Shown piece after piece: positions 1-64,000 of a stretch of 64,000 bases of DNA. The notes under the pieces are model-generated. The model was not told the origin of the DNA and searched no databases. It saw nothing but the letters and a program-made list of their open reading frames with translations. The translations under genes were made by a program, and so were the position numbers. Each line of letters opens with the position of its first letter. Within the stretch, counting starts at the first letter, position 1. The DNA is from Gemmatimonadota bacterium (GTDB lineage Bacteria > Gemmatimonadota > Gemmatimonadetes > Longimicrobiales > Gaopeijiaceae): the NCBI GenBank assembly GCA_022827345.1, contig JAJDTB010000030.1, positions 62,001-126,000 on the forward strand. The letters are read 5' to 3'.

Positions 1-526
1 CGTCGGTGTACTTGGCCGGTTCGGCCCACTGCGCGCCGGGCGGGGGCGCCGGCATCTGGCCGACGGTCAGCGGCGCAGCGGGAACGAGCTTGTTGAACGC
101 CAGGTGCGATCCGTCGGGGGACCAGGAAAGGCCCATGGACGGGTCCGTGAGGTTCGTGATCGCCGCCGTCTGACCGGACGCGACCCAGTGCATGTAGATC
201 TGCGGCACGCCATCCCGGTTGGACATGTACGCGATCCGCGTTCCGTCCGGCGACCACCGGGGACTGTTGTCCAGGAACTTTCCGGTCGTGAGCGGCCGGT
301 GCTCGCTGCCGTCGCTGCTCACCAGCCAGAGGTTGGAGTAGTTCATGTCCGTCATGACGTCCGCGAACTGTCGGACATACACGACCCACTCGCCGTCCGG
401 GGATATCCTGGGATCGCTTGCGTACTCCAGGTCGAAGACGTTCATCTCGGTCAGCCGGTCGGTCTGGGCGGCGAGCGGCGAGGTGAGGAGAGCGAGCAAC
501 AGTGAGGGGAGCGAGGCGAATCTCAT
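1..526 (-). CDS. S9-family / TolB-like (PD40 beta-propeller) peptidase, N-terminal part only; runs off the window start
   Basis: Reverse strand reads MRFASLPSLLLALLTSPLAAQTDRLTEMNVFDLEYASDPRISPDGEWVVYVRQ...NSPRWSPDGTRIAYMSNRDG...LSWSPDGSHLAF: signal peptide plus repeated 'SPDG' PD40 motifs. Open to base 1. Confidence 0.85.
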   Translation of the reverse strand, partial: MRFASLPSLLLALLTSPLAAQTDRLTEMNVFDLEYASDPRISPDGEWVVYVRQFADVMTDMNYSNLWLVSSDGSEHRPLTTGKFLDNSPRWSPDGTRIAYMSNRDGVPQIYMHWVASGQTAAITNLTDPSMGLSWSPDGSHLAFNKLVPAAPLTVGQMPAPPPGAQWAEPAKYTD

Positions 527-647
527 GGGTTTCTCCGGCCGGGTTGGGGCGAGATCGTACCGACAACGGCGCGGCGAAGCGGAACGAGTCGAGCAGGATT
601 GGCGTATAACCATTATTCTATGCGACTACTTCGGAAAAGGGGCGGCC

Positions 648-1031
648 ATGTTCGGCACCGGGACAGCAGGAAGACACAACCGATTTGCCGGGCTGGCCCT
701 GGCGCTGCTCTTCACCGCCGCCGGCGGATGCGCGGGTACGGGCGGGCAGACCGGCAGTCCGTTCGCCGCGGCGCCCGGAGAGGGCGAGGACATCGAACTG
801 CTGGTGCGCAACCTCAACTTCCACCAGGTGACCGTGTACACGGCCCGGGGTGGCAGTTCCGTGCGCCGGCTCGGAACCGTCCCCGGCAAGGGCGAGGCCA
901 CCTTCACGATGCGCTGGCACCTTCCCGACATCCAGCTCCGGGTCAGGGAGCTCGCTGGTGAGGAATACCTGACCGAAACCCTTCCCGTGACCCCCGGTGA
1001 CCTGCTGGAGCTGATCATTCCCATCCGGTAG
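648..1031 (+). CDS. Small putative lipoprotein of unknown function
   Basis: Start at MFGTGTAGRHNRFAGLALALLFTAAGGCAGTGG (lipobox-like AAGGC), inside the longer 345..1031 ORF. Confidence 0.6.
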   Translation: MFGTGTAGRHNRFAGLALALLFTAAGGCAGTGGQTGSPFAAAPGEGEDIELLVRNLNFHQVTVYTARGGSSVRRLGTVPGKGEATFTMRWHLPDIQLRVRELAGEEYLTETLPVTPGDLLELIIPIR

Positions 1032-1170
1032 GGCGGGCGGCCAATCCAGTCTGGCGGTCCGATGGGCCGAACCGCACATTTGTATCCGGATTGCGTCCGT
1101 GCCGCTTCGGAGGTCCCTCTCGGCGGCGTCGGCCGCTTGTGTTTCGTGAACCGCCTCCGGAGAATCCGAT

Positions 1171-3234
1171 ATGCGCACGCACGCACTCGCCGTACTGATC
1201 GCCGCCATCCCGCTGACTGTGGCCGGCGATCCGGAATTGTCGGCTCAGCAGACGCCCGACCCCACGCTTACGCTCGATGAGGTCATCGATATGGTCCGCG
1301 TCTCCGGGCCGAAGCTGTCACCGGACGGCTCCCGCGTACTGTTCGTGCGAAACGAGCTCGACTGGGACGAAAACAAGCGCGAGAGCCGGATCTGGATTGT
1401 GGGTGCGGATGGGGAGAACGCCCGGCCCTTCACGGGGTCGACGGAAGACCGTTCCCCCGAATGGTCCCCGGACGGGCGTTGGGTAGCCTTCACCCGTCCG
1501 GTCGGTGACAGCGACAAGGTGCGGCAGCTGTTCGTTCTGCCGGTGGACGGCGGAGAGGCCGTTCAGCTGAGCAGCCACGTAACCGCGGTCGGCAACTATC
1601 GCTGGGCTTCGGACAGCAGGTCGATCTTCTTCGTGGCCAACGACTCCCTCCCCGACGACCAGGAGGCGGAGCGCAAGAAGGGCGACGACGCGGTGTTCAT
1701 CGACGAGGGTCCGAGCGGCCAGACCCAGGGTTCCTGGAACGCGGTGTGGAAGGTCGATCTGGACACGGACGACGCGCCCCACCAGGCAGAGCGCCTGACC
1801 CCGGAGATGCGGCGCGTGGGAGACTTCGCGCCCTCTCCCGACGGGAACTTCCTCGCCTACACCCACCGCAGCGAGAATCGCCGCAATGCGTCGCATCTGT
1901 CCGAGATCGCGCTGCTTGCGATCGCTTCGGGCGAGGAGGAACAGATCACCCGCAACGACGCCCCGGAGTCGCAACTGGCGTGGTCCCCCGACGGTGCGTC
2001 CCTCACCTTCGGGGCCCCGGACCTGGAGACCTGGGAGCTCGATCAGGGGAACCTCTACCTCTACGACATCCCCTCCGGCGAGATCACGCACCTGATGCCT
2101 GACGCGGATATCGACATCCGCGGATATCGCTGGAACCCCGGGGGAAGGTTCATCGACCTCGTGGCGCTGGACAGGACCATCTCCAACCTGTACCGCCTCG
2201 ATGTGCGTTCCGGTGAACTGGAGCCGTTGACCGAAATGGCGGGAATGACATCGTCGGCGTCGTACGATGCGCACCACAACCTCGCGGCAGTCCAGTACGC
2301 GAGTCCGGTCGACCCGGGTGACCTGTGGCTGGTGGACCTGGAGGACGGAGGACGGACGCGGCTTACGGAAGCGAATCCGTGGATCGCGGACAAGGATCTC
2401 GTGGAGCCTGAGGTCATCCGCTGGAACAGCCGCGACGGACTCGAAATCGAGGGAGTGCTTTACGTGCCGGAAGGCCGGACCGCGCCGGGGGCGACGATCC
2501 TGGAGATCCACGGCGGCCCGGCCGGCGTCTTCACGCGCGGCTTCGACTCGGACGCCCAACTGCTCCTCGCCGAAGGGTACGCCCTGCTGCAGCCCAACGT
2601 GCGGGGCTCGTCCGGGTACGGGGACGCGCTGTTGCGCGGCAACATGCACGACATCGGCGGCGGCGACTACCACGACCTCATGACGGGAGTGGACGCGATC
2701 ATCGAACGGGGCGTGGCGCACCCCGACTCCCTGGCGGTGAAGGGGTGGAGCTACGGCGGCATCCTCGGCGGGTGGACGATCACGCGCACCGACCGCTTCA
2801 AGGCCGCCAGCCTCGGGGCGATGGTCGCGGACTGGCCGAGCGAATTCGGGGCGGGCTTCAACCACGACGTGGTGCGCTGGTATCTCGGCGGCGACCCCTG
2901 GTCGAACGGCGACCATTGGAGAGAACGCTCCGCCTACACGCACCTCGACCGGATCACCACCCCGACCATCCTCTTCCACGGGGCAAACGACCGTACCGAC
3001 ACCATGGAGCAGACGATGAACTTCTTCGCGGGCCTGCGCCATCTGGGCGTCGAAGCCCGCTTCCTGCTGTTCCCGCGCGAGGGCCACGGCATCGCCGAGC
3101 CGCGGCATCGGCGCACGCTCCTGATCGAGGAACTCCGCTGGCTTCATCAGTACGTGAAGGGGCTCACGGACTGGCAGCCGCCGGAGCGGCCGGACCCTGA
3201 CGCCGCCAAGGAGGGAGTTGCCGTGGTGTCGTGA
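1171..3234 (+). CDS. S9 family peptidase (prolyl oligopeptidase / acylaminoacyl-peptidase type)
   Basis: PD40 repeats (LSPDGSRVLF, WSPDGRWVAF), GWSYGG nucleophile elbow, C-terminal FHGANDRTDTMEQ...FPREGHGIAEPRH Asp/His region. Confidence 0.92.
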   Translation: MRTHALAVLIAAIPLTVAGDPELSAQQTPDPTLTLDEVIDMVRVSGPKLSPDGSRVLFVRNELDWDENKRESRIWIVGADGENARPFTGSTEDRSPEWSPDGRWVAFTRPVGDSDKVRQLFVLPVDGGEAVQLSSHVTAVGNYRWASDSRSIFFVANDSLPDDQEAERKKGDDAVFIDEGPSGQTQGSWNAVWKVDLDTDDAPHQAERLTPEMRRVGDFAPSPDGNFLAYTHRSENRRNASHLSEIALLAIASGEEEQITRNDAPESQLAWSPDGASLTFGAPDLETWELDQGNLYLYDIPSGEITHLMPDADIDIRGYRWNPGGRFIDLVALDRTISNLYRLDVRSGELEPLTEMAGMTSSASYDAHHNLAAVQYASPVDPGDLWLVDLEDGGRTRLTEANPWIADKDLVEPEVIRWNSRDGLEIEGVLYVPEGRTAPGATILEIHGGPAGVFTRGFDSDAQLLLAEGYALLQPNVRGSSGYGDALLRGNMHDIGGGDYHDLMTGVDAIIERGVAHPDSLAVKGWSYGGILGGWTITRTDRFKAASLGAMVADWPSEFGAGFNHDVVRWYLGGDPWSNGDHWRERSAYTHLDRITTPTILFHGANDRTDTMEQTMNFFAGLRHLGVEARFLLFPREGHGIAEPRHRRTLLIEELRWLHQYVKGLTDWQPPERPDPDAAKEGVAVVS

Positions 3235-5129
3235 TGCGTCGCCCGCGCATCCCCGCTTCCGCGTCACTGGATCGGCTGCTTGCCGCCACCGTGCGCGCGG
3301 TGCGCCGGTTCCCGGAGGTCTTCGCCTGCGGGGTTGTGGCCGGCGTGGCGGCCTCCCTTGCCCTGGAGTCCGGCGAGGCTCCCCGCTGGTGGGGTCTGTG
3401 GCGCGTGGCCAGCCTCGGCATCCCGCTCTTCGTGGCGCTTACCCTGCTCTGCGAACGCCGCAGCATCCCGGAGCCCCGGCGCTGGCTGTGGCGAACTGCG
3501 GCGCTGGGGGGCCTCGTGCTCCTCTACGTTCTCTTCGACGGGTGGGAATACTGGAGCATCGCCCAGCGCTACGGCCACCTCGCCGTCACGCTGCACCTGT
3601 CCGTCGCGGTGGTCCCCTACCTCTTCCTTGCGGCGGAGGAGCCCCGGGGCTTCTGGCAGTTCAACTTCGCCCTGCTCCATCGCTTCGTCGTCGCGACCAT
3701 CTACGCGGCGGCGATCTACGCGGGGCTCGCGCTGGCCCTGGCCGCCCTCGACAATCTCTTCGGCGTGGACGTCGAGGAGTTGGCCTACGTGCGCCTCTTC
3801 TTTCTGGTGGCCTTCTGCTTCCATCCCGTGTTCTTCCTCGCCGGCGTCCCCACCGACTTCTCGCGGCTCGACCGCGACGGCAGCGGTCCGCCGTGGCTTA
3901 AGGTATTCTGCCAGTACGTGATGCTGCCGCTGGTCACCGTGTACGTCATCATCCTCACCGCCTATCTGGGGAGAATCCTGGTGATCGGCACATGGCCGAG
4001 CGGCTGGATCAGCTACCTGGTGTCCAGCCTGGCCGTCGTCGGGATCCTGTCGCTGCTGATGGTGCACCCGGAGCGCCTCGAAGGGCCGCGCGGCTGGATC
4101 GACCGCTATGCGCTGGCCTTCTGGATCGCGATCATGCCCTCGGTCGCGATGGTGCTCATGGCCGTGTGGCAGCGAGTGGAGCAGTACGGGATCACCGAGC
4201 GGCGGTATCTCCTCGGAGGTTTGGCGCTCTGGCTCGGCGCGGTCGCGCTCTACTCCGCCGTCACGCGCACACGAGGCATCCGGTTCATTCCGCTCACGCT
4301 GGCCGTGCTGGGTGCCGTCACGCTTGTCGGACCGTGGTCCGCGTATGCCATGGCGCAGCGGAGCCAGCTTGCGCGGCTCGAGGGAATCCTCTGGGAGCAC
4401 GGCGCCCTGCTGGAGGGACGGCCTTCCGGGGAGGTCGTCGAGGTACCGTTCGAGGCCTGGGCCGAGGCGAGGTCGGCGGTCGATTACCTGGTTCGCGAGC
4501 ATGGGGTGGCGTCTCTGGCCCCACTGCTGGAGGGTCGCGAGGCCGGTGAACCCGGAGGCGGGGAAGACGCGCTCACGGATACGGCGCCGCGGGGTATCGC
4601 CGAGGGAGATTCGCTGGCGCGCGCGCAGCGGTGGACGCGGGACGCGGCCCGGACCATGGACGACCTTCGGATCCGTCCCGGGGTCAGCGATCGGCCCGCG
4701 CGGCTCGAAGGGGTGCAGCAGGGCGACCCGATCTCCGTGGCCGGATTCGAACTGCTGCTCGTGGGGGACGACGAGGGCGAGGCCGTAATCGGGCCGGACA
4801 CCCTGCGGTTCGCGCTGTCGTCCGACGGAATGGAGATGGTGCTGGAGTTCGAAGGGGCTGCCGTCGGGCGCGCGTCGCTGGCGGCGCTCATCGACGCCGG
4901 ACAGCAGCTGCGCTCGCGGCAGTTCGACAACACCGTCGCTGCAACCCGCGCCGCGCCGGATGTGATCGATGTCCCGGCGCGTGAGATGACCCTGCCGTTC
5001 GACACCGGCCGCTGGCGCATGCAGGTCGTGCTCGCTTCCCTCGAGGTGGAGCGGATGGACGAGCGCATGGCGGCGACTTCCTTCCGCCTGCACTCCGTTC
5101 TCCTGCAAAGCGCCGAAGACGCCCCGTGA
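3231..5129 (+). CDS. DUF4153-like polytopic membrane protein with soluble C-terminal region
   Basis: Many hydrophobic helices in the first ~380 aa (e.g. YVMLPLVTVYVIILTAYLGRILV). Start overlaps the stop of the preceding gene (GTGATG). Confidence 0.65.
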   Translation: MMRRPRIPASASLDRLLAATVRAVRRFPEVFACGVVAGVAASLALESGEAPRWWGLWRVASLGIPLFVALTLLCERRSIPEPRRWLWRTAALGGLVLLYVLFDGWEYWSIAQRYGHLAVTLHLSVAVVPYLFLAAEEPRGFWQFNFALLHRFVVATIYAAAIYAGLALALAALDNLFGVDVEELAYVRLFFLVAFCFHPVFFLAGVPTDFSRLDRDGSGPPWLKVFCQYVMLPLVTVYVIILTAYLGRILVIGTWPSGWISYLVSSLAVVGILSLLMVHPERLEGPRGWIDRYALAFWIAIMPSVAMVLMAVWQRVEQYGITERRYLLGGLALWLGAVALYSAVTRTRGIRFIPLTLAVLGAVTLVGPWSAYAMAQRSQLARLEGILWEHGALLEGRPSGEVVEVPFEAWAEARSAVDYLVREHGVASLAPLLEGREAGEPGGGEDALTDTAPRGIAEGDSLARAQRWTRDAARTMDDLRIRPGVSDRPARLEGVQQGDPISVAGFELLLVGDDEGEAVIGPDTLRFALSSDGMEMVLEFEGAAVGRASLAALIDAGQQLRSRQFDNTVAATRAAPDVIDVPAREMTLPFDTGRWRMQVVLASLEVERMDERMAATSFRLHSVLLQSAEDAP

Positions 5130-6487
5130 TCCCCCAGCAGATCATCGCGCGCAAGCGGGACGGAGAGGCGCTGGGTCTGCAGGAACTGCACGACTTCCTG
5201 ACAGCCTATCTCGAAGGCGCCGTCGGAGACGACCAGATGGCCGCGTTCCTGATGGCGGTCTACTTCAACGGTCTCGCGCCGGCCGAGCTGGACACCCTCG
5301 TCACCCTCATGATCATCTCGGGCGAGATGCTGGAGCGCCGGGGTGACTGGCCGGGGCCGCGGGTCGACAAGCACTCGACGGGCGGGGTGGGTGACAAGAC
5401 CTCGCTGGTGGTGGCACCGCTCGCCGCCGAGATGGGGATGGTGGTGCCCATGATGTCCGGCAGGGGCCTGGGACACACGGGGGGGACGCTCGACAAGCTC
5501 GAATCCATACCCGGTTTTCGCACTCGCGTGCCTCTCGACGAGTTCAACCATGTGCTCAGGCGGGTCGGCTGCGCCATGATCGGCCAGACGGAAGAGATCG
5601 CTCCCCTGGACCGCAGGCTGTATGCGCTGCGGGATGTGACCGCAACGGTCCCCTCGCTTCCGCTGATCACCGCGTCGATCATGTCGAAGAAACTGGCCGA
5701 GGGACTCGACGGCCTGGTCCTGGATGTGAAGGTGGGGCGGGGGGCATTCCTTTCCCGCCTCGAGGACGCCAGGGAGCTGGCGCAGGCGATGGTGGGCGTG
5801 GGGACGACGCGGGGGCTGTCGGTCACCGCGGTCCTCTCTGCGATGGACCGCCCCCTCGGGCGGGCGATCGGCAACGCGCTCGAGGTCCGCGAGGCCCTGG
5901 AGTGCCTGTCGGGGGATGGGCCGCGCGACTTTCGCGACCTGTGCGTCGAACTTGCCGCCGAGATGGCGGTGGCCGGTGGTGTGGCGGCAGGAGTGGAGGA
6001 GGGACGTGCGCGGGCGAGCGAGACGCTGGCCGGGGGCGGTCCCATGGAGCGATTCATGCGCCTTGCGGATGCCCAGGGGGGCGCGCTCGATATGTCCAGG
6101 AGCGATTTCGGGTTGCCCATCGCATCCTTCACGGAAGTGGTGGCCGCCGAAGCAGGCGGGACCGTTGCTTCCATCGACCCGCTCGCCCTCGGTTACGGCG
6201 TGATCGAGCTGGGGGGTGGGAGGACTCGACAGGATCAGGAGATCGACCCTCGGGTCGGGTTCGTGCTGCGTGTCGAAGTCGGTGATCGGGTCGCCCGCGG
6301 TGACCCGCTTGCCGTGGTGCACTCGGCGACCCGGGACGGGCTGGCCATCGGTGCCCGTGCCGTCAGGGAAGCAGTGCGTCTGTCGGGCGACGCCCCCGCA
6401 CCGCTGCCGCTCATCCTGGAACGGCTCGCGAACCGACCATGTCGGGCGGACGACAGGTCCAGGCACTCTGGCTGTGCCATACAATGA
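5126..6487 (+). CDS. deoA: Thymidine / pyrimidine-nucleoside phosphorylase
   Basis: KHSTGGVGDKTSLVVAPLAAEMGMVVPMMSGRGLGHTGGTLDKLESIPGF is the family signature region; GTG start overlaps the previous stop. Confidence 0.92.
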   Translation: MIPQQIIARKRDGEALGLQELHDFLTAYLEGAVGDDQMAAFLMAVYFNGLAPAELDTLVTLMIISGEMLERRGDWPGPRVDKHSTGGVGDKTSLVVAPLAAEMGMVVPMMSGRGLGHTGGTLDKLESIPGFRTRVPLDEFNHVLRRVGCAMIGQTEEIAPLDRRLYALRDVTATVPSLPLITASIMSKKLAEGLDGLVLDVKVGRGAFLSRLEDARELAQAMVGVGTTRGLSVTAVLSAMDRPLGRAIGNALEVREALECLSGDGPRDFRDLCVELAAEMAVAGGVAAGVEEGRARASETLAGGGPMERFMRLADAQGGALDMSRSDFGLPIASFTEVVAAEAGGTVASIDPLALGYGVIELGGGRTRQDQEIDPRVGFVLRVEVGDRVARGDPLAVVHSATRDGLAIGARAVREAVRLSGDAPAPLPLILERLANRPCRADDRSRHSGCAIQ

Positions 6488-6500
6488 CTGGAGAAGCTCA

Positions 6501-7727
6501 ATGAGAATCGCAATCGCAGGTACGCTCGCCTGCCTGACCGGGTGGCCGGCCTTGACCGAACAGGCTCCCGCCTCCGCGCAGGAATCCGCCGCCGACCCTT
6601 CCGAACTGCCCTATTCCTCGGCCCGCCATGACTTCCGCATCACGACCGTGGCGGACGGACTCGATCATCCGTGGTCGATGGCATGGCTCCCTGACGGCAC
6701 GATGCTCATCGTGGAGCGCCCGGGGCGGGTGCGCGTCGTGCGCGACGGCGTGCTCCAGCCGGAGGCGGTGCAGGGTTGGCCGGGTGTCTACAGGGACAGG
6801 GGGCAGGGTGGCTTCATGGACATCCTCCCGCACCCGGATTTCGCGCGCAACCGCTGGCTCTACCTCAGCTACGGCAAGCCCAGCGAAGATGCCTCGGAGG
6901 GGGCCACCACAGTCGTGCGCGGGCGCTGGGACGATGGCCGGGTCACCGGCCTGGAGGAGGTGTTCGAGGCCGACGCCTGGGGGGACAACAACAATCATTT
7001 CGCCGGCCGCATGGCCTTCGACCACGATGGCTACCTCTACGTGGCCGTGGGTGACAGGATGGTCTCCCCGGACGTGATGGCCGATCATCCGGCGCTGGAC
7101 CTCACCAACCACATGGGAACGATCGTGCGCCTGCACGACGATGGGACGGTGCCTCCCGACAACCCGTTCACCGGGCGGGACGACGCCCTGCCGGAGATCT
7201 GGAGCTACGGACACAGGAACATCCAGGGCCTGACCGTCGACCCGCTCACGGGAGAGCTCTGGGCCAACGAGCACGGACCGCGCGGCGGCGACGAACTCAA
7301 CCTGATCGTCCGCGGCGGCAACTACGGCTGGCCGGTGATCTCGTACGGGATCAACTACGACGGCACCGTCTTTACCACGGACACGCATCGTCCGGGGATC
7401 GAGCCGCCCCGCTTCGTGTGGACTCCCTCGATCGGCGTCTCCGGCATGATGATCTACCGGGGCGGCCGGTATCCCTGGTGGCGGGGCAGCGCGTTCGTGG
7501 GCGGAATGGTCGGAGAGCAGCTGGCGCGCGTCACTCTGGTGGGCTCCGACGCGGTGAGCGTCGAGACCCTGCTGGGTGGTGAACTCGGGCGCATTCGCGA
7601 TGTTCGCGAAGGCCCGGACGGGCTGGTCTACCTGGCCCTGGAGCACCTCGAGGAACTGACCTCCGTCGTGCGGCTGGATCCCGTACCCAACGACATCGTG
7701 CCACCCCGGCAGTGGAGGCAGCCATGA
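6501..7727 (+). CDS. PQQ-dependent sugar dehydrogenase (aldose sugar dehydrogenase, YliI-like), secreted
   Basis: VADGLDHPWSMAWLPDGTMLIVERPGRVRVV...YGHRNIQGLTVDPLTGELWANEHGPRGGDELNLIVRGGNYGWPVIS; signal peptide; start ATG at 6501. Confidence 0.9.
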   Translation: MRIAIAGTLACLTGWPALTEQAPASAQESAADPSELPYSSARHDFRITTVADGLDHPWSMAWLPDGTMLIVERPGRVRVVRDGVLQPEAVQGWPGVYRDRGQGGFMDILPHPDFARNRWLYLSYGKPSEDASEGATTVVRGRWDDGRVTGLEEVFEADAWGDNNNHFAGRMAFDHDGYLYVAVGDRMVSPDVMADHPALDLTNHMGTIVRLHDDGTVPPDNPFTGRDDALPEIWSYGHRNIQGLTVDPLTGELWANEHGPRGGDELNLIVRGGNYGWPVISYGINYDGTVFTTDTHRPGIEPPRFVWTPSIGVSGMMIYRGGRYPWWRGSAFVGGMVGEQLARVTLVGSDAVSVETLLGGELGRIRDVREGPDGLVYLALEHLEELTSVVRLDPVPNDIVPPRQWRQP

Positions 7728-8788
7728 AACGGCGCAAGTCTCTCCCATTCGCGATTCCCGCCCTGCTGGTCGCGGCCCCGGCATCCGCGCAGGAGCCCGT
7801 TGCCTGGGGACGGGAGCCGGTATTCCACACGTTCTCGATCGTGGCGATCGATCCGTCCACCGGGGAATCGGGCGTTGCGGTGACGACCCGCAACCCCTGC
7901 GTCGGCAACGCGGTCCCCTGGGTTCGGGCCGGCGTGGGCGCCGTCGCCACCCAGGGCGGGACGCGTCTGGAGTACGGCAACGACCTGCTCGACCTCCTGG
8001 AGCAAGGTGTGGCGCCGCAGGAGGCGATGGACCAGGTGGTGGCCGCGGATGAAGGACGCAGTCGCAGACAGGTGGGGGTCATCGACCTGGCCGGCCGGTC
8101 GGCGCAGTGGACCGGATCGGACCAATACGGCGCCGAGGATCAGGGAGACTGGGTCGCCGAGCGCGCGGGCCTGAACTACGCCGTACAGGGAAACTCGCTG
8201 GTGGGCACCACAGTGGTGGATTCCGTCGCGGTCGCCTTCGAGAGGAGCGAGGGGTCCAGGCGCCACCTCGCCGACAGGCTGATCGAGGCCCTGCACGCGG
8301 GGCAGGTGCTCGGAGGGGATGGCCGGCATGGCGAGACGCAGTCCGCAGCGGTGCTGGTGGCGGACCCGCGGCCCGGGATGTCGCGTCACCCGCAAGGGAT
8401 CACGGCCGACATCAACGTATGCGAGCACCCGGAACCGGTGGTGGAAATGCGCCGCATCTACGACGTGGCGTCCGAGACTCTCGGCTTCCGCAGGCTCGAG
8501 CAGTTCGTGGGCCGGGATGTGTTTCAATTGAAGGTGATGCTTCACGCACTCGGGGTTTATCGGCCCGGTTCACCCGCGCCGTCGATCGATACCCCGGAGG
8601 TCCTCGTCTACGATCAGGAGACGATGGAGGCCGTGGATCGCTTCCGTAGCGAACAGGGCTGGCGCACGACGGTACCCGGATATGTGGACCACACGACCAT
8701 CGACCGGCTCTGGGAGCTGCTCGAGGAGATCGACCGGGCCGCGGAGGTACGCGATCGAATCCGCGGCATCGTGCGAATAAGGCGGTGA
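7724..8788 (+). CDS. DUF1028 domain protein (Ntn-hydrolase-like), secreted
   Basis: TFSIVAIDPSTGESGVAVTTRNPCVGNAVPWVRAGVGAVATQGGTRLEYGNDLLDLLEQG typical of DUF1028; C-terminal peptidoglycan-binding-like segment. Confidence 0.85.
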   Translation: MKRRKSLPFAIPALLVAAPASAQEPVAWGREPVFHTFSIVAIDPSTGESGVAVTTRNPCVGNAVPWVRAGVGAVATQGGTRLEYGNDLLDLLEQGVAPQEAMDQVVAADEGRSRRQVGVIDLAGRSAQWTGSDQYGAEDQGDWVAERAGLNYAVQGNSLVGTTVVDSVAVAFERSEGSRRHLADRLIEALHAGQVLGGDGRHGETQSAAVLVADPRPGMSRHPQGITADINVCEHPEPVVEMRRIYDVASETLGFRRLEQFVGRDVFQLKVMLHALGVYRPGSPAPSIDTPEVLVYDQETMEAVDRFRSEQGWRTTVPGYVDHTTIDRLWELLEEIDRAAEVRDRIRGIVRIRR

Positions 8789-8839
8789 TCGGGGCGGCGC
8801 GCCGGCAGATGCAGCGGGGGTGCTGCCGGAGGCTGCCTG

Positions 8840-9061
8840 CTAGAGGATCCGGAAGAGGATTCCCTCGTTCCTGAGCGCTGCCGCCAATTCATCCTGCCGC
8901 GGCGACGCAACCCTCAGCGCCGCCCCGCACTTCGCTCCGCCGTCGGGAGGCGCCGGTACTACCTCGGCCGGAATCGCCTGCTCGCGCGCGACGTCCTCGG
9001 CCCACATCGCGTGATGGGTGGTGTCGAAGGTGAAGACGCTGGATCCTGGCTCGGCGGTCAT
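8840..9061 (-). CDS. DUF3343 (putative Se/S carrier-like) small protein
   Basis: MTAEPGSSVFTFDTTHHAMWAEDVAREQAIPAEVVPAPPDGGAKCGAALRVASPRQDELAAALRNEGILFRIL; ATG overlaps the PBP stop (ATGA). The track extends it upstream to 9247, which is spurious. Confidence 0.7.
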   Translation of the reverse strand: MTAEPGSSVFTFDTTHHAMWAEDVAREQAIPAEVVPAPPDGGAKCGAALRVASPRQDELAAALRNEGILFRIL

Positions 9062-11247
9062 GGTGTCGGTCCCTGGGGTCGGGGTGGGCGGTTGACGGGC
9101 TGCGCCTGACGGTCGCAGACCACCGTCGGTTCGGTCCCCGGAAGGTAGATTTCGTCGTAGGCATCTTCCGTCGGGCACCAACGGGAGGCCAGCGCTCCCG
9201 TCTTGTTGTCGACCCGGCGGGTGACGAGACCCCTCGGCAGCGGCCATGGTTCGGGGATGTCCAGCACCGGACCCGCACCGGCCCCCTCTCCTTCGCCGTC
9301 GTCCGCGCCCGGGGGACTGCCGTAGTATACGCGCCTCATGAAATCACCCCAAACGGGTGCCGCAAAGCCCCCGCCGGTGGCCCGCCCCACGATCGAGACC
9401 GGACGGTCCATCCCGAACCAGACGCCTGCCGCAAGGTTGGGGGTGAACCCCATGAACCAGGTATTGCTTCCCTCGTTGGTCGTGCCGGTCTTGCCCGCGG
9501 CGGGCACCTCGGGCGGCAGGCCCGCGACCAGACGCACGCCCGTGTGGCCGGTACCCGATGCGACGACGGTCTCCAGCAGGGAGACGGTCAATCGCGCGAC
9601 GAGTGGATCAAGCACGCGTGTCCGTTCGGGCTGGGGTTCCCACAGGAGTTCGCCGTCGGCGCCCTCCACCCTCACGATCGGGAACGGATGAACCCTGGTG
9701 CCGAGGTTGGCGAGCGTCGAATAGGCCGCCAGCATCTCGATCGGGATCACCTCGGCCGCTCCGATGGCGGTGGAGGGGAAGCGCTCGACCTCGGTGCGGA
9801 TGCCCAGACGCGCAGCCATCTGCCCCACCGCCTCCAACCCGACCCTCCTCCCGACCTTGATCGCCACCATGTTGATCGACCGGGCCAGCGCCGTCCGGAT
9901 CGTAATGGGGCCCATGAACTCGGGTTCGTAGTTGCTGGGCCTCCACGTCGTCCCGTCGACCTGGTCGATCACGACCGGCGCGTCGACCACCACCTCCGAG
10001 ACGGGGATCCCGCTTTCGATCGCCGCCGCGTACACGATCGGCTTGAAGGCTGACCCCGACTGCCGGCGAGCCTGGGTCGCGCGGTTGAACTTGGAGTGGA
10101 CGAAGTCCCGCCCCCCGATCATCGCCCGCACATGTCCGGTCGCCGGGTCGGTGGCGACGAACATCCCCTGCACATAGGGGATGTCGGGGATGTCGGCCGC
10201 GTCGGTGCCCGCCGCAAACTCCTCGTAGGTGGGATGGTCGAACCCTGCCCACTCCTCGACCCGTTTCCAACCGCTCTCCATGGCTGCCTGCGCCGCGGCC
10301 TGCATGTCGAGGTCCAGGGTCGTATGGATCTCAAGGCCGTCGGTATAGAGCTTGCTGCCGAATCGGTCCTGGAGTATCCCCCGGGCCCACTCGACGAAAT
10401 AGGGGGCTTGCGCCCGGGCACCTCGGGCACGCTCCAGGGGCACCGGTGCTGCCTTCCACAGGGCGGCCTCGTCTTCGGTCAGGAACCCCTCGCGGGCCAT
10501 CACGTCCAGCACCAGGTTGCGCCTGCTCACGGCGGCATCGGGGTTGTTGAACGGGCTGTATCGCTCCGGGCGGTTGGCGATCGCGGCCAGCAGCGCGCCC
10601 TCCGCCGGGTTCATGTCTACGGCGTTCTTCCCGAAGTAGCTCTGCGACGCCCTCTGAAGTCCATACCAGCCATGAGCATAGCCGATCTGGTTCACGTAGG
10701 CCTCGAGGATCTGGTCCTTGCTGTACGCGCGCTCGAGCGCCATCGCGACCTGCCACTCCTTCATCTTGCGCAGGATCCGCTTCTCGAACCCGATCCGCTC
10801 GGTCCAGATGTGCCGGGCGAGCTGCTGCGTGATCGTGCTCCCCCCCGCACCGGACAGCGACCGCGTGCGCAGGACGCCGACAGCGGCGCGGGCGATCCCC
10901 CGAAAGTCAATCCCGTTGTGCTCGTAGAAACGCCGGTCCTCGATGGCGATGAACGCCTGCGGGACGTACGCGGGCAGGCTCGCGAGAGGGACGACCGTCC
11001 GGCGCTGCTCCCCGAACTCCCACACCAGCGTCGAGTCGCGGGCGTATAGCTTGCTGGTCTGCCGGGGCTCGAATGTGTAGATCTGCGCGACGGAAGGGCA
11101 GTTGGCACAGAGGTTCCGCCAGCTACCGATCGCCAGACCGATACCGCCGGCAAACAGGAACAGGAAGACGAACCAGGCATGGCGCGGAACGCGCACCCGC
11201 CGGATCGTCTTCACCGCTGCCTTCAGAAAAGCTCTTGCTGACACCAT
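9058..11247 (-). CDS. Class A penicillin-binding protein (transglycosylase GT51 / transpeptidase)
   Basis: EDRRFYEHNGIDFRGIARA...GGSTITQQLARH (GT51), RQSGSAFKPIVYAAAIE, ARSINMVAIKV, AGKTGTTNEGSNTWFMGFTP (transpeptidase motifs). Confidence 0.95.
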   Translation of the reverse strand: MVSARAFLKAAVKTIRRVRVPRHAWFVFLFLFAGGIGLAIGSWRNLCANCPSVAQIYTFEPRQTSKLYARDSTLVWEFGEQRRTVVPLASLPAYVPQAFIAIEDRRFYEHNGIDFRGIARAAVGVLRTRSLSGAGGSTITQQLARHIWTERIGFEKRILRKMKEWQVAMALERAYSKDQILEAYVNQIGYAHGWYGLQRASQSYFGKNAVDMNPAEGALLAAIANRPERYSPFNNPDAAVSRRNLVLDVMAREGFLTEDEAALWKAAPVPLERARGARAQAPYFVEWARGILQDRFGSKLYTDGLEIHTTLDLDMQAAAQAAMESGWKRVEEWAGFDHPTYEEFAAGTDAADIPDIPYVQGMFVATDPATGHVRAMIGGRDFVHSKFNRATQARRQSGSAFKPIVYAAAIESGIPVSEVVVDAPVVIDQVDGTTWRPSNYEPEFMGPITIRTALARSINMVAIKVGRRVGLEAVGQMAARLGIRTEVERFPSTAIGAAEVIPIEMLAAYSTLANLGTRVHPFPIVRVEGADGELLWEPQPERTRVLDPLVARLTVSLLETVVASGTGHTGVRLVAGLPPEVPAAGKTGTTNEGSNTWFMGFTPNLAAGVWFGMDRPVSIVGRATGGGFAAPVWGDFMRRVYYGSPPGADDGEGEGAGAGPVLDIPEPWPLPRGLVTRRVDNKTGALASRWCPTEDAYDEIYLPGTEPTVVCDRQAQPVNRPPRPQGPTP

Positions 11248-11314
11248 GCCCTTGGTCTGTCCGGAGGCTTCAGATCCATCATCAATCTAGCACCTTTGGA
11301 GGGAGGAGTTCTCC

Positions 11315-12529
11315 TTGACCCCGTCCCTCCGGACGGGCAAGCTATTACGCGCCGCGGCAGTGCGGCTCGACAGCCCCGAGGCGCACGCGATACCCATATC
11401 TCCTTCCGACGAGGCAAGGGCCCTGATCCGTTGCAGCGAAGTTGTCGTACGCTCTCTGACGGGCGGCTATCCAGTTCGTGTCGGGCATGGAGCGCGGCGC
11501 CTGCTTCCGGCGGCGGTGGCTGCGGCGTCTCCGTCCGGGAGGTGCGCCCTGATCTCGGACGAGCGCGTGGCGGGGCTGTGGTACGACCGGGTCGCCGAGC
11601 CGCTCGAGCGCGAAGGGGTCGACGTGGTGCCCGCGTTCTTCCAGGAGGGCGAGGCCAACAAGACGCGCGCGACCTGGGCGCGACTGACCGATGTCCTGAT
11701 GAAGGCGGCCCTCGGGCGCGACTGTTGCGTCGTGTCGCTGGGGGGCGGTGTGGTGGGGGACGTGGCGGGGTTCGTGGCGGCGACGTTCATGCGCGGGGTG
11801 CCGTTCATCCAGGTGCCCACCACCACCCTGGCCATGATCGATGCCTCGGTCGGAGGGAAGACCGGCGTGGATCACCCGGCGGGGAAGAACCTGGTCGGCG
11901 CTTTTCACGCACCGCGCGAGGTGCTGGCCGATCCGGCATTCCTGACGACGCTCGACCGGGATCTGCGGGCGGAGGGATACGCCGAAGCGGTCAAGCACGG
12001 GGCGATTCTGGACGCCGAATACGCGGATTGGCTCGCGGCATGCGCGGGGGCCCTGCTGGATGGCGACGGCGACACGGTCGAGCGGGCCGTGGTGCGGTCG
12101 GTGCAAATCAAGGCCGAAGTCGTCTCGGGCGACGAGTTCGAAGCCGGGCATCGCCAGATCCTCAACTTCGGGCACACCGTCGGGCACGCGCTCGAGCTCG
12201 ACACGGGGTACGCGCTTCCGCACGGGCACGCCGTCGCAGTGGGCATGGTGGCGGAGGCCAGGATCGGCGAGGCGCTGGGGATCACGGCGGACGGCACGGC
12301 CGAGGCGGTCCGCGCTATGGTTGCGGCCTTCGGACTTCCGGATCGACACCGCTCCCTGGGCCGAGCCAAACGGCTGGCCGGGTTGATGGCGAGAGACAAG
12401 AAAACCCGTTCCGGAATCGTAAACATGGTGAGACTGGAGGCATTGGGTCGAACCGCCGCCGGCGACAAAACGACGGTTCCCATCCCGGAGGCGGAGCTGA
12501 TCAGCACCCTGAAACGTCTGTTTCGGTGA
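11315..12529 (+). CDS. aroB: 3-dehydroquinate synthase
   Basis: VVSLGGGVVGDVAGFVAATFMRGVPFIQVPTTTLAMIDASVGGKTGVDHPAGKNLVGAFHAP...ILNFGHTVGHALE. N-terminus may start further downstream. Confidence 0.95.
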   Translation: MTPSLRTGKLLRAAAVRLDSPEAHAIPISPSDEARALIRCSEVVVRSLTGGYPVRVGHGARRLLPAAVAAASPSGRCALISDERVAGLWYDRVAEPLEREGVDVVPAFFQEGEANKTRATWARLTDVLMKAALGRDCCVVSLGGGVVGDVAGFVAATFMRGVPFIQVPTTTLAMIDASVGGKTGVDHPAGKNLVGAFHAPREVLADPAFLTTLDRDLRAEGYAEAVKHGAILDAEYADWLAACAGALLDGDGDTVERAVVRSVQIKAEVVSGDEFEAGHRQILNFGHTVGHALELDTGYALPHGHAVAVGMVAEARIGEALGITADGTAEAVRAMVAAFGLPDRHRSLGRAKRLAGLMARDKKTRSGIVNMVRLEALGRTAAGDKTTVPIPEAELISTLKRLFR

Positions 12530-12634
12530 TGACGTCCGGATTGGCGCGCACACGTTTGACTACCGGCGCCCAAGCGGCGAAGATTGGCGGGAAACGACCC
12601 ACCCGCCGCGCCGTGACGCCTGGCTGGAGGATGA

Positions 12635-14257
12635 ATGGCGCTTCTTGAGCGCATCCACGACCTGACAATTCCGTCGGCACTGACCCAACGAGCCACCCGC
12701 GACCCCGGAGCTCCCTTCCTGCTCGGAGGCGACGCTGCCCTGACCTACGCCGAGGCCGACAGCCAGTCCGAGGCGCTGGCGGCGTCGCTGGCGAATCTGG
12801 GGGTCGAGGCCGGGGATCGGATCGCCCTGGTCCTCCCGGCGTGCACGGAGTTCGCCGTCACTGTCTTTGCCGCGGCCAAGCTGGGCGCGACGATCGTTCC
12901 GCTCAATCCACGGCTCACCATGGCCGAGTTGCGGTACATGCTGCGCCATTCGGGGGCGGCGTTCGCGGTCACGGCCGAAAACGCATTCGGGAACGACTAC
13001 CTGCAGCTGTTCGAGGATCTGTTGGAAGAACTCCCAGACCTCAGATACGTCGTTACCGTCGGTGAGGAGGACCTCTGGTACGACGACCAGATCTTCCAGT
13101 GGGAGGACATGCTGTCCGCGGGAAGCGGCCGCGACTTCAGCGCCGAGCCCCCGGACCCCGGCGACGTCTTCGCGATCGCGTATACGGAGGGGACGACCGG
13201 CAAGCCGAAGGGGGTCGAGCTCACGCAGCGCAACCTGCTTTGCGCCGCCGGGGCCACGACCGCGGCCGCGGGCCTCACATCGGAGGACGTCGTGGTCGGG
13301 GTCGACGCCCTGTTTCACGTCTTCGGCCTGGGTCCGGGGCTGCTCGGCGCGGTGCTGGGGGGCGCGAGCCTGGTGCTCATGGACGGCGTGAACGCAGCGG
13401 ACACCCTCGACCTCGCGGACCGCTTCGGGGCGACCGTGCACTACGGCGTGCCCACGCTCTTCGCGAAGGAGCTGCCCGAGATCGCACGGCGCGGCCGTCC
13501 TCCCGGGTCGATCCGCCTGTGCCTGGCCGCCGGAGCCCCGCTGAAGGACGACCTTGCCCGGCGCATCGAGGACGCATACGGCGTCCCCGTGCTCATCGCC
13601 TACTCGCTCTCGGAGACGGCCTCGACCCTCTCCCTGACCCGCCCGGACGACCCCCCGGACAAGCGGATCTTCACCGTCGGCCGCCCCATCGGCGACACGA
13701 TGGTGCGGGTGACCGAGGACGACGGAACCGAATTGCCGCCGGAGAGCGTAGGCGAGATCCGCGTGCGCGGCCCGGGTGTAATGCGCGGGTATTACAGGCA
13801 GCCGAGGCGAACCGCGGCGGCCATGGACCCGGAGGGCTACCTGCGGACCGGCGACCTGGGCATGGTCGACGAGGACGGATACCTCCACCTCGTGGGACGG
13901 CGCGAGGACGTGGTCATTCGCGGCGGATTCAACGTGCACCCAAGGGAGGTGGAGGACCGGATCTCGGCTCATCCGGCGGTCGAAGAGGCGGCGATCGTGG
14001 GTGTCCCCGACGAGATTCTGGGCGAGGCGGTCTGCGCCTGTGTGGTGCGCGAGGAGGGCGGCGTGGTCACCGCGAGGGAGATTCGGGACTGGTGCTCCGG
14101 GACGCTGGCCGACTACAAGGTGCCGGATCTTGTTACCTTCATGGATGACCTCCCCCTGACCGGTACCGGCAAGGTGTGGCGCCAGGAACTGGCCCGCCGC
14201 GTCTCCGCGGAGCATTCGGACGCGGTCGAGGTGGAGCGCGAAGACCCGCAGGACTGA
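12635..14257 (+). CDS. AMP-dependent synthetase / acyl-CoA ligase
   Basis: [20 protein letters not shown] (P-loop), GYLRTGDLGMVDEDGYLHLVGRREDVVIRGGFNVHPREVE, TGTGKVWRQEL. Confidence 0.92.
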   Translation: MALLERIHDLTIPSALTQRATRDPGAPFLLGGDAALTYAEADSQSEALAASLANLGVEAGDRIALVLPACTEFAVTVFAAAKLGATIVPLNPRLTMAELRYMLRHSGAAFAVTAENAFGNDYLQLFEDLLEELPDLRYVVTVGEEDLWYDDQIFQWEDMLSAGSGRDFSAEPPDPGDVFAIAYTEGTTGKPKGVELTQRNLLCAAGATTAAAGLTSEDVVVGVDALFHVFGLGPGLLGAVLGGASLVLMDGVNAADTLDLADRFGATVHYGVPTLFAKELPEIARRGRPPGSIRLCLAAGAPLKDDLARRIEDAYGVPVLIAYSLSETASTLSLTRPDDPPDKRIFTVGRPIGDTMVRVTEDDGTELPPESVGEIRVRGPGVMRGYYRQPRRTAAAMDPEGYLRTGDLGMVDEDGYLHLVGRREDVVIRGGFNVHPREVEDRISAHPAVEEAAIVGVPDEILGEAVCACVVREEGGVVTAREIRDWCSGTLADYKVPDLVTFMDDLPLTGTGKVWRQELARRVSAEHSDAVEVEREDPQD

Positions 14258-14264
14258 AGACAGA

Positions 14265-16007
14265 ATGGTCAATCCCTATATGAAGGTCCCCCACGCCGAA
14301 CCCGGCAGGCCGGTCGCCCCGGAAGCCCCGAACGCGGCGCTGCTCATCGACTTCGACAACGTCACGATGGGCATGCGCAGCGATCTCGCGAAGGAGCTCA
14401 AACACCTTCTCGATTCCGACATCATCAAGGGGAAGGTGACGGTCCAGAGGGCCTACGCGGACTGGCGCCGCTATCCCCAGTACATCGTACCGCTCTCCGA
14501 AGCCTCGATCGATCTCATCTTCGCCCCGGCCTACGGCAGCTCCAAGAAGAACGCGACCGATATCCGGATGGCGATCGACGGCATCGAGCTGGTCTTCATC
14601 CGGCCCGAGATCGGAACGTTCATCCTCCTCACGGGCGACTCCGACTTCTCCAGCCTGGTGCTGAAGCTCAAGGAATACGGGAAGTACGTCGTCGGGATCG
14701 GCATCCAGGAGTCGAGTTCGGACATTCTGGTGCAGAACTGCGACGAGTACTACTCCTACACCGCCCTGACCGGGCTCCACAAGGCCACCGGCGACGGCCC
14801 CGCGACCCCAGACGCCTGGGAGTGCGTGGAGGAAGCCGTCGGCCGCATGGCCTCCCGGGGGGACGTGATGCGCTCCGACCGGCTCAAGCAGGTCATCATG
14901 GAGCTGGCGCCCGGGTTCGACGAGCGCAGCCTGGGGTTCAAGAACTTCTCCAAGTTCCTCGTCGAGGCGGCGAACAAGGGGCTGGTGAACATCCAGCGTG
15001 GCGAGAACGGCCAGTACAAGGTCGCTCCGCGGGGTGGCGCGCCAGCCGGTGCCGACAGCCGCGCGACGGCCGCTGCGGAGCCCGCGGGGAACGGCGAGCA
15101 AAAGCCGGCCAGGGGCCGGAGGGGATCCCAGGCGCGGCGCGCGCCCGCGGAGCGAAAGGCAAAGGACGGCAGGAAGAAGACCGCGCCGGCAAGCACGCAG
15201 GAAGCGGCGGTGCGAGAGCCCGCGGCCAGGCCCGATCCCGCCCCCGCGCTGAAGCTGCTTGTGCGGGCGGTGAACGAGATGGGCGGCAGCGACGGGCGGG
15301 CCGCCCGGGACTCCGATGTCAAGCGGAAGATGCTGGCCATCGATCGGGGCTTCAACGAGAGTGCCTTCGGGTTCGGGAAGTTCAGCAAGTTCCTGCTGCA
15401 CGCGGAGGAACAGGGGGCGATCGAGCTCAAGCGCGGGAAGGGGGGGAGCTTCGGCATTGTCGTCGCGTCCCGGGCCGCCGATCCCGCACCAACCGCCTTG
15501 GACGCAAGAGCGCTGGGACTGCCGACCACGGAGAGCTCGATCAAGAGCTATCTGGCGCACCGTTACAAGGGCGTCGGCATCAAGACCGCCGAGCGCCTGG
15601 TGGATCATTTCGGGGCGAGTGTCTTCGAGGTGATGCAGAACCAGCCGGAGCGGGTAAAACAGGTGCTTTTCAAGGCACGGGCCGAAAGCGTGCTCGCCAA
15701 CTGGGCCGGAGACTACAAGAGGAGGAGTGCCGCGCTGGCGAAGCAGGCGCGGGCCTCGCAGCCGGCCGGGCAGGGCAAGGCAAACACGGACTCCCCGGCG
15801 CGGACCGGTGAGGGTGCGGCCAGCCGCGGTCAGCGTGAAGGTTCCCCGGGGCGGCGGACCGGATCCCGTGGGGGTACACGGCCGAACCGGAGTTCGGAAT
15901 CCTCCACCGTCGCCGGCAGCGAGGGTGAGGAGGCAGCAGCCACCGAGGCTGCGCCGGTCAAGACGGGGCTTCGCGGGCTCTTTCCCTGGGGTCGCCGGTC
16001 ACGTTAG
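14265..16007 (+). CDS. NYN-domain (PIN-like RNase fold) protein with two OST-HTH/LOTUS-like domains and a helix-hairpin-helix-like segment
   Basis: AALLIDFDNVTMG...ADWRRYPQY...FILLTGDSDFSSLVLKLKEYGKYVVGIG (NYN/LabA); two LOTUS-like repeats (LKQVIMELAPGFDERSLGFKNFSKFLVEAANKGLVNI and VKRKMLAIDRGFNESAFGFGKFSKFLLHAEEQGAIEL); then GVGIKTAERLVDHFGASVFEVM (HhH-like); basic tail. Confidence 0.85.
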   Translation: MVNPYMKVPHAEPGRPVAPEAPNAALLIDFDNVTMGMRSDLAKELKHLLDSDIIKGKVTVQRAYADWRRYPQYIVPLSEASIDLIFAPAYGSSKKNATDIRMAIDGIELVFIRPEIGTFILLTGDSDFSSLVLKLKEYGKYVVGIGIQESSSDILVQNCDEYYSYTALTGLHKATGDGPATPDAWECVEEAVGRMASRGDVMRSDRLKQVIMELAPGFDERSLGFKNFSKFLVEAANKGLVNIQRGENGQYKVAPRGGAPAGADSRATAAAEPAGNGEQKPARGRRGSQARRAPAERKAKDGRKKTAPASTQEAAVREPAARPDPAPALKLLVRAVNEMGGSDGRAARDSDVKRKMLAIDRGFNESAFGFGKFSKFLLHAEEQGAIELKRGKGGSFGIVVASRAADPAPTALDARALGLPTTESSIKSYLAHRYKGVGIKTAERLVDHFGASVFEVMQNQPERVKQVLFKARAESVLANWAGDYKRRSAALAKQARASQPAGQGKANTDSPARTGEGAASRGQREGSPGRRTGSRGGTRPNRSSESSTVAGSEGEEAAATEAAPVKTGLRGLFPWGRRSR

Positions 16008-16014
16008 CCGCGCG

Positions 16015-16629
16015 GTGACGGTGGCTGAGGACCAACGGTCCGGGGCGGACCCCTGGCTCCGCGGTCATCTCGCCGGCGATGCCGCCACCGTGGCTCGCCG
16101 CCTTCTCGGAACCGCGATCCTGTCCGCTGTCGACGGCCTCGAGACCCGGGGCGTCATCGTCGAAACCGAGGCCTATACCGGCCTTGAAGACCCGGCAAGC
16201 CACGCCCACGCGTCCCGGCGGCGCACTCCCCGCAACGACGCGATGTTCTCGGCCCGCGGCACCCTGTACGTCTACATCTCCTACGGGATCCACCATTGCA
16301 TCAACGTCGTGACCGGCGAGGAGGGGGATCCGGCCGCCGTTCTGATTCGCGCGCTGGAGCCGGTGAGCGGACTGGACGTCATGGCGGCGCGGCGGGGACG
16401 CGAGCGCGACCTGTGCAACGGGCCCGGGCGCCTGGCGCAGGCCCTCGGGATCACCATGCAGCACAACCATCACGATCTCGCGCGGCCGCCGATCCGGCTT
16501 CAGCCGGGAGAACCGGTCCCGGATGCGGAGGTGGGCACCAGCGGCCGCATCGGAGTTTCCCGCGCCGCGGATTGGCCGCTGAGGTTCTTCATCAAGGGCC
16601 ATTCGGCAGTCAAGCCGCCGAGGTGGTAA
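16015..16629 (+). CDS. DNA-3-methyladenine glycosylase (AAG/MPG family)
   Basis: VARRLLGTAIL...GVIVETEAYTGLEDPASHA...RTPRNDAMFSARGTLYVYISYGIHHCINVVTG...LCNGPGRLAQALGIT; GTG start proposed at 16015. Confidence 0.9.
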   Translation: MTVAEDQRSGADPWLRGHLAGDAATVARRLLGTAILSAVDGLETRGVIVETEAYTGLEDPASHAHASRRRTPRNDAMFSARGTLYVYISYGIHHCINVVTGEEGDPAAVLIRALEPVSGLDVMAARRGRERDLCNGPGRLAQALGITMQHNHHDLARPPIRLQPGEPVPDAEVGTSGRIGVSRAADWPLRFFIKGHSAVKPPRW

Positions 16630-16638
16630 CTTATATCC

Positions 16639-18051
16639 ATGAGCGACCCGACCTGGATTACTCTGCTTCCCCCCCTCCTCGCAATCGGTCTGGCGATCGG
16701 CACGCGCCAGGTCTACCTGTCCCTTGCGGGCGGGATCTGGCTGGGGTGCGTCATCCTTCTGGATTGGAGCGTGGCGGCGGGATTGGCGGAGACGATCGAG
16801 TCGACCGTGCGCGTGCTGGGGGACGACTACGATGCCAGGGTGATCATGTTCACACTGGTGATCGGCGCGCTGATCGCGACGCTGTCGTCGTCCGGGGGCG
16901 TGGCGGGCTTCGTGGGCTGGCTGGAGCGCAACCGCTGGGTGACCAACGCGCGGCGGTCCCAGCTGCTGGCCTGGCTCATCGGGGTGGGCATCTTCATCGA
17001 GTCGAACATCACGGTGCTCGTCGCCGGGTCCGTCTCGCGGCCGCTCTTCGACCGCTACCGCATATCGCGCGAGAAGCTGGCCTACCTGATCGACTCCACC
17101 AGCGCCCCGATCTGCATCCTCATCCCGCTCAATGCCTGGGGCGCCACGATCCTGGGCCTTCTGAACGAGCAGGGCGTGGATCAGCCCCTCGGCGTTTTCG
17201 TGCGCTCCATCGCCTTCAACTTCTATTCGTTTGCGGCGGTCATCCTCGCGCTGGCGGTCGTTCTGGCGAAGCTGGACTGGGGCCCCATGAAGCACGCGGA
17301 GGCCCGAGCGGCGAAGGGTGAGGTGCTTGCTCCCGGAGCCACTCCCATGATGGACGAGGGTATGCTCAGCCACGACGAGGAGACGGCGATCCCGCCGCGG
17401 GCCGTGAACATGTTCGTTCCCGTCCTCGTCCTCGTGGCCGCGATGCCGCTGGGGCTCTGGATCACCGGGGGCGGCGACCTGAGAGAGGGTGACGGGGCGA
17501 CATCCGTGCTGTGGGCGTCGCTCGCCGGCCTCGCGGCGGCGTGGATCCTCCTGTTGGCCCAGCGCGCGTACTCCATCGACAAGCTGGTGCGGATCGCCCT
17601 GCGGGGGGCGGGCGGCCTCGTCCCCCTGGCGCTCATCCTGCTCCTTGCCCTCGCCCTGGGCGACGTGACCAGCAAGCTGGGTACCGGAATGTACGTGGCA
17701 GGGGTCGTCGAGGGATCGCTTGCCCCGGCGGTCTTCCTGCCGCTGGTCTTCGTCGTGTCCTCCGCGATCGCCTTCTCGATCGGATCGAGCTGGGGCACCT
17801 TCGCCATCATGATCCCCATCGTGGTCCCGGCGGCCGCGGCGCTGGGGCTGGATCTGGCCCCCTTCCTGGCGGCCGCGCTGTCGGGAGGCATCTTCGGCGA
17901 TCACTGCTCCCCCATCAGCGACACCACCGTGATATCTTCGATGGCGGCCGCCACCGATCACGTCGACCATGTGCGGACGCAGCTGCCCTACGCGCTCGCG
18001 GGCGGCGCCGTTGCGACCGTCTGTTTTGCCGTGGCCGGTGCCTTCCTGTAG
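16639..18051 (+). CDS. Na+/H+ antiporter NhaC-family protein
   Basis: Polytopic. ...GIFIESNITVLVAGSVSRPLFDRYRISREKLAYLIDSTSAPICILIPLNAWGATI...SSWGTFAIMIPI...GGIFGDHCSPISDTTVISSMAAATDHVDHV. Confidence 0.9.
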   Translation: MSDPTWITLLPPLLAIGLAIGTRQVYLSLAGGIWLGCVILLDWSVAAGLAETIESTVRVLGDDYDARVIMFTLVIGALIATLSSSGGVAGFVGWLERNRWVTNARRSQLLAWLIGVGIFIESNITVLVAGSVSRPLFDRYRISREKLAYLIDSTSAPICILIPLNAWGATILGLLNEQGVDQPLGVFVRSIAFNFYSFAAVILALAVVLAKLDWGPMKHAEARAAKGEVLAPGATPMMDEGMLSHDEETAIPPRAVNMFVPVLVLVAAMPLGLWITGGGDLREGDGATSVLWASLAGLAAAWILLLAQRAYSIDKLVRIALRGAGGLVPLALILLLALALGDVTSKLGTGMYVAGVVEGSLAPAVFLPLVFVVSSAIAFSIGSSWGTFAIMIPIVVPAAAALGLDLAPFLAAALSGGIFGDHCSPISDTTVISSMAAATDHVDHVRTQLPYALAGGAVATVCFAVAGAFL

Positions 18052-18093
18052 AGCCGGGGCGGCGACAACCGTGTTGATCAGTCGAGGAGAGCC

Positions 18094-18843
18094 GTGAACA
18101 TCACCGTGTGCGTGAAGCGCGTCCCCGATACCGCGACCCGGATCCGGATCGCGGAGGGCGGTCGCGGCATTATGCAGGACGGCGTGAAGTACGTCCTCAG
18201 CCCATACGACGAGTTCGCCGTCGAGGCGGCGCTGCAGCTCGTCGAGGCGGCGGGCGGGGGAGAGGTCACCCTGCTCAGCTACGGACCGCCGGCAACCGCG
18301 GAGACGTTGCGCTCCGGGCTGGCCCTGGGTGCCCACCGGGCCGTGCTGCTGACGGGCGAGCCGGACATGGACGGATGGGCGACCGCCCAGGTTCTGGCCT
18401 CGGAGCTGGCAGGGAGCGACGACGCCCTCGTGCTCTTCGGCATCAAGGCGGTGGACGACGACCAGCAGCAGGTGGGTCCCATGGTGGCCGAGCTGCTCGG
18501 TCGCCCGTGCGCGACCGCCGTGGCGGCGATGGATGTCGAGGGGGGCGTGGCGACCTGCCGCCGGGCCGTCGAGGGCGGGCAGGAGGTCGTCGAAATGGAC
18601 CTGCCGGCCGCGGCGACGGTGACCAAGGGGCGGTATGAGCCGCGCTACGCGTCGCTCCGCGGCATCATGATGGCGAAACGCAAGCCGCTGGTGGAGAAGC
18701 CGGCTCCGGAGGTCGAATCCGGGCTCGCGCTGGAGGCGCTGACGTATCCTCCGGAGCGTCCGGAAGGGCGGATCGTGGGCGAGGGCGTCGAAGCCGCGGG
18801 CGAGCTTGTGCGCCTGCTCAGGGAGGAGGCCAGGGTACTCTGA
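18094..18843 (+). CDS. etfB: Electron transfer flavoprotein beta subunit
   Basis: MNITVCVKRVPDTATRIRIAEGGRGI...LSPYDEFAVEAALQL...LFGIKAVDDDQQQVGPMVAELLGRP. Confidence 0.93.
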   Translation: MNITVCVKRVPDTATRIRIAEGGRGIMQDGVKYVLSPYDEFAVEAALQLVEAAGGGEVTLLSYGPPATAETLRSGLALGAHRAVLLTGEPDMDGWATAQVLASELAGSDDALVLFGIKAVDDDQQQVGPMVAELLGRPCATAVAAMDVEGGVATCRRAVEGGQEVVEMDLPAAATVTKGRYEPRYASLRGIMMAKRKPLVEKPAPEVESGLALEALTYPPERPEGRIVGEGVEAAGELVRLLREEARVL

Positions 18844-19814
18844 TGGCTGACGTACTGGCCGTAGCCGAAGTGAGGGACGGGGTTGTACAGAGCGTGTCCC
18901 GGGAGGTGGTCTCGGCCGCGCGCGGCATTGCGGATTCGCTGGGGGGCGCGGTCGACGTGGCCGCGGCGGGGGGGCCGGGTTGCGGGGCGGCGGCGTCCGG
19001 CCTGGGACGGCACGGGGCCGACCGGGTGCTCGCGGTGGAAGGGGCCGCGCAGGTCGATGTCCGCGCGACGGCGGTAGCCGAGCTCGTCCGCGCGGGGAGC
19101 TATGGGGCGGTCGTGTTCGCGGCGACGGGGCCGGGCAGGGATCTGGCTCCACGGGTCGCGGCCAAGCTGGCCTCGCCTCTCCTGACCGATGTGGTTGCCC
19201 TGGATGTCGACGGCGGCCGGATCGTGGCCACCCGCCCGGTCTTCGCCGGGAAGGCCCTGGCCCGCGTCCGGGCGCTCGGGACGCCGGCGCTCCTTTCCAT
19301 TCGGCCCAACGTATTCGCCGTGGCCGATTCTCCACGCGAGGCACAGGTCGAGGCCGTCTCGCCCGCGGCGGAGGCAGAGACGGGATACCGGGTCGGGGGA
19401 TTCGAAGCCTCTGCGGGTGCCGCGCTGGACGTGGCCGAGGCCGCCATCGTCGTTTCGGGCGGCCGCGGCATGAAGGACCCGGAGAACTGGCACATCCTCG
19501 AAGACCTGCGCGACGCGCTGGGCGACACGGCGGCGCTGGGGGCGTCCCGGGCCGTCGTCGACGCGGGTTGGCGCCCGCACGCGGAACAGGTCGGCCAGAC
19601 CGGCAAGACGGTTACGCCGAAGCTCTACCTGGCGATGGCCATCTCGGGAGCGATCCAGCACCTCGCCGGAATGCGCACCTCGGGCGTCATCGTAGCGGTC
19701 AACCGCGATCCCGATGCGCCGATCTTCGGCGTGGCCGACTACGGAATCGTGGGCGACGTCTTCGAGGTCGCCCCCGCGCTCGCGGCCGCCGTCCGGGAGC
19801 TGCGCGGCTCGTAG
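18843..19814 (+). CDS. etfA: Electron transfer flavoprotein alpha subunit
   Basis: [112 protein letters not shown]. Confidence 0.95.
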
Positions 19815-19851
19815 GTTCCGTCGGGCTCGGGCGGAAGCCGGCCGATTCCTC

Positions 19852-20352
19852 CTACGGCCGCCCCATGAACTGCACCGGGTCCACCTCCCGCCCCCACCGC
19901 CACACCTCCAGGTGCAGGTGCGGCCCGGTCACGTTCCCGGACGACCCCGTCTTGCCGATCACCGTGGACTTGGACACCTCCTCCAGCGGCGCGACGTCGA
20001 TTTCGGAGAGGTGCGCGTAGACGCTGAGCAGATCGGGGCCGTGGTCGATCCAGATCACATTGCCGTAACCGTCCATCGTCCCGGTGAAGCGGACCCGCCC
20101 GCCGAGGATCGGGCGCACCGGCGTCCCCACGTCCGCGGCCAGGTCCACTCCCCGGTGCAGGTCGGCGCCACCCTGGTTGCGGATGCCGAACGGGGACTTC
20201 AGCCCGCCGCGGACCGGCCATTGGGGCGTCTGGCACCCCGTGAGCGATCCCGCGGCCAACACGCTGATGACAATTGCGGCAACCGGCGCCGGCCTCAGGC
20301 CCCCGATGCCCGCGAGGATGCTCTGAACCGGATTCCCCGGGATCGACATCAT
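19852..20352 (-). CDS. M23-family (LytM-like) metallopeptidase, putative lipoprotein
   Basis: AAGSLTGCQTP; GADLHRGVDLAADVGTPVRPILGGRVRFTGTMDGYGNVIWIDHG...YAHLSEIDV...VTGPHLHLEVWRWGREVDPVQFM. Confidence 0.88.
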   Translation of the reverse strand: MMSIPGNPVQSILAGIGGLRPAPVAAIVISVLAAGSLTGCQTPQWPVRGGLKSPFGIRNQGGADLHRGVDLAADVGTPVRPILGGRVRFTGTMDGYGNVIWIDHGPDLLSVYAHLSEIDVAPLEEVSKSTVIGKTGSSGNVTGPHLHLEVWRWGREVDPVQFMGRP

Positions 20353-21626
20353 GACCTGCCCGGCAGCAGGATGACCTGCGCGGGCTCGTTCCGCTCGATC
20401 CGCGCGACGCCCTCGGGGACGATCGCCAGCCCGTCCGCGTCGCGCAGCGACCGCACCAGCCCGCTCCCCTGGGGCCCGGTCAGCGCGCAGCGCGCCGCGC
20501 CGCCGGCATCGGAGGGCGCCGAGAGGCTCACCCGGAAGAACTGCGTGAGTCCCCGGGGGGCGGACAACGCGGTCTCGGTGACGGCGGTGACGATTGTCCC
20601 GACCGGACGCGCGGACCCCGTCATCGCGCGCAGGTAGGGCGCGACGAACACGTGGAAGGTCACAAAGGCGGAAGCGGGGTTCCCCGGAAGACCGAACACC
20701 GGCAGCGCGGCGCCATCGGGCTGCAGGTGCCCGAACGAGAGCGGACTGCCGGGGCGCATGCGCGCGCGCCAGAAATCCAGCCGGAACGAGAGCTCCAGCA
20801 GGATCCGCTTGAGGAGGTCCTTCTCGCCCATGGACGCGCCCCCTGTCGACACCAGCACGTCGACGCCTTCGACCGAGCCCAGCGCCTCCGTCAGCGCCTC
20901 CCGGTCGTCCGGAGCAACCCCGAGGTCGACGGGAACGCCGCCCGCCTCCGCGACCGCCGCGGCGATCATGCCCCGATTGGTGTCCGGGATCGCCCTGCCT
21001 TCCACCACGCGATCGAAGCGATCCACGCCGACCAGCTCGTCGCCGCTCGACAGCACGCCGACCCGCGGCCGCCTATGGACCCGCACCCGGTCCGCGCCGC
21101 TGGCCAGGATGACGGGCAGGGTCCCCGAGTGCACGACCGCGCCGCTCGGGACGGTTTCGTCGCCGCGCTCCATGTCCTTGCCCGCAGTGCGGACGTGTTT
21201 GCCCAGATCATCGGTGCGGTGGATCACCACCGCCCCCGCGGACGCTTCACCGTCGGTGTGCTCCACGCGGATCACCGAGTCGAAGCCGACGGGGATGGGG
21301 CCGCCCGTCATCACCCGGACCGCTGCGCCGGGCGGGACATCCTCGAGCGGCACCGTCCCCGGGTAGGACTGTCCCGCTACCGGGAGGCGCAGATCGCCAT
21401 CGCCCCGCCCCGCCAGGTCGCCGCTCCGCACCGCGAACCCGTCCATCGCGCTGTTGGGCCACGAGGGGAGGGTGGCGCGGGCGGCCACCGGCTCCGCCAG
21501 GGATCGCCCGAGCGCGTGGGCGGGCGGCATCGACCTCGCCGGCATCGGCCGCGCATCGGCCAGAACGCGCTCAAGGGCGTCCCGGTACGACAGCCAGTCA
21601 GCCTCGAGGCGTTCGAAATCCGCCAT
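20349..21626 (-). CDS. moeA: Molybdopterin molybdenumtransferase
   Basis: LGRSLAEPVAARATLPSWPNSAMDGFAVR...VLSSGDELV...STGGASMGEKDLLKRIL...GLPGNPASAFVTFHVFV; stop overlaps the M23 start (ATGA). Confidence 0.95.
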   Translation of the reverse strand: MADFERLEADWLSYRDALERVLADARPMPARSMPPAHALGRSLAEPVAARATLPSWPNSAMDGFAVRSGDLAGRGDGDLRLPVAGQSYPGTVPLEDVPPGAAVRVMTGGPIPVGFDSVIRVEHTDGEASAGAVVIHRTDDLGKHVRTAGKDMERGDETVPSGAVVHSGTLPVILASGADRVRVHRRPRVGVLSSGDELVGVDRFDRVVEGRAIPDTNRGMIAAAVAEAGGVPVDLGVAPDDREALTEALGSVEGVDVLVSTGGASMGEKDLLKRILLELSFRLDFWRARMRPGSPLSFGHLQPDGAALPVFGLPGNPASAFVTFHVFVAPYLRAMTGSARPVGTIVTAVTETALSAPRGLTQFFRVSLSAPSDAGGAARCALTGPQGSGLVRSLRDADGLAIVPEGVARIERNEPAQVILLPGRS

Positions 21627-21638
21627 CGTGCCGGACGA

Positions 21639-22358
21639 TCAGAACCGCCAGCCGGCGCTCAGCGTCAGACCGTATCCGCGCACCCATTCGCTCTGTACAA
21701 CCGGCTCCGGTTCCATGTCGGAGTTCAGCGGACGCTTCTCGGGGTCGTCGAAGCCGCTGGGGGTGTTCAGCTTGAGCAGCGTGAGGCCGGCCTCGGCCTG
21801 GAGCATGAGCCTCGGGTGGACTTCGATCCTGAATCCCGTGCCGGCCGTCGCCGTGAATCCGGTCCCGAAGTCGTAGACGTCCTCGGGGAGGAGCACATCG
21901 GCGAACTCGCCCTGGCCCGCCACGTCGATGGCGATCCCCCCGCCCATGAACAGGTGGGGGCTGATGCGGTTCCAGGTGCGGCGTCCGGTCAGGCTGAAGT
22001 TGAGGCGGGCGTCGGCCATCAGCATGTGAACGTCGGTCTCGCCGATGGTCCGGTCGCCCACGGCGCGGCGCGGGTCCACGATGTCGCGGGTCGTGGGGAG
22101 GTAGCTTACGATCCCCTCGATGAACAGGGGGCCGCTGGCCTCCACCGCGTAGCGGGCGCCCATGAAGGAACCGGATTTCGGCCCGAGGTCGAGCGACCCG
22201 TTGGTGAGAAACATCGTGCCCCAGAGGAAGGAGGTCTCCTGGGCGCTCTCGATGAAGCGGTACGGGGACGGGATGGTCTGGCCCCGCGTTGAATCCGCCT
22301 GGGACAGAATCAGTATGGTCAGAAGCGCCGCGGTGCGGAGCGTGCGGGAGAGGATCAT
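21639..22358 (-). CDS. Outer-membrane beta-barrel-like protein
   Basis: MILSRTLRTAALLTILILSQADSTRGQ signal peptide, alternating amphipathic strands, terminal ...YGLTLSAGWRF. Confidence 0.65.
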   Translation of the reverse strand: MILSRTLRTAALLTILILSQADSTRGQTIPSPYRFIESAQETSFLWGTMFLTNGSLDLGPKSGSFMGARYAVEASGPLFIEGIVSYLPTTRDIVDPRRAVGDRTIGETDVHMLMADARLNFSLTGRRTWNRISPHLFMGGGIAIDVAGQGEFADVLLPEDVYDFGTGFTATAGTGFRIEVHPRLMLQAEAGLTLLKLNTPSGFDDPEKRPLNSDMEPEPVVQSEWVRGYGLTLSAGWRF

Positions 22359-22538
22359 CAATTCCGGTGAAGGGTCTGGTTTGCGCTGAACTCCAGTCAA
22401 TGTAATCTGATTCATTGCGGGTGGGTTTCCCATTTCAATCGGTTGCGTGACTCTTCATTGGCGAGTTTTCGTAGTGAGAGGGTGTTCATGGCGTCAAATG
22501 TTGCCGGCCCGGGCGCCGGTGAAGGGATCGGGTAGCTG

Positions 22539-23339
22539 ATGCGGTGCTCGACTTGCGGGGAAAACCTTGTCGCGGGTGAGGATCGGTGCCCCACCTGCGG
22601 AGCGGTGGTGGAACGGAGACAGGTGCCGGTCGCGAAGCGCAACGTGCGGCAGTGTCCGCGCTGCGGGCACCACAGCGAGGGCGTGCCCTACTTCCGCAAG
22701 ACCGGCCATCTCGCACTTCTGGTGGGCCTTAGCGTCTTCACCTACGGGATCGGCGGGCTGGTGTACTACGCCGCCCGCAGAAGGCACCGGGTGTGCCCCA
22801 ACTGCGGCCTGGGCTGGGAACACTCCCGGGAGCCCGGGGACGCGCATTCGCTGAATCCCGTCGGGGACGCGCCGGTCACCGCAGGCCGGACCGCCGCACC
22901 CCGGCGCGAGCACCGGTTGCCGCCGAGCGGGATCGGCAGACGGGTGTTCGGGGCGGGGTTGGGGATTCTGGCCGCGATCATCATCACGGCTGGAATAGCC
23001 GGCGGCGACGGACCCCCGATCGTGGTCGGCGCGCTGATGGGAATGGGGGGTTCGGGGCTGTTCATGTGGGGGTGGAGGGCGCTTCAGGAGCGGCGGCAGT
23101 CGGTGCTGCAGGCGCTCAACCGCAGGGTGCTGATGCTGGCGACCCGCCGGGGCGGCGTGCTCACCGTCACGGAGGTGGCGGCGGAGCTGGACCTGAGCCT
23201 CGAGGCGGCCGAGAAGGTGCTGATCGGGATGGATGACGGCTTCAGGGTGCGGTCCGACATCAGCGACGAGGGCGTGCTCTACTACGAGTTCCCGGAGGTC
23301 GTCCACCAGAAGAAGCTGCGGTCGGGCGGCTCCGCATAG
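22539..23339 (+). CDS. Zinc-ribbon membrane protein with C-terminal HTH-like segment
   Basis: CSTCGENLVAGEDRCPTCG, CPRCGHH, CPNCGLGW motifs, TM segments, then VTEVAAELDLSLEAAEKVLIGMDDGFRV. Confidence 0.6.
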   Translation: MRCSTCGENLVAGEDRCPTCGAVVERRQVPVAKRNVRQCPRCGHHSEGVPYFRKTGHLALLVGLSVFTYGIGGLVYYAARRRHRVCPNCGLGWEHSREPGDAHSLNPVGDAPVTAGRTAAPRREHRLPPSGIGRRVFGAGLGILAAIIITAGIAGGDGPPIVVGALMGMGGSGLFMWGWRALQERRQSVLQALNRRVLMLATRRGGVLTVTEVAAELDLSLEAAEKVLIGMDDGFRVRSDISDEGVLYYEFPEVVHQKKLRSGGSA

Positions 23340-23367
23340 CCGGGCGGAACGCCGGCCGCATTGGCGT

Positions 23368-23373
23368 TATAAT
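23368..23373 (+). promoter_or_regulatory. Possible -10 element (TATAAT) upstream of the small ORF 23451..23705
   Basis: Exact TATAAT in otherwise GC-rich sequence; no convincing -35 element. Confidence 0.3.
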
Positions 23374-23450
23374 GGATCGGAGTGCCAACTCCACCACAGA
23401 CGGAAATACGCCGCTCCCGGTGCTAACGCGGGATCATCCACGGACTGCCA

Positions 23451-23705
23451 ATGCGACAATTCACAGACGACCAGGGTGTTGAGTGGGTGGCCTCCGTGGC
23501 CACCGAAGAGGGCGGCGACTACAAGGGGCGGTTCTACCTTGTCATGCACCGCGCCGAGGGGCGGGCCGGCCCGGTCAGCCTCGTGGACGTGCGCTGGAAT
23601 TCGCGCAAGACGGCGGACCGCACCCTGGCCACCATGTCGAAGGTCGAAATGCGGCGGCGGCTGCGTTCGGCGATCGGCCGTGGCGGGGCGCGGTTGCCGG
23701 TCTGA
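23451..23705 (+). CDS. Small hypothetical protein (84 aa)
   Basis: MRQFTDDQGVEWVASVATEEGGDYKGRFYLVMHRAEGRAGPVSLVDVRWNSRKTADRTLATMSKVEMRRRLRSAIGRGGARLPV; plausible composition and placement. Confidence 0.55.
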   Translation: MRQFTDDQGVEWVASVATEEGGDYKGRFYLVMHRAEGRAGPVSLVDVRWNSRKTADRTLATMSKVEMRRRLRSAIGRGGARLPV

Positions 23706-23729
23706 TCTCCCGGGTGGGGAAGCGCCGTT

Positions 23730-24194
23730 TCAGGCGCAGGAGGCGCAGACGCCTGTGAACTCGAGCCGGTATCCGGTTACGTGGAAGCCCGGGCATACGT
23801 CGCTGGCGGTCATCATCTCGGTGGGCAGGCTGCCCGGCACGTCCATGACGGCCCCGCAACGGTTGCACCGCGCGTGGTGGTGCGGGTCGGTGCGCCCGTC
23901 GTACCTGGATGACCCGTCGGAATAGCTCAGCTTGATCGCCATGCCGCACCCGACCAGCGTCTCGAGGTTCTTGTAGACGGTCGCGAGGGAGATCGCGGGC
24001 AGCTGCGCTCTCACCCCGTGAAAGACCTCTTCGGCGGTGGGATGCGTGTCCGTTCCCGCGAGGAACCGGTGGACGGCGCCTCTCTGCTCGGTAAACCTGT
24101 GCCCGAACGCCTCCAGCGCCTCGCGCAGGCGGTCACTCTCGACGGATGCTTGGACGGGTGGGGACAACCTGGCCCTCCTCAGGCGAAAGCCCAT
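23730..24194 (-). CDS. Fur-family transcriptional regulator (PerR-like)
   Basis: RFTEQRGAVHRFLAGTDTHPTAEEVFHGVRAQLPAISLATVYKNLETLVGCGMAIKLSYSDGSSRYDGRTDPHHHARCNRCGAVMDV...FTGVCASCA. Confidence 0.93.
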   Translation of the reverse strand: MGFRLRRARLSPPVQASVESDRLREALEAFGHRFTEQRGAVHRFLAGTDTHPTAEEVFHGVRAQLPAISLATVYKNLETLVGCGMAIKLSYSDGSSRYDGRTDPHHHARCNRCGAVMDVPGSLPTEMMTASDVCPGFHVTGYRLEFTGVCASCA

Positions 24195-24446
24195 CGCTCA
24201 CATGAAGTTAGGATGTAGGCGCCGAGCTTCCGTGTCAACCCGGAGGGCACGAGCCCCGACTACGGCGGGGTTGCAGCGAGCCGGGACGCGCCATGCTCCC
24301 GGGCGGAGTGTTGCCTCCGGGCCGTCCGCCGAACCATACTCGAAGGCCGGCAAATCACCCCTTGCAACGCATGGATGCCGCTGCCGCATGCGCACGAGCC
24401 TCGGCCTGAACCCTATCGACGCCCTCTTCCCACCGGAGAACCCTGA

Positions 24447-26402
<1,956 letters not shown>

Positions 26403-26479
26403 CGCGATTCGCGGAGACACCCGGCTGCGGCGTTTCGGGTTGTGCTGGAGCCGCGTGGACCGACTGGGCACATGAGCAT

Positions 26480-26521
26480 TATGTAATGTTCGCTTTACAT
26501 AATGTAAAGTATACTTTACAT
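26480..26521 (-). repeat. Tandem pair of 21-bp dyad-symmetric units: ATGTAAAGTATACTTTACATT / ATGTAAAGCGAACATTACATA (minus strand)
   Basis: Direct reading. Unit 1 contains a perfect 20-bp palindrome ATGTAAAGTATACTTTACAT (26502-26521) and overlaps the ATG-TAA end of the acyltransferase gene. Same unit family as 51626-51667. Confidence 0.85.
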
Positions 26522-27388
26522 ATTGTCTGCCAGCGGATCCACGGTCGGCGGCCGCCGCCGGCCCCCCGGCTTCCGCTTGACCAGCTTCGCCGGCACGCCC
26601 ACGTGCACCCCGCCGGCCTCGGTGTCGCGGCTCACCAGGGCCCCGGCGCCCACCATCGAATCCGGGGCGAGGGTGGTCCCGGCGAGCACGGTGGCGTGGT
26701 AGGCGATCCGGACTCCGTCGCCGATGACGGTGCGGGGCGTGCGCACGTCGCGCGGATCGCCGATGTGGTGGCTGTGCGAGTAGACGTTCACGAAGTCCGA
26801 GACCGACGCGCCGTCGCCGATCCTGATTCCGCCCCGGTCGTCGAGCAGCACGTGCCGGTGCACGACCACGTCGTCGCCCACCTCCATCCGGTAGCCGAAG
26901 CTCAGCTTCACGAAATGGAACGCCTTGAAGTTCCTGCCGCAGCGGGCGAAGATGTGCCGGGCCAGGATGCGCCGGAACTTCACGCCCAGGTGCACGTTCT
27001 CTCCCAGCAGGCTCTTGTCGAACATCTCCCACAGCCAGATCAGCGGCTTGACCCTGTAGTAGCGATCGAGATCGGTATCCGCGTAGTACTCCGGCTCGAG
27101 CGTGACATTCCGCGGATCGAGCTGGTCGCGGAGGATGTCCACCGCAAGCGAGGGGCGGGCCGCGGGGCGTTCGGCTCCCGCCCGGCGCCCGGCTTCCTCG
27201 GTCCGCCCGGTTCCGCCGGGGAAGTAGATCTCCTCCAGGACCCGCCGGCACAGCTCGTTGCGGTCGGTTTCCGGGTCGGACAATTCCTCCTCCATGCCTG
27301 CCAGCCAGCGCCCGTAGCGATCGGCCGCGGCCTCGCCGATCGCGACGCTCCGCAGGGGGAGGAAGCGGTACTCGCCGCCGGAGGACAT
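26516..27388 (-). CDS. Hexapeptide-repeat (left-handed beta-helix) acyltransferase with ~130 aa N-terminal extension
   Basis: GYRMEVGDDVVVHRHVLLDDRGGIRIGDGASVSDFVNVYSHSHHIGD...TVIGDGVRIAYHATVLAGTTLAPDSMVGAGALVSRDTEAGGVHVGVPAKLVKRK; likely start MSSGGEYRFLPL at 27388. Confidence 0.85.
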   Translation of the reverse strand: MSSGGEYRFLPLRSVAIGEAAADRYGRWLAGMEEELSDPETDRNELCRRVLEEIYFPGGTGRTEEAGRRAGAERPAARPSLAVDILRDQLDPRNVTLEPEYYADTDLDRYYRVKPLIWLWEMFDKSLLGENVHLGVKFRRILARHIFARCGRNFKAFHFVKLSFGYRMEVGDDVVVHRHVLLDDRGGIRIGDGASVSDFVNVYSHSHHIGDPRDVRTPRTVIGDGVRIAYHATVLAGTTLAPDSMVGAGALVSRDTEAGGVHVGVPAKLVKRKPGGRRRPPTVDPLADNM

Positions 27389-27515
27389 TGCGTCGTTACC
27401 TGTCCATGCGCTTGAGAAAACCGGCGCCGCCGGCCGCGGGGCCGTTGCGGCGACTCTGTGCACGATAATAAACCCTTGCTTGCGCCCGAGGTCCATCAAC
27501 GGCTTCATTAAGGGG

Positions 27516-29467
<1,952 letters not shown>

Positions 29468-29470
29468 CCC

Positions 29471-30964
29471 ATGTGGCACAGCGCACTGAGGCTCGCGGTC
29501 GTCCGGGGTACCCTGGCCGTGGCGGCATTGTCCCCGATCGGCTGCGCCCGGCAGCCCCCGCTTCCGCTCGCCCCTTCCCCCGCCGGGCAGCCCGTCGAGG
29601 TCCGCGAACCGGTGGAACGCGAGCCGGTTCGCGCTCCGGAGCCACGGGGTGAGCCGGAAGTGGTTGGGAAGGCCCCCGCGAGTGATGCCGTGGACCTCTT
29701 CGCCGCCGATCCGATTGTGACCTCGGGCCAGGCAGGGGACGAGGGGATCGACGACCGGGTCGAATGGTGGCTGAACCTCTGGCAGACCCGGTCCCGGGAC
29801 GCATTCGTGCGCGGCCTTTCGCGGATGGGCAGCTACGAGGACCTGGTCACCGCCGAGCTGGCAGCCAGGGACCTTCCTCCATCCCTCCTCTACCTGCCGC
29901 TGATCGAGGCCAACTACTACCCGACCGCGGTGTCGCCGGCGGGGGCCGGCGGGCTGTGGCAGTTCATGCCGCGCACCGCCCGCTGGATGGGGCTGACGGT
30001 GAATTCACTGATCGATCAGCGTTTCGACGCCTTCGCCGCAACGCCCTTGGCGCTCGATTATCTGCTGGACCTGAACGAGCAGTTCCAGTCGTGGTTCCTC
30101 ACCCTCGCGGCCTACAACGCCGGACCGGGCCGGGTGGAGCAGGCGATACAGCGCCACGGACGCGGCCAGCCCCGCGACGATCGGCTCTTCCTGGGCATCC
30201 GCGACCGGCTCCCCGCCGAAACCCGCGACTTCATCCCCAAGTTCCTGGCGGCGGTGAGGATGGCCAGCGATCCCGAACGCCACGGCATATCCGGCGTGCC
30301 GAGGGCGTCACCGCCGTCCTTTGACACCGTCGCCATCGACGGCCCGGCCTCGATCGACGTGATCGCGGATGTGGCGGGGGTCGGCCTGGAGGAGGTGAGG
30401 GATCTGAATCCTCACATCGTGCTGGGGATGACTCCCGGGGGCGGCTCGACCGTAGTCCGTCTCCCGGCTGGCTCCGCCGAGGGGTTCGCCGGACGGTTCG
30501 CGGCGATCCCCCTCCGGAATCGCGTCAACAGACACATCGTCTCCGCGGGCGAGACCCTCTCGCACATCGCGCTGGACTATCGCATCTCGCTGGCTGAGCT
30601 GCGGGGGGCGAACCCCGGGGTGTCACCGAGGCGCCTTCAGATCGGCAGCGTGCTGATCGTGCCGGGGATGCGGCGCGACTCCGGGGAGCCCGCGGCTGCC
30701 GTGGCTGGGCCGGGTCCGGACGACCCGCCGATTGCGGATGACCTTCCGGAAGCAGGATCGGGCGAAGACGCTTCGTCAGCGGGGACCGACCGTGCCGCAC
30801 CGACGGGCGGCGAGGTCGTGCACGTGGTCACCCGGGGCGAGAGCCTGTGGCTGATCGCGAGGTTGTACGGTGTCGAGCTGGCACGCCTGCGTGCACGCAA
30901 CGGAATCGGCGAGGGCGCCCTGGTACACCCGGGCGACAGCATCCGGATACCGGCGGCGCGATAG
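29471..30964 (+). CDS. Lytic transglycosylase (MltD-like, SLT domain) with LysM repeats
   Basis: LPPSLLYLPLIEANYYPTAVSPAGAGGLWQFMPRTARWMGLTVNSLIDQRFDAFAATPLALDYL...AAYNAGPGRVEQAI; LysM: HIVSAGETLSHIALDYRISLAELRGANPGV and HVVTRGESLWLIARLYGVELARLRARNGI. Confidence 0.94.
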   Translation: MWHSALRLAVVRGTLAVAALSPIGCARQPPLPLAPSPAGQPVEVREPVEREPVRAPEPRGEPEVVGKAPASDAVDLFAADPIVTSGQAGDEGIDDRVEWWLNLWQTRSRDAFVRGLSRMGSYEDLVTAELAARDLPPSLLYLPLIEANYYPTAVSPAGAGGLWQFMPRTARWMGLTVNSLIDQRFDAFAATPLALDYLLDLNEQFQSWFLTLAAYNAGPGRVEQAIQRHGRGQPRDDRLFLGIRDRLPAETRDFIPKFLAAVRMASDPERHGISGVPRASPPSFDTVAIDGPASIDVIADVAGVGLEEVRDLNPHIVLGMTPGGGSTVVRLPAGSAEGFAGRFAAIPLRNRVNRHIVSAGETLSHIALDYRISLAELRGANPGVSPRRLQIGSVLIVPGMRRDSGEPAAAVAGPGPDDPPIADDLPEAGSGEDASSAGTDRAAPTGGEVVHVVTRGESLWLIARLYGVELARLRARNGIGEGALVHPGDSIRIPAAR

Positions 30965-31006
30965 TCTCCGCGGCGCGGGCGCAGAGCGCGAAGCCGTCGG
31001 CTTCCG

Positions 31007-31522
31007 CTACGGCGCGGATGCGTCTCCGGACTTCCAGTCCCCGGAGCGTCCCCCGGACTTCTCGACCAGCCGGATCGACTCGATCGTCATGCCGCGGTCG
31101 ACCGCCTTCAGCATGTCGTACGCCGTCAACAGCGCCACCGCCACCGCGGTCAGCGCCTCCATCTCGACGCCGGTGCGGCCGCTGATCGTCGCGGTGGCGG
31201 TCACCCGCAGTCCCGGCAGCGCCGCATCGAGTTCGATGTCCACGCTCACGCCGGCCTCGGGCAGGACGTGACACAGCGGAATGAGCTCGCCGGCGCGCTT
31301 TCCTCCCATGATCCCCGCGACCCGTGCGACCTGCTCTACGTCGCCCTTGGGGTTGCAGCCGGTGGAGAGCAGCTCCCAGGCCCGCTCGGAGCACCGCAGC
31401 AAGCCCCGGGCGACCGCGCGCCTGGCGGTGATCTCCTTGTCGGTCACATCCACCATCTTCGCCTTGCCCTCGGCGTCGAGGTGGGTGAGCGCGTCGAGCC
31501 CTTCGCGATCCGGGTCTGTCAT
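31007..31522 (-). CDS. moaC: Cyclic pyranopterin monophosphate synthase
   Basis: LTHLDAEGKAKMVDVTDKEITARRAVARG...AGIMGGKRAGELIPLCHVLP...GRTGVEMEALTAVAVALLTAYDMLKAVDRGMTIESIRLVEKSGGRSG. Confidence 0.96.
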   Translation of the reverse strand: MTDPDREGLDALTHLDAEGKAKMVDVTDKEITARRAVARGLLRCSERAWELLSTGCNPKGDVEQVARVAGIMGGKRAGELIPLCHVLPEAGVSVDIELDAALPGLRVTATATISGRTGVEMEALTAVAVALLTAYDMLKAVDRGMTIESIRLVEKSGGRSGDWKSGDASAP

Positions 31523-31544
31523 CTTGAACGCAGCCTGTGGGGTG

Positions 31545-32708
31545 TCATGGCCGTCCTGGCGGCGCGAGTGTCTCCTCCAGATCCAGCAGAAGCGTGGCGA
31601 TGAAGAGTTGGGGATTCACATTGCCCAGCGCCAGCATCCGCGCCTCTTCCACCCTCGCGACCCCGCGGGCGATCCGGTCGGGGGTGAGGGCCAGGCGGCG
31701 GGCGGTGTCGCGCAGGAAGCGCCGCTCGCCGGAGTTGACGATCCGTTCGTCGCGGCCGGCCGCCGCCGCGCCGAGGTCGCGGATCCACAGCTGCAGCGCC
31801 TCCAGCAGGTCGAGCAGGCCGCGCGCCCCTCCCGGACGGTAGTCCAGCGCGGTGCGGTATGCGTCGGCCCGCTTGCCGCCGGTGGCCGCGCGCAGCAGGG
31901 CCAGTGAACGGTCCCGGTTGCCGGAGTGTGCTCCCTCCGGGTCCAGGTGCCCGAGGGCGGCCCCGATGGAGCCCTGGGAGAGTGCGGCCGCCCGGTCCGC
32001 GGCCGCCGGTTCGGCGCGGCACTCTTCGCGCAGGAACGCCGCCACGTCCGGGACGGGCAGGGGGGGGAGGTGGATGTGAAGGGCCCGGGATCGGATCGTG
32101 TCCAGGAGACTGCCGGGTTTGCCGGAGGTCAGGATGAAGCGACTCGCATCGGGAGGCTCCTCGAGCAGCTTGAGCAGCGCGTTGGCCGCCTCGGGGCTCG
32201 CCTCCTGGGGGACCAGGTATTCGGCGTCGCCCACGATGAAGAACTGCTCATCGCTCACGGCCGGCCGGCGATGCGCGCGCTCGCGCAGGGTCATCACGGC
32301 CGCGAAGTAGATCCCCTTCACCTCGGTGTCGCCCTCCGGACGCAACGGCTGCCGCCGCATCTCGCCCAGCCTGTCGTAACGTGCCGACTCCAGCGCCTCC
32401 GCCAGCTTGCCGGGTCCGTGCGCGCGTTTTGGCCGGGGCAGGGGAAAGTACCAGTGGATGTCCGGGTGCTCGAGGCGGAGAGCCTGGCGGCAGCTGACGC
32501 AGGAATCGCACGGCTTTTCCTCTTCCGTGCACAGCCGGGTGCGCGCGATCCACAGCGCCAGCGACTGTTTGCCGCATCCGGGCATGCCATGGATGAGGAC
32601 CGTGGCGGGCAGGGTGCCGCGGGAGAGGGCGCGCCGCAGCGAGGAGCGGAGCGCTTCGTGGCCGCGGAAGGCGGGAGGGGCCGGGGGCTGGCGGAGGCTG
32701 CTGCTCAT
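31545..32708 (-). CDS. holB: DNA polymerase III delta'-type clamp-loader subunit
   Basis: FRGHEALRSSLRRALSRGTLPATVLIHGMPGCGKQSLALWIARTRLCTEEEKPCDSCVSCRQALRLEHPDIHWY...ANALLKLLEEPPDASRFILTSGKPGSLLDTIRSRALHIHLPPL. Confidence 0.92.
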   Translation of the reverse strand: MSSSLRQPPAPPAFRGHEALRSSLRRALSRGTLPATVLIHGMPGCGKQSLALWIARTRLCTEEEKPCDSCVSCRQALRLEHPDIHWYFPLPRPKRAHGPGKLAEALESARYDRLGEMRRQPLRPEGDTEVKGIYFAAVMTLRERAHRRPAVSDEQFFIVGDAEYLVPQEASPEAANALLKLLEEPPDASRFILTSGKPGSLLDTIRSRALHIHLPPLPVPDVAAFLREECRAEPAAADRAAALSQGSIGAALGHLDPEGAHSGNRDRSLALLRAATGGKRADAYRTALDYRPGGARGLLDLLEALQLWIRDLGAAAAGRDERIVNSGERRFLRDTARRLALTPDRIARGVARVEEARMLALGNVNPQLFIATLLLDLEETLAPPGRP

Positions 32709-33700
32709 GGCGCCGTGCGGGCGGCCGCGGCCAGGTTACGGATGCGCGCGGCCGCCAGTCGCTCGGCCACGCGGATTGCTTCGATCATGGAGGAGGGGTC
32801 CGCCCTGCCCTGGCCGGCGATGTCGAAAGCGGTCCCGTGATCGGGAGAGGTGCGCACGAAGGGAAGCCCGATGGTCACGTTCACGCCCCTGCCGAACGAC
32901 GCGGTCTTGAAGGCGGCCATCCCGACGTCGTGATAGGGGGCCACGACCGCGTCGAACTCGCCTGAGAACGCCCGGACGAAGACGGTATCGGCGGGGATCG
33001 GGCCGGAGACCCTCCAGGGGTCGGCGGCGAGGGTGGCGAGGGCCGGTCCGTACACGTCGCGCTCTTCGGTGCCGAACATGCCGCCATCGGAGGCGTGGGG
33101 ATTCAGGGCGCAGAGTGCGATGCGCGGCTCGTCGAGTCCCCAGTCGGAGTTGAGGGCGGCTCCGAGCAGGCGGGTGCGGGAAACGAGCAGCTCATCCGTC
33201 AGCGACGCGGCGACCTCCGAGAGGGGGATGTGAATGGTCGCGAGGAGGACCCTCTTCGGGGGAGACGCGCCGCCGCCCCCACCTTCGTCGCACATCACCA
33301 TCCCGACCTCCGGCGCGCCCGCGAGCGCCATGAGCATTTCGGTGTGGCCCGGGTGGTATCCCGCTTCGGCCAGCCCGGGCTTGTGCACGGGGGCGGTCAC
33401 CACCGCGTCGACCTCGCCTGCGAGCGCCAGCTGCACCGCGCGCTCGATCGCCATCCCCGCCGCGCGGCCCGGACGCAGCCCCGCCTCCCCGCCCCCCACC
33501 GCCTCGAAGCGGCACGCCCCCGCGAAGTCGGAGCTGCACTCGACGGGCCCGATGACGACGGTCGCTCCCGCGTCGGGCAATACCGCCGCCAGCGCCTTCG
33601 CGGCGACCTCCGGCCCGATCCCCCGGGGATCGCCCAGCGTGATGGCGAGCCGCACGCGGGGGGATCCGGGCCGCGGCACGGCGGGGACTCCTGCCGGCAC
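32705..33700 (-). CDS. pdxA: 4-hydroxythreonine-4-phosphate dehydrogenase
   Basis: LAITLGDPRGIGPEVAAKAL...VVTAPVHKPGLAEAGYHPGHTEMLMAL...LNPHASDGGMFGTEERDVYGPAL...DAVVAPYHDVGMAAFKTASFGRGVNVTIGLPFVRTSPDHGTAFDIAGQGRAD. Confidence 0.95.
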   Translation of the reverse strand: MPAGVPAVPRPGSPRVRLAITLGDPRGIGPEVAAKALAAVLPDAGATVVIGPVECSSDFAGACRFEAVGGGEAGLRPGRAAGMAIERAVQLALAGEVDAVVTAPVHKPGLAEAGYHPGHTEMLMALAGAPEVGMVMCDEGGGGGASPPKRVLLATIHIPLSEVAASLTDELLVSRTRLLGAALNSDWGLDEPRIALCALNPHASDGGMFGTEERDVYGPALATLAADPWRVSGPIPADTVFVRAFSGEFDAVVAPYHDVGMAAFKTASFGRGVNVTIGLPFVRTSPDHGTAFDIAGQGRADPSSMIEAIRVAERLAAARIRNLAAAARTAP

Positions 33701-33706
33701 CGGCCG

Positions 33707-35044
33707 CTACCTCACATCCTTGATCTCGATGTAGGTCTTCGCCTTCAGCCCGTCCAGAAGCGCCTGCTCCCGCTTCTGCGCGGTGAGCGTCGCGCGGATC
33801 TGCGGCTCCAGGTCCTCGAAGCTGTACTCGCCCGCATCACGCAGCTCGCCGATCCTGATGATCGCGAAGAGTTCCTCCCCCTGCATGGCGAACTGGATCG
33901 GTCCCACGATCTCGCCGGTTTCCCGCCCGGTCAGTGCCGCCACGTACGCCGGCGCCAGCGGCGGCGAGATCTGTCGTTGCCGCACCGTGCCCGAGTCCGG
34001 ATGGATGGGGTTGTGGTACTCGTCGATCAGGTCATCGAAGTCCTCGGTGCGGGCCCGCTCCGCCAGCTCCGTGGCGAATGTGCGCGTCCGCCCGATGTCG
34101 CGGGGTCCGATCTGGGGACGGATCAGGATGTGACGGGCCTTCCGCTCGGCGAAGCGCACGCGCTCCACCAGTATGACGTGGAAGCCGAACTGGGTTTCGA
34201 CCACGTCGCTGATCCCGCCGTCGAGGAGACTGAAGGCGGCATCCTCGAATTCGTCGACCATGAAGCCCCTGCGGAACCAGCCGAGATCGCCGCCCGCCGC
34301 CGCCGAGGCGGGGTCCTGGGAGTACTCGGTTGCCAGCGCGGCGAAGTCCTCACCCGCGCGCGCCCGCTCCAGGAGGCCCTCCGCGGTCACGCGGGCCTCG
34401 TCCTTCGTGGAGTCGGAGGCCGCGACCGAGAGCAGGATCTGCTTGAAGGTGACGGTTGCCGGGCGCTCCTGCAGGGTGGCGCGGCCGACCTCGAAGAAAT
34501 CGCGCACCTCGGCTTCGGTCACCTCTACGGCGCCCTCCCCGCCGTGACGCTGCACGTACAGCTCGACGAGCATTCTCTGGCTGATCTGGTCCCTGAGGAT
34601 CTCCCGATAGCTCTGAACGTTGAGGCCCTCCTCTGCAAGGAGCCGCTCCATCTCCGCCCGGGAGCCGAAGTTCTCCTCCACGCCCGCCATCTGCTCCTGA
34701 AGCGCGGCCTCGACGCGGTCGTCGTCGATTTCCAGCAGCGTGTCCTGGGCCGCGGCCTGCAGGACGACCTGGGTCGCGACGAGGCCGTCCAGGAGGGTCT
34801 TCCGGAACTCTTCCCACTCGGCCGATCCGGCCGCCGGGATGGTACGGCCCGCGATTCGGGCCCGGTCCTCTTCCTGGACCAGTTGCGACAACAGCACCAC
34901 CGAGTCCCCCACAACCGCGACGACCCGGTCCACCGGCTCTTCCTGGGCATGGCCGCGGGCGGCTGGGAGTCCGGCAATCATGCAGAGCAGGAGCGCCGCG
35001 TGGCGGATCCCGCGCAGCCTGCGTGACAGGTGCATCATTCTCAT
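33707..35044 (-). CDS. SurA-like periplasmic peptidylprolyl isomerase/chaperone
   Basis: Signal peptide; VDRVVAVVGDSVVLLSQLVQEE (SurA N-domain); rotamase segments QILLSVAASDSTKDEARVTAEGLLERARAGEDFAALATEYSQDPASAAAGGDLGWFRRGFMVDEFEDAAFSLLDGGISDVVETQFGFHVILVE. Confidence 0.9.
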   Translation of the reverse strand: MRMMHLSRRLRGIRHAALLLCMIAGLPAARGHAQEEPVDRVVAVVGDSVVLLSQLVQEEDRARIAGRTIPAAGSAEWEEFRKTLLDGLVATQVVLQAAAQDTLLEIDDDRVEAALQEQMAGVEENFGSRAEMERLLAEEGLNVQSYREILRDQISQRMLVELYVQRHGGEGAVEVTEAEVRDFFEVGRATLQERPATVTFKQILLSVAASDSTKDEARVTAEGLLERARAGEDFAALATEYSQDPASAAAGGDLGWFRRGFMVDEFEDAAFSLLDGGISDVVETQFGFHVILVERVRFAERKARHILIRPQIGPRDIGRTRTFATELAERARTEDFDDLIDEYHNPIHPDSGTVRQRQISPPLAPAYVAALTGRETGEIVGPIQFAMQGEELFAIIRIGELRDAGEYSFEDLEPQIRATLTAQKREQALLDGLKAKTYIEIKDVR

Positions 35045-35092
35045 CTTCATCCTTCCATCAGGTCATCGTAGCTGGTGCTGCGCCCGGCCCGC

Positions 35093-36472
35093 CTACCGTG
35101 ATTCGAGTTCTCTGACGCGCTCCACGGTTGCAGCCAGTCTGGCCTCGTGGATGCGCCACCGGCCCTCTTCCCTCAGCAGGAATGTAACGCCGCCCAACGG
35201 GACGATTTCCTGCTGGCCGCCGACGATACGGGCCAGTGCCTGCTCGACCACCTCCGGTACCGATGCCGTGGCCCCCGGCGCGCCCGCATCGGCGGTTGTG
35301 TCGGGCACCGCCGGACGAAGCAACAGGCCGATCACTTCCGCGCGTTCCCGGATCGCTGTCCGGGCCTCGGCAGCCAGCGAGTCGGCCTGGGCTTCGGTAG
35401 CCGCGAAACCCCGCGCCTCCGCTTCAGCCAGAAGCAACTCCTGCCTCCCGCGCCGCCTCAGCGCGACCTCGAGTTCCTCGTCGGAGGCGGCCAGAACGCC
35501 TTCGGCGAAACCGTCCGGAGACACGCGGGCGAGTTCCATGAAGTCCCCCACGGTATAGACCCCGTCGGTCCACGTCATGAGCGGACGGGAGGCCGCGCGG
35601 CCCGAAAGGCGCGAGGGCGACGACTCCATGAGCGCCCTGGTGATCTGCAGCGCACCCTCGGCCAGCGTCAGTCCTGCCAGCGTATCCAGCTGCGCGATGT
35701 ACGCCGCCTCCGCCACGGCCATCCGCTCCTGCTGGATGAGCGTCCGGAACTCCTCGCCGATCTCCGACAACTCGGGGATCGACAGCCCGTCGAGCCGCAG
35801 GACGTGGTAGCCCAGGGGCGTCTCCACGGGTTCGCTGAGCTCGCCGGGCTGCAGGGCGAAGACCGCTTCGTCGATCGGCGCGAGCATCTGGCCGCGGCCG
35901 AAGGTGCCCATGCTTCCTCCGCGGCTGCCGCTGCCGGGGTCGCCGCTGTAGCGGGAGGCGAGGGTGCCGAAGTCGGCGCCGCCGAGCAGCTGGTCGCGCA
36001 GCGAACGCGCCACGACGAGCACGCTGTCCCGCTGCCGGGTCGTGCCGCCTCCGGGGGGGAAGGGAAGGAGGATCTGGGAAGCGGTGGCCCGTGCGCCGGG
36101 CAGGTCGGCCGCGAAGCGCTCGGCGAGTTCCGCGTCCGAGACCACCGTATCGACATCGATGACCGCGTCCCGCAACTCCGCGAGCATGAGCTCCTGGAGC
36201 GGCTGCTCGACCACGAGTCCCACATCGAGTGTCGCCAGGGTGGTGTCGGCGCCGAGGTGCGCGGCGAGCAGGGTGTAGTCCACCCACAGTTCCGCGACGA
36301 CCCGCGCCACCTGGGTGTCGGGGGGCACGGTGCTGTGCTCGGCGATCAGCCGCGCGGCATCGTCGACCGTGAGCCGGTGTTCTCCGGCCTCCGCCAGCGG
36401 GCCGGGACCGCAACCGGTGAAGGCGACGCCCGCGATCAGCCCCCAGGCAATCGACTTCCCTGTCCGTGGCAT
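35093..36472 (-). CDS. PpiC-type peptidylprolyl isomerase, putative lipoprotein
   Basis: MPRTGKSIAWGLIAGVAFTGCGPGPLAEAG (lipobox); ASQILLPFPPGGGTTRQRDSVLVVARSLRDQLLGGADFGTLASRYSGDPGSGSRGGSMGTFGRGQMLAPIDEAVFALQPGELSEPVETPLGYHVLRLD. Confidence 0.88.
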   Translation of the reverse strand: MPRTGKSIAWGLIAGVAFTGCGPGPLAEAGEHRLTVDDAARLIAEHSTVPPDTQVARVVAELWVDYTLLAAHLGADTTLATLDVGLVVEQPLQELMLAELRDAVIDVDTVVSDAELAERFAADLPGARATASQILLPFPPGGGTTRQRDSVLVVARSLRDQLLGGADFGTLASRYSGDPGSGSRGGSMGTFGRGQMLAPIDEAVFALQPGELSEPVETPLGYHVLRLDGLSIPELSEIGEEFRTLIQQERMAVAEAAYIAQLDTLAGLTLAEGALQITRALMESSPSRLSGRAASRPLMTWTDGVYTVGDFMELARVSPDGFAEGVLAASDEELEVALRRRGRQELLLAEAEARGFAATEAQADSLAAEARTAIRERAEVIGLLLRPAVPDTTADAGAPGATASVPEVVEQALARIVGGQQEIVPLGGVTFLLREEGRWRIHEARLAATVERVRELESR

Positions 36473-39400
36473 CAGACGGCCTCCCTGGTCAAAGACAATT
36501 CGCGAACCTGATCCCCGGTCGCGGTTCCGTCGCATGCGGGCTTCTCCACCCCGCCCAGCGCATCCACCGCCCGCGCTACCAGACTAGTCAAGCGGGTCGG
36601 CTCTGAACACTCCAGCACCACCGACAGGGGAGAGACCCTCCGCACTTCGATCTGCACCGCCTCACCCTTCAGCGCGCCTTCGAGCGCCGACATGCGCGGG
36701 ACGAGATCGGGGCGGAAGTTCACTCGTACCCGGCTGCCCCGCATCAGGATCCGGCTGACCCCGGCTTCCTTGCCGACGATCGCCAGCAGCGACTTGTCGA
36801 GCAGGCGCCGGGTCTGCGGGGGGAGGCGGCCAAAGCGGTCGGAAAGCTCCTCGGCGAGCGCTGCGATCTCGTCGCGCTTTCCAGCCTTCGACAGGCGCCG
36901 GTACAGGTGCAGCTTCTGTCGCTGGTCGGCCACGTAGTCGTCGGGCAGGTACGCCTCCGCGTCCATCGTCACTTCCGGGCGGGGATACTCGCGCCTGCGT
37001 TCCCCTTCGCGCATCCGCGCAACGGCGTTTTCCATCAGACGGAGATAGGTGTCGATCCCGACCGCGTGGGCGAAGCCGGACTGGTCCTCGCCCAGGAGAT
37101 TGCCCGCGCCGCGCACCTCGAGGTCCCGCAGAGCGATCTGATAGCCGCTGCCGAGCTCCGTGTAGTGTTCCAGCACGCGCAGGCGCTTGTCGGCGTCGTC
37201 GGTGATCTTCTCGGGCACGATGAGGTAGCAGTACGCCCGGCGGTCCCAGCGCCCGACGCGGCCCCGGATCTGGTACAGCTGGGAGAGCCCGAAACGGTCC
37301 GCGCGGGTGACGATGAGCGTGTTGGCGTTGGGCACGTCCAGTCCGTTCTCGATGATCGAGGAGCACACGAGCACATCGGTCGCTCCTTCGACAAAGCGGG
37401 TCATGGCCAGATCGAGCCGCCGGGGCGCCATCTGGCCGTGGGCGACATCGACGGAAGCGCCGCGCACCAGGCGTCGGACGCGCTCGGTGGCGGCGCGGAT
37501 CGTCTCGACGCGGTTGTGCAGGAAGAAGACCTGGCCGCCTCGGTCAAGCTCCTTCTGGCACGCCTCCGCGATCAGGTGGTCGCTCCAGGAGATGACGTGG
37601 GTGATGATCGGCATCCGGTCCCGGGGCGGCGTGCGGATCAGCGACAGATCGCGCACGCCGGAAAGCGACAGATAGAGGGTGCGGGGGATGGGGGTCGCGG
37701 TCAGCGTCAGGACATCCACCGTGGCGCGCAGGTGCTTCAGGCGCTCCTTCTGGCGCACGCCCAGGCGCTGCTCTTCATCGATCACGACCAGCCCCAGGTC
37801 CCGGAATGCCACGTCGGCCGAGAGCAGGCGGTGCGTGCCGATGACGATGTCGGCCGTGCCGCCAGCCAGCCCGGCCACGACTTCGCGCTGCTTGGCGGGC
37901 GGATCCAGCCGCGAGAGTGAAGCCACCCGCACGGGATAGTCGGCCAGCCGCTCGCCGAAGGTCTTGGCGTGCTGCGCCACCAGCACCGTGGTGGGTGCGA
38001 GCACCGCGACCTGCTTGCCGTCCTGCACCGCCTTGAAGGCCGCCCGCACGGCCACCTCCGTCTTCCCGTACCCGGCGTCGCCGCACACGAGCCGGTCCAT
38101 GATCCTCGGCGATTCCATGTCCCGCTTCACATCGCGCACCGCCTGCCCCTGATCGGGCGTGTCCTCGTACAGGAAGGACGACTCCATCTCGCGCTGCCAG
38201 CGGGTGTCGGCCGGGAAGGCGTGGCCGGGGCGCGCGCGACGCGACGCATAGAGCTCCAGCAACTCTGCCGTCATCCGGTTGATCGCCGCCTCGGTCTTTC
38301 GCTTGAGGCTCTTCCAGCGCTTCCCGCCGATGCGGTGCAGCCTGGCGGGTGCGTCCTCCGGATGCGCGCCCACCCAGCGTTCCACCTGGTCGAGCAGATA
38401 CACCGGGACGCGCAACACCTCGTCGCCGTCGTAGACGATCACCAGCGACTCGATCGACTCGTTGCCGATCACCACCCTCTCCAGCCCCCGGAAGCGCCCG
38501 ATCCCGTGCTCCATGTGGACGACGTAATCGCCAGGCGAGAGCTGGGCCAGGCTCTCGAGCGCCGCGGCGCCCCGGAAGCGTTTGCTGCGCCGCAACTTGC
38601 GGCTGCGGCGGAAGATCTCGTGATCGGTCAGCAGGTTGGCCGGGGGATCGGCGTCGGTAAGGCGGAAGCCGCCCGCCAGAGAGCCGACGACCAGGTGGCA
38701 CCCCCGGGGGGGGATGCCCTTGCGATCCCCGACCAGTTCTTCGAGGCGGGCCGCCTGGCCTTCGTTGTCGCACAGGATATGGCTCACCGCGCCGCGCGCG
38801 CCCGCCCCCGCAAGGAAGGACCTCAGGCGGCGCGTGTCGCGCTCGATGGCCGGCGGCGGACGTGCCTGGAAAACCGGGTCGCCGATGTGCTCCTCTTCGA
38901 AGACGAGCTGCGGGTGGCTGCTCGCGCGGGCGGCCAGAGCTTCGGGCGTCAGAAAGAGCATGCGCGGGGCCGGGGCCGGATTGCCGTACCGGCGGGCCTG
39001 CAGGTAGTGGCTTTCGGCCTTGTTCCACACGCGCGCCGCGTCGTCGTCCCAGGGTCGGGTCCCCGTGCGCACGAGGATGGCGTCGCGGGGCAGCTTGAAC
39101 AGAATGCTCGAGGGTGTCGTATCCGTGTTGTCCGCGCTACTGCCGAAGCGGACCGGCAGGATGTCGATTCGGTCCGTGGTCTCTGTCGAGCGCTGTTCGA
39201 GGATGTCGAAGAAGCGGATCGATTCGACGTCGTCGCCCCAGAATTCGACGCGCGCCGGCCCCGCCGCCCCGAACGAGAACAGGTCTACGAGGCCGCCGCG
39301 CACGGCGTAGCAGCCGGCGGCCTCGACCATGGGGACGCGTTCAAAGCCCCTGGCATCCAGCGTTGCGATCAGGTCGTCGCGGCGGAGCTCCTGCCCCACC

Positions 39401-39864
39401 TTGACGGCAAAACGCAGCTCCGCCAGGTCATCCGGGATGGGCACCACCTCCTGAAGCGCCCGCCGGGTTGTGACCATGACCCGTGCACGTCCCGACAGGT
39501 GCGCTTCGAACGCCTCGACCCGCTGGCCGGAGAGGTCGACGCGCGAGTCGTCCGCATCGCTCGACAACCCTTCGCGCTGCGGGTAGAGAACCGCGCGGCC
39601 CAGCCCCAGCAACGCCTCCAGATCGGCAAGGTTCTCACCTGCCTCGGCCGGCGATGCCGCGGCGACGACCCACAGGCGATTGGGAAGCTGCCCGGAGAGA
39701 GCGGCGACCGCCGCGAGTGGCAGGGAGCCGATCGCGCCGCCGATGCTGCGGGTTGCGCCCGGCGCGGGAAGGCCCCGCAGCAGCTTGCGAAAGGCGGGTG
39801 TGGATGCGACCGCCGCCGCGGCCGGGTGCACGTCCGCACCAGCAGTCCGCGGGCTGCTACCCAC
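36472..39864 (-). CDS. mfd: Transcription-repair coupling factor
   Basis: PGDYVVHMEHGIGRFRGLERV...MDRLVCGDAGYGKTEVAVRAAFKAVQDGKQVAVLAPTTVLVAQHAKTFGERLADYPV...VVIDEEQRLGVRQKERLK...LTATPIPRTLYLSLSGVRDLSLI. Confidence 0.97.
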   Translation of the reverse strand: MGSSPRTAGADVHPAAAAVASTPAFRKLLRGLPAPGATRSIGGAIGSLPLAAVAALSGQLPNRLWVVAAASPAEAGENLADLEALLGLGRAVLYPQREGLSSDADDSRVDLSGQRVEAFEAHLSGRARVMVTTRRALQEVVPIPDDLAELRFAVKVGQELRRDDLIATLDARGFERVPMVEAAGCYAVRGGLVDLFSFGAAGPARVEFWGDDVESIRFFDILEQRSTETTDRIDILPVRFGSSADNTDTTPSSILFKLPRDAILVRTGTRPWDDDAARVWNKAESHYLQARRYGNPAPAPRMLFLTPEALAARASSHPQLVFEEEHIGDPVFQARPPPAIERDTRRLRSFLAGAGARGAVSHILCDNEGQAARLEELVGDRKGIPPRGCHLVVGSLAGGFRLTDADPPANLLTDHEIFRRSRKLRRSKRFRGAAALESLAQLSPGDYVVHMEHGIGRFRGLERVVIGNESIESLVIVYDGDEVLRVPVYLLDQVERWVGAHPEDAPARLHRIGGKRWKSLKRKTEAAINRMTAELLELYASRRARPGHAFPADTRWQREMESSFLYEDTPDQGQAVRDVKRDMESPRIMDRLVCGDAGYGKTEVAVRAAFKAVQDGKQVAVLAPTTVLVAQHAKTFGERLADYPVRVASLSRLDPPAKQREVVAGLAGGTADIVIGTHRLLSADVAFRDLGLVVIDEEQRLGVRQKERLKHLRATVDVLTLTATPIPRTLYLSLSGVRDLSLIRTPPRDRMPIITHVISWSDHLIAEACQKELDRGGQVFFLHNRVETIRAATERVRRLVRGASVDVAHGQMAPRRLDLAMTRFVEGATDVLVCSSIIENGLDVPNANTLIVTRADRFGLSQLYQIRGRVGRWDRRAYCYLIVPEKITDDADKRLRVLEHYTELGSGYQIALRDLEVRGAGNLLGEDQSGFAHAVGIDTYLRLMENAVARMREGERRREYPRPEVTMDAEAYLPDDYVADQRQKLHLYRRLSKAGKRDEIAALAEELSDRFGRLPPQTRRLLDKSLLAIVGKEAGVSRILMRGSRVRVNFRPDLVPRMSALEGALKGEAVQIEVRRVSPLSVVLECSEPTRLTSLVARAVDALGGVEKPACDGTATGDQVRELSLTREAV

Positions 39865-41908
39865 GGGCGGCAGGATTGCTTCCGACCCTTCCGTGCCGCA
39901 AACCTTCCCGCTCTCCGGGCCGGTCCGCGCTTGTGGGGTCCCCGCTGCCGGAGGGGCGGGAACGGAGGTTCCGGGCGGCGGCTACGACAGTCTCGACGAG
40001 CAGAAGAATCAGCAGGATCGCGGCGATGGCCCGCCACGGCTCCGGTCCCCGGCCGGCGCGGAAGATGCTGCGTGACCAGGCGGCCGCGTCGTCCACGATC
40101 GCGGTCGTGCCGGGTATTGCCCGCCGTACCTCGCGTGGTGAGGCGGGCGTGAGGTCCGTCTCGGCGGCGGGTGGGTTCACCGGCACGGCCGTCAGCAAGC
40201 TGTCCCGGGCCAGGGGCTGATAGAATCCGGCGACGGTCGTGGCCAGGAAGGGCTGATCACCGTCCACCGCGAATTCCTCGCCGCCGGGGGTGCGTACGGA
40301 GGTGGCGGCGGCCGGTGGCACGAAGTCGGTTCCGGCCGTGACCGATCCGCTGCCGCCTCCCCCGCCGGACCAGCGTTCGATGGCCCATTCCAGCAACGGG
40401 ATCATCGCGGCGGAGACCGGCAGGGAGGTCGATTCGCCGTCGAGCGGCGAGGCCAACAGTGTGTAGGGTCCTGCGGGCGAACTCGCGGTGACCAGCCACG
40501 GATCGCCGCTCGACAGCGTCACCACCGATCCGCTGCGAGGGCCTGCCGGCGCCGAGTCCGCGGCGCTGCCCATCGCCGGGTCGCCGCCCTGGGGGGCACC
40601 GTCGGCCCGAGGGCCGGTGGGGACAAGACGGAAGAAGCGCCGGATCTCCACCTCGGCCAGGTCGATGGCCAGATCGCTGGAGGCGATGCGCGCGCCGCCG
40701 CCCGACTCCATCTCGTAGCGGTACGGAATCCCGGATTCGGCCAGGCGGCGGTTCAGGGCGGGGAGTTGCGCGGGGTCCGGGTGCGGTGCCACGAAGGCGC
40801 TCTGGGTGAGGCCGCGCCCAGCCAGACCCTCACCGCCGATGCTCACGATCGTGGCGGCGCCCCCGGGGGCGCCCAGCGTGATCCGGTCGTTCTCCTCCAG
40901 CACCGCGAGCGCCTCGGCAACGAAGATCGGCGCCGCGCCGAGGACCGCTACCGGTGTTGGTTCCCGGACGGCGAAGGAGAAGTAGCGCCGGTCGTCCGCC
41001 GTGAGAGGATCGGGGTCGATCTCGGCGTACCCTTCCACGCGCCCCGGAGGGAATGGCCCCGCGGGCAGGCGCACGGTGGCGCCAGCGGGAGCCGCGCCGG
41101 CTGCCCGGACCTGCCCGTCGATGTAGAGCCGCACCCCGACCGTATCGTCCGCGGCGCCTCCGACCACCGAGATGGCGGCCTCGGTTCTCCGGCCAGCCAG
41201 CGGCGGGAGACCTCCACCGAACGAGATGTCGCCGATCCCCCGGTTGAGTTCGGTGCCCGCGGCCGCGCCGAAGACGACCACCGGGATGTCTTCTCCACTG
41301 GCGGGCGTTTCGGAAAAGGCCGTTGCCTGGAGGTCGGTGAACACATGCACCTCCCGATTCGGCAGGTCGCTCTGGCCGACCAGGGCCCGAGCGCGGGCCA
41401 CGGCCCGACCGAGATCGCCCCGACCGTGCGCCGGCCGGATCGAGTCGATGGCGGCCCGCGCGCTCGCGGCTCCACCGGGAATCGCCGGCTCCCATGGCGT
41501 GCCGGCCCGCACCACCCATATCACGTCTTCGTGGTTTGCACCGTCCACACTCAGTCGGGCCACGGCCTTCAGCGTGTCGAGCCGCCGCCTGCCGTCTTCA
41601 ATGATCGTGGTGCTCATCGAATTGTCGATCACCAGCGCCAGGGCGGTGGGGTCGTGGCTGCCACCCGGGCCCGGGAAGTGGATGCGCGCGCCCAGAATCA
41701 CGACCAGCACCACGATGGCTATCCGCAGGATGAGCAGCAGGAGCTGCTGCGTCCGGATCTGCCGGGCGTGATCGCGCTCGGTTCTGAGCAGATACCGGAT
41801 GGCCGGAAAGGTGAAGATCTTGCTTTCCTGGCGGTAGAACAGGTGCAGGATGATCGGCACGAGGACCGCGGCGCCGGCGAGGAGGAACAGGGGGTTGAGA
41901 AAGCCCAT
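39857..41908 (-). CDS. BatA-like membrane protein with VWA-type domain
   Basis: MGFLNPLFLLAGAAVLVPIILHLFYRQESKIFTFPAIRYL (BatA N-terminus), ALALVIDNSMSTTI (MIDAS-like), C-terminal TM. Confidence 0.85.
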   Translation of the reverse strand: MGFLNPLFLLAGAAVLVPIILHLFYRQESKIFTFPAIRYLLRTERDHARQIRTQQLLLLILRIAIVVLVVILGARIHFPGPGGSHDPTALALVIDNSMSTTIIEDGRRRLDTLKAVARLSVDGANHEDVIWVVRAGTPWEPAIPGGAASARAAIDSIRPAHGRGDLGRAVARARALVGQSDLPNREVHVFTDLQATAFSETPASGEDIPVVVFGAAAGTELNRGIGDISFGGGLPPLAGRRTEAAISVVGGAADDTVGVRLYIDGQVRAAGAAPAGATVRLPAGPFPPGRVEGYAEIDPDPLTADDRRYFSFAVREPTPVAVLGAAPIFVAEALAVLEENDRITLGAPGGAATIVSIGGEGLAGRGLTQSAFVAPHPDPAQLPALNRRLAESGIPYRYEMESGGGARIASSDLAIDLAEVEIRRFFRLVPTGPRADGAPQGGDPAMGSAADSAPAGPRSGSVVTLSSGDPWLVTASSPAGPYTLLASPLDGESTSLPVSAAMIPLLEWAIERWSGGGGGSGSVTAGTDFVPPAAATSVRTPGGEEFAVDGDQPFLATTVAGFYQPLARDSLLTAVPVNPPAAETDLTPASPREVRRAIPGTTAIVDDAAAWSRSIFRAGRGPEPWRAIAAILLILLLVETVVAAARNLRSRPSGSGDPTSADRPGEREGLRHGRVGSNPAARG

Positions 41909-42838
41909 TCAGGGAAGGCGCTGCCGCTTCCAGAGATAGAACCGCAATGCGCGCGAAAGAGGCTCGTCGGTCCCGATCGTGGAGTACGCGATCCCGCGGC
42001 TGGTCAGCTGCTGCGTCCATTCCCCGACCGCGGTCTCCACGGCTTCCCGGTATTGGCGCCGCATGTCCGCCACCGACACCCGCAAGGAGTCGCCGGTCTC
42101 GGGGTCGACGAAGCGCGTTTCGCCTGTCGTCGGGAGATCCCGCTCGCCCGGATCGATCAGGTGGAACACCAGCACCTCGTGCCCGGTGTGCTGCAGGTAG
42201 ATCAGCGCCTTGGCCGTTTCGGCGGGGTCGACGAGAAGGTCCGAGATCAGAATCACCAGACCCTTCCGCTTGAGTCGCATGGCCACGTTGCGGATCGCGG
42301 ATTCCGAGTCCGTCCTTCCGCCGCCCTCGAGCGCATTGAGGTGCTGGAGAAGCAGCCGCCAGTGCACCTTGCCGCCCCGGGCGCGCACCTGCCTCACGAT
42401 CTTCTCGTGAAAGGCCATCAGGCCGACGATGTCGCCCTGCCGGGTGAGAATCAGGGAGAGCGCCGCCGCGAGATGCTTGGCGTACCAGAGCTTGCTCGGG
42501 AGACCGGAGCGGGACGACCACGCCATCGACCCGCTGATGTCGATGAGCATGTAGGCGCGCAGATTGGTCTCCTCCTCGTATTGCTTGACGTAGAACCGGT
42601 CCGAGCGCGCGTACATCCGCCAGTCGAGGGTGCGCAGGTCGTCACCCGGCTGATAGGCCCGGTTCTCGGCGAATTCGGCCGAGAATCCCCGGTTCGGGGA
42701 TCGGTGCAGACCCAGGAGAAACCCGTGTACAACCTGCCGGGCGATGATGTCGATTCCGCTGAGCTGGGCAAGCGTCGCCGGATCGAGCAGATCGGCTCGC
42801 CGGTCCCGGTGCGGCGTGACCGTTTCGTTGGTAGCCAT
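41909..42838 (-). CDS. DUF58 domain protein
   Basis: GFLLGLHRSPNRGFSAEFAENRAYQPGDDLRTLDWRMYARSDRFYVKQYEEETNLRAYMLIDISGSMAW. Confidence 0.92.
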   Translation of the reverse strand: MATNETVTPHRDRRADLLDPATLAQLSGIDIIARQVVHGFLLGLHRSPNRGFSAEFAENRAYQPGDDLRTLDWRMYARSDRFYVKQYEEETNLRAYMLIDISGSMAWSSRSGLPSKLWYAKHLAAALSLILTRQGDIVGLMAFHEKIVRQVRARGGKVHWRLLLQHLNALEGGGRTDSESAIRNVAMRLKRKGLVILISDLLVDPAETAKALIYLQHTGHEVLVFHLIDPGERDLPTTGETRFVDPETGDSLRVSVADMRRQYREAVETAVGEWTQQLTSRGIAYSTIGTDEPLSRALRFYLWKRQRLP

Positions 42839-42883
42839 AACCCTTCAATCTGCGGGTACGGCGCCGCGCACGGAAGAGTCTCG

Positions 42884-45800
42884 CTAGCTTCCGGGGCGAT
42901 ACGTCACCTGCAACTTGATCCTTCGCCCCTTGGGGCTGTGCGTGAAGCCGTCGTACGACTGCTCCCACCGGACCAGGGGCGGAGCGCTGCCCAGCGCGTT
43001 CAACACCGAGAGGCCCATGTCCAGTTGCTCCGACGTCCGCCGCAGCAGGCTGAAGTCCAATGTCGCAAACCGGTCGATCTCTTCGAATTCGGTGCCCGCG
43101 AAGGCTTCGTTGGTGTACCCCGAGACCGTGTTGAGGTAGCTGACCCCGCTGTAGTCGCCCACGTGGTACCCGGCGGAGAAGCTCGTCTTCCACTGCGGCA
43201 GGGGGGGTGCGATGGGGTTGCCCCAGTTGAGCTTTCCAGCCGCCTCGTGCGCCGGGAACACCTCGGTGCCGTTCAGATCGAGCCCCCGGACGAAGTACTC
43301 CCTCGTGTAGGTGCCGTCCGCCCCCAGGGACACGATCGCCTCTCCAACGGGAATGCGGCTGGCCATGTGCAGGTCGATCCCCGACATTTCGATCCCCGGC
43401 CAGTTCACGAAGCCCGCCTCGATGCGCTCCACGGACTGCACGTCGCATGTGCCCGTCCCGCGTCCGTCCGGACAGGACACGAACTGCTGCACCGCCGCCC
43501 GCTGGCTGCCGCCCGCTGCGTACAGGGTCGCGATGCCCTCATACGGGAACACGTCGATCACGTCCTTGAAGTCGTAGCTCCAGTAGTCGACCGATGCCCG
43601 AAGGCGCGCGAGCTGGAGGATGGCCCCGACGTTGTAGGTGAACGCCCGTTCCGGCACCAGGTCCTTGTCTCCGTAGGTGTCGATGGCCTTGTAGATTCCG
43701 GCCGCGCTCACGTACTGCAGTCCCGTGTTCAGATCCTCGTTGAGATCGTCGACGGAGGGGGTCCGGAAGGTGGTCTGGACCGAGGCGCGCAGCGCCAGGG
43801 GCTCCGCGAGCGCGACGCGCAGAGCGACCTTGGGGTCGAAGCTCCTGACCGAGCCGTGAAACTCGTAGTTGGCGGCGACCTGGCCGCGAATCCGTTGGCC
43901 CAGCGCAAGTTGCGATTCCGCGAAGAAGCGGTGCACGGTCTGGTTGTCGTCGTAGTGGAAGAAGCCGCCCGTGAAATGGAAGGGCCCGAACTGGTCCGGG
44001 CAGCTGCGGTCGTCCGGAACCGGGCAGGGCGTCAGGGCGAGATCCCCGGCGCGATTCGGAACCGCCGCCACGTCCACCCGGCGGAACTGGTAGCCGACGG
44101 CAAGGTTCGTCTCCTCGGTGATGGCGCCCTTCAGCATCGCATCGAAGGCGAAGAGGTTGGCGTCGTTGTCCAGATTGACTTCGTCGTTGATCCAGTCGAT
44201 CAGCTCGGGGCGATTCTCCAGGCCGGCGACGTAGTCCGGGTTGGGCTGGTCGCGAAAGCGGGCACCGGGCTGCGTGGCGTTCGCGTGGGCGTTGCTGAAG
44301 GGATTGTAATACATGCAGTCACCCTGGCCGGCCACCTTGCCGCCCGTGGGCCCCAGCGCCATCCCGGACGGGCTCGACCGGTCGACGACCACGCCGACGC
44401 CGCAGTTCGGCCCCCCGAAGCCCCGAAACGCCAGGAATTTGCGGTACAGGTACTCGCCGGGCAGATTAGCGTTGCCCGCCGACCGCGAAAAGCTGGCGGC
44501 GAGATCGAAGGCCATCTCCCGGCCACCGAACCCTTCGAAGCTCCGCTCGAGGGAGCCGGCGATCCGTTGCGTGCGGGAATCGCGGCGCAGCTCCCGGTGC
44601 GAGCCGGCGTTCCCGACCATGCGGCCGAAGAAGTACCAGTCGTTTTCCAGGCAGCTCTCGGGGGTCGAGAACCCGGCGCTCGGTCCATGCTGGCGGCAGA
44701 ACGCCTGCCTGCCCGGGTGCTCCGGCGCAATCAACTGGGATCCGTTGTAGGGGGAGATCGGGGGGTAGGAGGGCGTGGTCACCCAGTTGGGGGTGCTTGC
44801 TTCCGCCCAAAGGCCTTCCAGGTGGTAGCTGTTCCCTTCGCCGAAGCTGCCGTTCAGTTCCGCGAAGGCGCGAATCTGGCGGGAGGCGTCAGAGACGTTG
44901 TCGTAGGGATCGTACCTGAAACGGCAGGTCTCGGCCTCCTCCAGGAAGCCGCCGAAATCGCGGCAGTTGGGATCGACGAAGACGCCTCCCCAGCCGCCGT
45001 AGTGCGCGTCGGTCAGCGCCGAGACGAATTCGTCCTTCGTTTCGTTGCCGCTGAGCCTGGGGAAGAGAAAGGCCCCCGGGTTGCCGGTGTACGACCAGCC
45101 GCCGCCGCCCGGCGTGAAGTCGCTCAGGGCCCAACCCACCTCTTCGGGCGTCAGTTCCTGCGTGAGGAACACCTCTGCGGACACGACCGCGTGCGCGTTT
45201 TCGCCCAGCTGCGAGCCCCAGATGGCTCCGGCATTCGTCTCTCCCGCGTTGGCGAAGTACTCGTGGGAGCCGGAGACCTCGAAACCCTCGAAGTCGCCGC
45301 GGGTCAGGAAGTTGACGACGCCCGCCACGGCGTCGGAACCGTACACCGCCGATGCCCCTTCCTTGACCACCTCGACCCGGTCGAGGGCGATCGAGGGGAA
45401 TGCGTTGACGTCTACGAACCGGCCGCCGCGCAGGCGGATGGGTATGTACACCTGGCGGCGCCCGTTGAGCAGAGCGAGGGTGCGCGAGGCACCCAGACCG
45501 CGCAGGTTCACCGTCGCCACCGTCTCGGATACCAGGCCTGGCGGTCGCGTGCTGTACCAGCCCTGGCGTGCTCCGAGGATCCCGTGGCTGGCGGTCACGT
45601 TGCGGAACAGGTCGAATGCCTGCGGCGATCCCTGCTCGGCAAGCGTCCGGCGGCCCGCAACGGTGACGGAGTACGGCAGTTCCACAGGTGATTCCGCAAA
45701 AGCCGTCCCGGTCACCACCACCCCCTCGAGGACGAGGACGGTGCGCTCCAGGAGGATCTCGACGAACTCGGTCTCGCCGGCGGTCACCGTGACGCTCATG

Positions 45801-46072
45801 GTAACGGCCGCGTGGCCGATCTGTTGCACCTGCAGTTCGTGGGTCCCCACCGGCACACCGGGCAGGACGAAGCGGCCCTCCGCGCGCGAGAGGATCCCGA
45901 CGCCGAGCGCCGGAATGTTGATCTGGGCACCGACGAGGGGTTCGCCGGTTTCGGTGTCGGCAACGGTTCCCGTAATGGTTCCGGTCTGCTGGGCAGCCGC
46001 CCGCTGTCCGGGCACGACACCGGCCAGAACCGCTCCCGCGAGGACCAATGCAATCTTCATACGTGCGGACAT
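42884..46072 (-). CDS. TonB-dependent receptor with carboxypeptidase-regulatory-like N-domain
   Basis: Signal peptide, GTITGTVADTETGEPLVGAQINIPALGVGILSRAEGRFVLPGVPVGTHELQVQQIGH, plug VKEGASAVYGSDAVAGVVNFLTR, barrel end YDGFTHSPKGRRIKLQVTYRPGS. Confidence 0.93.
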   Translation of the reverse strand: MSARMKIALVLAGAVLAGVVPGQRAAAQQTGTITGTVADTETGEPLVGAQINIPALGVGILSRAEGRFVLPGVPVGTHELQVQQIGHAAVTMSVTVTAGETEFVEILLERTVLVLEGVVVTGTAFAESPVELPYSVTVAGRRTLAEQGSPQAFDLFRNVTASHGILGARQGWYSTRPPGLVSETVATVNLRGLGASRTLALLNGRRQVYIPIRLRGGRFVDVNAFPSIALDRVEVVKEGASAVYGSDAVAGVVNFLTRGDFEGFEVSGSHEYFANAGETNAGAIWGSQLGENAHAVVSAEVFLTQELTPEEVGWALSDFTPGGGGWSYTGNPGAFLFPRLSGNETKDEFVSALTDAHYGGWGGVFVDPNCRDFGGFLEEAETCRFRYDPYDNVSDASRQIRAFAELNGSFGEGNSYHLEGLWAEASTPNWVTTPSYPPISPYNGSQLIAPEHPGRQAFCRQHGPSAGFSTPESCLENDWYFFGRMVGNAGSHRELRRDSRTQRIAGSLERSFEGFGGREMAFDLAASFSRSAGNANLPGEYLYRKFLAFRGFGGPNCGVGVVVDRSSPSGMALGPTGGKVAGQGDCMYYNPFSNAHANATQPGARFRDQPNPDYVAGLENRPELIDWINDEVNLDNDANLFAFDAMLKGAITEETNLAVGYQFRRVDVAAVPNRAGDLALTPCPVPDDRSCPDQFGPFHFTGGFFHYDDNQTVHRFFAESQLALGQRIRGQVAANYEFHGSVRSFDPKVALRVALAEPLALRASVQTTFRTPSVDDLNEDLNTGLQYVSAAGIYKAIDTYGDKDLVPERAFTYNVGAILQLARLRASVDYWSYDFKDVIDVFPYEGIATLYAAGGSQRAAVQQFVSCPDGRGTGTCDVQSVERIEAGFVNWPGIEMSGIDLHMASRIPVGEAIVSLGADGTYTREYFVRGLDLNGTEVFPAHEAAGKLNWGNPIAPPLPQWKTSFSAGYHVGDYSGVSYLNTVSGYTNEAFAGTEFEEIDRFATLDFSLLRRTSEQLDMGLSVLNALGSAPPLVRWEQSYDGFTHSPKGRRIKLQVTYRPGS

Positions 46073-46275
46073 AATCATCCTCCTTGGGTACCTGCTCGAG
46101 CAATGTCGACGCCTGTCAATGCATTCACCTTGCGATTCGGCATCGACTCAAGTCAAGCATGCCGCCCGGATTGACCGGCCAAAATCGCCCCGATTAGCTT
46201 TCTAACACCCCCCTTGTCGGTCACGCGGACGTGCGAGGCGGGCTCTCCCGATCCCCATAATCCCGGCAGTGCTCC

Positions 46276-48084
46276 GTGCGGACCGACCTGATTCGCAATT
46301 TCTGCATCATCGCCCACATCGATCACGGCAAGTCCACCCTGGCCGACAGGCTCCTCGAAGCCACGGCCACCGTGGACCGGCGACGGATGCGCGACCAGGT
46401 GCTCGACTCCAACGAACTGGAGCGGGAACGCGGGATTACGATCAAGCTGCATGCGATCCGCATGTCCCACCGCGCGGCCGATGGCCGGGAGTACCAGCTC
46501 AACCTCATCGACACTCCCGGACACGTGGACTTCACCTACGAGGTGTCGAGGTCGCTGGCCGCCTGCGAAGGGGCGATCCTGGTGGTCGACGCCACGCAGG
46601 GCATCCAGGCCCAGACGCTGTCGAACCTCTTCCTTGCCCTGGACGCCGACCTGGAGATCGTGCCGGTCCTCAACAAGATCGATCTGCCGGGGGCCGAACC
46701 GGAGCGCCGCCGCGCGGAGGTCGCCGATCTCATGGGGGTCGATCCCGAGTCGATCCTGGAAGCCAGCGCGAAGGAGGGGAAGGGGATCCACGCGATCCTG
46801 GAGGCCGTGGTGGACGCCATTCCGCCTCCCGCGGGCGATCTCGCCGCCCCCCTGCGGGCGCTGATCTTCGACTCCTACTACGACCAGTACCTGGGAGCGG
46901 TCCCGTCGATCCGGGTCATGGACGGCACCGTCCGGGCCGGAATGCCGATAACCTTCGGGACGGTTGATGCGCGCTACGAGGTCACCGAAGTCGGGCACAT
47001 GCGCCTGGGGCGGATCCCGGCCGAGTCCCTCGGCCCGGGTGAAGTCGGCTACGTGGTGGCAGCCATCAAGGCGGTTTCGGACACGAAGGTGGGCGACACG
47101 ATCCTCGATGCCTCCCGCCCCGCCGATGAACTCCTCGCGGGGTACCAGGAGGTCAGGCCGATGGTCTTCGCCGGCCTCTATCCCACCGAGTCGGACGGCT
47201 ACGTGGAGCTGAAGGATGCACTGCACAGGCTGCGGCTCAACGACGCCTCGCTGCAGTTCGAACCCGAGACATCCAGGGCGCTTGGATTCGGATTCCGCTG
47301 CGGTTTTCTGGGGCTCCTGCACATGGAGATCGTCCAGGAACGGCTCGACCGCGAATTCGGCGTCAAGCTGATCACAACCGTACCCAATGTGAAGTACCGC
47401 GTGGACATGTCGGACGGATCCGAGCTCTGGGTCGAGAATCCATCCGAGCTCGCGGATCGAGCGCTCGTGGACGCGGTCGCCGAACCGATCGTGCGCGCGC
47501 GCATCGTCGTCCCGTCGACGTACATCGGCAACGTGCAGAAGCTCTGCCACGAGCGCCGCGGCGTCTTCGCCGGCATGAACTACCTCGATCCGCGCCGCGT
47601 CGAGATGGAGTTCGAACTGCCCCTGGCCGAAATCGTCCTCGACTTCTACGACCGCCTGAAGGGCGGCACGCGCGGGTACGCGGCGCTGGACTACGAGTTC
47701 CACGAATACCGCGCCGACGACCTCGTCAAGCTGGACGTCATGGTCAACCGGGACCCGGTAGACGCATTCTCGGTCATCCTCCACCGCGACAACGCCTACC
47801 AGCACGGCCGCTCGCTCATCCGCAAGCTCAAGCAGCTGATTCCCCGCCAGCAGTTCGAGGTCGCCCTCCAGGCCGCGATCGGTGGACAGGTGATCGCCCG
47901 CGAGAGCGTGAAGGCCATGCGCAAGAACGTCACCGCCAAGTGCTACGGAGGCGACATCACCCGCAAGCGGAAGCTCCTCGAGCGCCAGAAGGAGGGGAAG
48001 AAGAGGATGAAGCAGGTCGGCTCGGTGGAGATCCCGCAGGAGGCGTTCATGGCCGTGCTGCAACTCGATGATTCGCGGTCCTGA
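46276..48084 (+). CDS. lepA: Elongation factor 4
   Basis: [23 protein letters not shown]...[13 protein letters not shown]...[37 protein letters not shown]...[40 protein letters not shown]. Confidence 0.98.
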
Positions 48085-48164
48085 GCGGGCGGACGCGCAG
48101 GCAGCGCCTGGGCGGGACAGCTCCGGGCGCTCGTGCGGGCCCGGCCACCGACTGCGCGAGCGCC

Positions 48165-49181
48165 GTGGATAGGCCCCGGCCCGGCGGATGGATCGCCGGG
48201 GTCGACATCGGCGGGACAAATCTGCGCGTGGGGATGGTTCCGTTCGAGGGAGGGGCGCCCGCGGCGGTCGTCCAGGCGCCGACCCGGCCGCATGGTGATC
48301 CGGCCACTGTCGTGACCAGAATCGTTGCCATGATTCGCGAATCGATGGCCGGCGTCGGTGGGGAAGGGGTGATCGGCGTCGGAATCGGCGCCCCCGGGCC
48401 TCTGGACCGAGCCCCCGGAGTGGTGCTCGAGACCCCCAACCTCGGTTGGCGCAACGTGCCGCTCCGGGACATGGTGGCCAGCGAATTGGGCCTCCCGGCC
48501 GTACTGGACAACGACGCGAACTGCGCCGCCTTCGCCGAGTGGTGGATCGGCGCCGGTCGCGGCGCGGCGCGGCTGATCGGCCTCACGCTGGGAACGGGCA
48601 TCGGTGGAGGTGTGGTTCTCGGCGGCGAAGTCTACCACGGGGCGTCGGACGCCGCGGGCGAAGTCGGGCACATGTCCGTCGCCTTCGACGGGCGGCCCTG
48701 CGCCTGCGGGTCGCGTGGTTGCGTGGAGGCGTACGCGTCAGGTCCCGCGATCGCGGCGCGCGCGGCGGAAGGGATTGCGCGCGGCGCGAATTCGACGCTC
48801 TCGGCGCTGGTCGAGGACGACCCGATGCGAATCACCGCCGAGGCGGTGTGCGAAGCCGCGGCGGCCGGCGACCACTACGCCGCCCGTGTCATGACCGAAA
48901 CTGCACGCATACTTGGAGTTGCGCTAGCCAACCTCATCAATCTCTTCAATCCCGACGTCATCGTGATCGGTGGAGGTGTTGCGGCCGCGGGGGAATCCCT
49001 CTTCAAGCCGCTGCGGGCCGAGGCCGAGCGGCGCGCCTTCCGTTCGGCGACCGCCGTCTGCCGGATCGTCCCCGCCGGCTTCCCCGCGACCGGCGGGATG
49101 ATCGGCGCCGCCGGGATCTTCAAGCGAGCGGTGCATCGGAGCGACCGGGCCGGTGTCAGCGCCTCGCGTGGGTCTCGATGA
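48165..49181 (+). CDS. ROK-family sugar kinase (glucokinase-like)
   Basis: WIAGVDIGGTNLRVGMVPFEGG...IGVGIGAPGPLD...LDNDANCAAFAEWWIGAGRGA...GLTLGTGIGGGVVLGGEVYHGASDAAGEVGHMSV...CACGSRGCVEAYASG. Confidence 0.94.
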   Translation: MDRPRPGGWIAGVDIGGTNLRVGMVPFEGGAPAAVVQAPTRPHGDPATVVTRIVAMIRESMAGVGGEGVIGVGIGAPGPLDRAPGVVLETPNLGWRNVPLRDMVASELGLPAVLDNDANCAAFAEWWIGAGRGAARLIGLTLGTGIGGGVVLGGEVYHGASDAAGEVGHMSVAFDGRPCACGSRGCVEAYASGPAIAARAAEGIARGANSTLSALVEDDPMRITAEAVCEAAAAGDHYAARVMTETARILGVALANLINLFNPDVIVIGGGVAAAGESLFKPLRAEAERRAFRSATAVCRIVPAGFPATGGMIGAAGIFKRAVHRSDRAGVSASRGSR

Positions 49182-50167
49182 GCAGCACTCCGGCCCCCCA
49201 TGCGACCTCGAACCACCGCGTTTCGCACAGCGCCCGCAAACGGCTGGGAGTGCTCGGCACGCTCGTGCGGGACACGATCCATCTGCCCCGGGAGGCCTCC
49301 CGGTCAAGGGCCTGGGGCGGCATCGCCTACTCGCTGGCCGCTTTCGATCACGTGCTGCCGCGGGGCTGGACCGTGGTCCCGATGGTCAAGACGGGGGAGG
49401 ACACGGCGCACCGCGCGCTGCCGTTCCTTCGCTCCTTCCGGGCAATCGCGGACATGGACTTCGTGCGCATCGTGCCGGAACCGAACAATCGCGTGGAACT
49501 CACCTATCACACCCGGGCCGAACGCACCGAGGTGCTGACCGGGGGCGTGCCCGGATGGTCGGCGCGCGAACTGGACGATGTCCTCCCCACACTCGACGCG
49601 CTGTATGTCAACTTCATCTCGGGGAGCGAACTGGATCTCGCAGGAGCGCAGCAGTTGCGTGACCGGTTCCGAGGCCCCACCTACGCCGATCTGCACTCCC
49701 TCTTCCTTGGCATCGCGGACGACGGCCGCCGAACTCCGCGTTATCTTCCCTCGGATGAACGTTGGGCCGGCTGCTTCGACACGGTTCAGATGAACGAGAA
49801 CGAGTTCCATCTCTTTGCGCGTGGCGCGCCCGATCCCTGGAGCCGGGCCGAGCAGGCAATGACAGGCCGCCTGACCACCATCGCCGTGACCAGGGGAGCC
49901 GCGGGAGTGGAATTCCTGACCAGACGCCCGGGCGGCGGGCCGCTGCTGCGAGGGCGCGCCGCGATGGCGGGCGGGCCAGTGCCGGGCGATCCCACCGGCT
50001 GCGGCGACATCTGGGGCGCCGCCTGCTTCGCGGAGCTTCTACGCGGGGCCGCGGTGCCGGACGCCGCCCGCCGTGCCAATGCGGTGGCGCGCGCCAAACC
50101 GGGCTTCTCGGGCGCCGGGGCTTTCCTGGACGGACTCGTCCTCCCCTCCGGTCAGGACAGGCGCTGA
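49178..50167 (+). CDS. PfkB-family carbohydrate kinase
   Basis: KRLGVLGTLVRDTI...WGGIAYSLAAFDHVLP...VPGDPTGCGDIWGAACFAELLRG (PfkB signature region); ATGA overlap with the ROK gene. Confidence 0.85.
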   Translation: MSSTPAPHATSNHRVSHSARKRLGVLGTLVRDTIHLPREASRSRAWGGIAYSLAAFDHVLPRGWTVVPMVKTGEDTAHRALPFLRSFRAIADMDFVRIVPEPNNRVELTYHTRAERTEVLTGGVPGWSARELDDVLPTLDALYVNFISGSELDLAGAQQLRDRFRGPTYADLHSLFLGIADDGRRTPRYLPSDERWAGCFDTVQMNENEFHLFARGAPDPWSRAEQAMTGRLTTIAVTRGAAGVEFLTRRPGGGPLLRGRAAMAGGPVPGDPTGCGDIWGAACFAELLRGAAVPDAARRANAVARAKPGFSGAGAFLDGLVLPSGQDRR

Positions 50168-50168
50168 C

Positions 50169-51053
50169 ATGCGGGTCATCGAAATCCCCCGCTCCTTCGA
50201 CTACCGCAACATCGAGGCGCTCTATCGCCAGATCGACATGGATCGGCCCGGCCCGGTGCTCTTCGATCTGCGCAGGCTCCGCTGGGTCGATCCCAACGGC
50301 ATGCTCGGCATCCTGGCCGCCGGAAAGGTGGCCGCCGAGGCCGGATCCGCGCCGCGGATCTCGCTCCCCGACGAGCCGGAGATCACCAGCTACCTGGATC
50401 GCATGGGGTTTCGCGAGGCTGCCGGGGAGGTGTTCGAGTTCGGCGCCGCCTCGAAGTGGCGCCGCCGCGCGCGGGCTTCCGACGTGCTCCTCGAGATCAC
50501 CCCCGTCACGAGGAACTCGGACGTGCACCAGGTGGTGGACCGGGTGCAGTCGCGGGCGGGCGCCATCCTCTCCAACACCCTCGGCTACCCGGCGTCGGCC
50601 GTGGTCCAGTTCTCCGTGATTCTCTCCGAGGTGTGCCAGAACATCATCGAACACGCCGGGCGGCCCGGTTGGGTCGCCGCCCAGTCCTACAACTGGAAGC
50701 AGCGCCTCGGACGCCACGTGGCCATCATCTCGGTGGCCGACATCGGCCGCGGCTTCCGCGCCTCCCTGGAGGACGAGCACGCCTCCCGCTTCGGTGAGCG
50801 CTGGGGCGACGTGACCGCCCTCGAGGCCGCTTTCCTCATGGGACTGACCCGCTTCCCCGACACCGGCCGGGGACAGGGGATCCAGCAGATCCGCAAGCAG
50901 GTCGGGCGCTGGAACGGGCTCCTTTCGATCCGCAGCGGCAGCGCGCGGATTGCGGACACACCGGATTGGAGCAGCAAGCCTCCCCTCGAAGAGGGCCTGC
51001 GCCCGTTCCCCGGAGCCCAGATCAACATCATCCTCCCGGAGCGCACAGAATGA
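50169..51053 (+). CDS. STAS-like domain fused to HATPase_c-like (anti-sigma-factor-kinase type) domain
   Basis: N-terminal RPGPVLFDLRRLRWVDPNGMLGILAAGKVA (STAS-like); SVILSEVCQNIIEHAG (N-box-like); ISVADIGRGFRASL and GRGQGIQQIRKQV (GHKL G-box-like). Confidence 0.78.
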   Translation: MRVIEIPRSFDYRNIEALYRQIDMDRPGPVLFDLRRLRWVDPNGMLGILAAGKVAAEAGSAPRISLPDEPEITSYLDRMGFREAAGEVFEFGAASKWRRRARASDVLLEITPVTRNSDVHQVVDRVQSRAGAILSNTLGYPASAVVQFSVILSEVCQNIIEHAGRPGWVAAQSYNWKQRLGRHVAIISVADIGRGFRASLEDEHASRFGERWGDVTALEAAFLMGLTRFPDTGRGQGIQQIRKQVGRWNGLLSIRSGSARIADTPDWSSKPPLEEGLRPFPGAQINIILPERTE

Positions 51054-51631
51054 GCCAGCCGCGGCCGGCTTCCGTCAGCATCGACGTGGGCGCGATCGTC
51101 GCCCGCACGCTCGCGCCGCTCCGTCCCAACCTGGTCACGCGTCCAACGGGGAGGGCGGTTCGCGCAGCCATCGAGGAACGCCTCCGCGGAGCCGCGAGGG
51201 CGCCCTTCGTATCGCTCATCGACTTCACGCGAATCCGCGTGCTGGATTTCAGCTGCGCCGACGAAATCGTCGCCAAGCTCCTGGTCAGGTATATGAAGGC
51301 CGACCGCCCCCGCGATGTCTTCTTTCTCTTCCGGGCCGTCGGGGAGGTGCACGGGCAGTCGGTGGAGCAAGTCCTGCGAAGGCACGGACTGGCTGCGGTT
51401 TGCGACTATGCCAGGGACGGCTTCCGGCTTCTCGGGTCGGTTTCGGAGCGGGAGAGGACAGCCTGGCAGACGCTGGAGGTGCGCCGGAGGATCGGGCCCG
51501 CGGGCGTGGCCGACGCACTGGGGACTCGCGGCGATACGCTGCTGCGAAGGCTTGCCGAGCGCCGGCTGGTCTTCCGCGAACCCAACGGCACGGCGCTCGC
51601 TCTCAGTGCCCTGAGCACGTCACATATGTAA
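51050..51631 (+). CDS. STAS-like (DUF4325-type) protein with C-terminal winged-HTH-like segment
   Basis: FVSLIDFTRIRVLDFSCADEIVAKLLVRYMKADRPRDVFFLFRAVGEVHGQSVEQVLRRHGLAAVC; RRRIGPAGVADALGTRGDTLLRRLAERRLVFREPNG; ATGA overlap with the upstream gene; ends ...STSHM*. Confidence 0.65.
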   Translation: MSQPRPASVSIDVGAIVARTLAPLRPNLVTRPTGRAVRAAIEERLRGAARAPFVSLIDFTRIRVLDFSCADEIVAKLLVRYMKADRPRDVFFLFRAVGEVHGQSVEQVLRRHGLAAVCDYARDGFRLLGSVSERERTAWQTLEVRRRIGPAGVADALGTRGDTLLRRLAERRLVFREPNGTALALSALSTSHM

Positions 51632-51667
51632 TACAGACATGACAAAATGTAATGTGGACATGACATT
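51626..51667 (+). repeat. Tandem pair of 21-bp units: ATGTAATACAGACATGACAAA / ATGTAATGTGGACATGACATT
   Basis: Direct reading. Starts on the ATG-TAA end of the STAS-like/wHTH gene and lies 40 bp before the trans-sulfuration gene. Unit consensus shared with 26480-26521. Confidence 0.85.
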
Positions 51668-51706
51668 CGCGGCGCGGGTGCGCCGGAACCGGCGAGGGAG
51701 AGGATC

Positions 51707-52894
51707 ATGAGCTCAAACGGTACGAATCCGGAACACGGACCAGCGACCCACGCGGTCCACGCAGGGAAGGGCGAGGTGCGCCCCGGCGGCCCCGTGGTCG
51801 ATCCCATCGTCCGCAGCTCCACCTTCTACTGGGCCGGCCCCCACGACGGGATCGACCTTCAGTACAGCCGTTACGGCAACAACCCCAACCAGCGCTCCGT
51901 CGCGGCCACGATCGCCGCGCTCGAAGGCACCGAGGACGCGCTGGCGCTGTCCAGCGGCATGGCCGCCATCTCGTCGACCCTGCTCGCCTGCGCCGAAGCG
52001 GGCGACCACATCGTGGCCAGCACCCACCTCTACGGCGCCACCCACGCCCTCCTGGCGCACGAACTGCCCCGGCGCGGCATCACCACCACCTTCGTGGACC
52101 CGGACGACCCCGGCGCCTGGCGCGCGGCCCTTACCGCCGACACACGGGTCGTCCTCATCGAACTCCCCACCAACCCCACCCTGCGCGTCTTCGACATCGG
52201 CCCCCCGCGCGACGCCGCGCGCGACGCCGGCGCCGTCCTCGCCGCCGACATGACCTTCGCGACCCCGATCAACATCCGCGCCGCCCGGCACGGCGTCGAC
52301 GCCGTCATCCATTCGGCCACCAAGTACCTCGGCGGCCACTCCGACCTGATCGCCGGTGCCGTCGCGGGAAGCGCCGCGCTCATCCGGCGCGTCACGAAGA
52401 TGATGAAGCTCTACGGCGGCTCCATCGATCCTCAGGCGGCGTGGCTGCTCGAGCGCGGCATCCGCACCCTGCCGGTCCGCATGGAGCGCCACAACCGCAC
52501 CGCGCTCGCCCTCGCGCGGTGGTTCGCCGGCGTCGGCGGCGTGCGGCAGGTCATCCATCCCGGCCTCCCCGGCCACCCGGACCACGAGTGCGCCGCCCGC
52601 ATGCTGGACGGCTTCGGCGGCATGGTGTCGATCGTCCTCGAGGGGGGCGGCGCGGCCGCCGACCGCTTCTGCTCCAGCCTGTCGCTGGCGGCCGCGGCCC
52701 CGTCGCTGGGCGGCGTCGAGACGCTCGTGTCGCAGCCCCGCCACACCTCGCACGTGGACCTGTCCCCGGCCGAACGGGACGCGCTGGGCATCCCCGACGG
52801 TTTCGTGCGCATCTCGGTGGGCCTGGAGGACCTGGAGGACCTCAAGGCCGACTTCAGGGCCGCGGTGGCCGCATCGGTTCCGGCTGCCGTATAG
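51707..52894 (+). CDS. PLP-dependent trans-sulfuration enzyme (cystathionine gamma-synthase / methionine gamma-lyase family)
   Basis: QYSRYGNNPNQRSVAATIAALEGTEDALALSSGMAAISSTLLA...IHSATKYLGGHSDLIAGAVAG (PLP lysine)...YGGSIDPQAAWLLERGIRTLPVRMERHNRTA. Confidence 0.95.
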   Translation: MSSNGTNPEHGPATHAVHAGKGEVRPGGPVVDPIVRSSTFYWAGPHDGIDLQYSRYGNNPNQRSVAATIAALEGTEDALALSSGMAAISSTLLACAEAGDHIVASTHLYGATHALLAHELPRRGITTTFVDPDDPGAWRAALTADTRVVLIELPTNPTLRVFDIGPPRDAARDAGAVLAADMTFATPINIRAARHGVDAVIHSATKYLGGHSDLIAGAVAGSAALIRRVTKMMKLYGGSIDPQAAWLLERGIRTLPVRMERHNRTALALARWFAGVGGVRQVIHPGLPGHPDHECAARMLDGFGGMVSIVLEGGGAAADRFCSSLSLAAAAPSLGGVETLVSQPRHTSHVDLSPAERDALGIPDGFVRISVGLEDLEDLKADFRAAVAASVPAAV

Positions 52895-52971
52895 CTCCAG
52901 CTACGCCGCAACACCCGCACGGGACCCGCCTGCCCGGGCGCCGACGGGCACCTTCCAGCCCGATCCGGCCG

Positions 52972-54600
52972 CTACTCCTCCCCCATGAACGGATACGCCG
53001 TGCTCACCGGCGGCGCGAAGTTCTCCTTGATCGTCCTCGGCGACAGCCACCGGATGATGTTGAAGACCGAACCCGCCTTGTCGTTCGTCCCGGAGGCGCG
53101 CCCCCCGCCGAAGGGCTGCTGCCCCACCACGGCCCCCGTCGGCTTGTCGTTGATGTAGAAGTTGCCGGCCGCATTGCAAAGGCGGTCCATCGCCTCGCGC
53201 ACGGCCGAGCGGTCCTGCGAGAACACCGCGCCCGTGAGCGCATAGGGCGACGTGGAGTCGACCATGTCGAGCGTCTCGGACCAGGCGGCGTCCGGGTACA
53301 CGTGGATCGACATCACCGGCCCGAAGATCTCGTCGCACATGGTTTCGTGGTCCGGCGTGTGCGCCCGGATCAGGGTGGGACGGATGAAGAACCCGTCCGC
53401 GTCGGAGTACTCGCCGCCCGCGATCACATCCGCGTCCGGACTCGCCTTGGCCCGGTCGATGTACCCGGTGATCGACTGAAAGGCGCCCCGGTCGATGACG
53501 GCGTTGACGAAGTTGCGGAAATCCATGGGATCCCCCATCGCCAGCGCGTCGGTCTCCTCGACCAGGTCGCCGGAGATCTCCTTCCACACGGACTCGGGGA
53601 TGTAGGCCCTCGACGCGGCCGAACACTTCTGCCCCTGGTATTCGAACGAGCCGCGCACGATGGCGGTGCGGAGCGCGTCCCGGTCGGCGCTGGGGTGCGC
53701 CACGATGAAGTCCTTGCCGCCCGTCTCTCCCACCAGCCGCGGATATGAGCGGTAGCGGGCGATGTTGCGCCCCACCGTGTTCCAGAGGGACTGGAAGACG
53801 CCCGTCGAGCCGGTGAAATGCAGTCCGGCGAAGTCGGGGTGATCCATCGCGGCCGCCGTGATCTCGACCGGATCGCCCGGCACGAAATTGATCACGCCCG
53901 GCGGCAGCCCCGCCTCTTCCAGCAGCCTGTAGGTGTAGTACCCGGAGAGGACGGCGTGCTTGGACGGCTTCCACAGCACTCCGCACCCGACCATCGCCGG
54001 GATCCCGGCGAGGTTGGCGCCGATGGCCGTGAAGTTGAAGGGGCTGACCGCGTACACGAAGCCCTCCAGGGGCCGGTACTCGATCCGGTTCCAGATGCCC
54101 CGGTCCGAGATCGGCTGATGGTCGAAGATCCGCTCGGCGAAGTGGGCGCCGAAGCGGAAGAAATCGACGATCTCGCACGCGGCGTCGATCTCGGCCTGAA
54201 AGGCGTTCTTGCTCTGCCCGAGCATGGTGGCCGCGTTGAGCGTCGAACGCCACGGTTCCGCGAGCAGTTCGGCCGCCTTGAGGAACACCGCCGCGCGGTC
54301 CTCCCAGCGCCACGAGGCCCACTCCCGGCGCGCCTCGACGGTGTTGGCGATCGCCCTGCCCGCCTCCTCGGCGCCGGCCGCGTGCCACTGCCCGAGCCGC
54401 AGACCGTGGTCGTGCGGGGCGTGAATCGCGTGCGTCCTTCCGGTGCGGATCTCGTCGCCCCCGATGATCACGGGGATGTCCGCCTCCTGGCCGGCGATGG
54501 AGCGCAGCGCGGCCTTCAGTTCGGTACGCTCGGGGGTGCCCGGCGCGTAGGAGAGGATGGGTTCGTTGACAGGCGCGGGAACACGAATCGTTCCGGACAT
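52972..54600 (-). CDS. pruA: L-glutamate gamma-semialdehyde (1-pyrroline-5-carboxylate) dehydrogenase
   Basis: AVSPFNFTAIGANLAGIPAMVGCGVLWKPSKHAVLSGYYTYRLLEEAGLPPGVINFVPGDPVEI...LVGETGGKDFIVAHPSAD...FEYQGQKCSAASRAYIPESVW...INDKPTGAVVGQQPFGGGRASGTNDKAG. Confidence 0.95.
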   Translation of the reverse strand: MSGTIRVPAPVNEPILSYAPGTPERTELKAALRSIAGQEADIPVIIGGDEIRTGRTHAIHAPHDHGLRLGQWHAAGAEEAGRAIANTVEARREWASWRWEDRAAVFLKAAELLAEPWRSTLNAATMLGQSKNAFQAEIDAACEIVDFFRFGAHFAERIFDHQPISDRGIWNRIEYRPLEGFVYAVSPFNFTAIGANLAGIPAMVGCGVLWKPSKHAVLSGYYTYRLLEEAGLPPGVINFVPGDPVEITAAAMDHPDFAGLHFTGSTGVFQSLWNTVGRNIARYRSYPRLVGETGGKDFIVAHPSADRDALRTAIVRGSFEYQGQKCSAASRAYIPESVWKEISGDLVEETDALAMGDPMDFRNFVNAVIDRGAFQSITGYIDRAKASPDADVIAGGEYSDADGFFIRPTLIRAHTPDHETMCDEIFGPVMSIHVYPDAAWSETLDMVDSTSPYALTGAVFSQDRSAVREAMDRLCNAAGNFYINDKPTGAVVGQQPFGGGRASGTNDKAGSVFNIIRWLSPRTIKENFAPPVSTAYPFMGEE

Positions 54601-54902
54601 TTCTCTTCCCAGTCTTGTTGGTTGGCGGGAGCGCCCGAATCCCCTGGGGTGAGGCGGACGGCCTCTTTCACCCGCGCGCGCACGCCAGGGCGGCAGCGCT
54701 GCGGGAACCGGGAAGGTGCGATTCAGGCACGGCCTCCGAGTGCCGGATCCAGCTGCGCGGCATTCGAAGTCACGCGCAATCTACCAAGCGCCCCGGTGGG
54801 CGCAACCCGTTGACCATCCGGAAGCCGCCTGGGTACCTTCCGGTGCATTCGTGGCCCGGTTCGCGGGCCTGTCGGCGATGCGCTGTCTCGCAGAACGGTG
54901 GA

Positions 54903-55133
54903 ATGGGTACGAGAGATCGGATCGAGGCGGTTCTCGAGTCCCTTCGGCCGGCAATTCGGTCGGATGGCGGGGACGTGGAACTGGTAGATTGGAGTGAGGA
55001 GATCGGGCGCGTCGAAGTGCGGCTCATGGGGGCATGCGAGTCGTGTCCGATCTCGATGTTCACCCTCAAGGAAGGGATCGAGCGGCGCCTGCGGGCCGCC
55101 GTGCCCGAGGTGGTGACTGTTGACGCAAGCTGA
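54903..55133 (+). CDS. NifU C-terminal-domain Fe-S scaffold protein
   Basis: RIEAVLESLRPAIRSDGGDVELVDWSEEIGRVEVRLMGACESCPISMFTLKEGIERRLRAAVPEV (CxxC). Confidence 0.9.
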   Translation: MGTRDRIEAVLESLRPAIRSDGGDVELVDWSEEIGRVEVRLMGACESCPISMFTLKEGIERRLRAAVPEVVTVDAS

Positions 55134-56349
55134 AACTCCCACGAGCCCGAACGGGGCCGTCCAGGCGCTGCACCGCGCGCTGGCTCAGGTGATCAACCCC
55201 GTGACCGGGAAGGATGTCGTTGCCGGCGGGCAGGTGAGCGAGGTCGCGGTGGACGGCGACGGCAAGGCCACCTTCGTCTTCTCCCTCCAGCGGGGCGATC
55301 CCGGCGTGCTGGTGCGCCAGGCGCGCACCGCCGCGGCGGCAGTCGACGGCATTCGCGGCGTGAAGGTGAATGTGCAACTGCCGCAGAGCTCGGCCCCCGC
55401 GGGTGTGCCGCCGGGCCAGGGCCGCAGCGGATCGGCCGACCGGGGTGCCTCGCCGCTGTCGGCGGCTGCTCCGCGGACCCCCGGACAGGCCCCCTCCGCG
55501 CGTCCCGCCCCGCAACGCGGGCTCCAGCCCGGATCCGTGCCCGCCCCGACCCCCCAGCCGGGGGTGCTCACGGGGGTCGGGCGCATCGTTGCGGTCAGCT
55601 CCGGGAAGGGCGGCGTCGGCAAGTCGATGGTTGCGACCAACCTGGCCGCCCACGCCGCCTCGAAGGGTCTCGCCGTGGGCCTCCTCGACGCGGACATCTA
55701 CGGCCCCAACATCCCGATCATGTTCGGCGAGGCGCGCCGCCCCACCGTCACCGGCGCCAAGGGCAGCGAAATGATCGTCCCGCTCGAGGCCCACGGCGTA
55801 CGCCTGATGAGCCTCGGGTTCCTTCTGGAGCGCGAGCAGCCCGCGATCATGCGCGGTCCCCTCATCGCCGGAATCCTCAAGCAGTTCATGGAGCAGGTCG
55901 CCTGGGGCCGGCTGGACCTGATGATCGTCGACATGCCGCCCGGCACCGGCGACGCTCAGCTCTCCCTCGTGCAGACGGTGAACCTGGACGGCGCCCTGAT
56001 GGTCACCACGCCGCAGAAGGTGGCGACCGGCGATGTGCGCCGCGGCGTGAAGATGTTCGAACGGGTCAACACCCGGATCCTGGGAATCGTCGAGAACATG
56101 TGCGGCTTCCGGATCCCGGGCTCGGACGAGGTGATCGACCTCTTCGGCCGGGGGGGCGGGGAGGACCTCGCCCGCGAGCTCTCGGTCCCCTTCCTCGGCC
56201 GGATCCCCCTCGATATGGCCGTCCGGACGGCCGGCGATCAGGGACAGCCTACGGTTCTATCCGCGCCGGATTCACCTGCGGCGTCGTCGATGGCCGGGAT
56301 CGGCGACCGGTTCCTTGCCGACCTGGAAGGCCTGCCACCGCGCGACTAG
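55120..56349 (+). CDS. Mrp/NBP35-family Fe-S carrier P-loop ATPase
   Basis: IVAVSSGKGGVGKSMVATNLAAHAASKGLAVGLLDADIYGPNIPIMFGE...RLDLMIVDMPPGTGDAQLSLVQTV; TTG start overlapping the NifU-C gene by 14 nt. Confidence 0.93.
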   Translation: MTQAETPTSPNGAVQALHRALAQVINPVTGKDVVAGGQVSEVAVDGDGKATFVFSLQRGDPGVLVRQARTAAAAVDGIRGVKVNVQLPQSSAPAGVPPGQGRSGSADRGASPLSAAAPRTPGQAPSARPAPQRGLQPGSVPAPTPQPGVLTGVGRIVAVSSGKGGVGKSMVATNLAAHAASKGLAVGLLDADIYGPNIPIMFGEARRPTVTGAKGSEMIVPLEAHGVRLMSLGFLLEREQPAIMRGPLIAGILKQFMEQVAWGRLDLMIVDMPPGTGDAQLSLVQTVNLDGALMVTTPQKVATGDVRRGVKMFERVNTRILGIVENMCGFRIPGSDEVIDLFGRGGGEDLARELSVPFLGRIPLDMAVRTAGDQGQPTVLSAPDSPAASSMAGIGDRFLADLEGLPPRD

Positions 56350-56403
56350 GAGACGGCGTCCGGGACCGGGCCGGGAGCACGACCGGTGTCTGCCGGGACC
56401 GGG

Positions 56404-56640
56404 CTATTCGCCCTCCAGCCATTTCCTGTCGGCGGCCGACAGCGCCTCGCGCCCACGCACACGGTCGAGGAGCTTGAGCACGAACCAGCCGACCAGCATG
56501 ATCGGCGCGACCTTGAAAAGGAGGAAACTCGCGATGCCCAGCGTAAGTCCGAGGAGCGCCCCCACCACGGAAAGCACAATCCACACCACGACGATGCTGA
56601 CGATGCCCATGGCGAGGAATGTCAAGAGCGTTCCGATCAT
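56404..56640 (-). CDS. Small membrane protein of unknown function
   Basis: MIGTLLTFLAMGIVSIVVVWIVLSVVGALLGLTLGIASFLLFKVAPIMLVGWFVLKLLDRVRGREALSAADRKWLEGE. Confidence 0.65.
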   Translation of the reverse strand: MIGTLLTFLAMGIVSIVVVWIVLSVVGALLGLTLGIASFLLFKVAPIMLVGWFVLKLLDRVRGREALSAADRKWLEGE

Positions 56641-56742
56641 GCCTTCTCCGTAAAACTCCCGGTCCCGTGTACCGCGAATCCTGCTCAGGTCAATCTAAGT
56701 GTAACATCATTTGCCGCGGGGACGCCGGACCATGCGCCCCGG

Positions 56743-57570
56743 TCACGGAATCCGCACGATGTCGATGGCGCCCAGGGCCGCCGAGATCTCGATCTCGACC
56801 CGGCGCTCCGCCGTTTCCCAGTTGGGCGAGCGATAGCTTCTGCCGCTCCTCACGAACCCCTCGGCCTCGATCGCCGTGAGGAAGTTCTGGCGCATGACCC
56901 GGACGCCCAGCGATTCCGGCACCCTGATCTCGAGGGCGCCCAGTCCCATCTCCACCGAGACACGCGCGTCCCGCGCCCATTCGCCGTCCAGACCCAGGGT
57001 CACCGAGCCCAGGCCCGCCTTGACCGTCACCCTGTCGGCGTTGAGGTTGCCGATGCCGTGCATCGACAGCCTTGCCGCGCCCACATTGATCGACGCCGCC
57101 TCCATCGCCACCGGGTTGATCTCGTCGATGCGGATCGACGATTCCGAAGCTCCCGTGTTGACGTCGAGATCCAGCAGCGGCAATCCGGACAGGTCGAGCT
57201 CGGCGGAGCCCGCGCCGAAGTCCAGATCGAGGTCCATGGGCACGTCCCGTGACAACCACAGGTCAAGCGACGAGGATTCGGATTGGTCCTTGAACCGGCG
57301 ATTCTCCCGCGTACGGATGCCCAGATCGAGGCGGCCGCTCCCGTAGTCGGCGCGGGGCGTCGCGAAGTCCTCGTCGTAATCGAAGCGGGCGCGGTAGAGC
57401 AGGTCGGATTCGCCGGGCCGCAGGGTGAGTTCGCCCGCGCCGTAGCTGACGTTGACCTCGAGGCGCTCCTCGTCCGTCACCTGGCGCGTCCAGGTCACGG
57501 TCTTGAGTTGTGCCGCCTGCAGCTGTCCGGCCCCGGCAGCGAGCATGAAAACGGCCAGAAGCCGATTCAT
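56743..57570 (-). CDS. DUF4097/toast-rack-like secreted protein
   Basis: Signal peptide; repetitive beta-rich LDLGIRTRENRRFKDQ...LDLDLDFGAGSAELDLSGLPLLDLDVNTGASESSIRI...VKAGLGSVTLGLDGEW; start overlaps the upstream stop (ATGA). Confidence 0.7.
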   Translation of the reverse strand: MNRLLAVFMLAAGAGQLQAAQLKTVTWTRQVTDEERLEVNVSYGAGELTLRPGESDLLYRARFDYDEDFATPRADYGSGRLDLGIRTRENRRFKDQSESSSLDLWLSRDVPMDLDLDFGAGSAELDLSGLPLLDLDVNTGASESSIRIDEINPVAMEAASINVGAARLSMHGIGNLNADRVTVKAGLGSVTLGLDGEWARDARVSVEMGLGALEIRVPESLGVRVMRQNFLTAIEAEGFVRSGRSYRSPNWETAERRVEIEISAALGAIDIVRIP

Positions 57571-59135
57571 CGTTCCTCCTCGCGGGCCTCGTCGTCGTCT
57601 TCTTCCGCGTCATCCGCCGGAGACCAGTCCACCGGGATGTCCATGTCTTCGTCGAAGCGGTCGGGCCAGAGCGCCGTGTACTTGCCGCCCCGCGTGATGA
57701 TCACGGCGCCGAAGCCGGTCATCACGGCGACGATGCCGGCCAGCACGGCCAGCACCTCGACGATGCCGCCGATCCATCCGATCAGCGGAAGCGCACCGAG
57801 CGCGCTGCCGACCGCGAAGGGAAGCATGAGCGCGCCCAGTCCGGTCAGTCTCACGTGCGTGGCCCGGCTGCGATCCACCCGGTCGAGCCACGGATGGTCC
57901 TGGTCCAGAACCCACCGGCCCACGTGATGGCTCACTCCGACGTATCCCGCGAATGCCGCCAGCGCGACGGCAAGCGGGTACAGGGGCACCCAGGCAAACA
58001 GGACCGGGATTCCGACCACGGAGATCGTCAGCACGACGCACCCGATCAGGAATACCGGGACCACGAGGAAACCTCCGGCGAACCCGACCGCGGCCGCCCT
58101 CCCCGGACGGTACTCGATCTCCCTCGTGACCGTGTCGAGGCGCAGTCCGGCGAAGCGGGTCAGCAGCAGCGTAAGGCAGCCGAGGACGATGAAAGTGAAG
58201 ATCGCTTCGACGACCTCGCCCGCGGCCCGCAACGCTCGCCACGCACCGCCTTCACGCCGATTCGAGGTCGCCCGATCCCGGTCCGCCTCCCATTCGCCGT
58301 CCGGTGCCGCGGCTGCCTCGGGAGCTGCAGGGGGAGTTGGCGGTTCCGGCCGCGCGGGAGTCCCTGGTGCCCCGTCCGCTCGCGACTCCGCAAGGTCCAC
58401 CACCTCGCCCCGCACCTCTCCTCCGAGCAGTTCGATTTCGGAACGCGCGTGCCGGACATCGCCGTCAATGCGCCCCGACTCACCCAGGGCCAGGGTCGCG
58501 TTCAGCAGAACCACGTCGCCGCGGATGCGGCCATGGACATCGAGCCAGCCGTCCACAACCAGGAAGCTGCCGTCCACCTCGTCGCCTGCGGCTACCGAAT
58601 GGTCCTCCCCCACCCGGATGTCCATCGACTCCAGATCTACGTCGGCCAGCGCGGCTCCGAGCGCCGCAATCCCCTCCGATCTGGCCAGGACGGCCAGGAA
58701 TTCCTGCGCCGAGGTCCGTTCGCGCCGGGTCTGAAGCGGTGGCTCGCGGGCGGCCACGGCGTCGGCCAGTACGCGGTCGATGCGGTCGAGCAGGGACTGC
58801 TCCGGCGCCGCCAATCCCGGGTCGGGCGCCCAGGCATCGAGTTCGCGTGCCAGGGGTCCGTCGGAGAGCGAGAGAATGCTCCCCAGAAGATCCCGCCACG
58901 CGCGGTCGGAGCCGTCCCCCGCCTGGTAACTGCCGAGCACCTCCCCGTCGAGGGTGGCAACGCCGTCCGCGAAGCTGAGGACCAGGATCTCGCCGTCAGC
59001 GAATTCCAGCTCGAGGGAAGCCTCCGACTGCGAGACTTCGACCTGGCTGAAAACGACCGCGCGTTCCTGCGCCGCGCCTTCGCCGGCGGCAAGGGCGACG
59101 GCCAGGCCGGCCAGGGCCGTGCAGAGCGGATTCAT
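57567..59135 (-). CDS. Membrane protein with bactofilin-like beta-helical segment and C-terminal multi-TM region
   Basis: VDGSFLVVDGWLDVHGRIRGDVVLLNATLALGESGRIDGDVRHARSEIELLGGEVRGEV then AIFTFIVLGCLTLLLTRFAGL...GFAGGFLVVPVFLIGCVVLTISVVGIPVLFAW; start MNPLCTALAGL at 59135. Confidence 0.72.
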   Translation of the reverse strand: MNPLCTALAGLAVALAAGEGAAQERAVVFSQVEVSQSEASLELEFADGEILVLSFADGVATLDGEVLGSYQAGDGSDRAWRDLLGSILSLSDGPLARELDAWAPDPGLAAPEQSLLDRIDRVLADAVAAREPPLQTRRERTSAQEFLAVLARSEGIAALGAALADVDLESMDIRVGEDHSVAAGDEVDGSFLVVDGWLDVHGRIRGDVVLLNATLALGESGRIDGDVRHARSEIELLGGEVRGEVVDLAESRADGAPGTPARPEPPTPPAAPEAAAAPDGEWEADRDRATSNRREGGAWRALRAAGEVVEAIFTFIVLGCLTLLLTRFAGLRLDTVTREIEYRPGRAAAVGFAGGFLVVPVFLIGCVVLTISVVGIPVLFAWVPLYPLAVALAAFAGYVGVSHHVGRWVLDQDHPWLDRVDRSRATHVRLTGLGALMLPFAVGSALGALPLIGWIGGIVEVLAVLAGIVAVMTGFGAVIITRGGKYTALWPDRFDEDMDIPVDWSPADDAEEDDDEAREEER

Positions 59136-59139
59136 GGGT

Positions 59140-60045
59140 CTAAACCGGTACATGCCGACGTTCCAATCCCGTGGTCTTCGCCACGTTCCTGTACAGGATC
59201 CATCCCGACAGCGCGGTGAGTGTGGTGAGCAGGACCAGCCCGCCCACAAACAGGGGCGCCGCCCCAGCGAGGCCGGCCGGCACGGCGTCCGGGAAAATGC
59301 CCGCTCCGCTGCCCAGGATGCCGCCGAGTGCATCGGGCAGGGCGGCGATGCCCTGGCTCCAGAGGAACCCCGCCAGGTTCGAGAGCGTCACCAGCGGGTT
59401 GTTGGCGAAGAGCATGTAGCCGGTCGCCACAACGGCCGCCGTGGGTCCGAAGGCCACGCCCGACGCGGCGGCGAGCCGCTCCTGGCGGTGCGGCCAGAGG
59501 CCGGCGAGAAGATGACGCACACGGGTGCCCGTCCGGGCGTTTTCGGGCACGTGCACCCGCGCCATTACCCGATCGGCGAACCCTGCGGCCGGGGCCAGGG
59601 CCGGCAGCCGGCCCAGTTCCCGGTGCAGGCGGCCCCAGCCGGCCAGCGCCGCGGCAGTTTCCGGGTCCCGGGCGACGAGCGGCTTGAGCGCTCGCGCATG
59701 CCGGGTGGAGAGCGTGCCGTCGTGGAGCGCGTCGAAGACATTCGCCACCGACCAGTCCGCCCCCCCGGCAAGCCAGGCCCGGAGTCTGCCAAGGCGCGAC
59801 GGACGGATGTGCAGCGATGCGATGATCCTCGCCTTCAGATCGCGTGCGGGCACGTGGGGCCGGATGTCCTGCAGGGCCGCGAAGAGGGCGCGGCAGGCGC
59901 GAACCTCCGCCTGGAGCCCGGGGTCCCGGGCGATTTCGCGTTCGAAGCTCCGCCGCTCATCGCCGCGCAACTCACCGTCCAGATACGAGAACAGCCGCCT
60001 CGCCTCCGGATTCGGTTGGTTGGTTGTACGATGATTCCGCTTCAC
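59140..60045 (-). CDS. Putative anti-sigma factor (transmembrane), adjacent to ECF sigma
   Basis: RRLFSYLDGELRGDERRSFEREIARDPGLQAEVRACRALFAAL, single C-terminal TM, immediately downstream of an ECF sigma gene; GTG start proposed at 60045. Confidence 0.75.
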   Translation of the reverse strand: MKRNHRTTNQPNPEARRLFSYLDGELRGDERRSFEREIARDPGLQAEVRACRALFAALQDIRPHVPARDLKARIIASLHIRPSRLGRLRAWLAGGADWSVANVFDALHDGTLSTRHARALKPLVARDPETAAALAGWGRLHRELGRLPALAPAAGFADRVMARVHVPENARTGTRVRHLLAGLWPHRQERLAAASGVAFGPTAAVVATGYMLFANNPLVTLSNLAGFLWSQGIAALPDALGGILGSGAGIFPDAVPAGLAGAAPLFVGGLVLLTTLTALSGWILYRNVAKTTGLERRHVPV

Positions 60046-60116
60046 GTCCCGGTCTCCCTGATGGTTGTCAATCCCAATACGCCGCCTGCGATTCGGCGGT
60101 TTCAAGCCCTGTAATG

Positions 60117-60767
60117 CTAACCCGAAGGATCGAGCAGCGGACCCAGCGCCGCCTTCAACTCCAGCCGTGCTCGATGGATGTAGGTCTTCACGGTTCCCAG
60201 GGGAATCTCCAGGATATCGGCGATCTCCTGGTACGAGTAGCCCTCGACGTGACGCAGCAATGTAACCGCCCGGTACTCGGGTCTGAGTCTGCCGATCGCG
60301 GTCTCGATCTGGCTGCCGAGTTCGAGGTTCTCCACGTAGGCGTCCGGACGCTCCTCCGACGACTCGAGCACCAGGCTCGTCCGGGCCTGTTCGTCCGCGG
60401 TGACCGCGTTGGGAGAGCCGTGGATGGAGATCGTGTCCAGCCGGCGCTTGCGGAGGTGATCGATCGTCAGGTTGTGTGCGATCTTGAACATCCAGCTCGA
60501 GAACTTGTAGCCGGGATTGTAGCTGCCGATTGCATTGAAGGCCCGAATGAACGCTTCCTGGGCGAGATCCTCGGCCAGACTCCTGTCGCGCACCATGCGG
60601 TAGATCAGGCTGAAGACCGGCCGCTCGTAGCGGTTCAGCAGCTCTCTGAACGCTCTCTCGCGGCCCTTGGCCGCCTGCAGGGCGAGTGTCCTGTCGTCGG
60701 GAACCGCGCTCTCCACGGGTATCGGCGTTCCTCGCGATTCGGCTCGGCGTGGGCGAAGTCCCCGCAT
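60117..60767 (-). CDS. RNA polymerase ECF-type sigma factor
   Basis: RAFRELLNRYERPVFSLIYRMVRDRSLAEDLAQEAFIRAFNAIGSYNPGYKFSSWMFKIAHNLTIDHLRKRR...GRLRPEYRAVTLLRHVEGYSYQEIADILEIPLGTVKTYIHRARLELKAAL. Confidence 0.95.
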   Translation of the reverse strand: MRGLRPRRAESRGTPIPVESAVPDDRTLALQAAKGRERAFRELLNRYERPVFSLIYRMVRDRSLAEDLAQEAFIRAFNAIGSYNPGYKFSSWMFKIAHNLTIDHLRKRRLDTISIHGSPNAVTADEQARTSLVLESSEERPDAYVENLELGSQIETAIGRLRPEYRAVTLLRHVEGYSYQEIADILEIPLGTVKTYIHRARLELKAALGPLLDPSG

Positions 60768-61029
60768 TCCGGCGGTTTGCGGGGCGTCATGACAACCTAC
60801 TACGACGGGGGGTGCCACTTTCTTTACCGCAAGACCGGTCAGGGGCCGGGCACCCGGGTGACGACCGGCGGGCCGCGCGCTGTAGACGGCGGACGGGCCG
60901 GGAGGGTTGCACGGGGTTGGAGGGTACCGCCCGGGTTCCCTACCTTTGGGCCTCCGCCGGCCCGCCGGGCCCGGGCGCGCCACAGGAGGCGCGCACCGAT
61001 CCACCGTGGAATGCAACGTCAGGTGTCGC

Positions 61030-61770
61030 TTGACCGCCTCCCGTGACGCAGAGCCAGCGAGCGGCACCGCCCGCGCCGCTCAGGTGCGCAGGCTTTTCAG
61101 CGAGATCGCACCGCGCTACGACCTGCTCAACCACGTCCTCAGCCTGAACATCGACAGGCGATGGCGCCGCCGGGCCGTGCGCGAACTGGGGTGGGAGCGC
61201 GACCCCGCCGGATCGTACCTCGACGTCTGTGCGGGGACCTTCGACCTCGCGCTGGAAGTGGCCGCGCAGCCGGGATTTCCCGGCCGCGTGGTGGCCGCCG
61301 ACTTCGCCTTTCCGATGCTGGCCAGGGGAATGCCCAAGATCGGGGCCGCGCCGGTGGAGGCCGTTTGCGGCGACACCCAGCAGCTTCCCTTCGCCAGCAA
61401 CTCGTTTGCCGGCGCCATGGTGGGATTCGGCGTCCGCAACCTCTCCGAGCCGCTCGCCGGATTCCGCGAAGTTCACCGCGTGCTGCAGCCCGGCGGCCGC
61501 TTCGTAGTGCTGGAATTCACGGTACCGCCCGGAAGGCTGATGCGCTGGGCCTACCTCCTGTACTTCAACCACATCCTGCCGACGGTTGGGCGGCTGGTGT
61601 CCGGCCATCCCTGGGCGTACACCTACCTGCCGAAATCCGTGGAGGGCTTTCCGGGACCCGATGCGCTGGCCGGGATGCTCCGGCGCGCGGGATTCGCGTC
61701 CGCCAGGTGGTTTCTCCTTACCGGGGGGATCGCCGCGATCCACGTGGCGACGAAGGCCGCGCGGGACTGA
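61030..61770 (+). CDS. ubiE: Demethylmenaquinone/ubiquinone methyltransferase
   Basis: VRRLFSEIAPRYDLLNHVLSLNIDRRWRRRAVREL...LDVCAGTFDLALEVA...GVRNLSEPLAGFREVHRVLQPGGRFVVLEFTVPPGRLMRWAYLLYFNHILPTVGRLVSG; TTG start proposed. Confidence 0.93.
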   Translation: MTASRDAEPASGTARAAQVRRLFSEIAPRYDLLNHVLSLNIDRRWRRRAVRELGWERDPAGSYLDVCAGTFDLALEVAAQPGFPGRVVAADFAFPMLARGMPKIGAAPVEAVCGDTQQLPFASNSFAGAMVGFGVRNLSEPLAGFREVHRVLQPGGRFVVLEFTVPPGRLMRWAYLLYFNHILPTVGRLVSGHPWAYTYLPKSVEGFPGPDALAGMLRRAGFASARWFLLTGGIAAIHVATKAARD

Positions 61771-63247
61771 CCCCCGCCGGGCCTGGCTCCTGCCCGAGCA
61801 CGGTAACGGTCCCCAGCTCCGACGGGGAGCCGTCGAAGCGGGCCGTGTCGCCGACCAGCAGGATGGTCATGCGCGCGGGATCGACTGCGCTGCGAAACAC
61901 TTCCTGGACGGCGGCGGGCGTCACGTCCTGGATGCCGTCGACGTAGCGCTCGAGCCAGTCGGCCGGAAGATCGAGCCTCCGGTACGCCATGCCCCGCGCG
62001 ACGACCTGGAAGGGGGTGCGGAAGTTGAAGACGAACCCGTTGACCACCTCGTCGACGGCGTGCGACACCTCCGCCGGCGTGGGGGGCGCGGCCCTCATCG
62101 AGTCGACCGCGGCCAGGAGCAGGCGGGCGGCCGCCAGGGTGCTCTCGGGCCTGGTGCGGGTCAGCGCCCCCGCGAGGCCGTCGTCCCTGCTCGAAGTCGT
62201 CCAGATCGACGAGGCGCTGTAGGCCAGGCCCTGCCGTGTTCTCACCTCCGAGGAGAGGCGGCTCGAGAGACCGGACGCGCCGAGGATGCTGTTGCCGATC
62301 CGCGAAGCGAAGTAACCCGGATTGTCCCCCTGCCGGACGGCGGTCGCCTGGGCCATCACCACGACGCTCTGCTCGATCTCCCTGTGGAGGACGAAGACCC
62401 CCGCCTCCGAGCGGATGTCGGCCACCGGGTTCTCGCCGAGTCCGCCGGAACAGGGGGGCCAGTCGGCGAGGATCTCGTCGAGCAGCCGGCGGGTGCGGCT
62501 CCAGGTGATATCGCCGGCAACGCCCACGACCATGTTGCCCGGGCACACGACCGCCTCGTGCACCAGGCGCAGCCTTTCTTCGGCGAGGTCGGCGGGCTCC
62601 AGGTCCGCCGCGCCCATCTCCCAGCCGACCGGATGATCGCCGTACATGATCCGGTTGAAGATTCCGAAGGCAAGCGACGCGGGATCCTCGGGGCGGCGCC
62701 TCACGCGTTCGATCTCGGCGGTGCGCCAGAGTTCGACCTGGGTGGAGTCGAAGCGCGGCTCGCGCAGCATCGCGCCCCATAGCCGCACCGCATCGTCGAC
62801 CTGTTCCGAGAGGGTGTTGACCCACGAGGACGCGCCGCCGCCCCCCTGTCCGAAGCTCATCGCGAGCGCCAGGGTCTCGATGCGCGCGTCGACGGAGTCC
62901 GGGGGCAGGGTGGCGGTGCCGCCCGTGCGGAGGAGGCCGGCCATCGCCGTGGCGGCCGCGAAGGAATCGCGGCCGAAGTGCCGGACGCCTCCCTCGAAGG
63001 TGGCGTAGAAGGTCGCCAGCGGCAGTTCGGAGTCTTGCACGAAGTAGACGGGGACCCCGCGGACGGTCTCTTCGCGGGGAGCCAGCCGCCGGAAGCGCAG
63101 CTCGGGGAAGGTCAGGCGATCGATGCGCTCCCGCACCGATTCCTGGGCTCCGGCCGGTGGAGCTGGCGCGCAGACGGCGAGGGCGGCGGCGAGACAGGTC
63201 AGGACGGGGGCGCCGACCGGTTCGCGGGGGCGGCGGCGCGGGATCAT
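61718..63247 (-). CDS. M16-family zinc-peptidase-like protein (active-site motif apparently degenerate)
   Basis: VRGVPVYFVQDSELPLATFYATFEGGVRHFGRDSFAAATAMAGLLRTGGTATL...VCPGNMVVGVAGDITWS...RIGNSILGASGLSSRLSSEVRTRQGLAYSASS. Confidence 0.88.
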   Translation of the reverse strand: MIPRRRPREPVGAPVLTCLAAALAVCAPAPPAGAQESVRERIDRLTFPELRFRRLAPREETVRGVPVYFVQDSELPLATFYATFEGGVRHFGRDSFAAATAMAGLLRTGGTATLPPDSVDARIETLALAMSFGQGGGGASSWVNTLSEQVDDAVRLWGAMLREPRFDSTQVELWRTAEIERVRRRPEDPASLAFGIFNRIMYGDHPVGWEMGAADLEPADLAEERLRLVHEAVVCPGNMVVGVAGDITWSRTRRLLDEILADWPPCSGGLGENPVADIRSEAGVFVLHREIEQSVVVMAQATAVRQGDNPGYFASRIGNSILGASGLSSRLSSEVRTRQGLAYSASSIWTTSSRDDGLAGALTRTRPESTLAAARLLLAAVDSMRAAPPTPAEVSHAVDEVVNGFVFNFRTPFQVVARGMAYRRLDLPADWLERYVDGIQDVTPAAVQEVFRSAVDPARMTILLVGDTARFDGSPSELGTVTVLGQEPGPAGVSPARPSSPRGSRRSPR

Positions 63248-64000
63248 CTCTGTCCGTCCTTCCGCACCATTGTCGCTACCGTCCGCGAACCGTCGTTCAG
63301 GTACTGGATCGCCACTCGCTGCACGTCCTGCGGGGTCACCTCGGCGATGCGGCGGGACAGGCGGAATGTCTCGCTCCAATCCCCGAACGACGCTTCGGAC
63401 TCGGCGATCTGCATCGCCAGCTCGAGGTTGGAGGACAGGCGGCGAAACTCGCTGGCGCGCAGCTGGTTTCTGATCCGTACGAGGACGCCGGGGTCGGGGG
63501 GAGCGGCCTTGATCTTCGCGATCTCGTCGTAGATCGCGGCTTCGATCTCGTCGGTCGTGCGGGGTGTCTTGGGGACCGCCGAGATCGTGAAGAGTCGGGG
63601 GTAGGAGAACCCCGGTCCCAGGTACGCGGCGACGTGCACCGCCGACTGGTCCTCGGCGATCAGTCGCTGGTAGAGCCGTGTGCTCCTTCCGCCGGTGAGC
63701 ACCGAGGCGAGCATGGTCAGCGCCGGGGCATCGGGGTGGAAGCCCGACCCCACCCGCCAGCCGATCATCAGCCGGGGCTCGGCGTCGAACGCGACGTTGA
63801 TCCGGCGTTCCCCGGCCTGCGCGGGTTCGCTCGCCCGCACCGGGGGGGCCTGCCGCCCTGGTGCGATCGGACCGAAATACTCCTCCGCCAGTCGTCTCAC
63901 CCGGCCCGCGTCCACGTCGCCGACGATCGCCGCCACGGCGTTCCGCGGACCGTAGTAGTCGCGAAAATACTCGGTCGCCTGCCGCCTGGTCAGGTTTTCC
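63244..64000 (-). CDS. M16-family peptidase, C-terminal portion; N-terminus lies beyond the window
   Basis: Frame is open to base 64000 (ENLTRRQATEYFRDYYGPRNAVAAIVGDVDAGRVRRLAEEYFGPI...MLASVLTGGRSTRLYQRLI); stop overlaps the downstream M16 start (ATGA). Confidence 0.9.
   Translation of the reverse strand, partial: ENLTRRQATEYFRDYYGPRNAVAAIVGDVDAGRVRRLAEEYFGPIAPGRQAPPVRASEPAQAGERRINVAFDAEPRLMIGWRVGSGFHPDAPALTMLASVLTGGRSTRLYQRLIAEDQSAVHVAAYLGPGFSYPRLFTISAVPKTPRTTDEIEAAIYDEIAKIKAAPPDPGVLVRIRNQLRASEFRRLSSNLELAMQIAESEASFGDWSETFRLSRRIAEVTPQDVQRVAIQYLNDGSRTVATMVRKDGQR

What the first reader, a model, noticed from the sequence alone, without database searches (positions are those of the whole stretch)
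26480..26521. 21-bp tandem dyad repeat that starts on the stop codon of the acyltransferase gene
On the minus strand the acyltransferase ends ...GAC AAT ATG TAA, and the repeat begins at that ATG: ATGTAAAGTATACTTTACATT followed directly by ATGTAAAGCGAACATTACATA. The first 20 bp are a perfect palindrome, and the period is 21 bp (about two helical turns). It sits between two convergent genes (acsA and the acyltransferase), an odd place for a classical operator. It is AT-rich in a very GC-rich context. The half-site pairs (TTTACAT-N-ATGTAAA) resemble the TACA/TGTA dyads described for BlaI/MecI-type repressors; that resemblance is my inference.
Basis: partly seen in the sequence, partly recalled or inferred. 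Interest (0 to 1): 0.72.

Follow-up and report, generated by a model that had tools for sequence, protein, structure and literature searches.

The report
Scattered tandem operator at gene ends
The 41-bp repeat is one of roughly a hundred copies of the DNA docking site of a single regulator (an HTH protein fused to a molybdate-type sensor domain) that have spread through the chromosomes of one Gemmatimonadota genus, mostly to the ends of unrelated genes, where selection appears to preserve them for a reason nobody yet knows.

Summary
The repeat is real: two 20-bp dyads, ATGTAA-N8-TTACAT, 21 bp apart (window 26481-26521), with a second pair at 51626-51666. The genome holds 235 dyads against 11 for a reversed control. 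They almost always come as exactly two at a 21-bp period, hug gene 3' ends, favour convergent gene pairs and avoid divergent ones. Sixteen arrays shared with a species of ~95% identity show 2.8% divergence in half-sites against 19% in spacers, so they look functional. There is no half-site covariation, which suggests a protein on duplex DNA rather than a hairpin.

The likely binder is an Xre-HTH/PBP_like regulator that heads a molybdate-type ABC operon. Every one of the 22 array-bearing species of the genus encodes it with an array 72-150 bp upstream. The one species without arrays lacks it. A sister genus has one array, at that gene. In eight unrelated bacteria an exact array lies in the leader of an operon for a homologous mini-HTH protein. 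BlaI and PadR do not fit.

So this is the dispersed operator of a known kind of regulator. What the 3'-end copies do is open: roadblock/insulator, titration sites or inherited debris. In some species a 247-bp MITE-like repeat carries copies.

The parts
26481..26521 (.). 41-bp tandem operator array, two 20-bp dyads, period 21
26481..26500 (.). dyad 1: ATGTAATGTTCGCTTTACAT
   Evidence: 0 mismatches to ATGTAAN8TTACAT
26502..26521 (.). dyad 2: ATGTAAAGTATACTTTACAT, perfect palindrome
   Evidence: 0 mismatches
26516..26518 (-). TAA stop codon of the acyltransferase, supplied by dyad 2
24447..26402 (+). acsA, acetyl-CoA synthetase; its 3' end faces the array
   Evidence: PF00501, PF13193, PF16177
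26516..27508 (-). hexapeptide-repeat acyltransferase-like gene, convergent with acsA
   Evidence: PF00132
51626..51666 (.). second tandem array of the same family in the window; shared with G009
50966..51631 (+). gene whose TAA stop codon lies in the second array
   Evidence: no Pfam match
51707..52894 (+). Cys/Met-metabolism PLP enzyme gene starting 40 bp after the second array
   Evidence: (PF01053)

Best explanation
The element is a double operator: two dimers of an Xre-type HTH regulator with a C-terminal PBP_like (molybdate-type sensor) domain sit side by side on one face of the DNA, each on ATGTAA-N8-TTACAT, two helical turns apart. The ancestral job of such a site is autoregulation at the promoter of the regulator-modA-permease operon, which sits elsewhere in this genome (G000:C32:211510-212616, L274). 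In this genus the operator has multiplied to about a hundred sites per genome, mostly at the 3' ends of unrelated and often convergent genes, and the half-sites are kept by selection. My preferred reading of the 3'-end copies, including the one in the window, is that the bound protein is a local roadblock or insulator that limits read-through and antisense transcription from the facing gene. Shown here: architecture, copy number, placement, constraint, co-occurrence with the regulator, an array at its promoter in every genus genome that encodes it. Inferred: binding itself, the molybdate/tungstate ligand, and the roadblock function (the 0.8 below is for the operator identification; the roadblock part alone I put at about 0.35).
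For: Copy number and strict two-copy, 21-bp architecture. Half-site divergence 9/320 against 64/336 in spacers between G000 and G009, Fisher p=6e-12, still p=2e-6 against half the spacer rate to allow for ascertainment. No compensatory change between half-sites, so duplex binding by a dimer. Phyletic match: regulator in all 22 array-bearing species of the genus, absent from G008, the only one with none. Array 72-150 bp upstream of the regulator gene in all 22 and in G033; also L056, from another Gemmatimonadota MAG with an 85%-identical regulator. G033's only array is at this gene, followed by ModA-like and permease genes. A blind exact-pattern scan of 84,980 genomes hit 12 loci outside Gemmatimonadota; 8 have the array in the leader of an operon encoding a 64-91-aa HTH protein homologous to this HTH domain (E 1e-9 or better, all within 541 bp, against one weak hit in 1.19 Mb of control DNA). 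Placement: 23 of 58 convergent (18% expected, p=1e-4), 9 of 58 divergent (33% expected, p=0.003), median 11 bp from the nearest 3' end.
Against: No binding data. The 3'-end positions are mostly not shared between distant species. Convergent gaps with arrays did not clearly have weaker hairpins once fragment length was matched (p about 0.09), so the roadblock idea gains no direct support. G010, with the most arrays, has a regulator with a shortened sensor domain. Three alphaproteobacterial loci and one Bacteroidales locus, all AT-rich, have exact arrays with no such HTH gene beside them. Constraint against flanking DNA is weaker than against spacers once ascertainment is allowed for (p=0.04).
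Confidence: 0.8

Rival explanations
1. Titration (decoy) sites: the copies bind the same regulator but have no local effect; together they buffer its free concentration and set the threshold for the mod operon.
For: Many sites near unrelated genes with no shared function; the autoregulatory arrays carry 2-6 mismatches and so look weaker than many dispersed ones; 3' ends are the least harmful places.
Against: Each of ~100 decoys would be nearly neutral, yet half-sites at individual arrays are strongly constrained.
Confidence: 0.25
2. Remnants of mobile-element spread: arrays are cargo of MITE-like repeats and persist as debris.
For: A ~247-bp repeat with inverted ends GCAGYCCGTGGACA/TGTCCACGGACTGC carries an array at its centre and is abundant in G010, G014, G012, G021; the array holds ~59 bits where ~15 would locate 120 sites, which suggests copying.
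Against: Only 1 of 57 sampled G000 arrays has MITE flanks; flanks are otherwise unrelated; debris would not keep half-sites while spacers drift.
Confidence: 0.2
3. BlaI/MecI/CopY- or PadR-type operator.
For: Superficial TACA/TGTA and ATGT/ACAT likeness.
Against: BlaI is present in array-free relatives too; only four PadR genes; the gene that does carry an array at its promoter throughout the genus is the Xre/PBP_like one.
Confidence: 0.03
4. Chromosome-organisation sites of the MatP/Noc/SlmA kind, read by the same or another protein.
For: About a hundred intergenic sites scattered over the chromosome.
Against: In the complete chromosome G021, 68 sites show no clear origin/terminus bias (quintiles 7, 13, 13, 16, 19; p about 0.07-0.08) and random spacing (gap CV 0.98); copy number varies about tenfold between species.
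Confidence: 0.07
5. RNA or single-strand hairpin element (REP-like or terminator-like).
For: Palindromic, extragenic, near gene ends.
Against: No covariation between half-sites at any position; AT-rich; the strict 21-bp phase points to the DNA helix.
Confidence: 0.05

Closest known systems
CylR2 of Enterococcus faecalis (PDB 1utx, 2xiu) and other ~65-aa Xre/PbsX-type mini-HTH regulators
   Same: HTH of the regulator matches CylR2 and a PbsX-family regulator (9k3w) in sequence; the mini-HTH operons found here carry the same tandem array in their leader
   Different: the Gemmatimonadota protein adds a PBP_like sensor domain and has about a hundred dispersed sites; CylR2's own operator sequence could not be compared (paper not held)
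HTH + PBP_like (PF12727) regulators and MoeA-PBP_like proteins
   Same: domain architecture; the C-terminal part matches the C-terminal part of NCBIfam PRK14498, a molybdopterin biosynthesis protein (below cut-off); operon with ModA-like and permease genes
   Different: no genome-wide dispersal of operators was found described in the papers searched
ModE molybdate repressor
   Same: sits at a molybdate-type transporter operon
   Different: different DNA-binding domain and site (from own knowledge)
REP/BIME and MITE repeats
   Same: high-copy, extragenic, gene-end bias; part of the arrays ride on a MITE-like element
   Different: most arrays are naked 41-43 bp sites whose half-sites, not whole sequence, are conserved
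Mycobacteriophage L5 stoperators (own knowledge)
   Same: one repressor with many dispersed sites near gene ends
   Different: here dyad-symmetric tandem sites in a chromosome; not homologous

Membership tests
Operator of the Xre-HTH/PBP_like regulator | array at the regulator's own promoter | tested here: met
   22 of 22 genus genomes that encode it plus G033, 72-150 bp upstream
Operator of the Xre-HTH/PBP_like regulator | presence/absence of regulator matches presence/absence of arrays | tested here: met
   present in 22 with arrays, absent in G008 without
Operator of the Xre-HTH/PBP_like regulator | direct binding | not testable with these tools
   needs EMSA or DAP-seq
CylR2-type mini-HTH operator | same HTH subfamily at the same DNA motif in unrelated taxa | tested here: met
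   8 of 12 non-Gemmatimonadota exact arrays lie in the leader of an operon with a homologous mini-HTH gene
BlaI/MecI/CopY operator | regulator distribution follows the arrays | tested here: not met
   PF03965 in 58 of 59 genomes with or without arrays
PadR operator | enough PadR genes, or one at the arrays | tested here: inconclusive
   four PF03551 genes in the genome; their own promoters were not examined
MITE | terminal inverted repeats and repeated flanks around the element | tested here: not met
   1 of 57 G000 arrays; not at the window array
REP/hairpin repeat | compensatory pairing between arms | tested here: not met
   paired frequencies about equal to independence at all ten half-site positions
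MatP/Noc/SlmA-like site | ori/ter-biased distribution | tested here: inconclusive
   weak trend, p about 0.07-0.08, G021

The most novel reading that the evidence does not exclude
A one-operon molybdate-type regulator has become a genome-wide 3'-end factor in one bacterial genus: its double operator was copied to about a hundred gene ends, and the bound protein now insulates convergent genes, so that metal status could tune read-through and antisense transcription across the genome.
Probability: 0.25. Interest if true: 0.88.

Novelty: new variant of a known kind. Interest (0 to 1): 0.62.

Why it matters
It assigns, by comparative evidence, an operator (tandem ATGTAA-N8-TTACAT, period 21) to a widespread but little-studied HTH subfamily. 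It also gives a clear case in which the site of one local regulator expanded from one copy to about a hundred within a genus, at gene ends rather than promoters, under measurable constraint. That makes the question of what transcription-factor sites outside promoters do testable in a natural experiment, with G033 (one site) and G008 (no regulator, no sites) as built-in controls.

Tried and rejected
PadR hypothesis (only four genes). BlaI (distribution does not follow the arrays). Hairpin/REP reading (no covariation). All copies as MITEs (1 of 57). A Mo-enzyme regulon near the arrays: no molybdoenzyme family among the 25 commonest families of the flanking proteins; families are mixed (the lists are truncated at 25). 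Arrays replacing terminator hairpins: apparent (p=0.001), but it fades with matched fragment lengths (p about 0.09). Chromosome-organiser distribution: not significant. A search for the same architecture with another consensus in G026 found no period-21 excess. The operator of CylR2 could not be read. Literature searches gave no prior description of this dispersal (open-licence papers only).

Full report
What is there. The window holds, at 26481-26521, two 20-bp dyads ATGTAA-N8-TTACAT joined by one base. The array lies between acsA (+) and a hexapeptide acyltransferase gene (-) and supplies the TAA stop codon of the latter. A second array (51626-51666) sits at the stop codon of another gene, 40 bp before a Cys/Met-metabolism gene. 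By chance 0.04 dyads of this quality are expected in the window; four are seen.

Genome-wide. The own genome (4.79 Mb in 75 contigs) has 235 dyads at <=2 mismatches against 11 for the reversed pattern, and 72 stringent pairs against none. In 0.86 Mb sampled, 59 of 63 arrays have exactly two copies and 41 of 42 neighbouring hits are 21 bp apart. Sequence conservation covers about 43 bp and stops there. The arrays carry about 59 bits where about 15 would locate 120 sites (inflated somewhat because sites were chosen by pattern). Pairing between half-sites never clearly exceeds independence, so the symmetry reflects a protein dimer on duplex DNA.

Placement. Of 58 arrays between genes, 23 are convergent (18% expected by available space), 26 tandem and 9 divergent (33% expected); p=1e-4 and 0.003. 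The nearest gene 3' end is a median of 11 bp away. Twelve of 63 arrays overlap a stop codon. Flanking genes have no common function.

Constraint and turnover. G009, about 95% identical, aligns with the whole neighbourhood. Sixteen orthologous arrays differ at 2.8% of half-site positions, 19% of spacer positions and about 10% of flanking bases. The half-site deficit survives a conservative correction for ascertainment against spacers (p=2e-6) and marginally against flanks (p=0.04). The window's own array is missing in G009, where the junction keeps only GCTTTAC: a deletion. No other relative whose acsA junction could be read carries an array there. G000 and the distant G021 share at least two array positions.

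Phyletic range. Pairs occur in 22 of the 23 genus members searched, 15-141 per genome at this stringency, none in G008 and none in 36 genomes of other genera. With single dyads, G033 of another genus stands out: one pair, 22 bp apart. Named records with exact pairs are Gemmatimonadota MAGs such as SB0664_bin_10, RHO3_bin_71 and jk18x1bzbins.83; that these are sponge symbionts is from memory.

The binder. G033's pair lies upstream of a gene for an HTH (PF13560/PF01381) plus PBP_like (PF12727) protein, followed by ModA-like and permease genes. That protein was then searched: present in all 22 array-bearing genus members, absent in G008. All 22 and G033 have a tandem array 72-150 bp before its start. 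In G000 the regulator is also followed by a modA-like gene. Independently, the exact-pattern scan had returned 12 loci outside Gemmatimonadota (Bacillales, Actinobacteria, Balneolaceae, Bacteriovoracaceae and others). In eight of them the array lies in the leader of an operon for a 64-91-aa HTH protein homologous to this regulator's HTH; all eight hits fall within 541 bp of the array, against one weak hit in 1.19 Mb of control. Regulators with the recognition-helix segment SRQAI (or SRQAV, SRHAI) go with arrays; the diverged ones in G035, G038 and G023 read SRQSY or SRQAY and have none. The HTH matches CylR2 and a PbsX-type regulator of known structure. BlaI (PF03965) is in 58 of 59 genomes irrespective of arrays.

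Mobile copies. In G010 and G021 part of the arrays sit in the middle of a ~247-bp repeat with inverted ends GCAGYCCGTGGACA...TGTCCACGGACTGC, found throughout the genus. In G000 this holds for 1 of 57 arrays, and other flanks are unrelated. So the repeat explains some of the copy number, mainly in G010-like genomes, but not the constrained naked arrays. G010's regulator has an intact HTH but lacks about 75 residues of the sensor domain.

Function. Identification of the site as this regulator's operator is well supported, short of binding data. Function of the dispersed copies is not shown. I prefer a local roadblock/insulator because constraint acts on single sites and placement favours facing 3' ends. 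The one direct test tried (weaker hairpins where arrays sit) was inconclusive. Titration sites and old mobile debris remain open; a chromosome-organising role is less likely.

Verdict. Observation confirmed; BlaI reading not supported; new variant of a known kind (an autoregulatory operator dispersed to gene ends across a genus).

Noticed in passing
L127:7149-7893 (G021:C1:207149-207893); G000:C19:43435-43681 and others: ~247-bp MITE-like repeat with inverted ends GCAGYCCGTGGACA/TGTCCACGGACTGC, carrying a tandem-dyad array in its centre; three 249-bp tandem copies in G021; no autonomous partner was looked for.
   Followed up: partly
L083, L084, L086 (acsA 3' end): A different dyad-like repeat, CCCTAACGTTACGTCAGGGTT, sits at the same gene end in other species.
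   Followed up: no
L290 (G010:C53): The genome with most arrays has a regulator with intact HTH but about 75 residues missing in the PBP_like domain.
   Followed up: partly
L068:5205-5245, L074:2642-2682, L076:4318-4358: Three related alphaproteobacterial genomes share an exact array at the same place with no HTH gene beside it.
   Followed up: no
G000 C29 34301-34420 and 114887-114964 against G009: Apart from the array deletion, only two other alignment-breaking indels (about 120 and 75 bp) occur in about 172 kb of synteny, both just after stop codons.
   Followed up: no
L024:6725-6765 and L128:3603: An array position between a Fic-like gene and a DUF4212 gene is conserved between distant species G000 and G021.
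   Followed up: partly
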